DNA of 45,509 bases, taken from contig JAUXSA010000058.1 in assembly GCA_030681615.1 (NCBI GenBank), forward strand, positions 1 to 45,509, written 5' to 3'. The position numbers were made by a program, and so were the translations under genes. Positions 1-45,509 of the stretch are shown here, piece after piece. The notes under the pieces were generated by a model. The model made no database searches, was not told the origin of the DNA, and saw only the letters and a list, made by a program, of their open reading frames with translations. The stretch comes from Bacteroidota bacterium (GTDB lineage Bacteria; Bacteroidota; Bacteroidia; B-17B0; Aurantibacillaceae). How positions within the stretch are numbered: position 1 is the first letter of the stretch; every line of letters starts with the position of its first letter.

Positions 1-344
1 ATTTTGTATTTATAAGCAACCTTATCCTTATCGTCTTTAATGGTAATTGTTTTTGTTTTTTTATCACAACTCCATTTACCGTTAACATAGTAATGCAGGT
101 CGGCAGCGCCAACTTGCAAATACTTACAATTACCATTTGTAAAAAATTCTATCTCAAGCCTAAACATGCTAGGTCTAAAAATAGCAGTACAGGAACGAAA
201 AACATTTGTTTTTGCCTTTTCATTATTTTCTTCATACGCGGCTTTCCAACAGGTATAAAATTCTTTAGGAGGGTAAGTGGTTTTTTGTGCAACAAAACAA
301 CTTGAAAGAAAAAACAGGCAGGCAATACTTAAAGATCTTATCAT
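1..344 (-). CDS. Lipoprotein of unknown function, 3' end cut by window edge
   Basis: Reading left from an ATG at 344, an open frame runs to the window edge without a stop (about 114 residues seen). The N-terminus is a lipoprotein signal: a hydrophobic stretch followed by the lipobox LSSC near residue 15, so the protein is probably anchored in the membrane through that cysteine. The mature part resembles small lipocalin-like Bacteroidota lipoproteins that have strand-rich text such as YYVNGKWSCD, but I do not recognise a named family. It lies just downstream of, and on the same strand as, the 355-1020 gene (10-bp gap), so the two may be co-transcribed. The C-terminus is outside the window. Confidence 0.7.
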   Translation of the reverse strand, partial: MIRSLSIACLFFLSSCFVAQKTTYPPKEFYTCWKAAYEENNEKAKTNVFRSCTAIFRPSMFRLEIEFFTNGNCKYLQVGAADLHYYVNGKWSCDKKTKTITIKDDKDKVAYKYK

Positions 345-354
345 GAAATTTAAT

Positions 355-1020
355 TTACAATTCTTTTACGGGTTTTCCTTTTGGGAATTGGAGAAGACCT
401 TCGCTTAATTTTTTTGCTTCAATTTTTTCAAGTTCGAAGGTAATTGTATATTTTGTAAGTTCCATTACTAATTTATAGAATGGCGCTTGCATTTTAAATA
501 CGACCTTATTATAAAAAAGATCATTAAAATTGGCGTAAAGTTTCCAATCAATAAATTCTTTATTGGTAGGATAAAAATAGTGTAAGGTTGTTGGTTGTCT
601 GCTTTTTGCATCGCCACCCGAAATGTAATATGATTTGCATGCCACACCGTGTATTGTTTCGCCGGGCTTTTCGGTTTCTTCTTTTTGTATCAACGTGTTC
701 TTAGAACAATCAGAGGCTTTAATGGTATCGTTGTTACGCATCTTCGTGTAAAGGCGATTCAATGATTGCATATAAATATTGAAATCAACTCCAAAGATCA
801 TTCCACTTGATGGGTATTCGCGCTTAAAATTGCCGTTTTTATATTGAGTGAGCGTTAAGGTGTTTCCGTATTTTTGTGACTGATGCTTGGTATATTCTTC
901 GTTCCCGGGCTTAGATACAAATGTGATCTTGTAAGTAATAATACCCTCAAAATTTTCCTTTGGCGGATGAAAACTTGTGAACAGGAAAAAAGTTAAAAGG
1001 AAGGGTATTAGTTTGGTCAT
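355..1020 (-). CDS. Secreted DUF4412/GLPGLI-like protein
   Basis: A 221-residue protein with an N-terminal signal peptide (hydrophobic residues 4-17) and a short mature start that enters the strand FEGIITYKITF. That opening is typical of the Bacteroidota GLPGLI/DUF4412 class of secreted proteins, whose function is unknown. The middle holds a CKSYYISGG segment, the sort of strand found where these proteins describe conversion of a reporter cation or ligand. There is no catalytic motif. A TATCTTTA -7-like box lies 24 bp upstream of the ATG (1044-1051, minus strand). The family assignment is by overall look only; the secreted nature is firmer. Confidence 0.75.
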   Translation of the reverse strand: MTKLIPFLLTFFLFTSFHPPKENFEGIITYKITFVSKPGNEEYTKHQSQKYGNTLTLTQYKNGNFKREYPSSGMIFGVDFNIYMQSLNRLYTKMRNNDTIKASDCSKNTLIQKEETEKPGETIHGVACKSYYISGGDAKSRQPTTLHYFYPTNKEFIDWKLYANFNDLFYNKVVFKMQAPFYKLVMELTKYTITFELEKIEAKKLSEGLLQFPKGKPVKEL

Positions 1021-1043
1021 GTTTAATATTATTTAAACGGAAA

Positions 1044-1051
1044 TAAAGATA
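1044..1051 (-). promoter_or_regulatory. Possible -7 promoter box (TATCTTTA)
   Basis: TATCTTTA on the minus strand, 24 bp before the start of the 355-1020 gene, matches the Bacteroidota -7 pattern TAnnTTTG in all but the last base. A TTTG lies upstream, but at 22 bp rather than 19, so the -33 partner is uncertain. The same octamer recurs before three other genes in this window. Confidence 0.4.
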
Positions 1052-1123
1052 AGAAATTTTTTGAATCCCATCTCAAAGCAAGAGATTTTGAAGAAGAGTT
1101 TGATTTTTTTATTAATTAGAGCT

Positions 1124-1558
1124 TTAGTTATAACGCCATTTTTTTAAATGACTGCCCGAATTTTTTAAGCCAACAATGTCTATAAGCTGTTCAAAATAAT
1201 GATAGATCCGGTCAAGATCTTCTGAACTAAGCTCAGAATAATAAGCATTAAAGCGTTCTAGACCCGTTTTGATTTTAGCTTGATAGTTTTCATCTGATGA
1301 GTTATTTGATGCTACTTGTATAAAGTCTTTTGCAGATTCGTTTATTAATTCGGTTAATTTAGCTTTAAGTGTTTTAGAGTTTATACCGGGATACAATAGA
1401 GCCTCGTCGGGTTGAAATTTTTTCTCCTTAATAAACGACTCAAGTTTACTTGTTATAATATTTTCTAACCCTTTGTTTTGTGTGTTATTTCTCTTATTGT
1501 TAATTGCAAAAGATCCAAGCGTAAATATGGAAATAAAAAGGAAAAATAATTTTTTCAT
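1124..1558 (-). CDS. Small secreted protein resembling DUF4844
   Basis: A 144-residue protein with a cleavable-looking signal peptide (residues 1-18, MKKLFFLFISIFTLGSFA). The mature part is helical and charged. It shows the segments LYPGINS, SDENYQ, and, near the C-terminus, YFEQLIDIVGLKNSGSHLKKW. These resemble DUF4844, a small Bacteroidota family without known function. No catalytic residues can be pointed to. It stands alone, with about 100 bp on the 3' side and 150 bp on the 5' side without other genes. The DUF4844 link is from memory of the family's pattern and should be tested by profile search. Confidence 0.7.
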   Translation of the reverse strand: MKKLFFLFISIFTLGSFAINNKRNNTQNKGLENIITSKLESFIKEKKFQPDEALLYPGINSKTLKAKLTELINESAKDFIQVASNNSSDENYQAKIKTGLERFNAYYSELSSEDLDRIYHYFEQLIDIVGLKNSGSHLKKWRYN

Positions 1559-1708
1559 GTATCGGCTATTAATACTTTGTTAACATGAAACTAGCGCTTT
1601 TGTTTTAGTGAAGAAAATCATTTTATAAGGATTTATGCACATAAAGAGTGGAATTTAAATTATGGCACTAAACACTGAATTAAGATTTATATATTTTTAC
1701 TCATACGG

Positions 1709-3292
1709 CTAGCTATCCTTTCCTGATCGTTTCAAACTTTTCTCCATGTACTTTTCCGTTGGCAGTAAACTCATTTGGATCCTTTTAGCGTAATGAATAC
1801 TATCCAGGATCTCTTTTTGTTTTTCTTCAATAATTATTTTTTGATGCTTTGTTATCCTTAAAGTTCGTAAAATAAAGATCATAAATATGACAACCAATAA
1901 TAAACCTCCAACCACAGAAAAAATAACAATTTTCTGGAACCGGTCTTTCTCTTCTGCAATTAAAGTTTCTTTTTCCTGTTGTTCTTTTAAAACAGCTTCC
2001 TTTTTTTCGAACTCATAATTTAACTGGTTTTTAAGACTGGCCTTGCGGGTCCCTTCATTATTCAAACTGTCTCTGTATTTAATGAATTGCTTATAGTGAG
2101 CAAATGCACCACTATAATTTGCTCTTGCCGAATCTATTCTGGATAGTGTTAACTCTGCATTCCTTATAATTTCAGGAAAACCAACAGCTCTGGAAACTAC
2201 CAGCGAACTATCGGAAAAAGAAAAAGCAAGCGGGTATTTTTTTTGTTTTAAATAAACTCCACCAATACTGTTGTACGAATCGGCCATGCCAACTTTATTA
2301 TCAAGCTCTTTATTTAATTTTAAGCATTTTTCGAAATAGGTCAAAGCTTTAGGCAACTGGCCCTGACCAGAATAGATTTCTCCTATGTTATTAAGCGATA
2401 ACGCTACACCTTTTTTGTCAAAAAGCTCCTCACGCAACTTTAAACTTTTTTCAAAATACTCTAAGGCTTTAACAACATCTTTTTTTCTTTTGTAAACAAC
2501 CCCAATGTTATTAAGTGTATAACCCATTCCACGTTTATCACCTGTTTTTTCGCGCAACACTAAACTCTTGTTAAAATACTCCAACGCTTTATCTGTTTCG
2601 CCCTGGTTAAAATATATAAAACCAATATTGCTGAGGCTAGTAGAAACACCTTGTTTATCACCGGTCTCTTCCTGCAACTTTAAACTCCTGCTAAAATAAT
2701 TTAATGCTTTTTGAATATCGCCTTTAGAGTTATATATCCCCGCAAGGTTGTTCAATGATAAAGCGATGCCATCCTTATTACCAATTTTTTCCTGTAAATT
2801 CAAAGACTTTTCAAGATAGTCGATCGCTTTTGTAACATTACCCTGGTTATAAAAAATATTACCAATGTTGTTTAGTAAAAGTGCATTGTTATTCAGGTCG
2901 CCGATCTCTTCCCATAATTTTAAACTTTTGTAATAGTAAATCAAAGCGTTTGTTTCATCACCCTGGTTGCTATAAATTAAACCTTTATAGTTGAGGCTTT
3001 CGGCAAACGATCTTTTTCCCTTGGCTTTTATTTTCTCATCATTATTTTTTGCCAGTTTTTCAGATAACTGAATTCTTTCATCATTATAAACATACCAGAT
3101 CTGATCATCAACAATATTATCCATTAGACTATATAAAATATTGATCCTGTTTGTATCTGGTTTAGATAGTTTAAGAAGGTTCTTTAAAGAATCTATGGTC
3201 TTGTTCTGTAAATCGGTGCTATTTTGAGATGAAATGCAATATGACGTACAACACATAACCGCAGATAGAATATATTTTAAATGGCTTTTCAT
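1709..3292 (-). CDS. TPR-repeat transmembrane protein ending in a phosphatase-linker helix (copy 1)
   Basis: 527 residues. A signal peptide (about 1-22) is followed by some seven 40-residue TPR_12-type tetratricopeptide repeats (about 100-375), each with a NNIG.IY...G...KAL.YFEKSLKL pattern. A charged coiled coil (about 415-450), one transmembrane helix (about 455-478) and a short cytoplasmic tail follow. The tail reads EEKQKEILDSIHYAKRIQ and then SLLPTEKY. In the phosphatase at 20276-23476 an equivalent helix (LLDSINYARRIQKAL) runs straight into a SpoIIE PP2C domain; here the protein stops 13 residues after SLLPTEKY. A sensor or scaffold role for the periplasmic TPRs is inferred. It follows the next gene upstream by 6 bp, so the two probably form an operon. 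Confidence 0.93.
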   Translation of the reverse strand: MKSHLKYILSAVMCCTSYCISSQNSTDLQNKTIDSLKNLLKLSKPDTNRINILYSLMDNIVDDQIWYVYNDERIQLSEKLAKNNDEKIKAKGKRSFAESLNYKGLIYSNQGDETNALIYYYKSLKLWEEIGDLNNNALLLNNIGNIFYNQGNVTKAIDYLEKSLNLQEKIGNKDGIALSLNNLAGIYNSKGDIQKALNYFSRSLKLQEETGDKQGVSTSLSNIGFIYFNQGETDKALEYFNKSLVLREKTGDKRGMGYTLNNIGVVYKRKKDVVKALEYFEKSLKLREELFDKKGVALSLNNIGEIYSGQGQLPKALTYFEKCLKLNKELDNKVGMADSYNSIGGVYLKQKKYPLAFSFSDSSLVVSRAVGFPEIIRNAELTLSRIDSARANYSGAFAHYKQFIKYRDSLNNEGTRKASLKNQLNYEFEKKEAVLKEQQEKETLIAEEKDRFQKIVIFSVVGGLLLVVIFMIFILRTLRITKHQKIIIEEKQKEILDSIHYAKRIQMSLLPTEKYMEKSLKRSGKDS

Positions 3293-3298
3293 TAATTC

Positions 3299-4699
3299 TT
3301 AACTACGATTTAAGTATTTGCGTAAATATTTTTCGGTTGGTAATAAACTGGTTTGAATTCTTTTGGCGTAATAAATACTATCCAAAATTTCTTTTTGTTT
3401 TTCCTCGATGATCTCTTTTTGATGCCGTGTAACTTTAAGCGAACGAAAAATGAAAAACGCAAAAACGATAACCAATACTAAACCCACTATCACCGACAAA
3501 ATAACGATCTTTTGGAACCTGTCTTTTTCTTCTGCAACGATACGTTCCTTTTCCTGTTGTTCTTTTATTACAGCTTCTTTTTTTTCGTATTCATATTTTA
3601 ACTGACTTTTAATACTTGCTTTTCGTGTACCTTCGTTGGCAATACTATCGTTATAAATTATAAATTGTTTGTAATGCTCGTAGGCACCAGCATAATTACC
3701 GCTGGCAGAATCTATCATAGAAAGTGTAATCTCTGCATCTATAAGGTTTTCAGGAAAGCCAAGTTCTTTAGAAAGCACCAATGCGCTATCAGCATAAGCG
3801 TGAGCTAAATCATATTTTTTTTGCTTGAGGTAAACAGCACCAATATGATCAAAGGAAGAAGCGATGCCCTGTTTTTCGTTGATCTCTTTTCTTAACAGCA
3901 AACTTTTTAAAAAATAATCTAATGCTTGAGAAAGATCGCCTTGTTTATTATAAATTGAACCAAGATTACTTAACGAATTGGCAATATCACTATTGTCGCC
4001 AAGTTCTTCTCTTATCTTTAATCCTTTTTTAAAATATTCTAAAGCTTTTGGAATGTTAGCCTGGTGATAATAGATGGAGGCAATATTATTGAAGGAATGT
4101 CCCATGCCTTCTTTATCCTGTATCTCTGTAAATAATTTTAAAGCCCGATAGTTGTGATCAAGGGCTTTTAAAATATCATGTTGTGCGCTATAAGTAAAAC
4201 CAATATTAAGGAGTGAGTAAGCGGTACCATTTTTATCACCGATCTCCTCCTGTATCTTCAAACTTCTTTCGTAATAATTTAATGCTTTAGGAATATCGCC
4301 CTGGTTGTCGTACACAAAACCTATATTGTTAAGCGATTCGGCGATGCCTTTTTTATTGCCGGTCTCTTCTTCTATTTTTAAACTTTGGTTATAATAGTTC
4401 AATGCCTGAGAAGAATTTCCCTGGTTTCTGTACACAAAGCCAATGAAGTCTAAAGCAATGGCCTCTAATGTTCTTGATTTTAATTTTTTTGAATCAATGT
4501 AAATACTGTCCCAATAACTTAGTCTTAAGATCATATCCACTTCACCGATCATAGCTCTTAGCCGTAAACGTGTTGTATCGTGTTTTGCGTTTTTAAGAAG
4601 TGTATTAAGAGAATCTACTATTTGGTTTTGTGAAAATGACCGCGTTTGGCAAAAACAAAAGGCTAGGCCAAAAAGGAAATATTTAAATGATCTTAACAA
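3299..4699 (-). CDS. TPR-repeat transmembrane protein ending in a phosphatase-linker helix (copy 2)
   Basis: A tandem paralogue of the 1709-3292 product with the same order of parts: signal peptide, about six 40-residue TPRs (roughly residues 75-330), coiled coil, one transmembrane helix, and the tail KEILDSIYYAKRIQTSLLPT followed by EKYLRKYLNRS. No phosphatase domain follows. The frame stays open upstream to a TTG at 4735. I prefer the TTG at 4699 because it gives a well-formed signal peptide (MLRSFKYFLFGLAFCFCQ) and because a TTG-N19-TATCTTTA promoter match covers 4735-4706. Both starts are TTG, so the exact one is unsure. It probably interacts with or parallels copy 1; no function is known. 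Confidence 0.9.
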   Translation of the reverse strand: MLRSFKYFLFGLAFCFCQTRSFSQNQIVDSLNTLLKNAKHDTTRLRLRAMIGEVDMILRLSYWDSIYIDSKKLKSRTLEAIALDFIGFVYRNQGNSSQALNYYNQSLKIEEETGNKKGIAESLNNIGFVYDNQGDIPKALNYYERSLKIQEEIGDKNGTAYSLLNIGFTYSAQHDILKALDHNYRALKLFTEIQDKEGMGHSFNNIASIYYHQANIPKALEYFKKGLKIREELGDNSDIANSLSNLGSIYNKQGDLSQALDYFLKSLLLRKEINEKQGIASSFDHIGAVYLKQKKYDLAHAYADSALVLSKELGFPENLIDAEITLSMIDSASGNYAGAYEHYKQFIIYNDSIANEGTRKASIKSQLKYEYEKKEAVIKEQQEKERIVAEEKDRFQKIVILSVIVGLVLVIVFAFFIFRSLKVTRHQKEIIEEKQKEILDSIYYAKRIQTSLLPTEKYLRKYLNRS

Positions 4700-4705
4700 G
4701 TTTTT

Positions 4706-4735
4706 TAAAGATACAAATGTTTTTTGTGCCTGCAA
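4706..4735 (-). promoter_or_regulatory. Promoter candidate for the TPR gene pair
   Basis: On the minus strand TTG (4735-4733), 19 bases, then TATCTTTA (4713-4706). This fits the Bacteroidota TTTG-N19-TAnnTTTG pattern with the last base changed. Transcription would begin about 4700, next to the TTG start chosen at 4699, which would make the mRNA nearly leaderless. Confidence 0.45.
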
Positions 4736-4790
4736 ATGCCTTATTATGAACCCTTTTTAGCTTTTATGAATAGGCGCTGTTGAGATGAAT

Positions 4791-6389
4791 TTAATCTTTA
4801 ATGATCTTCTTTGTAATGCCATTAACATTTAAAAAATAAATACCGGCAGGAAGAAGGGAAGTGGAGATCTCTACCGTTTCTTTATTATAAAGTTCTTCAG
4901 AATGTATCATCATCCCGAAACAATTATATAAAGTTACCAGTACTTTTGTGTGTTGTCCAATAAAATTTATGGTCAGCAGGTCGTTTACTGGATTTGGAAA
5001 AATATTAAACGCCGCTGCATGTAAATTTTCTTTAATTGAATTTGTGCCGCAAGGGTTACTTAAATTAGTTAGTGTAAAAGTTGGTGCCGAAATAAATCCA
5101 CCCTGGCCTTTAGAAACGAATACTGAAAATGTACCAGTGTTTGTTGCCAATATTGTTTGTGTAGTTGCGCCGGTATTCCACAAATAACTTGTGTGCCCGC
5201 TTCCGGCATCCAGCAATGTTTGTGTGCCTGATGTAGCACAGTTAATAACCGGTCTTTTAAGATCCCATGGCAGTATAGGATAATTAAACGAACGGTATGA
5301 ACGAAGCGTATCTGTAAAAACTATTTCAAACACTTTTGCGCCTGTAGGTTTTACAACATTAAAAACATGGTTCAAATTATTTAGTGTACCATAATTTAGT
5401 AACGAATTTCCGTTTGGTAATCGTTGATGATTACCCAGGGAGTTGCTATTAGTACTATTATTCTCTGTATAACTCCAAACAAGATTGGCGGTTAAGGCTG
5501 TTTCATTTAACTGGTATTCTTTTCCTGTAGCAGGATGTAAAGGAGATGATCTGCCGTTATCATAAATTGTAATGTTTCCATTTGCAATTCTTCTTATGTC
5601 GTGCTGCCCTTTAAATTGTTGCGCATCGTTAATAAACGTAAACTGATTGGCGTTTCCACCTAGGCGCCACATTATGCTACTATCACTTCTTTTTATTTTT
5701 GTGATCTCATTAAAATGTCTTAAAGAAATTAAATAATTACCATCAGCATCATACTCAACAGCATTAAAGTGTGTCCAGTCTACATTATTAGGACTGTTTA
5801 AAAAAAACGGATCCACATCGCTGAAATTATAATAGTCCTTACTATGCCATTCAAACACAACATTTTTTGCCGCATCCTGTTCCTGTATAACACCGCATTT
5901 TACAGTTGCAGTTGTGCTACCTGGATTAGTATGATTAAGACCAAAATAATTATAAGAACTTAAATTCATGGTTACATTTTCTAAACCTAAAATAACAAAA
6001 TGGCCATTTGGTAAAATTTGGATATCGTGCCCGTCGAATAACACACCATTCTTTGGTATCACCGAATCGATAATAGTAAATGTGCTATCCATTAAATAAA
6101 ATTTTTGTTGACGGCTGTATGACATTAATCCGTTCGCATGCATTTTAAAATCGCCGGTGTTCACACCAGGAAATTTTTTATAATACACCATGTTCCCTGC
6201 ATGATCGAGGATCATTTGTGTATTTACTATACTTGCAGCACCCGGACCAATTTTAATGGGTACAAGAAAATAGTAGCCTGTTGATTGTGGGTCTAAAGCA
6301 GTTATAGAGTATGTTGGTAAGGATTGTGCCCTGCAAATACATTGTACAAAAAACAGGAGGGATAAAAATAATTGTAACCGTAACTTCAT
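4791..6389 (-). CDS. Arylsulfotransferase (ASST)-family protein with T9SS sorting domain
   Basis: 532 residues. The signal peptide is about 1-21. Residues about 30-390 look like the arylsulfotransferase six-bladed propeller: FDGHDIQILPNGH (H121), DWTHFNAVEYDADGNYLISL (H207), RHFNEI (H225), MWRLGGN, and GQHDIRRIANGNITIYDNG (H263). ASST enzymes transfer sulfate from aryl sulfates through a catalytic histidine; which of these histidines acts here cannot be decided by eye. Residues about 455-532 are a T9SS type A sorting domain (FNIFPNPVNDLLTINF to the KKIIKD end), so the protein should cross the outer membrane by the type IX system. The activity is inferred from the family; many Bacteroidota members are uncharacterised. 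Confidence 0.88.
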   Translation of the reverse strand: MKLRLQLFLSLLFFVQCICRAQSLPTYSITALDPQSTGYYFLVPIKIGPGAASIVNTQMILDHAGNMVYYKKFPGVNTGDFKMHANGLMSYSRQQKFYLMDSTFTIIDSVIPKNGVLFDGHDIQILPNGHFVILGLENVTMNLSSYNYFGLNHTNPGSTTATVKCGVIQEQDAAKNVVFEWHSKDYYNFSDVDPFFLNSPNNVDWTHFNAVEYDADGNYLISLRHFNEITKIKRSDSSIMWRLGGNANQFTFINDAQQFKGQHDIRRIANGNITIYDNGRSSPLHPATGKEYQLNETALTANLVWSYTENNSTNSNSLGNHQRLPNGNSLLNYGTLNNLNHVFNVVKPTGAKVFEIVFTDTLRSYRSFNYPILPWDLKRPVINCATSGTQTLLDAGSGHTSYLWNTGATTQTILATNTGTFSVFVSKGQGGFISAPTFTLTNLSNPCGTNSIKENLHAAAFNIFPNPVNDLLTINFIGQHTKVLVTLYNCFGMMIHSEELYNKETVEISTSLLPAGIYFLNVNGITKKIIKD

Positions 6390-6456
6390 GGATTATTTTT
6401 TAATAGATTAAAGATATAATTTTTAGACAAGAAATAAGAATAAAGGTTTAAAAGAA

Positions 6457-6625
6457 TTAATCTTTATTTAAATATTTTTCAGATGAAAATAAACTTGTTT
6501 GGTTATGTGTTGGTTTAACTTATACTATCGAAAATTTCTTTTTGATTCCTCAATTTCTGATGTATTGTGACCTTTAGTGAACGAAAACAAAAGCAGCGAA
6601 TACAACACCAATAATAGACCTGAGG
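6457..6625 (-). pseudogene. Remnant of a fourth TPR-linker gene (C-terminal tail only)
   Basis: Translated on the minus strand, this stretch gives FRSLKVTIHQK, then QKEIFDSI and a stop. A change of frame gives QTSLFSSEKYLNKD and a stop. These line up with FRSLKVTRHQKEIIEEKQKE, ILDSI and QTSLLPTEKYLRK in copy 2 (3299-4699). At DNA level the last part is closest to the 3' end of copy 3 (9061 onwards), for example atatttttcag followed by ataaacttgtttg. The transmembrane codons just upstream are only half recognisable and the TPRs are gone. This is a frameshifted relic, not a functional gene. Confidence 0.8.
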
Positions 6626-6676
6626 CCATGCGTTGTTAAACACCTAATGATCAAAGATTTTTTAGCATTTTTTAAA

Positions 6677-6706
6677 TTTGTTATTATTTGCTTTTATCTA
6701 CCTTCG
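6677..6706 (+). promoter_or_regulatory. Promoter candidate for the rhodanese-like gene
   Basis: TTTG (6677-6680), 18 bases, then TACCTTCG (6699-6706), one mismatch from the Bacteroidota TAnnTTTG box. The ATG follows at 6720, leaving a very short leader. Confidence 0.45.
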
Positions 6707-6719
6707 AAAAAAAACTATT

Positions 6720-7145
6720 ATGAAAAACGTTATCTTATTTTTACTTCTTTTTGGCTGCACATTTGCAGTATACAGCCAAACACCACTGTGGACAAAAGAA
6801 CAATTAATGCCAACTAAAGATCTGGCAGAAAAAATAAAGACCAATGCAAAAGACAGGCCAATTGTTTTAAATGTGGGCCCAATGGAATTGATAAAAACAG
6901 CTGTTGATGTAGGCAGGGCTACAAGCGTTACCGGTATAGAAAAAATAAAGTCTACCGTGGCAATGGAAAATAAAAACAGGGTAGTGGTGGTGTATTGTGG
7001 TTGCTGCTCGTATGCCAGTTGCCCTAACATTAAACCGGCTTACGACGCTTTAATTTCAGCAGGATTTAAGAACGCAAAAGTGTTGGAGTTACCCGAAGGC
7101 ATTAAGCCTGATTGGGTGGCTAAAGGCTATCCTATGGAAGAATAA
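6720..7145 (+). CDS. Secreted rhodanese-like protein
   Basis: 141 residues from the ATG at 6720, chosen because it starts a good signal peptide (1-20, ending VYSQ); the frame is open 42 bases further upstream. The mature domain has a rhodanese-like layout: a strand IVLNVGPMELIKTAVDVG, then VVVVYCGCCSYASCPNI, then a helix PAYDALISAGFKNAKVLELPEG. The active-site loop is unusually cysteine-rich (C93, C95, C96, C101). Classical rhodaneses hold one catalytic cysteine in a six-residue loop, so C93 would be the natural candidate. Sulfur transfer, redox or metal binding in the periplasm are all possible; the substrate is not visible. Confidence 0.85.
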   Translation: MKNVILFLLLFGCTFAVYSQTPLWTKEQLMPTKDLAEKIKTNAKDRPIVLNVGPMELIKTAVDVGRATSVTGIEKIKSTVAMENKNRVVVVYCGCCSYASCPNIKPAYDALISAGFKNAKVLELPEGIKPDWVAKGYPMEE

Positions 7146-7223
7146 GGGCAGAATTTTTAAGGGATTATACTTTAGAATGATTATTCACGTTAATTTATTT
7201 AACTTTAAGTATAAATTAATCCC

Positions 7224-7826
7224 TTGCTTCGTATTGCCTATAAAATACTACTCTTTGTTTTAACGATGACGTTATTCTCGTCATGCGCTATCCATGCCGG
7301 CTTTCCTTTTATTTGTTTTAAAAAAGATTGTATAAAAGGAGCATGGAGCTTGCCCAGAAAAGAGGCTGGCGGCAAAAGAGGCCTCGGGCAAAGGATGAAC
7401 ATTGCCATGGCTAAAATAAGCGCTAAGAAAAGAAAAAATGCGAATAAGAGTGTAGATGTTGCCAAAGTTAAAGTAGATCATAATTTGCTTGAAGCTTTAC
7501 TTTCAGATACCACACATGCCCATAAATTTATTAAAGTGGCTTTCCATCATAAAGGTAAAACGAAAATAAAAACAATAGAGGTAGATAGCCTTTATATTAA
7601 ATCTTCCTTTTTAACGCTTTCTAAAAATGACCGGATCTTAATAAATTATTATTTAAATAAATACCAGGTAAAAAATATTACCGACGTTTATATTTCTTTT
7701 GTTATTGTTGGCGATGAAAAAGAAGAGCAGGTTACACGTGTTGCTATTATGAAAATGAAAAAAGTAGAACACTATTTAATTAAGACCAAGGTAAAAAAGT
7801 CAAGAATAAAGGTCATCAAAAAATAA
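7224..7826 (+). CDS. Putative lipoprotein, basic, function unknown
   Basis: 200 residues from a TTG at 7224. The TTG is preferred over the ATG at 7266 because only the longer form has a full signal peptide (LRIAYKILLFVLTMTLFSSC) with the lipobox FSSC and lipidatable cysteine at residue 21. The mature part is lysine-rich (many KK and KIK runs) and contains a short segment, LSKNDRILINYYLNKYQVKN. That looks like the OmpA-adjacent 'shared' region of Bacteroidota surface lipoproteins, but it is not enough to name a family. It converges on the ORF6N gene with a 4-bp gap. Function unknown. Confidence 0.75.
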   Translation: MLRIAYKILLFVLTMTLFSSCAIHAGFPFICFKKDCIKGAWSLPRKEAGGKRGLGQRMNIAMAKISAKKRKNANKSVDVAKVKVDHNLLEALLSDTTHAHKFIKVAFHHKGKTKIKTIEVDSLYIKSSFLTLSKNDRILINYYLNKYQVKNITDVYISFVIVGDEKEEQVTRVAIMKMKKVEHYLIKTKVKKSRIKVIKK

Positions 7827-7830
7827 AACG

Positions 7831-8379
7831 TCAGGTTTTTTTAATCGGCAATTTATAACCAATTTTTTTCCTGATTTTTGGCGCGTTTTTCTTTTCTAAT
7901 AACTCATCTAAATATTGAAAAACCACTTCCATATTTTTTCCATGGTTATCTAATTTCTTTTTTATCTTCTCAATTTCCAAACGCAACTCGGTATTATCAA
8001 CCAACATTTGCCTGATCTTTGTAAAGATCCTTATTATTTGAATATTTACGGCTATTGCTTTTTTACTGTTTAATACGCTGGAGAGCATGGCTACTCCTTG
8101 TTCGGTAAAAGCATATGGTGCATACCGTAAGCCCATTTTATCAGAGGAATTGGAGGTGCCAATTTGGCGCCTCCAATTTTCAAATTCCTCTTTATTTAAT
8201 TCAAACATAAAATCCTCAGGAAACCTATCCGTATTTCTAAGAACCTGTCTTTTTAATTGCTTTGTTTCTACTCCATAAAGCTCCGCCAAATCCCTATCCA
8301 ACATTACTTTCTGACCCCGGATAAAATAGATCTTATTCATCACAATTTCATCGGGCACAGTTAATTCATTCTTTTTCAT
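7831..8379 (-). CDS. ORF6N-domain DNA-binding protein
   Basis: 182 residues. The N-terminal 100 residues are a typical ORF6N domain: IYFIRGQKVMLDRDLAELYG, then ETKQLKRQVLRN, RFPEDFMFELNKEEF, and RYAPYAFTEQGVAMLSSVLN. The C-terminal third is a coiled coil (LRLEIEKIKKKLDNHGKNM) ending in a basic tail. ORF6N proteins are known from phages and mobile regions and are common as single genes in Bacteroidota chromosomes, where they are thought to bind DNA. No phage genes lie nearby. The true target is unknown. Confidence 0.92.
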   Translation of the reverse strand: MKKNELTVPDEIVMNKIYFIRGQKVMLDRDLAELYGVETKQLKRQVLRNTDRFPEDFMFELNKEEFENWRRQIGTSNSSDKMGLRYAPYAFTEQGVAMLSSVLNSKKAIAVNIQIIRIFTKIRQMLVDNTELRLEIEKIKKKLDNHGKNMEVVFQYLDELLEKKNAPKIRKKIGYKLPIKKT

Positions 8380-8430
8380 GAGAATGAAATTAAAAGAAAA
8401 AATAAGAGGTGATTGCTACAGATCGTAGAA

Positions 8431-9018
8431 TTATTTTACCCTCACAACCTTTTGCAGTGGAGAAGTCATGCCTCGCATCAAGGTAAAACATTCGTAACTA
8501 TTTTCATCCGCAGAAACAATTTTTACTTTCATAACCTTGCCATCACGGCTTAATTCATATTCACAATCAGAAAGCCACTTTACATTAAACTCCGTTCGCT
8601 CTCCTGTTTTTAAATTGGTTTGAAATTGCACATCGCCTTTGCGCTCTATTTTTAAATATAACACTTTAAAATTACCATCTTTTATAGATGCACAGCTAAT
8701 GCCATCTTTAGCTTTTATAGAATGATAGTGCGGACCGGTTGCGCAAAAGAACACTAAATACAATACAGAAATAACAGTAATACCTAATGGAAAAAAATAA
8801 CCGTAACGTTGCCAGTAACTTTTATTTTTAAGTGGAATTACTGCCAGCAAAAAAGAAACCAGCACCGCAAAAAGTATAATGGCTAAAAAATTGCTAAGGA
8901 AATCAACAGCAAACATAAACCAATCCGACAGATCAAAAGGTTTTACATTAAAATGGTAAAAACATAAAAAACCACTTAAAGAAATTACAGCAAAAAGCCA
9001 AAGTAGTTTTCTGGACAT
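8431..9018 (-). CDS. Small integral membrane protein
   Basis: 195 residues from the ATG at 9018; a TTG at 9060 would add 14 residues but gives no better N-terminus. Three hydrophobic helices lie at about residues 5-22, 33-58 (LSNFLAIILFAVLVSFLLAV) and 72-92 (GITVISVLYLVFF). The remaining 100 residues are a soluble strand-rich domain with KVLYLKIERKGDVQFQTN and a C-terminus near VVRVK. I recognise no family. It follows TPR copy 3 on the same strand (43 bp from the ATG; the TTG form would abut), so it may be co-transcribed and part of the same process. Confidence 0.75.
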   Translation of the reverse strand: MSRKLLWLFAVISLSGFLCFYHFNVKPFDLSDWFMFAVDFLSNFLAIILFAVLVSFLLAVIPLKNKSYWQRYGYFFPLGITVISVLYLVFFCATGPHYHSIKAKDGISCASIKDGNFKVLYLKIERKGDVQFQTNLKTGERTEFNVKWLSDCEYELSRDGKVMKVKIVSADENSYECFTLMRGMTSPLQKVVRVK

Positions 9019-9060
9019 GATAAGTGATTTTGTGAATAAATGTAAGGAATCCTGCGGCAA

Positions 9061-10458
9061 TTAATGCTTAATATTTTTCTCGATATATTTTTCAGTTGGT
9101 AATAAACTTGTTTGAATGCGTTTGGCGTAATGAATGCTGTCTACTATCTCCTTTTGTTTTGCCTCAATGATATTATTTTGTTCCTGGAGTTTTTTACGTG
9201 CCCCGTTTATTTTTATCATAATAAAAACGATCATGCCTATTAGTAAGACAGCTAAACCAACAGCCACCATTAATACATTCTTTACTTTTTTATCGCTCTC
9301 TTTTTCTTTATTTAAGAACTGGATCTCTTTTTCTTTTTCTTTGCTTTCGTATTTTGTTTCCAGTTCGTTGATGTTTTTACTGTTTTGCACCGAGAATAAA
9401 GAATCTTTTAAGCTCATAGATCTTTTATAATAAGATAAGGCTTCGCTCGCGAGGCCTGAGCTTTCCATAATACGCGATTTAACTTCGTAAATATAGGATA
9501 GTGTTTGAAAAACACCATATTTAACACTATAGTAAATGGCACTATCAATATTTGCATTTGCCAACCTGAAATTTTTCAAAGACAAATAATTTTCGGCAAT
9601 GTTGCGGTAAGAAATAATAATGCCCGGATATTCGCCTACCTCTAGCGACATTTGAAGTGACCTTTTTCCAACATCTACTGCTTTTTGATAATCGTGTTTC
9701 TCCTGGTAAAGACCTGTCAAAGCCTCTAAAGCCCATTTTTTTGCAACGTTATCATGTACGCTATCACTTTGTTTAAGCGAGCGATTAAGATAATAATCGG
9801 CACTGGCGTAGTTTTTTTGTTTTGTATAAACAGATCCAATACGCATTAATAAAAGATTACTAAGATGATCGCGTTTAAGTTGTTTATCAATATCCAGCGC
9901 TTTCATATAATAATAAAGCGCTTTTTTATAATCGGCATTTGGTTTTGAGTAAAGCGCCAGGCCCAACAAATTATAACCCCACGAAACGGTTATGGGGCGC
10001 TTAGCCTGCGAGGCACGCTCAATGCCGCTGAGATAGGTCTTTATGGCCGCCTCATAATCTGCCATGGTGTAAAAAGCAAAACCAAGCCGCATGTGTGTGC
10101 TGGCAGACATAGAATCGTTCTTTTGCTCGTTAAAAAGTAGAATGGCCTGTTGCAGATTTTTTTTGGCGTCATCGTAATTTGAACTTTCAATACCGGCAAT
10201 GCCCAGGCGATAGTAAATAAAAGCCTCGCCTAATTTATTGTTTGCCTTTTTCCAGTCGTTTATATATTGCTGGCCATAAATTTTTACTGAATCATAATTG
10301 CCATCATAAAATAAAATAATTCTGGCAGAGGTGTAGATCTTTTTTAACTCATCTTTTTCACTGCTATAAGCTTTTTTAAGACTATCCACCGTGCCGGGAA
10401 ATAAATAACAGGCACAGAACAGGAAAAATATAAAATATAATTTGCTTTTAAAAGGCAC
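9061..10458 (-). CDS. TPR-repeat transmembrane protein ending in a phosphatase-linker helix (copy 3)
   Basis: 465 residues from a GTG at 10458. A signal peptide (about 1-20) is followed by six or so TPRs that are more divergent than in copies 1 and 2 (about 40-340), a coiled coil (about 370-395), one transmembrane helix (about 395-415, VLMVAVGLAVLLIGMIVFIM), and the tail KEIVDSIHYAKRIQTSLLPT followed by EKYIEKNIKH. The tail is nearly identical to copies 1 and 2 while the TPR part is not, so the tail is under separate selection. There is no catalytic domain. A TATCTTTA box lies upstream at 10486-10479. The signalling role is inferred. Confidence 0.92.
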   Translation of the reverse strand: MPFKSKLYFIFFLFCACYLFPGTVDSLKKAYSSEKDELKKIYTSARIILFYDGNYDSVKIYGQQYINDWKKANNKLGEAFIYYRLGIAGIESSNYDDAKKNLQQAILLFNEQKNDSMSASTHMRLGFAFYTMADYEAAIKTYLSGIERASQAKRPITVSWGYNLLGLALYSKPNADYKKALYYYMKALDIDKQLKRDHLSNLLLMRIGSVYTKQKNYASADYYLNRSLKQSDSVHDNVAKKWALEALTGLYQEKHDYQKAVDVGKRSLQMSLEVGEYPGIIISYRNIAENYLSLKNFRLANANIDSAIYYSVKYGVFQTLSYIYEVKSRIMESSGLASEALSYYKRSMSLKDSLFSVQNSKNINELETKYESKEKEKEIQFLNKEKESDKKVKNVLMVAVGLAVLLIGMIVFIMIKINGARKKLQEQNNIIEAKQKEIVDSIHYAKRIQTSLLPTEKYIEKNIKH

Positions 10459-10478
10459 CTTTTATTTTTTAGATCAAA

Positions 10479-10486
10479 TAAAGATA
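10479..10486 (-). promoter_or_regulatory. Possible -7 promoter box (TATCTTTA) for TPR copy 3
   Basis: TATCTTTA on the minus strand, 20 bp before the GTG start at 10458. It is the same octamer as before the TPR pair and the genes at 355, 4791 and 30556. No clean TTTG sits at 19 bp. Confidence 0.35.
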
Positions 10487-10530
10487 AGGTTATTTTAATT
10501 GGGGAGAAAATTATTGTAATAAACCGCTAT

Positions 10531-10588
10531 GGCAAGGGGTGGCGCGAAGCGACGGAGATTTTGCGCTAGCAAAATGGGGTTCACGGAA
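10531..10588. repeat. Partial palindromic repeat arm (R1)
   Basis: This stretch shares with the right end of the 11101-11283 element the series GGTGGCGC, AGCGACGGAG, TTTTGC-N4-GCAAAATGG and TTCAC, each at near-equal spacing. The central 60-bp block and the left arm are absent. It lies between TPR copy 3 and the 10597-10788 gene. Confidence 0.7.
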
Positions 10589-10596
10589 TTATATTG

Positions 10597-10788
10597 CTAC
10601 ACATTCTCATCCTTCTTCGCTTTTCTTTTTTCGAGCTGTAGCATAACAAAAAAAACAGCGGCGCCAATAAAACCAATGCACATTAACTCTATTGCAAATG
10701 GCCAGTGCATTATAATAAAAAGCAAACCAAAACCCCCAACCCGTAATAAGAGTTTACACATAAAAAGTAAAGAGGGCTGGCGAAACAT
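10597..10788 (-). CDS. Small two-helix membrane protein
   Basis: 63 residues. Two hydrophobic helices (about 5-27 and 31-52) are followed by a basic C-terminal tail (EKRKAKKDENV). No family is recognised. It starts 8 bp after the stop of the 10797-11072 gene on the same strand, so the two are probably one unit. Confidence is limited by length, but the composition is that of a real membrane protein and the opposite frame is poor. Confidence 0.6.
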   Translation of the reverse strand: MFRQPSLLFMCKLLLRVGGFGLLFIIMHWPFAIELMCIGFIGAAVFFVMLQLEKRKAKKDENV

Positions 10789-10796
10789 GTTGTGAT

Positions 10797-11072
10797 TTAT
10801 TTATCTATATCATTTATCATTTTTTCGATCTCGTCTTTTGTTACTTCCTTTTTCTTATTAAAAAAAGAAACGCCTCGCCAAAATATCCAGGCAAAAAGGC
10901 AACCAATAGATATGTCTGTTATTAGATAGCCGATATGATATCCAACCTCATATGAATCTTTAGCTTCAGTTAATCCGTTAAAACATTTAAATAATTTGAC
11001 AAAACAATAAAGGGTCATTATTGCACCAACCAAAATGGCAAATACGTTTATTAGTATTTTAATGAGCTTCAT
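10797..11072 (-). CDS. Small two-helix membrane protein with charged tail
   Basis: 91 residues. Transmembrane helices lie at about 6-28 (ILINVFAILVGAIMTLYCFV) and 46-68 (IGYLITDISIGCLFAWIFW), with a charged C-terminus FFNKKKEVTKDEIEKMIND. It is unrelated by eye to its neighbour, apart from both being membrane-bound. Its 5' end is 28 bp from the palindromic element R2, so that element could influence its expression. No function can be assigned. Confidence 0.7.
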   Translation of the reverse strand: MKLIKILINVFAILVGAIMTLYCFVKLFKCFNGLTEAKDSYEVGYHIGYLITDISIGCLFAWIFWRGVSFFNKKKEVTKDEIEKMINDIDK

Positions 11073-11100
11073 CTTTTAAATATACAAAAGGTTTTGGTTA

Positions 11101-11283
11101 TCCCTCTCCCGCCCTCAGCAACGCTACGTCTCGCTCAAAAGTCTAAAAGACTTTTGCCACCCTCTCCAGAGAGGGACACTTTATGTCTATTGTTTGGTGT
11201 GCTTACGCGTAAGCAAACAAAGTATCCTCCTCTACGAGGAGGTGGCGCTTTAGCGACGGAGGAGGTTTTGCCAGAGCAAAATG
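11101..11283. repeat. Palindromic repeat element R2 (3' side of DUF559 gene)
   Basis: Left arm 11101-11176 (ccctctccc ... gagaggga) with an inner hairpin (11136-11143 against 11149-11156). The centre contains the perfect palindrome GCTTACGCGTAAGC. The right arm has hairpins CCTCCTC-tac-GAGGAGG and TTTTGC-caga-GCAAAA. The two arms are imperfect reverse complements of each other. Positions 11206-11265 are identical, base for base, to 11851-11910 in element R3. Confidence 0.88.
11206..11265 (+). repeat. 60-bp direct repeat, copy A
   Basis: Identical over 60 bases to 11851-11910, same orientation. It starts CGCGTAAGCAAAC and ends CGACGGAGGAGG. Together the two copies bracket the DUF559 gene. Confidence 0.92.
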
Positions 11284-11295
11284 GAATTCACAAAA

Positions 11296-11682
11296 CTATT
11301 TGCTTTCCAGATCTTTTATTATAGCGAAAATTTTATTTTTCACACAATCAATTTCTTTTAATACTTCTTCGTCTTTAAATCGTATAATTTTAAATCCTGC
11401 ATTTTCTAATTCTGTTTGGCGAATTTTATCATTAACAATTACTTCTTCTAATAAATGTGTGTAACCGTCTACTTCAATAATTAATTTTAAAGGTGTGCAC
11501 ATGAAATCTGCAATGTAATTTAATGCTGGCCGTTGACGTTTAAACACAAAGCCGGTTTGCTTGGAACGCAAAATATACTTCCACAAACAGGCTTCTGCTT
11601 TTGTCATTTGTTTTCTGTTCTGACCTGCGAATGTTTTTAAATGAGTATTGTATAAATTGCGATTGCCTTTTGTTGCTTGCAT
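11296..11682 (-). CDS. DUF559 (Vsr-like) endonuclease-fold protein
   Basis: 128 residues. It shows the DUF559 signature: MTKAEACLWKYILRSKQ (E30, W34), FKRQRPALNYIADFM (D59), KLIIEVDGYTH (E70, D72, H76), and the closing KIIRFKDEEVL. DUF559 belongs to the restriction-endonuclease-like superfamily near the very-short-patch-repair nuclease Vsr; D59 and E70/D72 are the expected metal-binding residues. The biological role of solitary DUF559 genes is not established. This copy is striking in being flanked by palindromic elements R2 and R3 with identical 60-bp direct repeats, which suggests a small repeat-nuclease unit. No cytosine methylase is nearby, so a Dcm-linked Vsr repair role is unlikely. Confidence 0.92.
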   Translation of the reverse strand: MQATKGNRNLYNTHLKTFAGQNRKQMTKAEACLWKYILRSKQTGFVFKRQRPALNYIADFMCTPLKLIIEVDGYTHLLEEVIVNDKIRQTELENAGFKIIRFKDEEVLKEIDCVKNKIFAIIKDLESK

Positions 11683-11760
11683 AATTAAACGAAAATAAAA
11701 GAAAAAATTAACCTTGATGGCTATGGATTATAGTATTACGAACTTTTGTTAAGTGCAAAG

Positions 11761-11910
11761 CCTCCTCCGCCCTCCGGGCACCTCCTCAAAGAGGAGGACA
11801 CTGCACGCCTATGTATTGTTTGCTTAAGCGTAAAAAAATGATGTGCTTTCCGCGTAAGCAAACAAAGTATCCTCCTCTACGAGGAGGTGGCGCTTTAGCG
11901 ACGGAGGAGG
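11761..11910. repeat. Palindromic repeat element R3 (5' side of DUF559 gene)
   Basis: Left arm cctcctccg ... cacctcctcaaagaggagg (11761-11797), a centre in which gtttgcttaagcg faces cgcgtaagcaaac (inverted, one mismatch), and a right arm shared with R2. The element has the same arm-centre-arm plan as R2. It lies downstream of the 11978-12814 gene and about 80 bp before the start of the DUF559 gene. Confidence 0.88.
11851..11910 (+). repeat. 60-bp direct repeat, copy B
   Basis: Base-for-base identical to 11206-11265. The 585 bases between the two copies hold the complete DUF559 gene, so recombination between them would remove it and leave one copy. Confidence 0.92.
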
Positions 11911-11977
11911 ATTTTACGAAACCTTGTTTTATGCACGGATTACAAATTCGCGTTAACTGGGGAATTTTATTTTGAAA

Positions 11978-12814
11978 CTAATTTTCGTTTACAATTGTAT
12001 TTTCAACTGTGTCAATCGTTTCATTGAGAGAATGAGTTGGTATAGAAATAGACGGCTTTTTATCTGTCTTTAATTTTTCTTTTTTCTTATTTGCTTTATT
12101 AATTTTCTTTTTTGCTTCTTCAGCTTCTTCACCTGAAAGAACTTCTCTTTTTATCACATCCAAAAGCAATACGTTTTTTATTTCTTCATTTGTTACTTTA
12201 ATGTCTGGATAGAGACTTTTCAATTCTTTTTTCAAAGTATTTAAAATATTCTCTTCACATAATAGATTTCCAAGCATAAATTTATTCGTTGCTTGCTTTT
12301 GAGTAAAGTAATCATGAAGCGATAATTTTGCCACGGCTTCTTTCGAAATTAAAAATAACTGTTCAATATCGCTTATCGATTTATGTTTAAGTTGTAAGAA
12401 GTCAATATCGCAAACTAAAATATTTTGAATAGGCTTAGAAAAAATAACCTTATAAAGCCTCCATGAAACCGCATTAGTTAAAATTACCCAATCAATACCT
12501 TTATTCGCAGCATAATCAACCGCTTGTTTAACATGTTGTTCTTTTAATTCAATCCCTATTGCTTTTGCCTCTAATAATATTTCAACCTTATCATTGATCT
12601 TTAAAGCCAAATCACAATAAGTACCCTTAATAAGAGTTTCAGTGGTAATATCTACATATTTATCATATCCAAGAATATCTGACAAAACTCCTGTTAATAA
12701 TACAACTGTATCAGACTCGTTTACATCTCTGTTTTTTGCTGATTCAATAATTGGTTGAAACTTCTTTAAACCATCAGCGATTCTTGTCTGAACTTTTTGC
12801 GGAATATTTGCCAT
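11978..12814 (-). CDS. Orphan HsdR-N-like PD-(D/E)XK nuclease-domain protein
   Basis: 278 residues. The first 130 follow the HsdR N-terminal (HSDR_N) nuclease fold: a helix with SDTVVLLTGVLSDILGYDKY, TTETLIKGTYCDLALKI (D68), KVEILLEAKAIGIEL (E82, K84), HVKQAVDYAANKGIDWVILT, and NAVSWRLYKV. D68, E82 and K84 make a complete PD-(D/E)XK triad. The C-terminal half is helical and ends in a lysine-rich stretch and a Ser/Thr/Asn-rich tail. No helicase, HsdM or HsdS is present, so this is not a type I restriction system. Such orphans are common and uncharacterised; defence or DNA repair are open possibilities. Confidence 0.85.
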   Translation of the reverse strand: MANIPQKVQTRIADGLKKFQPIIESAKNRDVNESDTVVLLTGVLSDILGYDKYVDITTETLIKGTYCDLALKINDKVEILLEAKAIGIELKEQHVKQAVDYAANKGIDWVILTNAVSWRLYKVIFSKPIQNILVCDIDFLQLKHKSISDIEQLFLISKEAVAKLSLHDYFTQKQATNKFMLGNLLCEENILNTLKKELKSLYPDIKVTNEEIKNVLLLDVIKREVLSGEEAEEAKKKINKANKKKEKLKTDKKPSISIPTHSLNETIDTVENTIVNEN

Positions 12815-12879
12815 AATAATTTTATTTGCTTAATTAAAGGTAACAAAAGTTTGTAAATAGCAACATAATTCTCTCCATA

Positions 12880-12911
12880 AAAAAAGCCCCACAATCTGTA
12901 GGGCTTTTTTA
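12880..12911. terminator. Bidirectional hairpin terminator after nrdA
   Basis: AAAAAAGCCC and GGGCTTTTTT form a 10-bp stem with an 11-base loop. It has T-runs in both directions, sits 19 bp after the nrdA stop, and lies between nrdA and the next minus-strand gene. Confidence 0.88.
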
Positions 12912-12929
12912 GTCTAATTAGTTTTTATT

Positions 12930-15347
12930 TTAAGATCCACAAGCTTCACAATCCTCCGGGTTATCCAGAGAGCAGCTTAATTGTGCCTGTTGTTCGTCAA
13001 AGGTAAGAACGTGTCCTTGTCCTCTGTCTACCAACAATTGGTCTTCGTTACCTAGTATTAAAGATGGTTGTGTTAACGCATCCTGGTCTACTGTAAACTT
13101 AATGGCATCGGCTGCTGCTTTTGTACGTAAGTAATACATACCGGTTTTTAAACCTTTTTTCCAGCTGTAGAAATGTGCAGAGCTCATTTTTGCAAAGTTA
13201 GCGTCTTGTATAAACAAGTTTAACGATTGGCTTTGGTCAATATAAGCGCCACGGTCTGCAGCCATATCAATTATGGTACGTTGTTTAATTTCCCAAACTG
13301 TTTTGTAAAGCTCTTTTATGTTTGCAGGAATCTCCGGAATATTTTGTACCGAACCGTTTGCAGCAATAATTTTATTTTTAAGGCTGTCGTTCCAGATACC
13401 CAATTTTACCAAGTCGCGTAATAAATGTTTGTTAACTACTACAAATTCTCCGCTTAATACACGGCGGGTGTAAATGTTGCTTGTGTATGGTTCAAAACAT
13501 TCGTTATTACCTAAAATTTGCGATGTAGATGCTGTTGGCATTGGCGCTAACAATAATGAGTTACGTACACCGTATTTCATTACTTCTTCGCGTAATGTAT
13601 CCCACTCCCAACGCGGGCTTGGTGTAACATTCCACATATCCTGCTGGAAAATTCCTTTAGAGATAGGCGAGCCTGCATACGTTTCGTAAGGACCTTCAAC
13701 TTTTGCAAGGTCTTTACTGGCTGTTAAAGCAGCATAATAAATAGTTTCAAAGATCTCAGAGTTTAATTTTTTCGCTTCGTCACTTTCAAAAGGGTAACGC
13801 ATTAAAATAAATGCATCGGCTAAACCTTGCACACCTAAACCAATTGGGCGGTGACGTAAATTAGATTTACGTGCCTCAGGAATTGGGTAGTAGTTACGGT
13901 CTATAATTTTATTTAAGTTAATAGTAGCGTGGTAAGTAATTTCAAATAATTTATTGTGATCAAATGTATTTGCTTTTTCATCTACAAAACGCGGTAAAGC
14001 AATTGAAGCTAAATTACAAACAGCAACTTCGTCAGCACTTGTGTACTCAATAATTTCGGTACATAAGTTACTAGACTTAATGGTACCTAAATTTTGTTGG
14101 TTTGATTTTGAGTTAGCAGCATCTTTAAATAACATGTAAGGATTACCGGTCTCAATTTGTGCTTCAATAATTGCAGCCCACAATTCGCGCGCTTTAATTT
14201 GTTTACGGAATTTTCCTTCAGCTTCGTATTTTGTGTACAATGCTTCAAACTCTGCACTGTGGCAATCGCTTAAGCCAGGGCATTCGTTAGGGCACATTAA
14301 ACTCCATTCGCCTTCGGCTTCTACACGTTTCATAAAAAGATCCGGGATCCAAAGTGCAGTAAAAAGATCGCGCGCGCGCATTTCTTCTTTACCGTGATTT
14401 TTACGGATATCTAAGAAATCATAAATATCTGCATGCCATGGCTCTAAATAAACAGCTATAGAACCTTTGCGTTTTCCACCACCCTGATCAACGTAACGGG
14501 CAGTTTCGTTATATACTTTTAGCATAGGGATGATTCCGTTGCTGGTGCCATTGGTTCCTTTAATATAAGAGCCTGTTGCACGTACATTATGAATATTGAT
14601 ACCGATACCACCGGCACTTTGAGAAATTTTGGCGCACATTTTTAAGGTATCGTAAATACCATCAATGCTATCGTCTTTAACCTGTAATAAAAAGCAAGAG
14701 CTCATTTGCGGTTTTGGCGTACCCGCGTTAAATAAAGTTGGTGTGGCGTGTGTAAACCAACGTTCGCTCATTAAATTATAAGTACGTATTGCAGACTCGA
14801 TATCATTTTTGTGGATACCAACTGCTACGCGCATGATCATGTGTTGCGGGCGTTCTGCAACCATGGCATTCATTTTTAGTAAGTAGGAGCGCTCTAATGT
14901 TTTAAAACCAAAATAATCGTAACCAAAATCGCGGTCGTATATAATAGACGAATCTAAAGTGTGTGCATTATTTACAACTATCTCGTAAACATCGTCTGCG
15001 ATCAACGAAGCGCGCAAACCTGTTTTAGGATCTATATAATTATGTAATGCCTCTATCGTTTTAGAAAAAGACTTGATCGTGTTCTTATGCAGGTTGCTAA
15101 CCGCAATACGGGATGCAAGCTGTGCATAATCGGGGTGACGGGATGTTAAACCCGCTGCAGTTTCTGCTGCAAGGTTATCAAGTTCAATAGTGGTAACGCC
15201 ATCGTACACACCATCAATTACTTTTTTAGCCACAAGTATAGGGTCTACATGTGAAGGTTCTAAGCCGTAGCTTAGTTTTTGAATGCGAGCGGTGATCTTG
15301 TCAAACTTTACCGACTCGCGAGTGCCATCTCTTTTAATTACAAACAT
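12930..15347 (-). CDS. nrdA: Class I ribonucleoside-diphosphate reductase, large (alpha) subunit, eukaryote-like type
   Basis: 805 residues. It reduces ribonucleoside diphosphates to deoxyribonucleotides with the NrdB radical partner. Residues 1-95 are an ATP cone ([20 protein letters not shown] opens exactly as in animal RRM1). The active site is fully present: C218 (PQMSSCFLL), N427/C429/E431 (SSNLCTEI) and C444 (CNLASIALP). These numbers coincide with the classic human R1 numbering. The C-terminal redox pair is in [10 protein letters not shown]. The gene lies downstream of nrdB on the same strand but 382 bp away, so it likely has its own promoter; an inverted repeat and a partial NrdR-box-like site sit in that gap. 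A strong terminator follows. Confidence 0.98.
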
Positions 15348-15397
15348 ACGCCAGGTTTTTTTATTAGTTTTTTGAGTTTATTGAAAAATTTCTTTTT

Positions 15398-15447
15398 GCA
15401 TCATATATAGTATACATACTTAAAGGGCTGTGGAGATAGTATGTATA
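15398..15447 (-). promoter_or_regulatory. Inverted repeat and NrdR-box-like site upstream of nrdA
   Basis: TATACATACT and AGTATGTATA form a perfect inverted repeat separated by 17 bases. Overlapping one arm, on the minus strand, ATACTATATATGATGC matches 12 of 16 positions of the NrdR box pattern ACACTATATATTGTGT. NrdR normally needs two boxes at a helical spacing; I see no convincing second one. The site begins 51 bp upstream of the nrdA ATG. Its role as operator is inferred. Confidence 0.4.
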
Positions 15448-15644
15448 GGTAATATTTTGCATTTATTGTGATGTTTTGGTTCTAACAAGTTACAGTGTAT
15501 TTTTTCGTTTAAGATTTTTATTTTTTCTATTCTATTAACAACACTTTGTTACTTGCTTTGAACTATGTTTTTTTAATATCCTTTGTTCTCTTTCTTTATT
15601 TTTTGCCGGGTTTTTAAAAACCCTTTATTTTTTTAATTTTTGGG

Positions 15645-15715
15645 GCTACAATTCCCATCCGGGATGTCAGTCCGGTCCAGTCTAAAGTTACTAAGGTTTG
15701 GTGGGGAATTTTAGC
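15645..15715 (-). repeat. Stem-loop element after nrdB
   Basis: GCTACAATTCCC (15645-15656) faces GGGAATTTTAGC (15704-15715), 12 bp with one mismatch, enclosing a 47-base GC-richer loop that contains catccgggatgtcagtccgg. It begins 14 bp after the nrdB stop. There is no good T-run on the nrdB strand, so it is not a classical terminator. Confidence 0.45.
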
Positions 15716-15729
15716 TAATTAATATTAAA

Positions 15730-16701
15730 CTAAAAGTCTTCGTCCAGGTTAAAATGGTTGTTTTCCTCCTTATTATTCATAACACCGGCCTTTTGATATT
15801 CGGCCACGCGTTTTTCAAAGAAGTTGGTCTTGCCCTGTAACGAGATCATTTCCATAAAGTCAAACGGGTTTGACGCGTTATAGAATTTAGGACAGCCAAG
15901 GGAAACAAGTAAGCGATCGGCGCAGAACTCGATGTATTGACACATGAGGTCTGAATTCATACCAATTAATTTTACAGGAATAGCATCTACCACAAATTTT
16001 TTCTCGATCATAACAGCATCGGCAATAATTTGAGTTACTTTTTCCTTTGGTAATTGGTTCTTAAGATGGTGCGAGTAGATCATACAGGCGAAATCGCAAT
16101 GCAGACCTTCGTCGCGGCTAATTAATTCGTTGCTAAAAGTTAAACCCGGCATTAAACCGCGTTTTTTTAACCAGAAGATTGAGCAAAAAGATCCTGAAAA
16201 GAAGATACCTTCTACAGCTGCAAAAGCAATTAAACGCTCGGCAAAAGAGCCGTTATTTATCCAACGTAGCGCCCAGTCGGCTTTTTCGCCCACGCATGGC
16301 ACTGTATCTACAGCATGTAATAAATGCGTTTTTTCGGCAGGGTCTTTAATATATGTATCTATTAATAAAGAGTAAGTTTCTGAGTGGATATTCTCCATCA
16401 TGATCTGAAAGCCGTAAAAACAACGTGCTTCAGGGTATTGTACTTCGTTTAAGAAGTTAATGGCCAGGTTTTCGTTCACAATACCATCGCTGGCAGCAAA
16501 GAAAGCAAGTACATGTTTAATAAAGTGTCTCTCGTTATCGTTTAATTTGTTATTCCAGTCTGCAGTATCTGAAGAAAGATCAATTTCCTCGGCCGTCCAA
16601 AAGCTGGCTTCGGATTTTTTGTAATATTCCCAGATGTCTTTGTACTTTATAGGAAAAAGTACAAATCTATCTTTATTCTCGACTAAAATGGGTTCTGTCA
16701 T
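15730..16701 (-). CDS. nrdB: Class I ribonucleoside-diphosphate reductase, small (beta) subunit
   Basis: 323 residues of the eukaryote-like R2 type. The di-iron ligands can be placed at D72 ([11 protein letters not shown]), E103 and H106 (MMENIHSE), E164 (AAVEGIFF), and E198 and H201 ([10 protein letters not shown]). The radical tyrosine is Y110 in HSETYSLL, four residues after H106, as in the mouse protein. The C-terminal heptapeptide NLDEDF matches the tail that docks R2 onto R1 (mouse FTLDADF). A tyrosyl-radical class Ia-type enzyme is therefore expected, rather than a manganese/iron class Ic enzyme lacking the tyrosine. It lies upstream of nrdA on the same strand with a 382-bp gap. Confidence 0.98.
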
Positions 16702-17084
16702 AACAAATGCTGAATTAAGGGTTTTATGTATTAATGTTTTTTTTAAAATTCTCGAATTACAAACATCATCAAAAATTCGCCCAAAAGGAATATAAATGAA
16801 TTAACATGAAGCCCTAGTTTTTAACATGTCAATATCCTCTGAAAAAGTTGATAACCCTCAACTTGGCTGATTTACAGTCCAATAATAAAAACGTAAAAAT
16901 TCCCAAAAAATTATTTGTGAGAGTGAAATATGTTTTAGTAGTAGGGGGACAAAAATGGCTTAAAAAGGCAAAAAAGGGGATAGCTATTGCGTTGCACGCC
17001 AAAAAACAGTAATTTTTTACAGGAAACGCCAAAAGGGCTGTAACTTTTTTTATTAAATTTCGTAAAAGTAGCAAAACCCATTTC
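16702..17084. other. 383-bp divergent gap between nrdB and the sigma-like gene
   Basis: It contains the promoters of two divergent genes, but no clean -33/-7 pair could be assigned. A small hairpin (AAGTTGA-taaccc-TCAACTT, 16845-16864) is the only visible structure. A minus-strand open frame across 16829-17137 overlaps the sigma-like gene and is judged a shadow. Confidence 0.5.
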
Positions 17085-17669
17085 GTGTACGGTAAAGAAT
17101 TAATAGCCTTGATCAGTAAAAATGATAAAGCAGCCATAAGAGAGTTGTTTGAAGGGTACTATGGCAAAATGGGCTCAATAGCTGTTCGTTACTGCAAAAG
17201 CCAGGCTCAGGCAGCCGAGGCCATTAACTTTGGTTTTAATACTTACATAAGCAAACTGCAACAAAACCGTAATGCCCAAATGGTAGACATAGATGCTACC
17301 TTTGAGCCCGATTTTATAAAAGCCTGTGCCTCTTTCGTAAAAGGAATAAGTAGCGAATATTATGTGGCCAGTACGGTTTATGCTTCCGGCTCTTCCAACA
17401 AAAATTACGACCTGTTCGAGAGTAATGAGTTCATAGACTTTGCTTCAATTGACAATGATGTTTTAATAAGATCTTTACAGCAATTAGTTCCCTCACAGCG
17501 ATTAGTTATTAATTTGCATATAATAGACGGTTATACTATAGAAGAAACAGCAAATATTATTGAAGCCAGTTTACAAACGGTAAAAAGCAGTTTAGAAAAA
17601 GCGCGTTATAATCTGCAAAAGAATGTAGAGAAGTGTTATAAAACCATGAAAAATGAGCAGCCACTTTAA
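17085..17669 (+). CDS. ECF-type sigma-factor-like protein with weak region 2
   Basis: 194 residues from a GTG at 17085. The C-terminal part is a good sigma-70 region 4: LQQLVPSQRLVINLHIIDGY, TIEETANIIEASLQTVKSSL, EKARYNLQKNV, a helix-turn-helix with the usual LEKAR end. The N-terminal part (about 15-60) has the length of region 2 (LFEGYYGKMGSIAVRYCK), but the normal -10 recognition residues are poorly conserved. A long linker (about 75-125) contains few family marks. The stop overlaps the next gene by 17 bp, so the two are translationally coupled like a sigma/anti-sigma pair. Target promoters are unknown. Confidence 0.8.
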   Translation: MYGKELIALISKNDKAAIRELFEGYYGKMGSIAVRYCKSQAQAAEAINFGFNTYISKLQQNRNAQMVDIDATFEPDFIKACASFVKGISSEYYVASTVYASGSSNKNYDLFESNEFIDFASIDNDVLIRSLQQLVPSQRLVINLHIIDGYTIEETANIIEASLQTVKSSLEKARYNLQKNVEKCYKTMKNEQPL

Positions 17670-18333
17670 TTACGAAATAGAGGAGCGCAACATGCGTAAC
17701 CAGTTAAAAGAACTGGAGGTTCCTTTTAAAGAAGAAGCCTGGTATAATTACGAAGCTTACGCCAAACAATTTCAAAGTGTGCATAAAACACAATTACTTA
17801 CTAATTTTAATTTTGCATTAAACCGTACATTAATATTACCTATAGTATTTGGTGGTATTATTATTTTATTTTCCTTTTTGTTATTTAATTTTATAAATAT
17901 TAAGAACACAAAAACCAAGCCGGAAGTATCTGAAGCTACACCACCAGTTACAAGTTTAAAACCAAAACCCGAACCCAAAAAACAAATCATTGTTCCGGTA
18001 AAAAAAGAAGAAATTACTGTACATGAAAACGCACTTTCAACAACCAGCATGGTTGCAAATAACACATTAATCGCAGTACCTGTTGCAAATACAAATACCT
18101 TTGCTGCCAGAACAATGCCGCAGGCTATACCAACCACAACTTTTGCTGCAGCTGCCGTAGTTACAAATACAGTAGCGCAAGATAGTCAGTTAACCAATTT
18201 AGTTCCAACCTATACTTTTGCTCCTAAAAAGAAAAAACGTAAAAAAGGCAGCGCCGAGGTACTTGAATCTATTGCAACACCTGTTAGTTTACCAACGGTA
18301 ACAGAGGAAGAGGCAGAGCCGGAGTTGAGGTAA
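17653..18333 (+). CDS. Single-pass membrane protein, probable anti-sigma-like partner
   Basis: 226 residues. A cytoplasmic N-terminus (about 1-55, with EIEERNMRNQLKELEVPFKE) leads to one transmembrane helix (about 60-80, ILPIVFGGIIILFSFLLFNF), then a low-complexity periplasmic part rich in Thr, Pro, Ala and Lys. The short N-terminal helix pair ahead of the membrane resembles anti-sigma domains, but no zinc-binding HxxxCxxC is present. It overlaps the preceding sigma-like gene by 17 bp, which is the main argument for an anti-sigma role. The C-terminal KKKKRKKG patch is unusual for a periplasmic tail. Confidence in function is low. Confidence 0.75.
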   Translation: MSSHFNYEIEERNMRNQLKELEVPFKEEAWYNYEAYAKQFQSVHKTQLLTNFNFALNRTLILPIVFGGIIILFSFLLFNFINIKNTKTKPEVSEATPPVTSLKPKPEPKKQIIVPVKKEEITVHENALSTTSMVANNTLIAVPVANTNTFAARTMPQAIPTTTFAAAAVVTNTVAQDSQLTNLVPTYTFAPKKKKRKKGSAEVLESIATPVSLPTVTEEEAEPELR

Positions 18334-18423
18334 GTTTGTAAAATAAAAGCCGCAGGCTTTCAATGTTTCCCTTTAATTTATTCTTAAACAATTCTTTGCG
18401 CGCTTCGTGCATTCTTTGTGTAC

Positions 18424-18454
18424 TTTGTGGTTAAGCTTTTGAACACTACCTTTG
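18424..18454 (+). promoter_or_regulatory. Perfect Bacteroidota promoter at the haemoglobin gene
   Basis: TTTG (18424-18427), exactly 19 bases, then TACCTTTG (18447-18454), a full match to TTTG-N19-TAnnTTTG. The ATG is at 18459, only 4 bases after the -7 box, so the transcript should start at or next to the ATG. Confidence 0.75.
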
Positions 18455-18458
18455 CAAC

Positions 18459-18812
18459 ATGGATATTAAGAGCAGGGAAGATATTGAGCGTTTGATAAAT
18501 GCTTTTTACACAAAATTATTAGAGGTAGAAGAAATAAAACCTGTTTTTGCGGGTATTGATTTCCCAGCACACATCCCTCACATTGTTTCGTTCTGGAGTC
18601 TGGTGTTATTGGATGAAGAAGGTTACAAAACAAATGTATTTGATAAACATATTAACCTGCCTATTAAAGCGCACATGTTTGATGTTTGGTTAAAGATCTT
18701 TACCGAAACGGTTGACGGATTATTTAAAGGTGAAATTGCAGAACTAGCTAAACAACGCGCCACCTCGATAACTTACACTTTTAAATCGAAATGGGAAACA
18801 ATAAAAAAGTAA
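18459..18812 (+). CDS. Group III truncated haemoglobin
   Basis: 117 residues, the usual length for truncated haemoglobins. H72 (LPIKAHMFDVWLKIF) is placed as the proximal (F8) haem ligand, the same number as in Campylobacter Ctb. A tyrosine at residue 17 (AFYTKLL) fits the distal B10 position, and HIPHIVSFWSLVLLDEEGY is the CD/E region. Group III members bind O2 and NO, and some have been linked to NO or microaerobic stress. The promoter is canonical and the mRNA may be leaderless. The following kynureninase gene has its own promoter, so the two are independent. Confidence 0.93.
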   Translation: MDIKSREDIERLINAFYTKLLEVEEIKPVFAGIDFPAHIPHIVSFWSLVLLDEEGYKTNVFDKHINLPIKAHMFDVWLKIFTETVDGLFKGEIAELAKQRATSITYTFKSKWETIKK

Positions 18813-18900
18813 TGTAAGATGTAAAAAGTAAAATGGAAAATGTTTGATTTAGCGCTTTACATCTTCCGTATTACATTTTCCCTTTTCTATTTTGTAAATC
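18811..18900. repeat. Degenerate intergenic inverted repeat
   Basis: Words such as aagatgtaaa and aaaatggaaaatgt on the left face tttacatctt and acattttccctttt on the right (the longer pair has one mismatch in 14). Low-complexity 'acatctta/ttacatttt' elements of this kind are scattered through many Bacteroidota genomes. Mobility is not shown. Confidence 0.45.
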
Positions 18901-18921
18901 CCTTCATTATTAATACTTTTA
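18891..18921 (+). promoter_or_regulatory. Promoter candidate for kynureninase
   Basis: TTTG (18891-18894), 19 bases, then TACTTTTA (18914-18921), matching TTTG-N19-TAnnTTTG except for the last base. The ATG is at 18941. Confidence 0.6.
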
Positions 18922-18940
18922 ATCCGCTTAAACATATACA

Positions 18941-20227
18941 ATGGAAGTAACTAAAAGCATGCCCGTTTTTGAAAATACTTTAGCCTTTGCGCAAAATGCA
19001 GATAAAGAAGACGCACTTAAAACCTATCGGGATAAATTCTTTTTACCGCAGCACAACGGGCACGATGTAGTTTATTTTACAGGCAACTCGCTTGGACTTC
19101 AACCAAAAACAACACAAAGTTATTTGCAACAGGAATTAAATGACTGGGCAAAATTTGGTGTAGAGGGACATTTTTTAGCAAAAAATCCTTGGCTTTCTTA
19201 TCATGAATTACTCACCGATAAAATGGCAAAAGTAGTTGGCGCACTGCCAAAAGAAACAGTAATGATGAACCAGCTTACTGTTAATCTACATTTATTAATG
19301 GTGTCGTTTTACCGCCCAACAAAAACACGTTTTAAAATTTTGTGCGAAACAAAAGCATTTCCAAGCGATCAATACGCTTTGCAATCGCAATTAAAATTTC
19401 ATGGTTATTCTGTAGAAGACGCTTTAATAGAAATAGAACCCCGCAAAGGAGAATACCATATTCGCAATGAAGATATTTATGAAGCTATTGAAAAAAATAA
19501 AGATACGTTAGCGCTTATTATGATAGGCGGTGTAAATTATTTTTCAGGTCAGGTGTTTGATATGAAAGCTATTACAGAAGCGGGCCACAAAGCTGGTGCT
19601 ATTGTGGGTTTCGACCTTGCACATGCCGCCGGGAATTTAAAACTGGAACTACATAACTGGGGCGTTGATTTTGCGGCCTGGTGCAGTTATAAATATCTTA
19701 ATAGTGGTCCGGGTGCTGTTGCCGGCGCCTTTGTTCATGAGAAACATTTAAAAAATACCGATCTGCCACAGTTTGCAGGTTGGTGGGGACATGAAAAAGA
19801 AACGCGTTTTTTAATGGATAAAACATTTGTGCCTATGCAAACAGCAGAGCGTTGGCAAATGAGTAACGCACCGGTATTAAGTATGGCTGCCTGCCGCGCT
19901 AGTCTTGATATTTTTGATGAGGTGGGAATGGATAAATTAAATGAGAAAAGCAAAAAGCTGACAGCTTATTTAGAATTTGTTGTGGAAGAGGTGAACAAGA
20001 AAAAGAATAATTGCCTGCAAATTATTACGCCAAAAGAAAATCGTGGTTGCCAGTTATCTATTGTAGCAAATGGCTACGGAAAACCGTTATATAATCAACT
20101 CATTGAGAGTGGGGTTATACCCGATTGGCGCGAGCCTAATGTTATTCGTTGCGCACCCGTACCACTTTATAACTCGTTTGTAGACGTTCATCGATTTGGC
20201 AGCATTTTAACTAATTTGCTCAAATAA
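18941..20227 (+). CDS. kynU: Kynureninase
   Basis: 428 residues, full length. This PLP enzyme cleaves kynurenine to anthranilate (or 3-hydroxykynurenine to 3-hydroxyanthranilate) plus alanine. The sequence shows VYFTGNSLGLQPKTT, the cofactor-binding GFDLAHAAGN (D225, H228), and the Schiff-base lysine K251 in WCSYKYLNSGPG, plus TAERWQMSNAPV and the C-terminal VIPDWREPNVIRCAPVPLYN with its conserved arginine. In Bacteroidota the enzyme usually serves tryptophan breakdown or de novo NAD synthesis; no other gene of either pathway is in this window. Confidence 0.98.
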   Translation: MEVTKSMPVFENTLAFAQNADKEDALKTYRDKFFLPQHNGHDVVYFTGNSLGLQPKTTQSYLQQELNDWAKFGVEGHFLAKNPWLSYHELLTDKMAKVVGALPKETVMMNQLTVNLHLLMVSFYRPTKTRFKILCETKAFPSDQYALQSQLKFHGYSVEDALIEIEPRKGEYHIRNEDIYEAIEKNKDTLALIMIGGVNYFSGQVFDMKAITEAGHKAGAIVGFDLAHAAGNLKLELHNWGVDFAAWCSYKYLNSGPGAVAGAFVHEKHLKNTDLPQFAGWWGHEKETRFLMDKTFVPMQTAERWQMSNAPVLSMAACRASLDIFDEVGMDKLNEKSKKLTAYLEFVVEEVNKKKNNCLQIITPKENRGCQLSIVANGYGKPLYNQLIESGVIPDWREPNVIRCAPVPLYNSFVDVHRFGSILTNLLK

Positions 20228-20275
20228 AAAGCAAGAAAATGGTTATATTTGATACCCACACGTATTAGATGTAAG

Positions 20276-23200
20276 ATGTTTTTAAAACAGAAAATTTTTC
20301 TTGGTTTTTATTTATTTCTGTTTTTCACAAATCAGTCTCAAACAAATCAAAATGTTGTTTTTGATAAAGTAAAATCCAAAGGCTTAACCAATGCTTTAAT
20401 AAGTTGCATTTTCCAGGATCAAAAGGGTTATTTGTGGATAGGTACAACAGCCGGTCTTAACCGTTATGATGGTTACAATTTTTTAAATTACCGTAGCGAT
20501 AAAAAAGACACCAACACATTAGGGTATCCAACCATAAGTACCATTGTGCAATACGATGCCAATAAAATTATGATTGGTACGCGCCACGGTTTAAATATCT
20601 TTAATTACAATACAAATGCATTTAAGCGCGTAAAAATAGACACAACCGTATCTAATTATCCAAAGCGTTATAATATACAATGCATAAAAGAAAATGGTGC
20701 CGGCCAAAAAATTGTTGGTACAAGTGATGGCGTTTATCGCTATGACCCGGCAAAAAATAGTTTAGAACCTTATTTTAACGGTAAGCAAAATTTATTCGAA
20801 GGCTACGTAATTCAAAGCATGTGTTTTGACAGGGTTGGAAATTTATGGGCTGGTGTAAAAAAAGTTGAGAACGGAAAAATTGTTACTGGTGTTTTCAGGT
20901 ATAGTGAGCTTGGAAAAAAGATCGATGAAATAAAAATAAAGCAAGGGATCAATTCAGAACATATAGGTATTTCGGAAGATTATTTGGGAAACATCTGGGT
21001 AGCTGTTGATGATGGTCTTGTTAGCATTAACCCGTCAAGCTACACACAAAGTTATTACCAGGCTCCTGAAGGTTTTTATTCTAACATTTCGTATTACCAA
21101 TCAAAAGATAATGTCATCTGGCAATGTTACTGGAGTTTTGGCTTAACTTCTTTTGATATTGATAAAAAAGAATTTAAGGTCTACAAAGTAGATTCAGAAA
21201 ATCCAAAATCATTAATGAGTAATAAATGCTGGAGTTTATTTAAAGATGATAATGATATTTTATGGGTGGGTACCGACGTAGGTCTGCAAAAATTAACCAG
21301 CAGCCGGCCAAGTGTTGAGGTCGTAAAAAGAAATTTTCAAAATACGGAGAATTCTTTTTTAAGTAACCGTGTATCGGCAGTTTTGGCAAGCGAGCATCAC
21401 AATAATATAATTGTTGCAGGTATTGATGGCGAAGGATTCTCTATTTATAACCGTATCACAAAAACGGCACAGAACTTTGGTCCCAATGCCATTAATAAAA
21501 ATGACGAACGTTTTGTGAATGATTTTTATGAAGATGAAAAGGGGGATATTTATGCAGCAGGTGGAAATAATTTAAACAAGATCTCTTTTGATGAGAACAA
21601 AAAAGTAACCGTTAAGAGTTATTTTAAAACGCCCGAACATTATTCTTACCGAATAGAAAAAGACCCACACAATCCTGATATTTTATTTATTGGTGGTATT
21701 GGCGAAATTATGGTATTTAACAAAGCCGGCGAAACTTTTAATTTTATTAAAGAACCTGCCGGCATTACTACATCATTTATTTCGAGTTTTGTTTTTAACA
21801 ACAAAGTGTATTTTACACATATCAATGGTATTTTAAGAATAGATCCTGCAACACTTGAAATGGATGATCTACGTTTGCCCGATGTAGGTAATATAAACAC
21901 ATCTGTAGTTTTTAACGACTCAACTGTTTTAGTATCGTCGCAATACATGGGTCTTATAAAAGTGTTCCCAAATTCAAGAAGGTTTGAAACGGTTTTTAAA
22001 GGTAAGTCTGATTTTTTTCCGGAGATTGCCGACTTATTGGTTTATAAGGATATTGTGTGGATGGCCAGTCCTACAGGATTATTAAAACATAATTTCCGAA
22101 CTAACGAAACCTCAGAAATTACTATTGAAGATGGTTTACCAACAGAGATCATTCATCGTCTGGATATTTTAGATGGGTATTTATTTATTGCCTCGCAGGA
22201 TGGTTTGGTAATGTTCAATCCCGATTTTCAGGCATCGCATTTTAATATGCCAAAAGTAGAGATCACTTCTGTGCAAGGTATTAGCGATGATTTTACCATC
22301 AATTCTTTTTCTAATGGCGATAAAATTTCGCTTACGGAAAAACAAAGCTCGTTTAAAATTAATTTTACATTACTTGATTTTAATTTGCCCGAAAAAAATT
22401 CCTACAAGTATAGATTGTTGCCTATAGAAAAAGAATGGCAAACGTTGCATAACGAACATTCGGTAACTTACAACGCCTTAGCAGCCGGTACATACAGTTT
22501 TGAATTAAAGGGCGCCAATGGCGATCAAAACTGGAGCGGCGAACCAATTGTTTTAAGAATTGTAATTGTGCCGCCATTTTATAAAGCGCAATGGTTCCAA
22601 TTTTTGGTATTTGCCGTAATTTTATTCATCACTATTTTGATCATTTATTTGCGGATAAGATCTGATAGAAGAAAACAGATTTTGCTCGAAAAGATCATTA
22701 AAGAACGTACAGCCGAAATTCAGGCACAAAGATTAGAATTGCTTGACAGTATAAATTACGCACGACGCATTCAAAAAGCACTTTTTGTTGGAGAGGATGT
22801 TTTAATTGCCAGCACACCAAAAAGTTTTATTTACAATAAACCAAAAGATAAATTAAGTGGTGATTTTTATTGGATTGGCAAGCATAAGGATATGCTGATT
22901 GTTTTTGTGGGAGATTGCACAGGGCATGGTGTTCCGGGGGCGATGTTAAGCGTTGTTGGCACCTCCATTTTAAGTAAAGTAGTGCATGAAGAAGGAATAT
23001 ATTTACCGGGCGAGATATTAACGCGTTTAAATTATTTATTCTTTAAACAATTAAATCTTAAAGAAGATTATACGCGTGATGGTATGGATGCAAGTATTGT
23101 AACCATTAATTTAGTGAATAAGAACGTTTATTTTTCTGCAGCTAATAACGATGCAATATATTTTGAAAAAGACGCGATGGTTGAACTAAAATCAAAAAGA

Positions 23201-23476
23201 GGATCCATAGGTTCGGCAGAGAATAGTGAATTTTCAACCATCACTGTTTCTAACAGCGAAGGCCGGTTCTTTTATTTGTATAGTGATGGGGTAAAGGATC
23301 AGTTTGGCGGGCCAAAGCATAAAAAATTATCATCAAAACGTTTTAAAGAAATACTGGCGGAGACTTCGCATTTGCCAATTGCCGAACAAAAAGATTTCTT
23401 ACATCAACAGGTATTAAAGTGGAAAGGCGATACGCCGCAAACCGATGATATGATGGTAATAGGGATAAAGCTCTAA
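20276..23476 (+). CDS. Two-component-type beta-propeller sensor with Y_Y_Y and SpoIIE phosphatase domains
   Basis: 1066 residues from the ATG at 20276; an upstream TTG at 20249 in frame is rejected because the ATG gives a clean signal peptide (MFLKQKIFLGFYLFLFF). Residues 25-690 carry a chain of 'two-component regulator' propeller repeats (GYLWIGTTAGLNRYDG, DILWVGTDVGLQKL). About 695-765 is a Y_Y_Y domain, 772-793 the single transmembrane helix, and 795-835 a coiled coil with LLDSINYARRIQKAL. About 840-1066 is the SpoIIE PP2C phosphatase with D863 (SGDFYW), D880 (GDCTGHG), D1004 (YSDGVKDQ) and D1057 (TDDMM). All metal-binding aspartates are present. It probably senses periplasmic ligands and dephosphorylates a cytoplasmic anti-anti-sigma-type partner. 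Confidence 0.95.
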   Translation: MFLKQKIFLGFYLFLFFTNQSQTNQNVVFDKVKSKGLTNALISCIFQDQKGYLWIGTTAGLNRYDGYNFLNYRSDKKDTNTLGYPTISTIVQYDANKIMIGTRHGLNIFNYNTNAFKRVKIDTTVSNYPKRYNIQCIKENGAGQKIVGTSDGVYRYDPAKNSLEPYFNGKQNLFEGYVIQSMCFDRVGNLWAGVKKVENGKIVTGVFRYSELGKKIDEIKIKQGINSEHIGISEDYLGNIWVAVDDGLVSINPSSYTQSYYQAPEGFYSNISYYQSKDNVIWQCYWSFGLTSFDIDKKEFKVYKVDSENPKSLMSNKCWSLFKDDNDILWVGTDVGLQKLTSSRPSVEVVKRNFQNTENSFLSNRVSAVLASEHHNNIIVAGIDGEGFSIYNRITKTAQNFGPNAINKNDERFVNDFYEDEKGDIYAAGGNNLNKISFDENKKVTVKSYFKTPEHYSYRIEKDPHNPDILFIGGIGEIMVFNKAGETFNFIKEPAGITTSFISSFVFNNKVYFTHINGILRIDPATLEMDDLRLPDVGNINTSVVFNDSTVLVSSQYMGLIKVFPNSRRFETVFKGKSDFFPEIADLLVYKDIVWMASPTGLLKHNFRTNETSEITIEDGLPTEIIHRLDILDGYLFIASQDGLVMFNPDFQASHFNMPKVEITSVQGISDDFTINSFSNGDKISLTEKQSSFKINFTLLDFNLPEKNSYKYRLLPIEKEWQTLHNEHSVTYNALAAGTYSFELKGANGDQNWSGEPIVLRIVIVPPFYKAQWFQFLVFAVILFITILIIYLRIRSDRRKQILLEKIIKERTAEIQAQRLELLDSINYARRIQKALFVGEDVLIASTPKSFIYNKPKDKLSGDFYWIGKHKDMLIVFVGDCTGHGVPGAMLSVVGTSILSKVVHEEGIYLPGEILTRLNYLFFKQLNLKEDYTRDGMDASIVTINLVNKNVYFSAANNDAIYFEKDAMVELKSKRGSIGSAENSEFSTITVSNSEGRFFYLYSDGVKDQFGGPKHKKLSSKRFKEILAETSHLPIAEQKDFLHQQVLKWKGDTPQTDDMMVIGIKL

Positions 23477-23496
23477 CTATAACCTTTCATTTAACT

Positions 23497-23589
23497 GCCG
23501 CAGATTAAACTAATTTTAGGGAGATTTTACAATTCAATGCTGTGATATAAAATGTTTGATCAATCTATGTTATCTGCAAAATCTGCGGC
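23497..23589. repeat. Inverted-repeat intergenic element / possible terminator
   Basis: GCCGCAGATT (23497-23506) faces AATCTGCGGC (23580-23589), a perfect 10-bp inverted repeat with a 73-base interior, followed by ATTTTTT. It lies between the convergent 20276-23476 and 23596-24450 genes and may end transcription, although the loop is long. 'Atctgcggc' motifs of this kind recur between genes in Bacteroidota. Confidence 0.5.
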
Positions 23590-23595
23590 TATTTT

Positions 23596-24450
23596 TTAAT
23601 CCACTTTGCTACTTGGATTAGCTAAATTCTTAGCACTTGTAATATCCATTTTTATACTACCAATTAAAACATCTGCTTTAACCCGCATTGGTAAATGGTT
23701 ATCGTCATCACTTATCCAAACATTAAGGTCTTCTTCTTTTTTAAACACACGACCCTTTTGCACGATCGGCCTGAATTTTAAACAACGAAATTTTCCAATA
23801 TCCGTATCAATAGTTTCTTTACCAATAAATTTAATTTTTAAAGGCCAGATCTCTTTATCTACAAAACAGGTAATGCTAAACAGGTCGCCTGCTTTTGCAT
23901 TACTTAGATCCATATTACGTGCAGAATAAAAAGCACTCACCATATCCTGTATCCCGGCGGGGATATCAAATTTTTCGTTGTTACCAATGTCTACTTTTTT
24001 TGTGTAGTGGTTAAAAGCATAATCCTGGCTAAATTTATATCCACCTTCATCAACCCTTCTAACAAATAACCAGGGCAACATAGCATCTTTGTCCATATAT
24101 GTTTCGTAACGGTCGCGCACTTTAAAGAACCAATCGGTACTTCCAATAGTGTATCCACTACCAACAATGTGATAAACTTTTCTGCCACTTACTTCAATCA
24201 GGTCGGGTTTCACTTCTAATATTGCAACACCCGCATTAAGCATACCGTAGTGCATACGATACGTTAAAACTTCACCTTGTTTAAAAGCTTTGTTAACCGT
24301 AGTTGGCAATTGGTCGGCGTTTACCTGGGTTTGTGTTTGTATCGCTTCACAAATGTCAGAAGTTCTGTCTACCTTATATCCAGCCGAAAACAAGGCAACT
24401 ACTGCTAGTGTGATACCGGCTTTAATTGAAATATGTTTTATAGTTTGCAT
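23596..24450 (-). CDS. DUF3108 secreted protein
   Basis: 284 residues with a signal peptide (about 1-25). The mature part is the DUF3108 fold: FKQGEVLTYRMHYGMLNAGV, AILEVKPDLIEVSGRKVYHI, then DWFFKVRDRYETYMDKDAML, IQDMVSAFYSARNMDL, and VWISDDDNHLPMRVKADVLI. DUF3108 proteins are periplasmic beta-structures of unknown function, often next to lipid or cell-envelope genes. Here it is followed, on the same strand, by an acyltransferase gene (47 bp upstream), which would fit an envelope-lipid setting. No catalytic residue can be named. Confidence 0.9.
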   Translation of the reverse strand: MQTIKHISIKAGITLAVVALFSAGYKVDRTSDICEAIQTQTQVNADQLPTTVNKAFKQGEVLTYRMHYGMLNAGVAILEVKPDLIEVSGRKVYHIVGSGYTIGSTDWFFKVRDRYETYMDKDAMLPWLFVRRVDEGGYKFSQDYAFNHYTKKVDIGNNEKFDIPAGIQDMVSAFYSARNMDLSNAKAGDLFSITCFVDKEIWPLKIKFIGKETIDTDIGKFRCLKFRPIVQKGRVFKKEEDLNVWISDDDNHLPMRVKADVLIGSIKMDITSAKNLANPSSKVD

Positions 24451-24497
24451 ACAAGTTATAGTTCAAATGGCGTGCCAAAGAAACAGTTTAGGCACAG

Positions 24498-25817
24498 CTA
24501 AAATTTGTTAATTAAAGATAGTAATTCTTTCCGCTTCTCAAAAAGTTCATTGTAAAGCTTTTTATTCCTGGCTATTCTAAACAAGCCAAGTGTTTTCTTT
24601 TTAAACGGATGGTAGTATAAACTTATCCATCCACAAGCTATTAATACAGCGCAAATAAATAATGGTGGAAAAATAGTTTCTGAAAAAAAATAACTTATAA
24701 CAAACCACAAAACATAATTGAGCATAAAAAATATCATACCTAATGCAATGGCAAATGAGGAGTAAAATTCTTTGTTCTTGACAATTTTCCGGGCTAGTTT
24801 TTCGGTAAGTAAATAAGGCAAATAATTACCAATTAACGCAACAATAAAAATAGGCATACCCAGTATCAATAAAAATGTTCTGCAAATTAAATGCAGGGCA
24901 GACTGTTTATGTTTTTGTCGCGGACTAATTAACCAATCCCTTAAATTATTTTTTTTGAGTAGGTCAAAATATTCTTTTGCCTTTGTTTTAAATTCCGAAA
25001 GTATTTCAGGGCATTCACCTTCTGCTGTATTCACTTTTTCGGTAAGTTCTTTCAATACCGTAAAATCGTTATACATATCCCTAAAAGTTAAGCCGCGTTC
25101 TTTTAAAATATCTTTTTTACATAAGATCTCCACCTGGTAAACGGCTTCATCATTTTGGGGGTTATTAATGTGGGTAATAAGCTCCTTCATTTTTGGAGCC
25201 AGAATTTGTAGAAAGTTATTATTGGCTTTGGCCTGGTTTTCCTTGTATTCTGCAATAAAATCTTTTACAGGAATAGGCTCGCCCACATTATAAAAAACAG
25301 TGCTTCTAAATTTATCGGGTTGGCTGTAATTAATTCCTACCGGTAAAACTGTTAAATCGTTATTTTCGCCCAAATACTCGTATGCACCAAAAATCATGCG
25401 GCTAACGCCTTTTTTAAGGGGTCTAAGACGTCTTTCCTGAACGCATAACCCCTCTCCAAAAACAATAATTTTAGAATTCTTCTTTAAAAGGGCGTTAACC
25501 ATACTGTAGGCCTCATCGTTTTTCTTTAAGCCCTCGCGGCCTCCATCCTGAATCCTGAAAATGGGCACAATGCCCAGTGTGTTTAAGAACCAGGCTACCA
25601 AGCCGGGTTTAAATGCATCGCCCCTGGCAAGGTATCTGACCTTTAAAGGAAAGCTAAGATGGGTAATTAAAATAGGATCGGTAAAAGCATTGGGATGATT
25701 CATGGCAATTATAACCGGACCCTTAACTTGTATATTTTTAATATTCCGGCCCTGAATTCTTTTATAGAAAACAACTAAAACAAAACTTATCCAATATCTT
25801 AAAATGTGCCAGATCAT
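24498..25817 (-). CDS. PlsC-like 1-acylglycerol-phosphate acyltransferase-family membrane protein
   Basis: 439 residues. The acyltransferase domain is residues about 15-215. Motif I is IIAMNHPNAFTDPIL, with N40, H41 and D47 forming the HxxxxxD-type catalytic pair. A block GIVPIFRIQDGG and the motif III IIVFGEGLCVQERRLRPLKK follow. The C-terminal half adds three or more transmembrane helices (about 310-400). The family transfers acyl groups to glycerophosphate-like acceptors; the acceptor here is unknown, and the long membrane-bound C-terminal half is more like uncharacterised Bacteroidota members than PlsC itself. It may share a transcript with the DUF3108 gene. Confidence 0.9.
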   Translation of the reverse strand: MIWHILRYWISFVLVVFYKRIQGRNIKNIQVKGPVIIAMNHPNAFTDPILITHLSFPLKVRYLARGDAFKPGLVAWFLNTLGIVPIFRIQDGGREGLKKNDEAYSMVNALLKKNSKIIVFGEGLCVQERRLRPLKKGVSRMIFGAYEYLGENNDLTVLPVGINYSQPDKFRSTVFYNVGEPIPVKDFIAEYKENQAKANNNFLQILAPKMKELITHINNPQNDEAVYQVEILCKKDILKERGLTFRDMYNDFTVLKELTEKVNTAEGECPEILSEFKTKAKEYFDLLKKNNLRDWLISPRQKHKQSALHLICRTFLLILGMPIFIVALIGNYLPYLLTEKLARKIVKNKEFYSSFAIALGMIFFMLNYVLWFVISYFFSETIFPPLFICAVLIACGWISLYYHPFKKKTLGLFRIARNKKLYNELFEKRKELLSLINKF

Positions 25818-25951
25818 CTATAAAAAATATTGCCTAAAAATACTCTAATTTTCGACACTAAATTCTTAATATGTTGTTAGTAAAATTAACACATTTTTGT
25901 AGCCTATAATCCGCATTTTTTCAGTATATTTAAAGGATAATTAAAAAATAA

Positions 25952-27919
<1,968 letters not shown>

Positions 27920-27929
27920 TTAAATTTTT

Positions 27930-28385
27930 ATGCAGTCAAAAGCAACCACTGTAGATCAATATTTAAAAGAGCTTGCTGAAGACAGAAGAGCAGCGATGAC
28001 GGAATTACGAAAAGTAATTTTAAAAAATCTGCCAAAAGGTTTTAAAGAAGAGATGGGTTACGGCATGATGGGATACGTTGTGCCGCACTCTAAATATCCT
28101 GATGGTTATCATTGTGATCCTGCGCAGGCACTGCCATTTATGAGCATAGCCTCACAAAAGAATTTTATTGCTGTTTACCATATGGGTATTTATGCTGATC
28201 CAAAATTATTAAAATGGTTTACTGAAGAATATGCTAAACAAGCAAAAGGTAAATTGGATATGGGAAAAAGCTGTATTCGTTTTAAAAAGCCCGATCAGAT
28301 TCCTTTTAAATTAATTGGTGAACTCGCTTCTAAAATGACCACCGATGATTGGATCAAACTGTATGAGAAGAATTTGAAGCGGTAA
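27930..28385 (+). CDS. DUF1801 domain protein
   Basis: 151 residues matching the DUF1801/YdhG-like fold: VDQYLKELAEDRRAAMTELR, PKGFKEEMGYGMMGYVVPHS, FMSIASQKNFIAVYHMGIYA, KSCIRFKKPDQIPFKLIGEL. The family binds small hydrophobic ligands by structure prediction, but has no agreed function. It lies 10 bp after gyrB, so the two share a transcript, although no functional link is known. A strong terminator (28418-28450) follows. Confidence 0.93.
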   Translation: MQSKATTVDQYLKELAEDRRAAMTELRKVILKNLPKGFKEEMGYGMMGYVVPHSKYPDGYHCDPAQALPFMSIASQKNFIAVYHMGIYADPKLLKWFTEEYAKQAKGKLDMGKSCIRFKKPDQIPFKLIGELASKMTTDDWIKLYEKNLKR

Positions 28386-28417
28386 GACCCCAAGATCTTT
28401 TATAAAACTTGAAATAT

Positions 28418-28450
28418 AAAATGCTTATCTTAGGGTAGGCATTTTTTTTT
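28418..28450 (+). terminator. Strong rho-independent terminator after gyrB-DUF1801
   Basis: AAAATGCTTATC-TTAG-GGTAGGCATTTT, a 12-bp stem with three G-T wobbles and a tetraloop, followed by a run of ten or more T. The T-run ends inside the only possible start codon (TTG at 28450) of the next gene. Confidence 0.88.
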
Positions 28451-29433
28451 TGATCTCAAATAAAACCATATTTATTTCACCGCTCGATTGGGGTTTAGGC
28501 CATGCCACGCGCTGCGTGCCGATCATTAAAGAATTAAGCGCGAACAACAAAGTAATTATTGGTACAAGTGCTTTGAACAGAAGTTTTTTTGATAATTATT
28601 TCCCGCAGCTTCAAAAAATAAATTTGCCATCGTACAATATTCGTTACTCAAAAAATTTACCGGTTTGGCTAAAAATTTTGTTGCAATGGCCAAAAATTAA
28701 TGCGGTAATTAATGAAGAAAAAAAGATACTCGAGCAAATTATTGTTGAACATAAGATCGATCTCGTGATAAGTGATAACCGTTTTGGTTTGCACAATAAA
28801 AATGTAGAAAGTATTTTTATTACACATCAATTAAATGTGCAGTCGCCACTTTTTTTAGGCCTGGCCAATAAAAAGAATAAAGAATATATTCACCAATTTA
28901 ATAAAGTTTGGGTACCTGATCATAAGAACGAGAACAAGCGCTTGTCAGGCCGGTTAAGCAATTCAGAGGATATTAAAATTCCGGTAGAATACATCGGACC
29001 AAAAAGTGCACTAAACGAAATTGAAATAAATTCTTCGGGCGAAGAAAAATGTGATCTCTTAATTTTGCTTTCAGGTGTTGAACCTCAGCGCAGTGTTTTG
29101 GAAAATAAATTGCTCGAAAAATTTAAAAATTCATCAAAAAAAATTATTTTGGTGCGGGGAAGCAACAATGAATTTAATGGGGTAAATAAAAATATCCATG
29201 TATTTAACTTTGCCTTTGACGGTGAATTAAAAAAATTGATTTTAGGCGCTGAAACTGTCATTTGTAGAAGCGGTTATAGTACATTAATGGATCTTTACCT
29301 CTTAAATAAGAAAAAAATAATTTTAATTCCAACGCCGGGTCAACCAGAACAAGAATATTTAGCGGAATATTGGAAAGAAAAATTTGGCGCCTTAACTTTT
29401 TCGCAAAATAATTTAAGCCAGTTGGTTGTTTAA
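28450..29433 (+). CDS. Glycosyltransferase of the MurG/GT28-like type
   Basis: 327 residues. The N-terminus IFISPLDWGLGHATRCVPII is a GT-B donor-domain opening, and near the C-terminus LILGAETVICRSGYSTLMDL and KKIILIPTPGQPEQEYLAEY match the GT28 sugar-nucleotide-binding half. The acceptor is not visible. The start is a TTG that overlaps the terminator T-run, and no ATG or GTG exists in frame before the first strand, so an unusual start or an attenuation arrangement is likely. The 3' end is 1 bp from the convergent ferredoxin reductase gene. Confidence 0.88.
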   Translation: MISNKTIFISPLDWGLGHATRCVPIIKELSANNKVIIGTSALNRSFFDNYFPQLQKINLPSYNIRYSKNLPVWLKILLQWPKINAVINEEKKILEQIIVEHKIDLVISDNRFGLHNKNVESIFITHQLNVQSPLFLGLANKKNKEYIHQFNKVWVPDHKNENKRLSGRLSNSEDIKIPVEYIGPKSALNEIEINSSGEEKCDLLILLSGVEPQRSVLENKLLEKFKNSSKKIILVRGSNNEFNGVNKNIHVFNFAFDGELKKLILGAETVICRSGYSTLMDLYLLNKKKIILIPTPGQPEQEYLAEYWKEKFGALTFSQNNLSQLVV

Positions 29434-29434
29434 A

Positions 29435-30445
29435 TTAAAACTGATGAACACCTTGGACAGTGGTATATTTCATGGTATACTTAACGCCTGGGTTCATGTA
29501 TTTATAAGCGCTGTGGCTCATTAAAGCCGCTTCATGAAAACCACAAAGTATCAGTTTTAATTTATTTTTATAGGTGTTAATATCGCCAATTGCGTAAATG
29601 CCCGGAACGTTAGTACTGTAATCATCAGTATTAACTTCAATAGCATTTTTGTCAAGGTTTAAACCCCAATTTTCGATTGGCCCTAATTTTGGGCTCAGGC
29701 CAAACAATGGAATTAAATGATCAGTAACAATAGTATTTTTTTCTTGTGTTTTTGAATTAATAAGTTCAACCGATTCAAGATGCTCTGTACCAGAAACCGA
29801 TAAAATATTTGTATTCAATAATAATTTTATTTTTCCTGAAGTGCTTAAAGCCATTACTTTTGCAACACTATCTGGCGCCCCTCTAAAACTTTCGCTGCGA
29901 TGCACTAAAGTTAATTCACTGCAAACATCACTTAAAAAAATGGCCCAATCCAGCGCGCTATCGCCACCACCTGCAATTATCATTTTTTTATTGCGGTATT
30001 TTTCCGGATCAAGGATCATATAATTTACCCCTTTTCCGTTCTCAAATTTTTCTAATCCGGTTATTTCGGGTTTACGAGGCTCAAAACAACCTAACCCACC
30101 TGCAATTACAACTACTTTTGCCTGAATTTGCGTACCCATATTAGTTGTAAGCAAAAAATCGGCTTCGCCACGTTTCTCTAGTGTTTCAATACGTTCGCCT
30201 AGAGTAAAGCCGGGTTTAAAAGGTTCGGCTTGTTTCATTAAATTTTCTATCAATTCCTGCGCAAGAATGCTTGGAAATCCAGGAATATCATAAATGGGTT
30301 TTTTTGGATAAATTTCCGATAGTTGGCCGCCTACCTGGGGTAAATAATCCACTAAATGACAACGCATTTTTAATAACCCCGCTTCAAAAATGGCGAATAA
30401 TCCTACTGGTCCCGCGCCTACTATAAGTAAATCTGTATTGATCAT
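29435..30445 (-). CDS. Ferredoxin/flavodoxin-NADP+ reductase, thioredoxin-reductase-like type
   Basis: 336 residues. FAD binding is at G10-G15 (IVGAGPVGLFAI), NADP binding at about 158-168 (IIAGGGDSALDWAI), and the C-terminal FAD segment is GIYAIGDINTY. The CxxC disulfide of thioredoxin reductase is absent, which with the length and the C-terminal extension points to the YumC/ferredoxin-NADP reductase type 2 group. It probably passes electrons between NADPH and ferredoxin or flavodoxin. It converges on the glycosyltransferase gene with a 1-bp gap. Confidence 0.93.
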   Translation of the reverse strand: MINTDLLIVGAGPVGLFAIFEAGLLKMRCHLVDYLPQVGGQLSEIYPKKPIYDIPGFPSILAQELIENLMKQAEPFKPGFTLGERIETLEKRGEADFLLTTNMGTQIQAKVVVIAGGLGCFEPRKPEITGLEKFENGKGVNYMILDPEKYRNKKMIIAGGGDSALDWAIFLSDVCSELTLVHRSESFRGAPDSVAKVMALSTSGKIKLLLNTNILSVSGTEHLESVELINSKTQEKNTIVTDHLIPLFGLSPKLGPIENWGLNLDKNAIEVNTDDYSTNVPGIYAIGDINTYKNKLKLILCGFHEAALMSHSAYKYMNPGVKYTMKYTTVQGVHQF

Positions 30446-30524
30446 TTTAAATTTGCGTAAAGGTAAGATTTTTGCCCAAGTGTTAAAACCAAAATTTTAT
30501 TAAAAGAGTTTAAATTTTTTTATA

Positions 30525-30532
30525 TATCTTTA
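30525..30532 (+). promoter_or_regulatory. Possible -7 promoter box (TATCTTTA)
   Basis: TATCTTTA lies 23 bp before the ATG at 30556 in an AT-rich leader. No clear TTTG occurs at 19 bp upstream, so only the -7 half is supported. Confidence 0.35.
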
Positions 30533-30555
30533 ATCCTTAAATAAAAAATTAAAAC

Positions 30556-32742
30556 ATGAAAAAAACATTACTCTCAATTTTCGGAGCTCTTGCAGTGAGT
30601 TCTGCAATAGGCCAGGCGAGTGCCAGTTGGTCAATAACTCAAAATGCTGCATGGCCAAAGGTTTCAACCGGTGTTAGATTGCTTAGTGCAGTTGATGCAA
30701 ACGTGGTTTGGGCTCATGGTTATGATGGAACTGCACCAAGCAGAAATTATAGTTGGTTCACAAGAACGATCAACGGCGGTACCACTTGGGCTTCTGGTAA
30801 CATTTATTCAAGTTCGGTTACTCCTATCGTTGGAGATACCAATTCATTTAAAATTGCAAGTATGGAAGGCGTTGATGCCAATACATGCTGGGTTGCTTCT
30901 TATTTAAAAGCAGGCCAAAATAAAGGTGCTATTCACAGAACCTCTAACGGTGGTGTTTCATGGCAAAACATGACTGCAGCAGGAATGTATACCAATGCAG
31001 CATCTTTTTGTAATATCGTAACTTTTGTTACACCATTAATTGGTATTACAATGGGCGATCCACATCCTGGAATTGCTAATGAATATGAGATCTGGAGAAC
31101 TACAGACGGTGGTAACACATGGTCTTTAGTACCAGGAGCTAATATTCCAAATCCATCATCTGCAAATGAATTTGGTTTAACAGGTGTTTACACAAAATTA
31201 GGTTCAAATAACATTTGGTTTGGTACTAACGAAGGACGTATCTTCCGTTCAACTGATGCAGGTTTAACATGGAATGTAAGTACTTTAGATCCATCTTCGG
31301 TTGGAGTTACTGAGATCGCTTTTTCTACTCCTCTAAATGGTTACGCCTGGATCTTTGATGCTTCTCAAGCTTTAGCACAATATAATACAACTGATGGTGG
31401 TATTAACTGGACATTAATTCCTGCAATTGATCCAAACCTTGGTTTAAATAATATGGGAGCAATTCCGGGAACATCTGATTATGCTTCTTGCGGCGCAGGA
31501 ACAACAAACCAGATAATTTCATACTCTTCAAACGCTGGTGTTACATGGACAGATTGGGGTTCAACAACTATTCAATACTTAACTGTTGATTTCGTAAATA
31601 ATACAACCGGCTGGGCTGGTGGATTTAGTGATCCAACTACTGTTGGTATTGGCGGAATTTACAAATATTCTGGTCCTGCAATTACTAGTTCTGCGGCTCC
31701 AACAGCTGCTTTCAGCGCCCCGGTAACATTATGTTTATCTGGTCCAACTGCTAGTACAACTTTAAATAACACTTCTACGGGAAGTCCGGCTCCAACTTAT
31801 TCTTGGACATCGTCTCCTGCGGCTGTTTTTTCTAGTCCTACTGCTTCAAACCCTACTGTAACTTTTGCAACAGCTGGAAATTACACACTTACTTTAACAG
31901 CTACAAATGCTACAGGAACAAACGTTGCAACGCAAGTTGTAGTTGTTCAGGCTTGTACTGCTCCAACAGCTGCTTTTACTGGCGCTGCCAATGCATGTGC
32001 TAAAGTAACTTATACTGTAAATAATACAACTACTGGCGCGCCTGCACCAACTTATAACTGGTCAACAAGCCCTTCTGCAAGCGTTTCTATCTCTAACGCA
32101 AATGCTGCTTCACCATCATTTACATTTGGCGCTTCGGGTGTTTATTCAATTACCGTGCTTGCAACAAATGCTTCAGGAACAAATAGTGCTGTACAAACTA
32201 TAACAGTTGCTCCTTGTCCTCCAAACGTTTCGTTTACTGTACCAGCTATCACTTGTGTAACAACAAACACAGTTAATACAACAAACACTTCTTCTTCTAC
32301 TATCACACCTATTTCTTATACTTGGTCTGCTAGTCCTGCTAACTCAACGCAATTCTCAAATCCAACTGCACCGGCTCCATCAATTAGTTTTACAGCCGCA
32401 GGTATCTACACGATCACTTTAACTGCAGGTAACATTTCAGGTACAGCTGTTACTACTCAAACAATTAACGTTGATCCTTGTGCAGGAGTTCATGAAAACA
32501 GCGGTGCTTTAGCATTTATTAGCGTGTATCCAAATCCAAGTACTGGGGTATTTAGTGTTTCTAATTCGGTAACTAACGATAACATTAATTATACAGTAAC
32601 TAATATTTTAGGATCTACTGTAGTATCAGGTAAATTCAACAACTCTAAAAATGTTGATCTATCTGCTCAGGCAAAAGGTATCTATTTCATTACTTTCGAA
32701 AGCAATGGAAATAAAATAACTAAGAAAATAATTATTGAATAA
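30556..32742 (+). CDS. T9SS-secreted protein with BNR/VPS10-like propeller and three PKD domains
   Basis: 728 residues. The signal peptide is about 1-20. Residues about 25-375 have sortilin/BNR-type propeller repeats (INGGTTWASG, TTDGGNTWSLV, STDAGLTWNV). Three PKD-like domains follow (about 380-468, 470-553, 555-640), each with the Ser/Thr-rich pattern and a closing AGNYTLTLTATN, GVYSITVLATN or AGIYTITLTAGN. About 650-728 is a T9SS type A sorting domain (SVYPNPSTGVFSV to the KKIIIE end). Export to the cell surface or outside is expected. Ligand and enzyme activity are unknown. A strong terminator follows. Confidence 0.93.
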   Translation: MKKTLLSIFGALAVSSAIGQASASWSITQNAAWPKVSTGVRLLSAVDANVVWAHGYDGTAPSRNYSWFTRTINGGTTWASGNIYSSSVTPIVGDTNSFKIASMEGVDANTCWVASYLKAGQNKGAIHRTSNGGVSWQNMTAAGMYTNAASFCNIVTFVTPLIGITMGDPHPGIANEYEIWRTTDGGNTWSLVPGANIPNPSSANEFGLTGVYTKLGSNNIWFGTNEGRIFRSTDAGLTWNVSTLDPSSVGVTEIAFSTPLNGYAWIFDASQALAQYNTTDGGINWTLIPAIDPNLGLNNMGAIPGTSDYASCGAGTTNQIISYSSNAGVTWTDWGSTTIQYLTVDFVNNTTGWAGGFSDPTTVGIGGIYKYSGPAITSSAAPTAAFSAPVTLCLSGPTASTTLNNTSTGSPAPTYSWTSSPAAVFSSPTASNPTVTFATAGNYTLTLTATNATGTNVATQVVVVQACTAPTAAFTGAANACAKVTYTVNNTTTGAPAPTYNWSTSPSASVSISNANAASPSFTFGASGVYSITVLATNASGTNSAVQTITVAPCPPNVSFTVPAITCVTTNTVNTTNTSSSTITPISYTWSASPANSTQFSNPTAPAPSISFTAAGIYTITLTAGNISGTAVTTQTINVDPCAGVHENSGALAFISVYPNPSTGVFSVSNSVTNDNINYTVTNILGSTVVSGKFNNSKNVDLSAQAKGIYFITFESNGNKITKKIIIE

Positions 32743-32759
32743 TTATAATTTAAATTTTT

Positions 32760-32792
32760 AAAAAGGGACCTCACATGAGGTCCCTTTTTTTA
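32760..32792 (+). terminator. Rho-independent terminator after the PKD/T9SS gene
   Basis: AAAAAGGGACCTCA-CA-TGAGGTCCCTTTTT, a 14-bp perfect palindromic stem with T-runs on both sides, 18 bp after the stop. Confidence 0.93.
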
Positions 32793-32805
32793 TGCCTAAA
32801 AATTA

Positions 32806-32841
32806 AACCGCAAATAGAAATTCTACTATCTATTTGCGGTT
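32806..32841. repeat. 12-bp perfect inverted repeat between PKD gene and fmt
   Basis: AACCGCAAATAG and CTATTTGCGGTT with a 12-base loop. It follows the strong terminator by 13 bp and precedes fmt by 69 bp. It has no T-run, so a role as a second terminator is weak; an operator or mRNA stability structure is possible. Confidence 0.6.
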
Positions 32842-32910
32842 ATAGAACAAAAGCAAGTAAATGTTTGTTATTTTTACGCACGTTATAAATGGAAATGAAA
32901 TTACAGTAAA

Positions 32911-33873
32911 ATGAAAATGCGCATTGTTTTTATGGGAACACCTGAGTTTGCTGTTGCAAGCCTTGACGCCTTAATAAAAAACAATTACAATATAGTTGGG
33001 GTTGTTACAGTGCCTGATAAACCCGCTGGCAGAGGGCAACAGTTACAGCAGTCGGCTATTAAAAAATACGCCCTTGAGCACAATTTAAAATTGCTGCAAC
33101 CCGAAAAATTAAAGGACGAAAATTTTATATCAGAATTAAAAGCACTTAAAGCCGATCTGCAATTTGTTGTTGCATTTAGAATGTTGCCAGAAATAGTTTG
33201 GACCATGCCAAAGATGGGCACCTACAATTTGCATGCCTCTTTACTGCCAAAATACAGAGGTGCAGCGCCAATTAACTGGGCCATTATTAACGGCGAAAAA
33301 GAAAGCGGCGTTACTACCTTCAAATTAAAACATGAGATTGATACGGGCAATATTTTGTTTCAGGAAAAAGTGAAGATTGAAGACACAACAACTGCTGGTG
33401 AGCTACACGATACCTTAATGGTAGTTGGCGCCAACCTGATCTTAAAAACGGCCGAAACATTGCAAAAAAGTTTTGAGAGTGGAAAAGAACCGGATTTTTT
33501 ACCGCAACAGGAAAATTTAGTTTGTCATGCGCCAAAAATATTTAAAGAAGATTGTTTGATAGATTGGGCTAAACCCGCGGCTGAAATAAATAACCGGATA
33601 AGAGGCCTATCGCCATACCCTACTGCATACACACGTTTAAAGAACGGAGATGAGACTTTGTTTCTGGTAAAATTGTTTAATTCTAGATTTGAATTAGGTG
33701 AACCTTTTCATCCTAACGGTTCGCTGGTTACCGACAATAAAACTTTTTTGAAAGTTTATTGTGAAGACGGGTTGGTTGAAATTACCGACATTCAGCTTCA
33801 GGGAAAGAAAAGAATAACGATCGCAGAATTTTTAAGAGGCTTTGCTATAAAGGATAAGGCAGTGTTTGTTTGA
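32911..33873 (+). CDS. fmt: Methionyl-tRNA formyltransferase
   Basis: 320 residues. It formylates Met-tRNA(fMet) with 10-formyl-THF. The N-terminal domain opens IVFMGTPEFAVASLDAL and has TVPDKPAGRGQQ and the catalytic block YNLHASLLPKYRGAAPINWA, with N, H and a downstream D in HEIDTGNILFQ as the N-H-D catalytic set. The C-terminal OB-like domain begins near IRGLSPYPTAYTRL. It is slightly longer than the Escherichia coli enzyme. It stands alone, with no def or rsmB neighbour in view. Confidence 0.98.
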   Translation: MKMRIVFMGTPEFAVASLDALIKNNYNIVGVVTVPDKPAGRGQQLQQSAIKKYALEHNLKLLQPEKLKDENFISELKALKADLQFVVAFRMLPEIVWTMPKMGTYNLHASLLPKYRGAAPINWAIINGEKESGVTTFKLKHEIDTGNILFQEKVKIEDTTTAGELHDTLMVVGANLILKTAETLQKSFESGKEPDFLPQQENLVCHAPKIFKEDCLIDWAKPAAEINNRIRGLSPYPTAYTRLKNGDETLFLVKLFNSRFELGEPFHPNGSLVTDNKTFLKVYCEDGLVEITDIQLQGKKRITIAEFLRGFAIKDKAVFV

Positions 33874-34045
33874 TCAATCGATTAACTGGTATAAAACACA
33901 GCGCTTGTAGCTCTTTTAAGCCCTGTAAAACAACAAAAAGATATAGACGAAGCTTAAAAACCCTTTAATAAAGCAGGTTTCAAGGCATATTTATTAACAA
34001 AATGCCGATTTATCAACAAAACAGAGGCTTTTTTATAGAAAACAC

Positions 34046-34075
34046 TTGACAAATACGGTTTTACGTATAAATTTG
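34046..34075 (+). promoter_or_regulatory. Promoter candidate for the HU gene
   Basis: TTG (34046-34048), 19 bases, then TAAATTTG (34068-34075), the full -7 pattern. The first base of the -33 box is C instead of T. The expected transcript start leaves a leader of about 35 bases before the ATG at 34119. Confidence 0.65.
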
Positions 34076-34118
34076 TATTATAATTTTAATTAATTGTTTA
34101 ACCCTAAAAACAAAAAAA

Positions 34119-34400
34119 ATGAACAAAGCAGAATTAATTGATGCAATTGCATCAGGTTCAAAATTAACAAAAGCTGACGCTGGTCGTGCTTTAGATTCTA
34201 CAATCGAAGCTATTCACAAAGCTTTAAAAAAAGGTGATCGTATTGGTTTAGTAGGTTTCGGTTCTTTTACAGTAGCTAAACGTGCTGCTCGTACTGGTCG
34301 TAATCCTCAAACTGGTAAAGAAATTAAAATTGCTGCTAAAAAAGTAGTAAAATTTAAAGCTGGTTCAGATCTTGCTGGTTCAGTTAACAAAGGAAAATAA
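34119..34400 (+). CDS. HU-family DNA-binding protein
   Basis: 93 residues, typical HU/IHF length. It has the dimerisation core [40 protein letters not shown], and the DNA-arm [11 protein letters not shown] with the proline-bearing tip, ending in the usual basic strand. It bends DNA non-specifically as a dimer in the nucleoid. Codons look like those of a highly expressed gene (many GCT, GGT, CGT). It has its own canonical promoter and its own strong terminator. Confidence 0.97.
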
Positions 34401-34418
34401 TTGCTTTTGCAATTAAAT

Positions 34419-34450
34419 AAAAAAGCCGCTAAGCAATTAGCGGCTTTTTT
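34419..34450 (+). terminator. Rho-independent terminator after the HU gene
   Basis: AAAAAAGCCGCTAA-GCAA-TTAGCGGCTTTTTT, a 14-bp perfect stem with a tetraloop and a T-run, 18 bp after the stop. Confidence 0.93.
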
Positions 34451-34652
34451 TATTAAAAAAAATTTGCATTTGTAGCATTTTTTTTGTAAATTCGTTAATA
34501 CATCTCCTTATCTAAACAAACCCTAGTTTACTATTGTTAAATTTGATGATTTCATTAAATTAAATTTGCATTGATTTAATGATTTCCCTATTTTAGCCCT
34601 TTAAATTAATTTATTAAACAATTTAAATTTTAAATACCTAAAACCAAATAAC

Positions 34653-36791
34653 ATGAAAAAACAATTACTACTTGGTTCGGCCTTATTAGCAGCAATAAGT
34701 GTCTATCCACAACTCAAGCAAAGGCCCGTTAGTGTTGGAAACATTTCCAGCCAAATTGCGGCTAAATTTGCAATGGAGCCAGCTAATGCTGTAACAACTT
34801 TAAAGCAAGTTACTGGTCCGGAACTAAACCCAGCTGAGTCAGAAAAATCAGCAAGTTTACCTCCATCTACTATTAACTGGAATTTATTGACCGGTTCAAT
34901 GAATATTTATGGTATGTTGTTAAGTGAATCACAACCATTACAATATAACGATAATGTAAACGCCATTTCATATATCCACAGAAAAAGTGCTACTTATACG
35001 CCAAACCCTGCAGTGCCTGCATCTGCAGCAGCGGGTGTTATCGTAGGTATGGTAAGTACTAACTGGGGTGCAACCTTTGATAGTACATGTATCTGGTCAA
35101 ATACAGTTGATTGGGGCCGTTACCCACATGGAGGTATCTACAGCCCGGCAGGAAATACTAATATTGCTAACGCATACATCGTTGGTGTAGGTCCAACTGT
35201 AGCAGGTTCAACTTTTTCTGGAAATTTTTACGCCAGCAAACAATTAAACGTGTTTGATAATGTTGCAAGTGCTGCTCCAAATGCACAACAATTCTTCCCG
35301 TTTGCTCAAACAGGATCGGTTACAAATCACGGTTGGTCTCGTTGTTCTTTTGTATCAACGGATGACGGTATAGTTCGTTCAGCTGGATTACTTCAGGCAG
35401 ATAATACAACTCTTGCAGCTTTAAGAGGTTATGCAATTGCTAAAGGTGTTTTCACAGGTGGCACGTTTACCTGGTCTACTGATACTATTATTCCACCGGC
35501 TGCCATCGAGCCAGCAACTAATGATAAAGTTTTAGGCTTTGCTCCGCAAATGGCCTGGAACGAATCAGGAACTGTTGGTTATTTTGTTACAATCGGTTCT
35601 CTGGCTACTGCAGTTAACTCAAACATTGGTCAACATCCAATTATTTATAAAACTACAAATAGTGGTACAAGCTGGTCATTATTATCAGGAATTGATTTCA
35701 ACAGCGTTGCTATGAAGCCAATTTTAGATCATTTAGCGCCAACAAACGCTGATACACTTGTTGCTTCTCCTTTCTTCTCTGATTGGGATATTACAGTTGA
35801 TGCTGATAACAAATTACACTTAGGTGCAGTTATGTTTAGTCATTCTTCTATTCACCTTGACTCATTAAATTTCTTACAACAATGGTCAAATGGCGGCGAA
35901 CTTTACCGTTGGGGTCATACTCCTGGTAACCGTCCGTATTTATATGATTTTATTGGTGATGGAACAGGTCCATGGAGTTTTGTAACTGTAGATTCTATTT
36001 CTTCTGAACAAGCTGGTGCTTCATCTGGAGATCCGGGTTTCAACGAAAATCCATGGGATCCAACAGGAACTGGTGGTTCTAAAACAAATAACGTTGATCA
36101 CCGTATTCAATTAGGCCGTACGCCTGATGGACAATACCTTACTTTTGCATGGGTAGAATCTGACACTAACTTTACAAATGGTGGAAGAAAATACAATTCT
36201 ATTCCAAACATTAAAACACGTTGTATGGCTATTGGTTCTGGAACAAATATGTACCAGGTATCGCCAACTGAACTTAACGTAACTAAGGTTGCTGCAGGAA
36301 CAGGAACAGCAAATACAAACGTTGCTAATCGTGCTACCATGAGTTATATGTCACCAACTACCGGTTCTGCTGCAGTGTCTGGTAATACAGTAGATATTCA
36401 TACGCCATTAGTAATTACTAACAGTAATCCATTCTCTCAATTAACTAACAATACTACCTGGTATCAAAACGGTAAATTATCGTATGTATTCTCATCAATA
36501 ACTACCACGGTTAATGGTGTTGCTGAGAATTCTAACAGTGCAAGCAACTCGGTTATTTATCCTAACCCTGCTTCTAACAATGCTGTTTTAGCAATTGATC
36601 TGAAAGATAATTCAACAGTTGATGTGGTTGTTTTAAATACGATCGGACAAGTTGTAAAAACTAACAGAACTCAAGGACAAGTTGGTGCTAATGGCATTAA
36701 TATTGATCTTACAGGTTTATCAACCGGTATTTACATGGTAAATGTTAAAGTTGGTAATGCTACAAGCACTAAAAAATTAGTGGTACAATAA
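34653..36791 (+). CDS. T9SS-secreted protein of unknown function, paralogue 1 of 3
   Basis: 712 residues. The signal peptide MKKQLLLGSALLAAISVYPQ is nearly identical to those of the other two copies. The body (about 60-620) has propeller-like cues such as TTNSGTSWSLLSGIDFN, FSDWDITVDADNKLHL, YRWGHTPGNRPYLYDFIGDG and WVESDTNFTNGGRKYNSIPN, but matches no family I can name. Residues about 635-712 are a T9SS type A sorting domain (VIYPNPASNNAVLAIDLKDN to STKKLVVQ). The gene is closest to paralogue 3. A strong terminator follows, so it is a single-gene transcript. Codon use suggests high expression. A surface adhesin, shed protein or enzyme are all possible. Confidence 0.93.
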   Translation: MKKQLLLGSALLAAISVYPQLKQRPVSVGNISSQIAAKFAMEPANAVTTLKQVTGPELNPAESEKSASLPPSTINWNLLTGSMNIYGMLLSESQPLQYNDNVNAISYIHRKSATYTPNPAVPASAAAGVIVGMVSTNWGATFDSTCIWSNTVDWGRYPHGGIYSPAGNTNIANAYIVGVGPTVAGSTFSGNFYASKQLNVFDNVASAAPNAQQFFPFAQTGSVTNHGWSRCSFVSTDDGIVRSAGLLQADNTTLAALRGYAIAKGVFTGGTFTWSTDTIIPPAAIEPATNDKVLGFAPQMAWNESGTVGYFVTIGSLATAVNSNIGQHPIIYKTTNSGTSWSLLSGIDFNSVAMKPILDHLAPTNADTLVASPFFSDWDITVDADNKLHLGAVMFSHSSIHLDSLNFLQQWSNGGELYRWGHTPGNRPYLYDFIGDGTGPWSFVTVDSISSEQAGASSGDPGFNENPWDPTGTGGSKTNNVDHRIQLGRTPDGQYLTFAWVESDTNFTNGGRKYNSIPNIKTRCMAIGSGTNMYQVSPTELNVTKVAAGTGTANTNVANRATMSYMSPTTGSAAVSGNTVDIHTPLVITNSNPFSQLTNNTTWYQNGKLSYVFSSITTTVNGVAENSNSASNSVIYPNPASNNAVLAIDLKDNSTVDVVVLNTIGQVVKTNRTQGQVGANGINIDLTGLSTGIYMVNVKVGNATSTKKLVVQ

Positions 36792-36817
36792 TTTAATTTT
36801 TTCCGGTATCGGAAATT

Positions 36818-36852
36818 AAAAACCCGCGCTATTAATAGCGCGGGTTTTTTTA
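36818..36852 (+). terminator. Rho-independent terminator after paralogue 1
   Basis: AACCCGCGCTAT-TA-ATAGCGCGGGTT, a perfect palindromic stem flanked by A- and T-runs, 26 bp after the stop. Confidence 0.93.
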
Positions 36853-37028
36853 TTGACCAAAGCTATTTGGTTTTATAAGATTTATTTTATACCTTAGCTA
36901 AGTAATCTCCAATTACACAAAAACCCTATTTTTTCTTGCTCAAATTTTATTGAATTAATTCATTTTAATTTAATAAATTGCTTATTGAAAAAAACGAGTT
37001 AAATTTTAAAACATATAAATCAAATACC

Positions 37029-39140
37029 ATGAAAAAACAATTACTACTCGGTTCAGCATTATTAGCAGTAATAAGTGCTTTCCCACAAAATGGCAAAATA
37101 AAGCCAAACCCCTCTGGTATACAAAATACCCAATTAATCGCCAAACTTAAATTTGCTGAAGAATCAGCAAGTTCCCGTAGCGCGATCCCTCAGGTTACTG
37201 AAGCGCCAATTGAATTAAATGGTGCTTCAAAAACAAGCGCTATTAATACCTGGGCTAAGATATCGGGATCTGGTAATATTTTAAACTCTACCATTTCTTT
37301 TGGTAATCCATTACAGTACAACGATGAATTAAATACTGTTACATTCATTCACCGTATGAACAAAACGTATCCCGTAACACCCACACCCGTTAGTACAGCA
37401 ACCAGTGGTGTTATCGTTGGTATGATCACAACAAATTGGGGTACAACATGGGATAGTACCGTGCTTTGGTCAAATAACAGCGAGTGGGGGCGTTACCCGC
37501 AAGGTGGTGTTTATAATCCGCCGGGAAACACCAATGTTAGCAACGCTTACATTCTTGCGCAAGGCCCTACTACAGGGGCAGCCACAGGTTGGTTAGGTAA
37601 TTATTATGCCAGCAGACAAATGGGTTCTGCCAATTATAGCAATACCATTACAACAGTTCCTGGTGAGATGCAATGGATGTCAAAAAACGGACCATTTCCT
37701 CCGAACTTAAACAGACATGATTTTGCTGCGTATTGTTTTACTTCTACAGATGATGGAAAAGTAAGAACAATTGGCGGGATCACTGATGAGTCTGTTGCCG
37801 GTGATAGCGCTGTAATGCTTGTTACAGGAAGTTTTAATGCAGGTACATTTTCATGGGTAGGAACTCAATTTAATCCTCCATCAGTTATAAATTCTAACAC
37901 CTTAGATGACGAGTGGTTATCGCGACCAATGACCGCCTGGAATGAAAGCGGCACAACGGGATACGTTATGGTGATTGGAGCAAGAGCCGGCGCTACCGGT
38001 TCAAACAAAGGATACCAACCTATCGTTTATAAAACCACAAACTCTGGTACATCATGGAGCTTGTTACCGGGTATTGATTTTAACAGCGGTGCATTTAATC
38101 ATGTTTTAGCACCCCTTGATTCTGCAGACAGCTTTGGCGTAAAAACCAAAGTAATTCCATTTTTTAACTGGATAGAAGGTATAGATATTGCTGTTGATGC
38201 TAATAACAAATTACATATTTTTACTTCTATTATTCCAAGTTCTATCGATCACCCTGATTCGCTTGCTTATGTTGGCGCGTATTCGATCCAGGGAGAGCTT
38301 TACAGATGGCCTCATGTTCCTTCTCAACGCCCGTATTTATATGATTTTACCGGCGACGGTACAGCTGCATGGAACTGCATAACTGTAGATTCAATGTCAA
38401 GCGAAGGCCCTGCAGGTCTTTCAACAGGTAATGGTTTTGCAGATAACCCTTGGGACACTGACGCAAGTGGAAATAAATGTAGAGTAGATGCACGTTTACA
38501 ATTAAGCCGCACACCAGATGGACAGTACCTTGTTTATACCTGGGGCGAATCTGATTCTAACTTTACGAATGGTGGAAAAAAATGGAATAATATTCCAAAC
38601 GTAAAAGCACGCTGTTATTCAGTTTTAGGTAATTCAGTACATCCGGTAGAGATCAATGTTACAAAACCGGCAATAGGAGCTAATCCAAACGTTTCAAACC
38701 GTGCTATGTATCATTTTGCTTCACCAACTACGGGTACGGCAATTTCAACTCCTGGAGGGCCAAGAATGACCATGCCAATTACTGTTACTAATGGTAACCC
38801 CTATACACAAACAGCACCGCAACACTGGTACATGTCTGCCGATCTTAATTTTGGATCTGTTGGAGTTGCAGAAAATGCATTAGCAAGTGCAAATAATAGT
38901 ATTGTTTATCCAAACCCTGCTTCTGATAATGCGGTTTTAGCAATTGATCTTAAAGATAATTCTAATGTTGATATTACTGTTTTAAATACAATAGGCCAGG
39001 TTGTAAAAACTAAAAAAGCACAAGGTCAGGTTGGAGAAAATACAATTAATATTGATCTGACTGGATTAGCAACAGGTATTTACATGGTAAATATTAAAGT
39101 TGGAAATGCAAACAGTACAAAAAAATTAGTAGTTCAATAA
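37029..39140 (+). CDS. T9SS-secreted protein of unknown function, paralogue 2 of 3
   Basis: 703 residues from the ATG at 37029; a TTG 51 bases upstream is in frame but gives a poor N-terminus, while the ATG gives MKKQLLLGSALLAVISAFPQ. It is the most divergent of the three: the middle has its own insert with EMQWMSKNGPFPPNLNRHDF, but retains TSTDDGKVRTIGG, TTNSGTSWSLLPGIDFNSG, YRWPHVPSQRPYLYDFTGDG and ESDSNFTNGGKKWNNIPN. The C-terminal T9SS domain is almost the same as in the other copies. Function is unknown; it is clearly derived from the same tandem duplication. Confidence 0.93.
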   Translation: MKKQLLLGSALLAVISAFPQNGKIKPNPSGIQNTQLIAKLKFAEESASSRSAIPQVTEAPIELNGASKTSAINTWAKISGSGNILNSTISFGNPLQYNDELNTVTFIHRMNKTYPVTPTPVSTATSGVIVGMITTNWGTTWDSTVLWSNNSEWGRYPQGGVYNPPGNTNVSNAYILAQGPTTGAATGWLGNYYASRQMGSANYSNTITTVPGEMQWMSKNGPFPPNLNRHDFAAYCFTSTDDGKVRTIGGITDESVAGDSAVMLVTGSFNAGTFSWVGTQFNPPSVINSNTLDDEWLSRPMTAWNESGTTGYVMVIGARAGATGSNKGYQPIVYKTTNSGTSWSLLPGIDFNSGAFNHVLAPLDSADSFGVKTKVIPFFNWIEGIDIAVDANNKLHIFTSIIPSSIDHPDSLAYVGAYSIQGELYRWPHVPSQRPYLYDFTGDGTAAWNCITVDSMSSEGPAGLSTGNGFADNPWDTDASGNKCRVDARLQLSRTPDGQYLVYTWGESDSNFTNGGKKWNNIPNVKARCYSVLGNSVHPVEINVTKPAIGANPNVSNRAMYHFASPTTGTAISTPGGPRMTMPITVTNGNPYTQTAPQHWYMSADLNFGSVGVAENALASANNSIVYPNPASDNAVLAIDLKDNSNVDITVLNTIGQVVKTKKAQGQVGENTINIDLTGLATGIYMVNIKVGNANSTKKLVVQ

Positions 39141-39173
39141 TCCTAAAGGTTGCCTTTGATATAAATAAATTTC

Positions 39174-39210
39174 TAAAAAGCCATGTTGTTTATACAACAT
39201 GGCTTTTTTA
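39174..39210 (+). terminator. Rho-independent terminator after paralogue 2
   Basis: AAAAGCCATGTTGT-TTAT-ACAACATGGCTTTT, a 14-bp perfect stem with a tetraloop and a T-run, 33 bp after the stop. Confidence 0.93.
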
Positions 39211-39367
39211 TACGATCTATTTCTGTTAAAACATTAATTAGTTCGGTTATATAAATTTTATTTTATATATTAGTTAAATATCTCCAAAACAAAATCTTAG
39301 TTTTAATGTTCTTAGAAAAGAGTACAATTAATTTAAATACATAATTAATACCTAAAACCAAATAAAC

Positions 39368-41512
39368 ATGAAAAAACAATTATTACTTGGTTCGGCCTTA
39401 TTAGCAGCAATAAGCGTCTTTCCACAAAACGGGCATATTAAACAAAGGCCTGTGGGCATAGAAAATATTGCCGGAAGAATAGCTGCAAAATTTGCTATTG
39501 AACCTACTAACGGAGGTTTTCAGGGTTTAAAACAAGCGCCCGGACCAATTTTAAATCCAGCGTCAGAGCCTGAACAATATTCATCCGCGGCTTTACCACC
39601 GTCTACTATAGGTTGGAAATTGCTAACCGGCTCAATGAACATTTATGGCATGTTAGTTAGCCAATCAAAACCATTACAATACAATGATAATATAAACGCA
39701 GTTTCTTTTATACATAGAAAAAGTTTGAGCTATACAGCGCTTCCAGCCCTTCCGCCAAACGCGCAAGGTGGAGCGATCGTAGCCATGATCAGTTCTAACG
39801 GTGGTGCAACTTTTGACAGCACTTGTATTTGGGCTGATGCTAATAACTGGGGACGTTACCCGCAAGGTGGAATTTATAACCCGGTTGGAAATACAAATAT
39901 CGCCAATGCATACGTTGTAGGTACCGGCCCAACAGTTGCAGGATCTTTATTTTCTGGTAATTTTTATGCCAGTAAACAATTGAACGTGTTTAATAATACG
40001 GCCAGTGGTGCTCCAAATGCACAACAATTCTTCAATTTCACTTCTACACCAAGTGTTGCTAATCACGGTTGGTCACGTTTTGGTTTTAGCTCTACGGATG
40101 ATGGCGTTGTGCGTTCATTAGCGTTACTTCAGGCTGATAATACCACTCTTGCCGCTTTAAGGGGTTACGCCATTGTAAAGGGTGTTTTTAATGCGGGAAC
40201 ATTCACCTGGTCTACGGATAGTATTATTCCACCGGCTCTTGTTGAACCAACTTCAGGTGATAAAGTTTTAAGTTTTGCGCCGCAAATGGCCTGGAACGAA
40301 TCGGGAACTGTGGGTTATGTTGTTGCATTAGGATGTTTAGGTACGGCTGTAAATTCAAATATTGGTCAGCACCCTATCATTTACAAAACAACTAACTCTG
40401 GCGTAAGCTGGTCTTTATTACCTGTTATTGACTTTAACAGCCCTGCTATGACTCCCATTCTGGATCATATAGCTTCAACAAATGCTAACACAACAATTAC
40501 TTCTCCATTTTTTAGCGATTTTGATATTACCGTTGACGGTAATAACCGTTTGCATATTGCCGCAACTATGTTCAGTCATGCTTCTATCCATGCTGACTCA
40601 TTAAACTATTTGCAACAATGGTCAAATGGTGGCGAACTTTACCGTTGGGGCCACACACCTGGTAACCGTCCATATTTATATGATTTTATTGGTGATGGTA
40701 CTTCTGCATGGACCTATCAAACTATTGACTCTTTATCTTCTGAAGAAGCAAGTCCGCAAACAGGTGGAAATGGTTTTAACGAAAATCCATGGGACGCTAC
40801 AGGAACAGCACCTGCTGTTAAAACAGATAATGTAGATTCACGTATCCAGTTAGGTCGTACACCAAACGGGCAATACATTACTTTTACATGGGCAGAATCT
40901 GATACTAATTTCACAAACGGTGGCAGAAAATATAACTCAATACCAAACATTAAATCACGTTGTATGTATGCTGCACCATTTGGTTTCCAGATCTCCCCAA
41001 CAGAACTTAATGTAAGTAAAGTTGCTGTAGGAACAGGTACAGCCAATACAAATGTGGCCAACCGCGCTACCTTACATTACACCTCACCAAAAACGGGTGT
41101 GGAAGCTGTTATAGGAAGTACCGTAGATATTGTTACACCGATTACGGTTACCAACAGTAATCCATTTGCGCAATTAACCAATAATACAACCTGGTATCAA
41201 TTTGGTAAACTATCGTATGCTTTCCCTACAATTGGTTTATCACAAGCGTCACAAAGTAGTTTAGGTAATATTGAGATCTATCCTAACCCTGCTTCTGGTG
41301 AGGCTGTATTGGCAATTAATTTAGAAGATAATTCAAGCGTTGAGGTTACTGTTTTAAATACAATAGGACAAGTTGTTAAAACTAACAAAGCTCAAGGGCA
41401 AGTTGGAGAAAACACTATTTCAATTGATCTTAGTGGATTATCAACCGGTATTTACATGGTAAATATTAAAGTTGGAAATGCATCGAGTACTAAAAAATTA
41501 GTAGTTCAATAA
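39368..41512 (+). CDS. T9SS-secreted protein of unknown function, paralogue 3 of 3
   Basis: 714 residues. The signal peptide MKKQLLLGSALLAAISVFPQ is identical to paralogue 1 apart from one residue. The body follows paralogue 1 closely (LPPSTIGWKLLTGSMNIYGM, GNFYASKQLNVFNNTASGAP, YRWGHTPGNRPYLYDFIGDG, ESDTNFTNGGRKYNSIPNIK). The T9SS type A domain is about 635-714 (EIYPNPASGEAVLAINLEDN to SSTKKLVVQ). Leader DNA just before the ATG shares the run cctaaaaccaaata with paralogue 1. A terminator follows. Function unknown. Confidence 0.93.
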   Translation: MKKQLLLGSALLAAISVFPQNGHIKQRPVGIENIAGRIAAKFAIEPTNGGFQGLKQAPGPILNPASEPEQYSSAALPPSTIGWKLLTGSMNIYGMLVSQSKPLQYNDNINAVSFIHRKSLSYTALPALPPNAQGGAIVAMISSNGGATFDSTCIWADANNWGRYPQGGIYNPVGNTNIANAYVVGTGPTVAGSLFSGNFYASKQLNVFNNTASGAPNAQQFFNFTSTPSVANHGWSRFGFSSTDDGVVRSLALLQADNTTLAALRGYAIVKGVFNAGTFTWSTDSIIPPALVEPTSGDKVLSFAPQMAWNESGTVGYVVALGCLGTAVNSNIGQHPIIYKTTNSGVSWSLLPVIDFNSPAMTPILDHIASTNANTTITSPFFSDFDITVDGNNRLHIAATMFSHASIHADSLNYLQQWSNGGELYRWGHTPGNRPYLYDFIGDGTSAWTYQTIDSLSSEEASPQTGGNGFNENPWDATGTAPAVKTDNVDSRIQLGRTPNGQYITFTWAESDTNFTNGGRKYNSIPNIKSRCMYAAPFGFQISPTELNVSKVAVGTGTANTNVANRATLHYTSPKTGVEAVIGSTVDIVTPITVTNSNPFAQLTNNTTWYQFGKLSYAFPTIGLSQASQSSLGNIEIYPNPASGEAVLAINLEDNSSVEVTVLNTIGQVVKTNKAQGQVGENTISIDLSGLSTGIYMVNIKVGNASSTKKLVVQ

Positions 41513-41533
41513 TAATAAATAATTTTCTTAAGG

Positions 41534-41565
41534 ATCCGCGTTGTGAATAACAGCGCGGATTTTTT
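41534..41565. terminator. Terminator between paralogue 3 and the convergent ClC gene
   Basis: ATCCGCG and CGCGGAT form a 7-bp stem with a 13-base loop, partly closed further by TTGT/AACA, followed by a T-run on the plus strand. It sits 21 bp after the stop and directly abuts the stop of the convergent gene. Confidence 0.8.
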
Positions 41566-43345
41566 ATTCTAAAGAAGTATTGATAAGTACTTCCCTGTAT
41601 TTTTCGAGGATAGAAGATTTTGAGATAAAGCCTTCGTATTTTCCATTAAACACAACAGGTATATTCCAAAGGTGCGATTCGTCAAAACGTTTCATAGCCG
41701 AGGTAATATCGTCTTTGTCGGTAATAATATTTGTTGGCGCCTGCATTAATTCTTTTACAGTTATTGTATCGTACAACTCCTGTTTAAACATTATATCACG
41801 TATATCGTCAATAGTTATTAAGCCTTTTAGACGTCCCTTTTTATCAATAACCGGAAAGATATTACGTTTGGACGTTGAGATCAATTCCACTAATTTTCTA
41901 AGTTTTACATCTATTGGGATCTGAGAAAAATCATGTTCAACTAATTTAGATATTTCAATATTGCTTAATAAATATGAATCGGTATTGGTTACAATTATTT
42001 TTTCTTTTCTGGATAGTTTGAGCATATCAATATTTAACGGCATAAAATATTTTGATACAGCATAACTTAAAGCAGAAACGATCATTAAAGGAATAATTAA
42101 TTCATAGCCACCTGTAATTTCGGCAATAATAAATATTCCTGTTAAGGGTGCATGAAAAATACCACTTAATACGCCGGCCATAGCAACAATAGTAAAATTA
42201 CTTACAGGTAATTCAAAACCCAGGTCAGTAGATACAGATGCAAAAAGAAACCCAACAAAGGCGCCTGTAAATAATGATGGGGCAAAATTACCGGCGTTGC
42301 CGCCACTTCCTACAGTAAATGCAGTAGCAATTGGTTTTAATAATATAACTACAACTAAGCTAAGATATATAAGCGGTTTTGACATAGCGCCAAAATAAAG
42401 GGCCGAACGGTTAAAGACAGCATCCGTGTTGATATTGGAAAGGAATTTAATACTGGCATAACCTTCGCCAAATAATGGAGGCACCAGTAAGATCAAAATA
42501 TATAAGCCTATTCCACCAACAAAGATCTTTAAAAGAGCGTTGTCTTTAAATTTTTTAAAGTAATCTTCTGTTGCCATAAATATTTTTGAGTAATAATAGG
42601 AAACCACTCCGGTTAGGCAACCAAGCAAAATATAAAACGGCACATTATAATAATTAAAAACCTCTTGTAGTTTAAACTGCAGTAACAGATCTTCTTGTAA
42701 AATTATTTTAGAACATAACGCCCCCGAGGCTGACGCAATTAAGATGGGAATAAACGCAGAAATGTTTGCCTCTACCAAAAGAACTTCAAGCGCAAATAAA
42801 ACGCCGGCAATAGGTGTATTAAAAGCCCCGGCAATACCGGCGGCCGCGCCACAAGCCAAAAGTAGTGTGCGTTCTTTATAAGTTAACTTGTACGTTCGCC
42901 CAAAATTAGAGCCAATGGCCGATCCTGTTGTTACGATCGGTGATTCTAAACCACCCGATCCACCAAAACCAACGGTTAATCCGCTTGTTATAATATGACT
43001 GTAAGTTTGATCTTTTGGAAGTATGCTTGATTTTTTTGCAATGGCATAAATAATATTAGCTAAGCCCTTACCAAGTTTATTGCCATTTAAATAATGAATA
43101 AATAAAGCACATAAAGCAATACCGATTATAGGAAAAGCTGCTATAATAAATTGATTATTTGAAGAAACTATTCCAATGCCACCTAATAACCAATGTACAA
43201 ACAGCTTTAAAAGCACCGCTGCCAGGCCAGCCGTTAAACCAATTAAGATAGCGCCAAAAATAACAAATTGCTTAGGGCTAAGTCTTTGTTGGATAAGAAT
43301 GATCAACTTATTACCTGTAAAAAGAATATTTAATAAGAATTTCAT
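41564..43345 (-). CDS. ClC-family chloride channel/antiporter with C-terminal CBS pair
   Basis: 593 residues. The N-terminal two thirds are the ClC transmembrane core: GFGGSGGLESPIVTTGSAIG, containing the proton-gate glutamate E134 (as E148 in ClC-ec1), GAAAGIAGAFNTPIAGVLFA, and GSGGNAGNFAPSLFTGAFVG near the second half. The C-terminal third (about 455-585) is a pair of CBS domains (IFPVIDKKGRLKGLITIDDI, DESHLWNIPVVFNGKYEGFI). Presence of E134 favours the Cl-/H+ exchanger type over a passive channel. CBS domains commonly bind adenine nucleotides and may regulate activity. It stands alone. Confidence 0.95.
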   Translation of the reverse strand: MKFLLNILFTGNKLIILIQQRLSPKQFVIFGAILIGLTAGLAAVLLKLFVHWLLGGIGIVSSNNQFIIAAFPIIGIALCALFIHYLNGNKLGKGLANIIYAIAKKSSILPKDQTYSHIITSGLTVGFGGSGGLESPIVTTGSAIGSNFGRTYKLTYKERTLLLACGAAAGIAGAFNTPIAGVLFALEVLLVEANISAFIPILIASASGALCSKIILQEDLLLQFKLQEVFNYYNVPFYILLGCLTGVVSYYYSKIFMATEDYFKKFKDNALLKIFVGGIGLYILILLVPPLFGEGYASIKFLSNINTDAVFNRSALYFGAMSKPLIYLSLVVVILLKPIATAFTVGSGGNAGNFAPSLFTGAFVGFLFASVSTDLGFELPVSNFTIVAMAGVLSGIFHAPLTGIFIIAEITGGYELIIPLMIVSALSYAVSKYFMPLNIDMLKLSRKEKIIVTNTDSYLLSNIEISKLVEHDFSQIPIDVKLRKLVELISTSKRNIFPVIDKKGRLKGLITIDDIRDIMFKQELYDTITVKELMQAPTNIITDKDDITSAMKRFDESHLWNIPVVFNGKYEGFISKSSILEKYREVLINTSLE

Positions 43346-43731
43346 CGATTTTAAATTTACGCAAAAGATTTAAAAATGACTGGATTAAAGCATAGAGTTA
43401 CACACATTTTATTTAAATTCCCCAATCTTTAACATATTTCGGTTAGTATGATTTAGTATATAACGGTTCTTAGTATGACGCATTTTTATGTAAACACGGG
43501 GTTGTTAAGAAAAACAAGTGCCAAAAAAATGGATAAAAATGCCTATTAATGATCATGGAAAAAAATTTCTAAACGTAATCATTGTAAAAAAGTATCAAAA
43601 AACCAATTTTCTAATTTTTTTAGGATTAATGTTATGCACTATTTTTTTCTTAAAAAAAGCATGTTTTGAGCGAAAATTACCCCTAAAACTTTGAGAAATT
43701 ATGCTAATTTTAACGCTTTTGACGATTTTCT

Positions 43732-43762
43732 GCCTTCTTAGTCATCCTGTGACTGAGAAGGC
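43732..43762 (+). promoter_or_regulatory. Hairpin upstream of the epimerase copies
   Basis: GCCTTCTTAGTCA (43732-43744) faces TGACTGAGAAGGC (43750-43762), 13 bp with one G-T wobble, loop TCCTG. There is no T-run after it, so it is more likely a protein- or RNA-binding site or a relic than a terminator. Confidence 0.5.
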
Positions 43763-43850
43763 GAAGCTATTATTATACTAACTAGCTGACTATTAAATAT
43801 TTACAATTTTATATGTCAAAAGCAAGCCTTAATTATTAAATTATTTTTGT

Positions 43851-43881
43851 ATTGCCATTACTTAAAGTAGTGTTTAATTTG
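43851..43881 (+). promoter_or_regulatory. Promoter candidate for the epimerase locus
   Basis: ATTG (43851-43854), 19 bases, then TTAATTTG (43874-43881), each with one mismatch to the Bacteroidota TTTG-N19-TAnnTTTG pattern. The ATG of the truncated epimerase copy is at 43889. No equivalent promoter is visible in front of the intact copy. Confidence 0.5.
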
Positions 43882-43888
43882 ATTTTAT

Positions 43889-44167
43889 ATGTCATATCCT
43901 AAAATAACTAACTCCAGGGTTTTGGTAACCGGCGGTGCCGGGTTTATTGGTTCGAATTTATGCGAACATTTGTTACAACATTCAAATGAAGTAATTTGTT
44001 TAGATAATTTTTCAAAGGCCGATTTGCTGAACGCGTTAGCACACAACGTGAGGGGGCCTATTAAAATTTTGTGTAAAAAATCTTATGCTTCAAACGCGTT
44101 GATATTTGCGCGTAGACGATTTTTGCCTCTCGCGAAGCGCTTAAATCGTCAGCTTGATGCGTTATGA
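43889..44167 (+). pseudogene. Truncated NAD-dependent epimerase copy interrupted by a repeat
   Basis: The first ~42 codons code for the NAD-binding start of an epimerase ([20 protein letters not shown], then VICLDNFSK), clearly related to the intact copy at 44254. They include a 25-base run (43989-44013) identical to 44357-44381, while the rest of the two starts is only moderately alike. After DNFSK the frame runs into the palindromic element at 44022-44233 and ends at 44167 with unrelated residues. The missing part includes the catalytic YxxxK, so no enzyme can be made. It is probably a paralogue that lost its 3' part when the repeat arrived. Confidence 0.85.
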
Positions 44168-44233
44168 TTTTTAACAAAATTTTAAGTAGCCTTGATTTTT
44201 TGGTTACTTTTTGATCAAGCAAAAAGTGACGCC
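44022..44233. repeat. Palindromic intergenic repeat element (Bacteroidota type)
   Basis: The outer arms taaaattttgtgtaaaaaatc (left, about 44060-44081) and gatttttaacaaaatttta (right, 44166-44184) are imperfect inverted repeats. An inner pair GACGATTT (44115-44122)/AAATCGTC (44143-44150) and a third hairpin GTTACTTTTTG-atcaag-CAAAAAGTGAC (44203-44230, one mismatch) complete it. The motifs (gcgcgtagacgatttttgcc, cgcgaagcgc, aaaaagtgacgcc) resemble a repeat family often seen between genes of sphingobacteria-like genomes; that link is from memory. It has no transposase. Confidence 0.75.
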
Positions 44234-44253
44234 AAATTAAAGACGAATATTAA

Positions 44254-45246
44254 ATGAATACTTACCAGAAAATATCAGACTCTACTGTTCTTGTTACCGG
44301 CGGTGCCGGTTTCATCGGCTCTAACCTTTGTGAAGATCTATTAAAATTCAATAACAAAGTAATTTGTTTAGATAATTTTTCGACCGGGAGAAGAGAAAAC
44401 ATTGAACCTTTTTTAAAAAATAAAAACTTTATACTTATTGAAGGTGACATTCGCCATGCTGACGCTTGCAAAAAAGCAATGGATGGTGTGCAGATAGTTT
44501 TGCAACAAGCAGCTTTAGGTTCGGTGCCAAGAAGTTTAAATGATCCTGTTACAACTAACGAAGTTAATGTTGGAGGATTTTTAAATGTTTTGGTGGCAGC
44601 GCGGGATGCAAAAGTTAAACGGGTGGTGTATGCGGCAAGCTCAAGCACGTATGGAGATTCTGAAGCCCTTCCAAAAATAGAAGAAATAATCGGCAAACCT
44701 CTTTCACCTTATGCGGTAACAAAGTATGTAAATGAATTGTATGCACATGTGTTTGGTTTAAATTATGGTTTGGATTGTATTGGTTTGCGTTATTTTAATG
44801 TGTATGGTCGCCGGCAGGATCCGAATGGCGCTTATGCAGCAGTGATCCCAAAATTCACGATGCAATTAATGGCGCACGAATCTCCAAAAATAAATGGAGA
44901 TGGCACCAACTCGCGCGATTTTACATACATTGATAATGTGATCCAGATGAATCATTTGGCGGCGCTTACTACAAATCCTGAAGCAACCGGGCAGATATTT
45001 AATACAGCGGTTGGTGAACGCGCCGATCTTAACTGGATGACACTTTTGCTAAAAAAATATTTGAGTGAATACGATCCTGAGATCGCAAAGATAAATACAA
45101 TACACGGCGCCGATCGTTTAGGTGATATTCCGCACTCATTGGCCTCTATCGAAAAAGCAGAAACCCTTTTAGGATATAAACCCAGCCATACGTTAGAGAA
45201 CGGTTTAAAAGAAGCGGTGGATTGGTACTGGAAAAATTTAAAGTAG
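44254..45246 (+). CDS. UDP-N-acetylglucosamine C4-epimerase-like SDR enzyme (WbpP/TviC type)
   Basis: 330 residues. It has the extended-SDR NAD motif G16-GAGFIG-22, the catalytic S130/S131, Y153 and K157 (SPYAVTKYVNELYAHVFGLN), and the segments GLRYFNVYGRRQDPNGAYAA and NGDGTNSRDFTYIDNVIQMN. These are closely similar to WbpP and TviC, which interconvert UDP-GlcNAc and UDP-GalNAc or the matching uronic acids. It probably supplies a sugar nucleotide for a surface polysaccharide. It follows the repeat element by 20 bp and has no clear promoter of its own. The next gene (cytidylyltransferase) starts 13 bp downstream. Confidence 0.93.
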   Translation: MNTYQKISDSTVLVTGGAGFIGSNLCEDLLKFNNKVICLDNFSTGRRENIEPFLKNKNFILIEGDIRHADACKKAMDGVQIVLQQAALGSVPRSLNDPVTTNEVNVGGFLNVLVAARDAKVKRVVYAASSSTYGDSEALPKIEEIIGKPLSPYAVTKYVNELYAHVFGLNYGLDCIGLRYFNVYGRRQDPNGAYAAVIPKFTMQLMAHESPKINGDGTNSRDFTYIDNVIQMNHLAALTTNPEATGQIFNTAVGERADLNWMTLLLKKYLSEYDPEIAKINTIHGADRLGDIPHSLASIEKAETLLGYKPSHTLENGLKEAVDWYWKNLK

Positions 45247-45259
45247 TTATAAATTTTAA

Positions 45260-45509
45260 ATGAAATACATTGCAATAATTCCTGCTCGTGGAGGTTCTAA
45301 AAGATTACCCGGAAAAAACATTAAATTGTTTTGCGGTAAACCTTTGATCAGCTACAGTATTATTGCAGCGGCAAAAGCAATTGGAATTAACAATGTATAT
45401 GTTTCAACAGATGATGAAAAGATTGCGGTTGTGGCAAAAGAATATGGTGCAACCGTAATTATGAGACCCATAGAGCTGGCTTCAGATACGGCAACAACAA
45501 CTTCTGCAT
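45260..45509 (+). CDS. Acylneuraminate/pseudaminate cytidylyltransferase, cut by window edge
   Basis: The first 83 residues are visible. The start MKYIAIIPARGGSKRLPGKN is the classic CMP-sugar synthetase (NeuA/PseF-type) nucleotide-binding loop, followed by GKPLISYSIIAAAKA, VYVSTDDEKIAVVAKEYGA and MRPIELASDTATTTSA. The enzyme activates a nonulosonic acid (sialic, legionaminic or pseudaminic) as its CMP form. Which one cannot be told from this part. It lies 13 bp after the epimerase, so the two likely belong to one polysaccharide operon running beyond the window. Confidence 0.92.
   Translation, partial: MKYIAIIPARGGSKRLPGKNIKLFCGKPLISYSIIAAAKAIGINNVYVSTDDEKIAVVAKEYGATVIMRPIELASDTATTTSA

Follow-up and report, generated by a model that had tools for sequence, protein, structure and literature searches.

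A gene for a small DUF559 nuclease and the palindromes that border it, found in a Bacteroidota contig, form what we take, with somewhat better than even confidence, to be one two-part element resembling REP elements, whose nuclease would act on its own palindromes. The support from sequence lies in the association of DUF559 genes with palindromes, the inverted layout of these palindromes, the covariation of nuclease and palindrome, the presence and absence of the unit at particular sites, the occurrence of gene-less remnants, and the fold of the nuclease. The window, that is, the whole stretch of 45,509 nucleotides that was analysed, is contig C44 of a genome of 4.28 Mb in 199 contigs.

Organization of the window locus

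The initial annotation had described a DUF559 gene bracketed by 60-bp direct repeats, and this description is exact. Positions 11206-11265 and 11851-11910 are identical at 60 of 60 bases in the same orientation, and between them lies a stand-alone DUF559 (PF04480) nuclease gene of 128 aa (11296-11682, minus strand), recognized as an open reading frame, by its profile match, and by an AlphaFold model. An identity of 60 bases in 45 kb is far beyond chance. The match extends to 11203-11269 and 11848-11914, where it covers 67 nt at 97%. The repeats had also been described as parts of palindromes; both do sit in palindromes, and the picture is refined in that the palindromes adjoining the gene form an inverted pair, one at 11206-11269 on the plus strand and the other at 11761-11806 on the minus strand.

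The palindromes are all built alike. A pyrimidine tract is followed by a loop and the purine tract complementary to it, then in most cases by a small additional hairpin, and then by a second purine tract. Element E1 (11206-11269, plus strand, from the repeat and palindrome search) holds the first copy of the direct repeat. It has the hairpin CCTCCTC-tac-GAGGAGG at 11226-11242 and a second purine tract, GGAGGAGG, at 11258-11265 that faces the gene, and a small second hairpin, TGGCGC..AGCGAC, lies between the two. Its inverted partner E2 (11761-11806, minus strand) is on the promoter side of the gene, and its second purine tract is also gene-facing. Both of these gene-adjoining palindromes are placed tail-to-tail with an outer palindrome. 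On the promoter side the outer palindrome is E3 (11848-11914, plus strand), the second copy of the direct repeat, identical at 60 of 60 bases to 11206-11265. E2 and E3 are joined by a centre palindrome at 11816-11865 (arms 11816-11834 and 11847-11865), and the DNA fold of 11816-11912 has a z of -5.1. On the other side the outer palindrome is the related element E0 (11102-11180, minus strand), of the CCCTCTC-loop-GAGAGGG type, which is joined to E1 by a centre palindrome at 11194-11221 found by inverted-repeat search. A degraded additional copy of the element lies at 10536-10592 on the plus strand (77% over 39 nt, the remainder judged by eye).

The DUF559 protein

The window protein matches PF04480 with an E value of 8.1e-29 (100.1 bits against a cut-off of 20.6). 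Its profile search returned only PF04480 and a sub-threshold match to MTES_1575, and no HUH tyrosine (Y1) transposase. The AlphaFold model, with a pLDDT of 88, superposes on 3hrl (Z 15.1, rmsd 1.0, 93 aligned), on the homing endonuclease I-Bth0305I (3r3p; Z 12.2, rmsd 2.5, 95 aligned), and on Vsr (1cw0; Z 9.7, rmsd 2.3, 100 aligned). Residues invariant in 45 aligned sequences, namely the window protein plus 44 from the 80 named loci, include R23, E30, W34, D59, E70, D72, G73, H76, and D85; by this alignment the acidic and histidine residues among them are candidate catalytic residues. Together, the fold matches of the model and the invariant residues make a nuclease the expected activity of the protein.

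Association of DUF559 genes with palindromes

DUF559 is present in 58 of the 87 genomes of the bacterium's own family. A palindrome was defined strictly as a perfect stem with a C/T run of at least 6, including at least 4 C, no more than 250 bp from the gene. By this definition 51 of the 57 stand-alone DUF559 genes of the family have a palindrome, and 30 of the 57 have one on both sides. Control genes at least 1 kb away at the same loci have one in 12 of 168 cases (Fisher 5e-32, a P value that overstates independence because the genes within each set are related). The scan of named genomes gives 58 of 74 stand-alone DUF559 genes with a palindrome, 36 of them on both sides, against 13 of 240 controls. 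The initial annotation had reckoned with the chance that DUF559 genes are usually without such repeats, and these counts speak to the contrary. Three of the 25 scoring control genes are DUF559 genes themselves. Palindromes as a marker of any small gene were considered and rejected: only 12 of 184 genes of 100-220 aa lying at least 1 kb away have one, and 3 of the 12 are DUF559 genes.

The family set consists of stand-alone genes; fused large proteins, partial or stop-bearing rows, a contig-edge row (G071:C222), and loci L110-L113 are excluded from the counts. There are two DUF559 genes at locus L065, and the genes next to them are counted twice among the controls. Six of the 80 named loci were excluded for an open frame longer than 260 aa, and five of these six are palindrome-positive by an earlier definition. 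The definition of a palindrome was revised after inspection of the data, and the result has the same direction under each version (44 of 57, 51 of 56 loci, 63 of 74, and finally the counts given above). A strict palindrome is missing at 6 of the 57 family genes (L074, L090, L091, L099, L106, L107) and at 16 of the 74 named genes, among them both Planctomycetota records, which match under a looser definition only.

The layout of the palindromes is also regular. At 18 of the 22 loci where both nearest elements could be oriented (L065 left out), they form an inverted pair whose second purine tracts point towards the gene. Positives occur among records titled Cyanobacteria, Chloroflexota, Patescibacteria, Nitrospirae, Zixibacteria, and Calditrichaeota; taxa are taken as titled in the records, many of which are metagenome bins. 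Matched pairs of nuclease and palindrome are found in named strains of Pedobacter, Mucilaginibacter, and Pontibacter, which makes the question of their relationship directly testable.

None of the palindromes in 8 loci matched Rfam at the gathering threshold, the sole hit being a Flavo-1 RNA; PADLOC gave only weak matches; and a literature search, mainly of open-access journals, found no description of a link between DUF559 and palindromes. The Flavo-1 RNA (RF01705, 53.8 bits) is at L078:1999-2081 and adjoins another palindrome copy in genome G016. As a separate observation, palindromes are translated into protein ends at L107, L106, L087, L073, and L118, giving tails such as LPLPPPEGD and heads such as SPLVEGCPQDGVV.

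Covariation of palindrome type and nuclease clade

On a tree of 57 DUF559 proteins, palindrome types follow the clades. The more similar two proteins are, the more similar their palindromes tend to be, with a rho of 0.294 over 1033 pairs from different genera (52 family proteins with elements); shuffling the palindromes within genera yields 0.046 on average, and not one of 2000 shuffles reaches the observed value. For the named set (66 loci with elements, in groups assigned from record titles) rho is 0.32 over 1232 cross-group pairs, and none of 1000 within-group shuffles reaches it. The palindromes of different-clade genes in one genome are no more similar (median score 8, n=24) than those of unrelated genes (8, n=959), whereas those of similar genes in different genera score 13 (n=74). 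These comparisons support, to a moderate degree, the view that palindrome sequence tracks the DUF559 clade rather than the genome, rho being about 0.3 and the rows within each set being related. Covariation of the second purine tract with the first was considered and set aside: the mean longest shared run is 4.92, as compared with 4.46 for partners from other clades, a small effect and one favoured by design, the orientation having been picked by the same run.

Dispersed copies and gene-less forms

The palindromes are not confined to DUF559 loci. A 105-base query of the window element has nine matches in its own genome, of which two are in the window and several are partial, and a pattern search allowing up to 3 mismatches adds three places (C81, C199, and C111:7887). 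The initial annotation had asked whether copies of the repeat core cluster near DUF559 genes. DUF559 genes are usually flanked by palindromes, and core copies are dispersed in the genome; the copies inspected mostly adjoin unrelated genes, as REPs do. The genome has two DUF559 genes, the one in the window and one on contig C50. The C50 gene is flanked by inverted copies of a different palindrome, ATTCCCCCTTTGAAAAAGGGGGTTAGGGGGATT. Gene-less inverted doublets of palindromes are seen by eye at L003 and L004, which are examples rather than a census. The DUF559 gene of G016 is the sister of the window's on the protein tree, and the syntenic site in the window's own genome, on contig C81 (91% over 2541 bp), keeps the leader and the left-hand palindromes, with the gene absent and the match stopping at the inner edge of the palindrome.

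The C50-clade palindrome, AAGGGGGTTAGGGGGATT (18 bases, at most 1 mismatch), occurs in 10 of the 87 genomes: all five that have an intact C50-clade DUF559 gene on the tree, and five close relatives without one. G029, in which the C50-clade gene is decayed, has zero copies. Since relatives without the gene carry copies and G029 has none, the number of copies is not simply dependent on the gene or tied to it. G054, a member of another genus, has just two copies, which lie at the flanks of its DUF559 gene; this pair suggests transfer of the whole unit, unless the contig is mis-binned. Exact copies of a third-clade palindrome occur in 7 genomes of one genus, and the same pattern with 2 mismatches also catches window-like copies in five genomes of the window's own genus. 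Reversed control patterns gave zero hits in the same genome searches.

Proposed mechanism

From the features described above we infer binding, cutting, nuclease-driven copying, and movement. The suggestion in the initial annotation of a nuclease moving or maintaining its palindromes is thereby partly supported, and it is the reading that we favour. The unit would consist of a palindrome, the nuclease gene, and an inverted palindrome, often with a second palindrome placed tail-to-tail outside, and it would be such an outer copy that produces the 60-bp direct repeat in the window. Each DUF559 clade would be paired with its own palindrome type. The inverted pair around a gene would represent the autonomous form; gene-less copies, single or paired, would be non-autonomous derivatives that arise by internal deletion and relate to it as REPs and REPINs do to RAYTs. 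The Vsr-fold nuclease could bind the pyrimidine-purine-purine palindrome either as a duplex or as a single-stranded hairpin and cut or nick at its edge; as the break is repaired, the element would be copied to a site that is new or empty.

Many bacterial genomes are known to contain dispersed palindromes. A broader proposal, to which we give rather less than even weight, is that many bacterial phyla harbour a class of REP-like mobile element whose sole gene encodes a Vsr/EDxHD-fold nuclease, which would recognise and propagate its own clade-specific pyrimidine-purine-purine palindromes independently of HUH transposases. Such an element could account for the movement of many dispersed C/T-G/A palindromes that have so far been without a mover. 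If DUF559 does drive its palindromes, a role would be found for a widespread family of proteins "of unknown function", and a second, unrelated enzyme would be shown to have adopted the REP life style.

Filled and empty sites

Empty sites were among the checks that the initial annotation had proposed, and element-free junctions are indeed found in relatives at two sites, one between amidohydrolase genes and the other between murQ and VF530. The C50 unit lies between two amidohydrolase genes in G000, G011, and G012, and the junction is short and lacks the unit in four near relatives (G005, G016, G015, G034). G026 has a remnant in which both palindromes are kept and the gene is reduced to its five initial codons, in frame with the gene that follows, and G029 has a decayed copy of the unit. 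Loci were obtained for 30 of 40 genomes and the site was located in 28, 24 without a palindrome and 4 with one; the G029 copy comes from a separate comparison. Filled, empty, and remnant states interleave on the tree of the downstream host gene, on which the "empty" label of G010 is provisional. At this site the element also gives the downstream enzyme a new N-terminus, NPPNPLRQGG.

In the 63 nt directly downstream of the unit, filled sites resemble each other at 0.54-0.76 and empty sites at 0.63-0.98, whereas filled and empty sites resemble each other at 0.38-0.46. This clustering by state suggests that the unit and a short adjoining stretch were passed between lineages together, or that alleles were exchanged. 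Precise or simple excision was considered as an origin of the empty junctions here, and the difference between filled and empty sites in these 63 nt argues against it. Farther out, G000 and the empty G005 agree at 0.92 in the nearest 75-base window before the unit and at 0.95 in the nearest one compared after it, and in these outer flanks G000 is more like G005 than like any other filled species. Third codon positions compared between G000 and G011 give 0.762 for DUF559 versus 0.611, an excess at the amidohydrolase site.

The murQ-VF530 junction is filled in four genomes, the gene being broken in G074, and is short and clean in eight. The murQ gene of the empty G080 is 94% identical to that of the filled G069. 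As for the other murQ loci of the 17, that of G071 is cut at the contig end with palindromes before VF530, G081 and G085 have a different upstream gene, and G082 and G075 were unlocated. Third positions between G069 and G072 give 0.696 for DUF559 versus 0.735 for murQ, so that DUF559 is no more alike than its neighbour. Recent transfer, as judged by excess DUF559 similarity, is thus not seen at the murQ site, and there is some at the amidohydrolase site. The unit of G069 has a TAAATA repeat at both ends, the collapse of which would give the G080 junction, a weak indication in AT-rich DNA; imperfect end repeats are seen by eye in G072 and G074. By eye, no clear target-site duplication is seen at either site and none is evident at the amidohydrolase site. 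In G067, a separate site has a palindrome followed by an apparent shortened DUF559 remnant, again as judged by eye.

The main rival to a palindrome-mobilizing element is a free-standing homing endonuclease gene. DUF559 would cut element-free alleles, which would be repaired by copying from filled ones, and the palindromes would be borders, by-products, or recognition sites. We regard this as the less likely of the two accounts, at perhaps one chance in a few; the 63-nt pattern raised its standing and lowered that of the element reading slightly. The fold is that of the EDxHD homing endonuclease I-Bth0305I, and a Thermosynechococcus DUF559 gene is placed in the EDxHD homing family (PMC9403480). 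The interleaving of filled and empty states at one exact site on the host tree is what homing would give, and the 63 nt, which group sites by whether they are filled and not by species, look like a short co-converted tract. Homing or an exchange of alleles would explain the 63-nt pattern no less well than free transposition. However, no tract is seen beyond the 63 nt at this one site, where the flanks of G000 are at 0.92 and 0.95; DUF559 divergence at the murQ site fits descent; and homing alone leaves unexplained the dispersed gene-less palindromes that track the nuclease clade. Homing and element copying may be one process, acting at old versus new sites.

Less probable readings: RAYT passengers, regulation, and repair

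The initial annotation had likened the layout to REP elements moved by a RAYT enzyme, with a Vsr-like nuclease in its place. This likeness stands as regards an enzyme gene flanked by recurring palindromes whose type follows the clade, and does not stand as regards RAYT-type loci and the GTAG tag. In another reading, which is very unlikely, RAYT (Y1_Tnp) transposases would move the palindromes as REPs, with DUF559 as cargo. RAYT-type genes do occur in 57 of the 87 genomes, and the two Y1_Tnp genes of the window's own genome both sit between palindromes, which are of other kinds. Moreover, in G003 (L117, 2400-3250) a RAYT gene with its own palindromes lies downstream of the gene orthologous to HSDR_N_2 of the window, in the place that the DUF559 unit takes up there. 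Yet pure C/T palindromes are found at only 2 of 32 RAYT-type loci (30 taken from Y1_Tnp matches and 2 from the own genome), the palindromes seen at RAYT genes being of other types, and 10 of the 11 DUF559 genes counted in genomes without a Y1_Tnp match, some of which are incomplete, still have palindromes. On these two counts a RAYT-driven REP with DUF559 cargo was rejected as the main reading. As an observation in its own right, the place adjoining HSDR_N_2 is used by two kinds of palindrome-bearing element, a RAYT in G003 and DUF559 in the window.

Regulation is a slightly poorer explanation still and is hardly probable as the whole account. The palindromes would be terminators or translational control hairpins, and the second purine tract would double as a ribosome-binding site. 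A purine tract ends no more than 15 nt from the start codon in 15 of the 57 genes, and a scan for terminator-like structures matches window hairpins (4 found against 1.5 expected, sd 1.1). Regulation does not explain the inverted downstream copies, the dispersed copies beside unrelated genes, or the gene-less remnants, nor does it explain why a palindrome type is limited to lineages with the cognate clade and their relatives. The upstream palindrome may have a regulatory role in addition to its role in the proposed element.

Least probable of all, and indeed most improbable, is a host-side role without mobility, such as mismatch or palindrome repair by a Vsr-like enzyme: Caulobacter VsrA, which contains a DUF559 domain, is described as Vsr-like, and is proposed to act in very-short-patch-type repair, is needed for the response to damage when cells are without the ScmA methyltransferase (PMC12907096), but the patchy presence of DUF559 units, their decay at exact sites, and their gene-less derivatives look like a mobile element and not a conserved repair gene.

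Relation to known systems

The DUF559 unit resembles REPtrons and REPINs with their RAYT in that short palindromes flank a single nuclease gene, gene-less copies are dispersed, inverted doublets occur, and the palindrome family tracks the enzyme (PMC3116915, PMC3733652, PMC6006769). The gene-less inverted doublets at L003 and L004 and the G026 remnant are REPIN-like by eye. It differs in its protein, which is of the PD-(D/E)XK/Vsr fold, whereas the REPtron enzyme is an HUH tyrosine transposase; in its pure pyrimidine/purine stems and second purine tract; and in its presence in genomes without a RAYT match. By a simple text check within 8-12 nt, 14 of 121 elements have a GTAG close by and 3 have a CGTC. 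With an unrelated enzyme and with most elements lacking the GTAG tag, the DUF559 unit is not a REPtron, although it would work like one.

With I-Bth0305I (PMC3943268; 3r3p) the unit shares the fold of the catalytic domain, the variable occupancy of an exact site, and a short filled-state stretch. In contrast, DUF559 loci are without a visible intron or intein host and have palindromic borders and dispersed gene-less palindromes, and DUF559 proteins are mostly 115-160 aa, without a long DNA-binding extension. The likeness to Vsr (1cw0, 1vsr) and to Caulobacter VsrA is one of fold, VsrA having the DUF559 domain; palindromic borders and mobility, however, are not part of the VsrA account in the available part of that source (PMC12907096). 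Like MITEs, the unit has inverted repeats on both sides of a single gene and, in G026, a derivative with an internal deletion, but it is without a transposase of a known family and without a clear target duplication. There is a fair chance that the DUF559 unit is a separate class of element.

Other features of the window

The DUF559 gene has a leader (11688-11738, minus strand) with a small hairpin, CTATAATCCATAG, at 11721-11733. A leader at 8383-8433 that is 75% like it precedes an ORF6N gene (7831-8379, minus strand), and the two have in common a small covarying hairpin, CTACGATCTGTAG in the ORF6N leader and CTATAATCCATAG in that of DUF559. Similar leaders of the form GCTAY-N5-RTAGCAAGG precede several DUF559 genes and the RAYT gene in L117, some of them lying about 25 nt before a TAnnTTTG-like box as judged by eye. 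The leader hairpin GCTAY-N5-RTAGC was rejected as a DUF559-specific part because it is also present before ORF6N and the L117 RAYT; perhaps it is an operator common to mobile small genes. Elsewhere in the window, at 34653-41512, three consecutive ORFs of 712-720 aa, whose DNA repeats are about 60-83% identical, form a tandem gene family.
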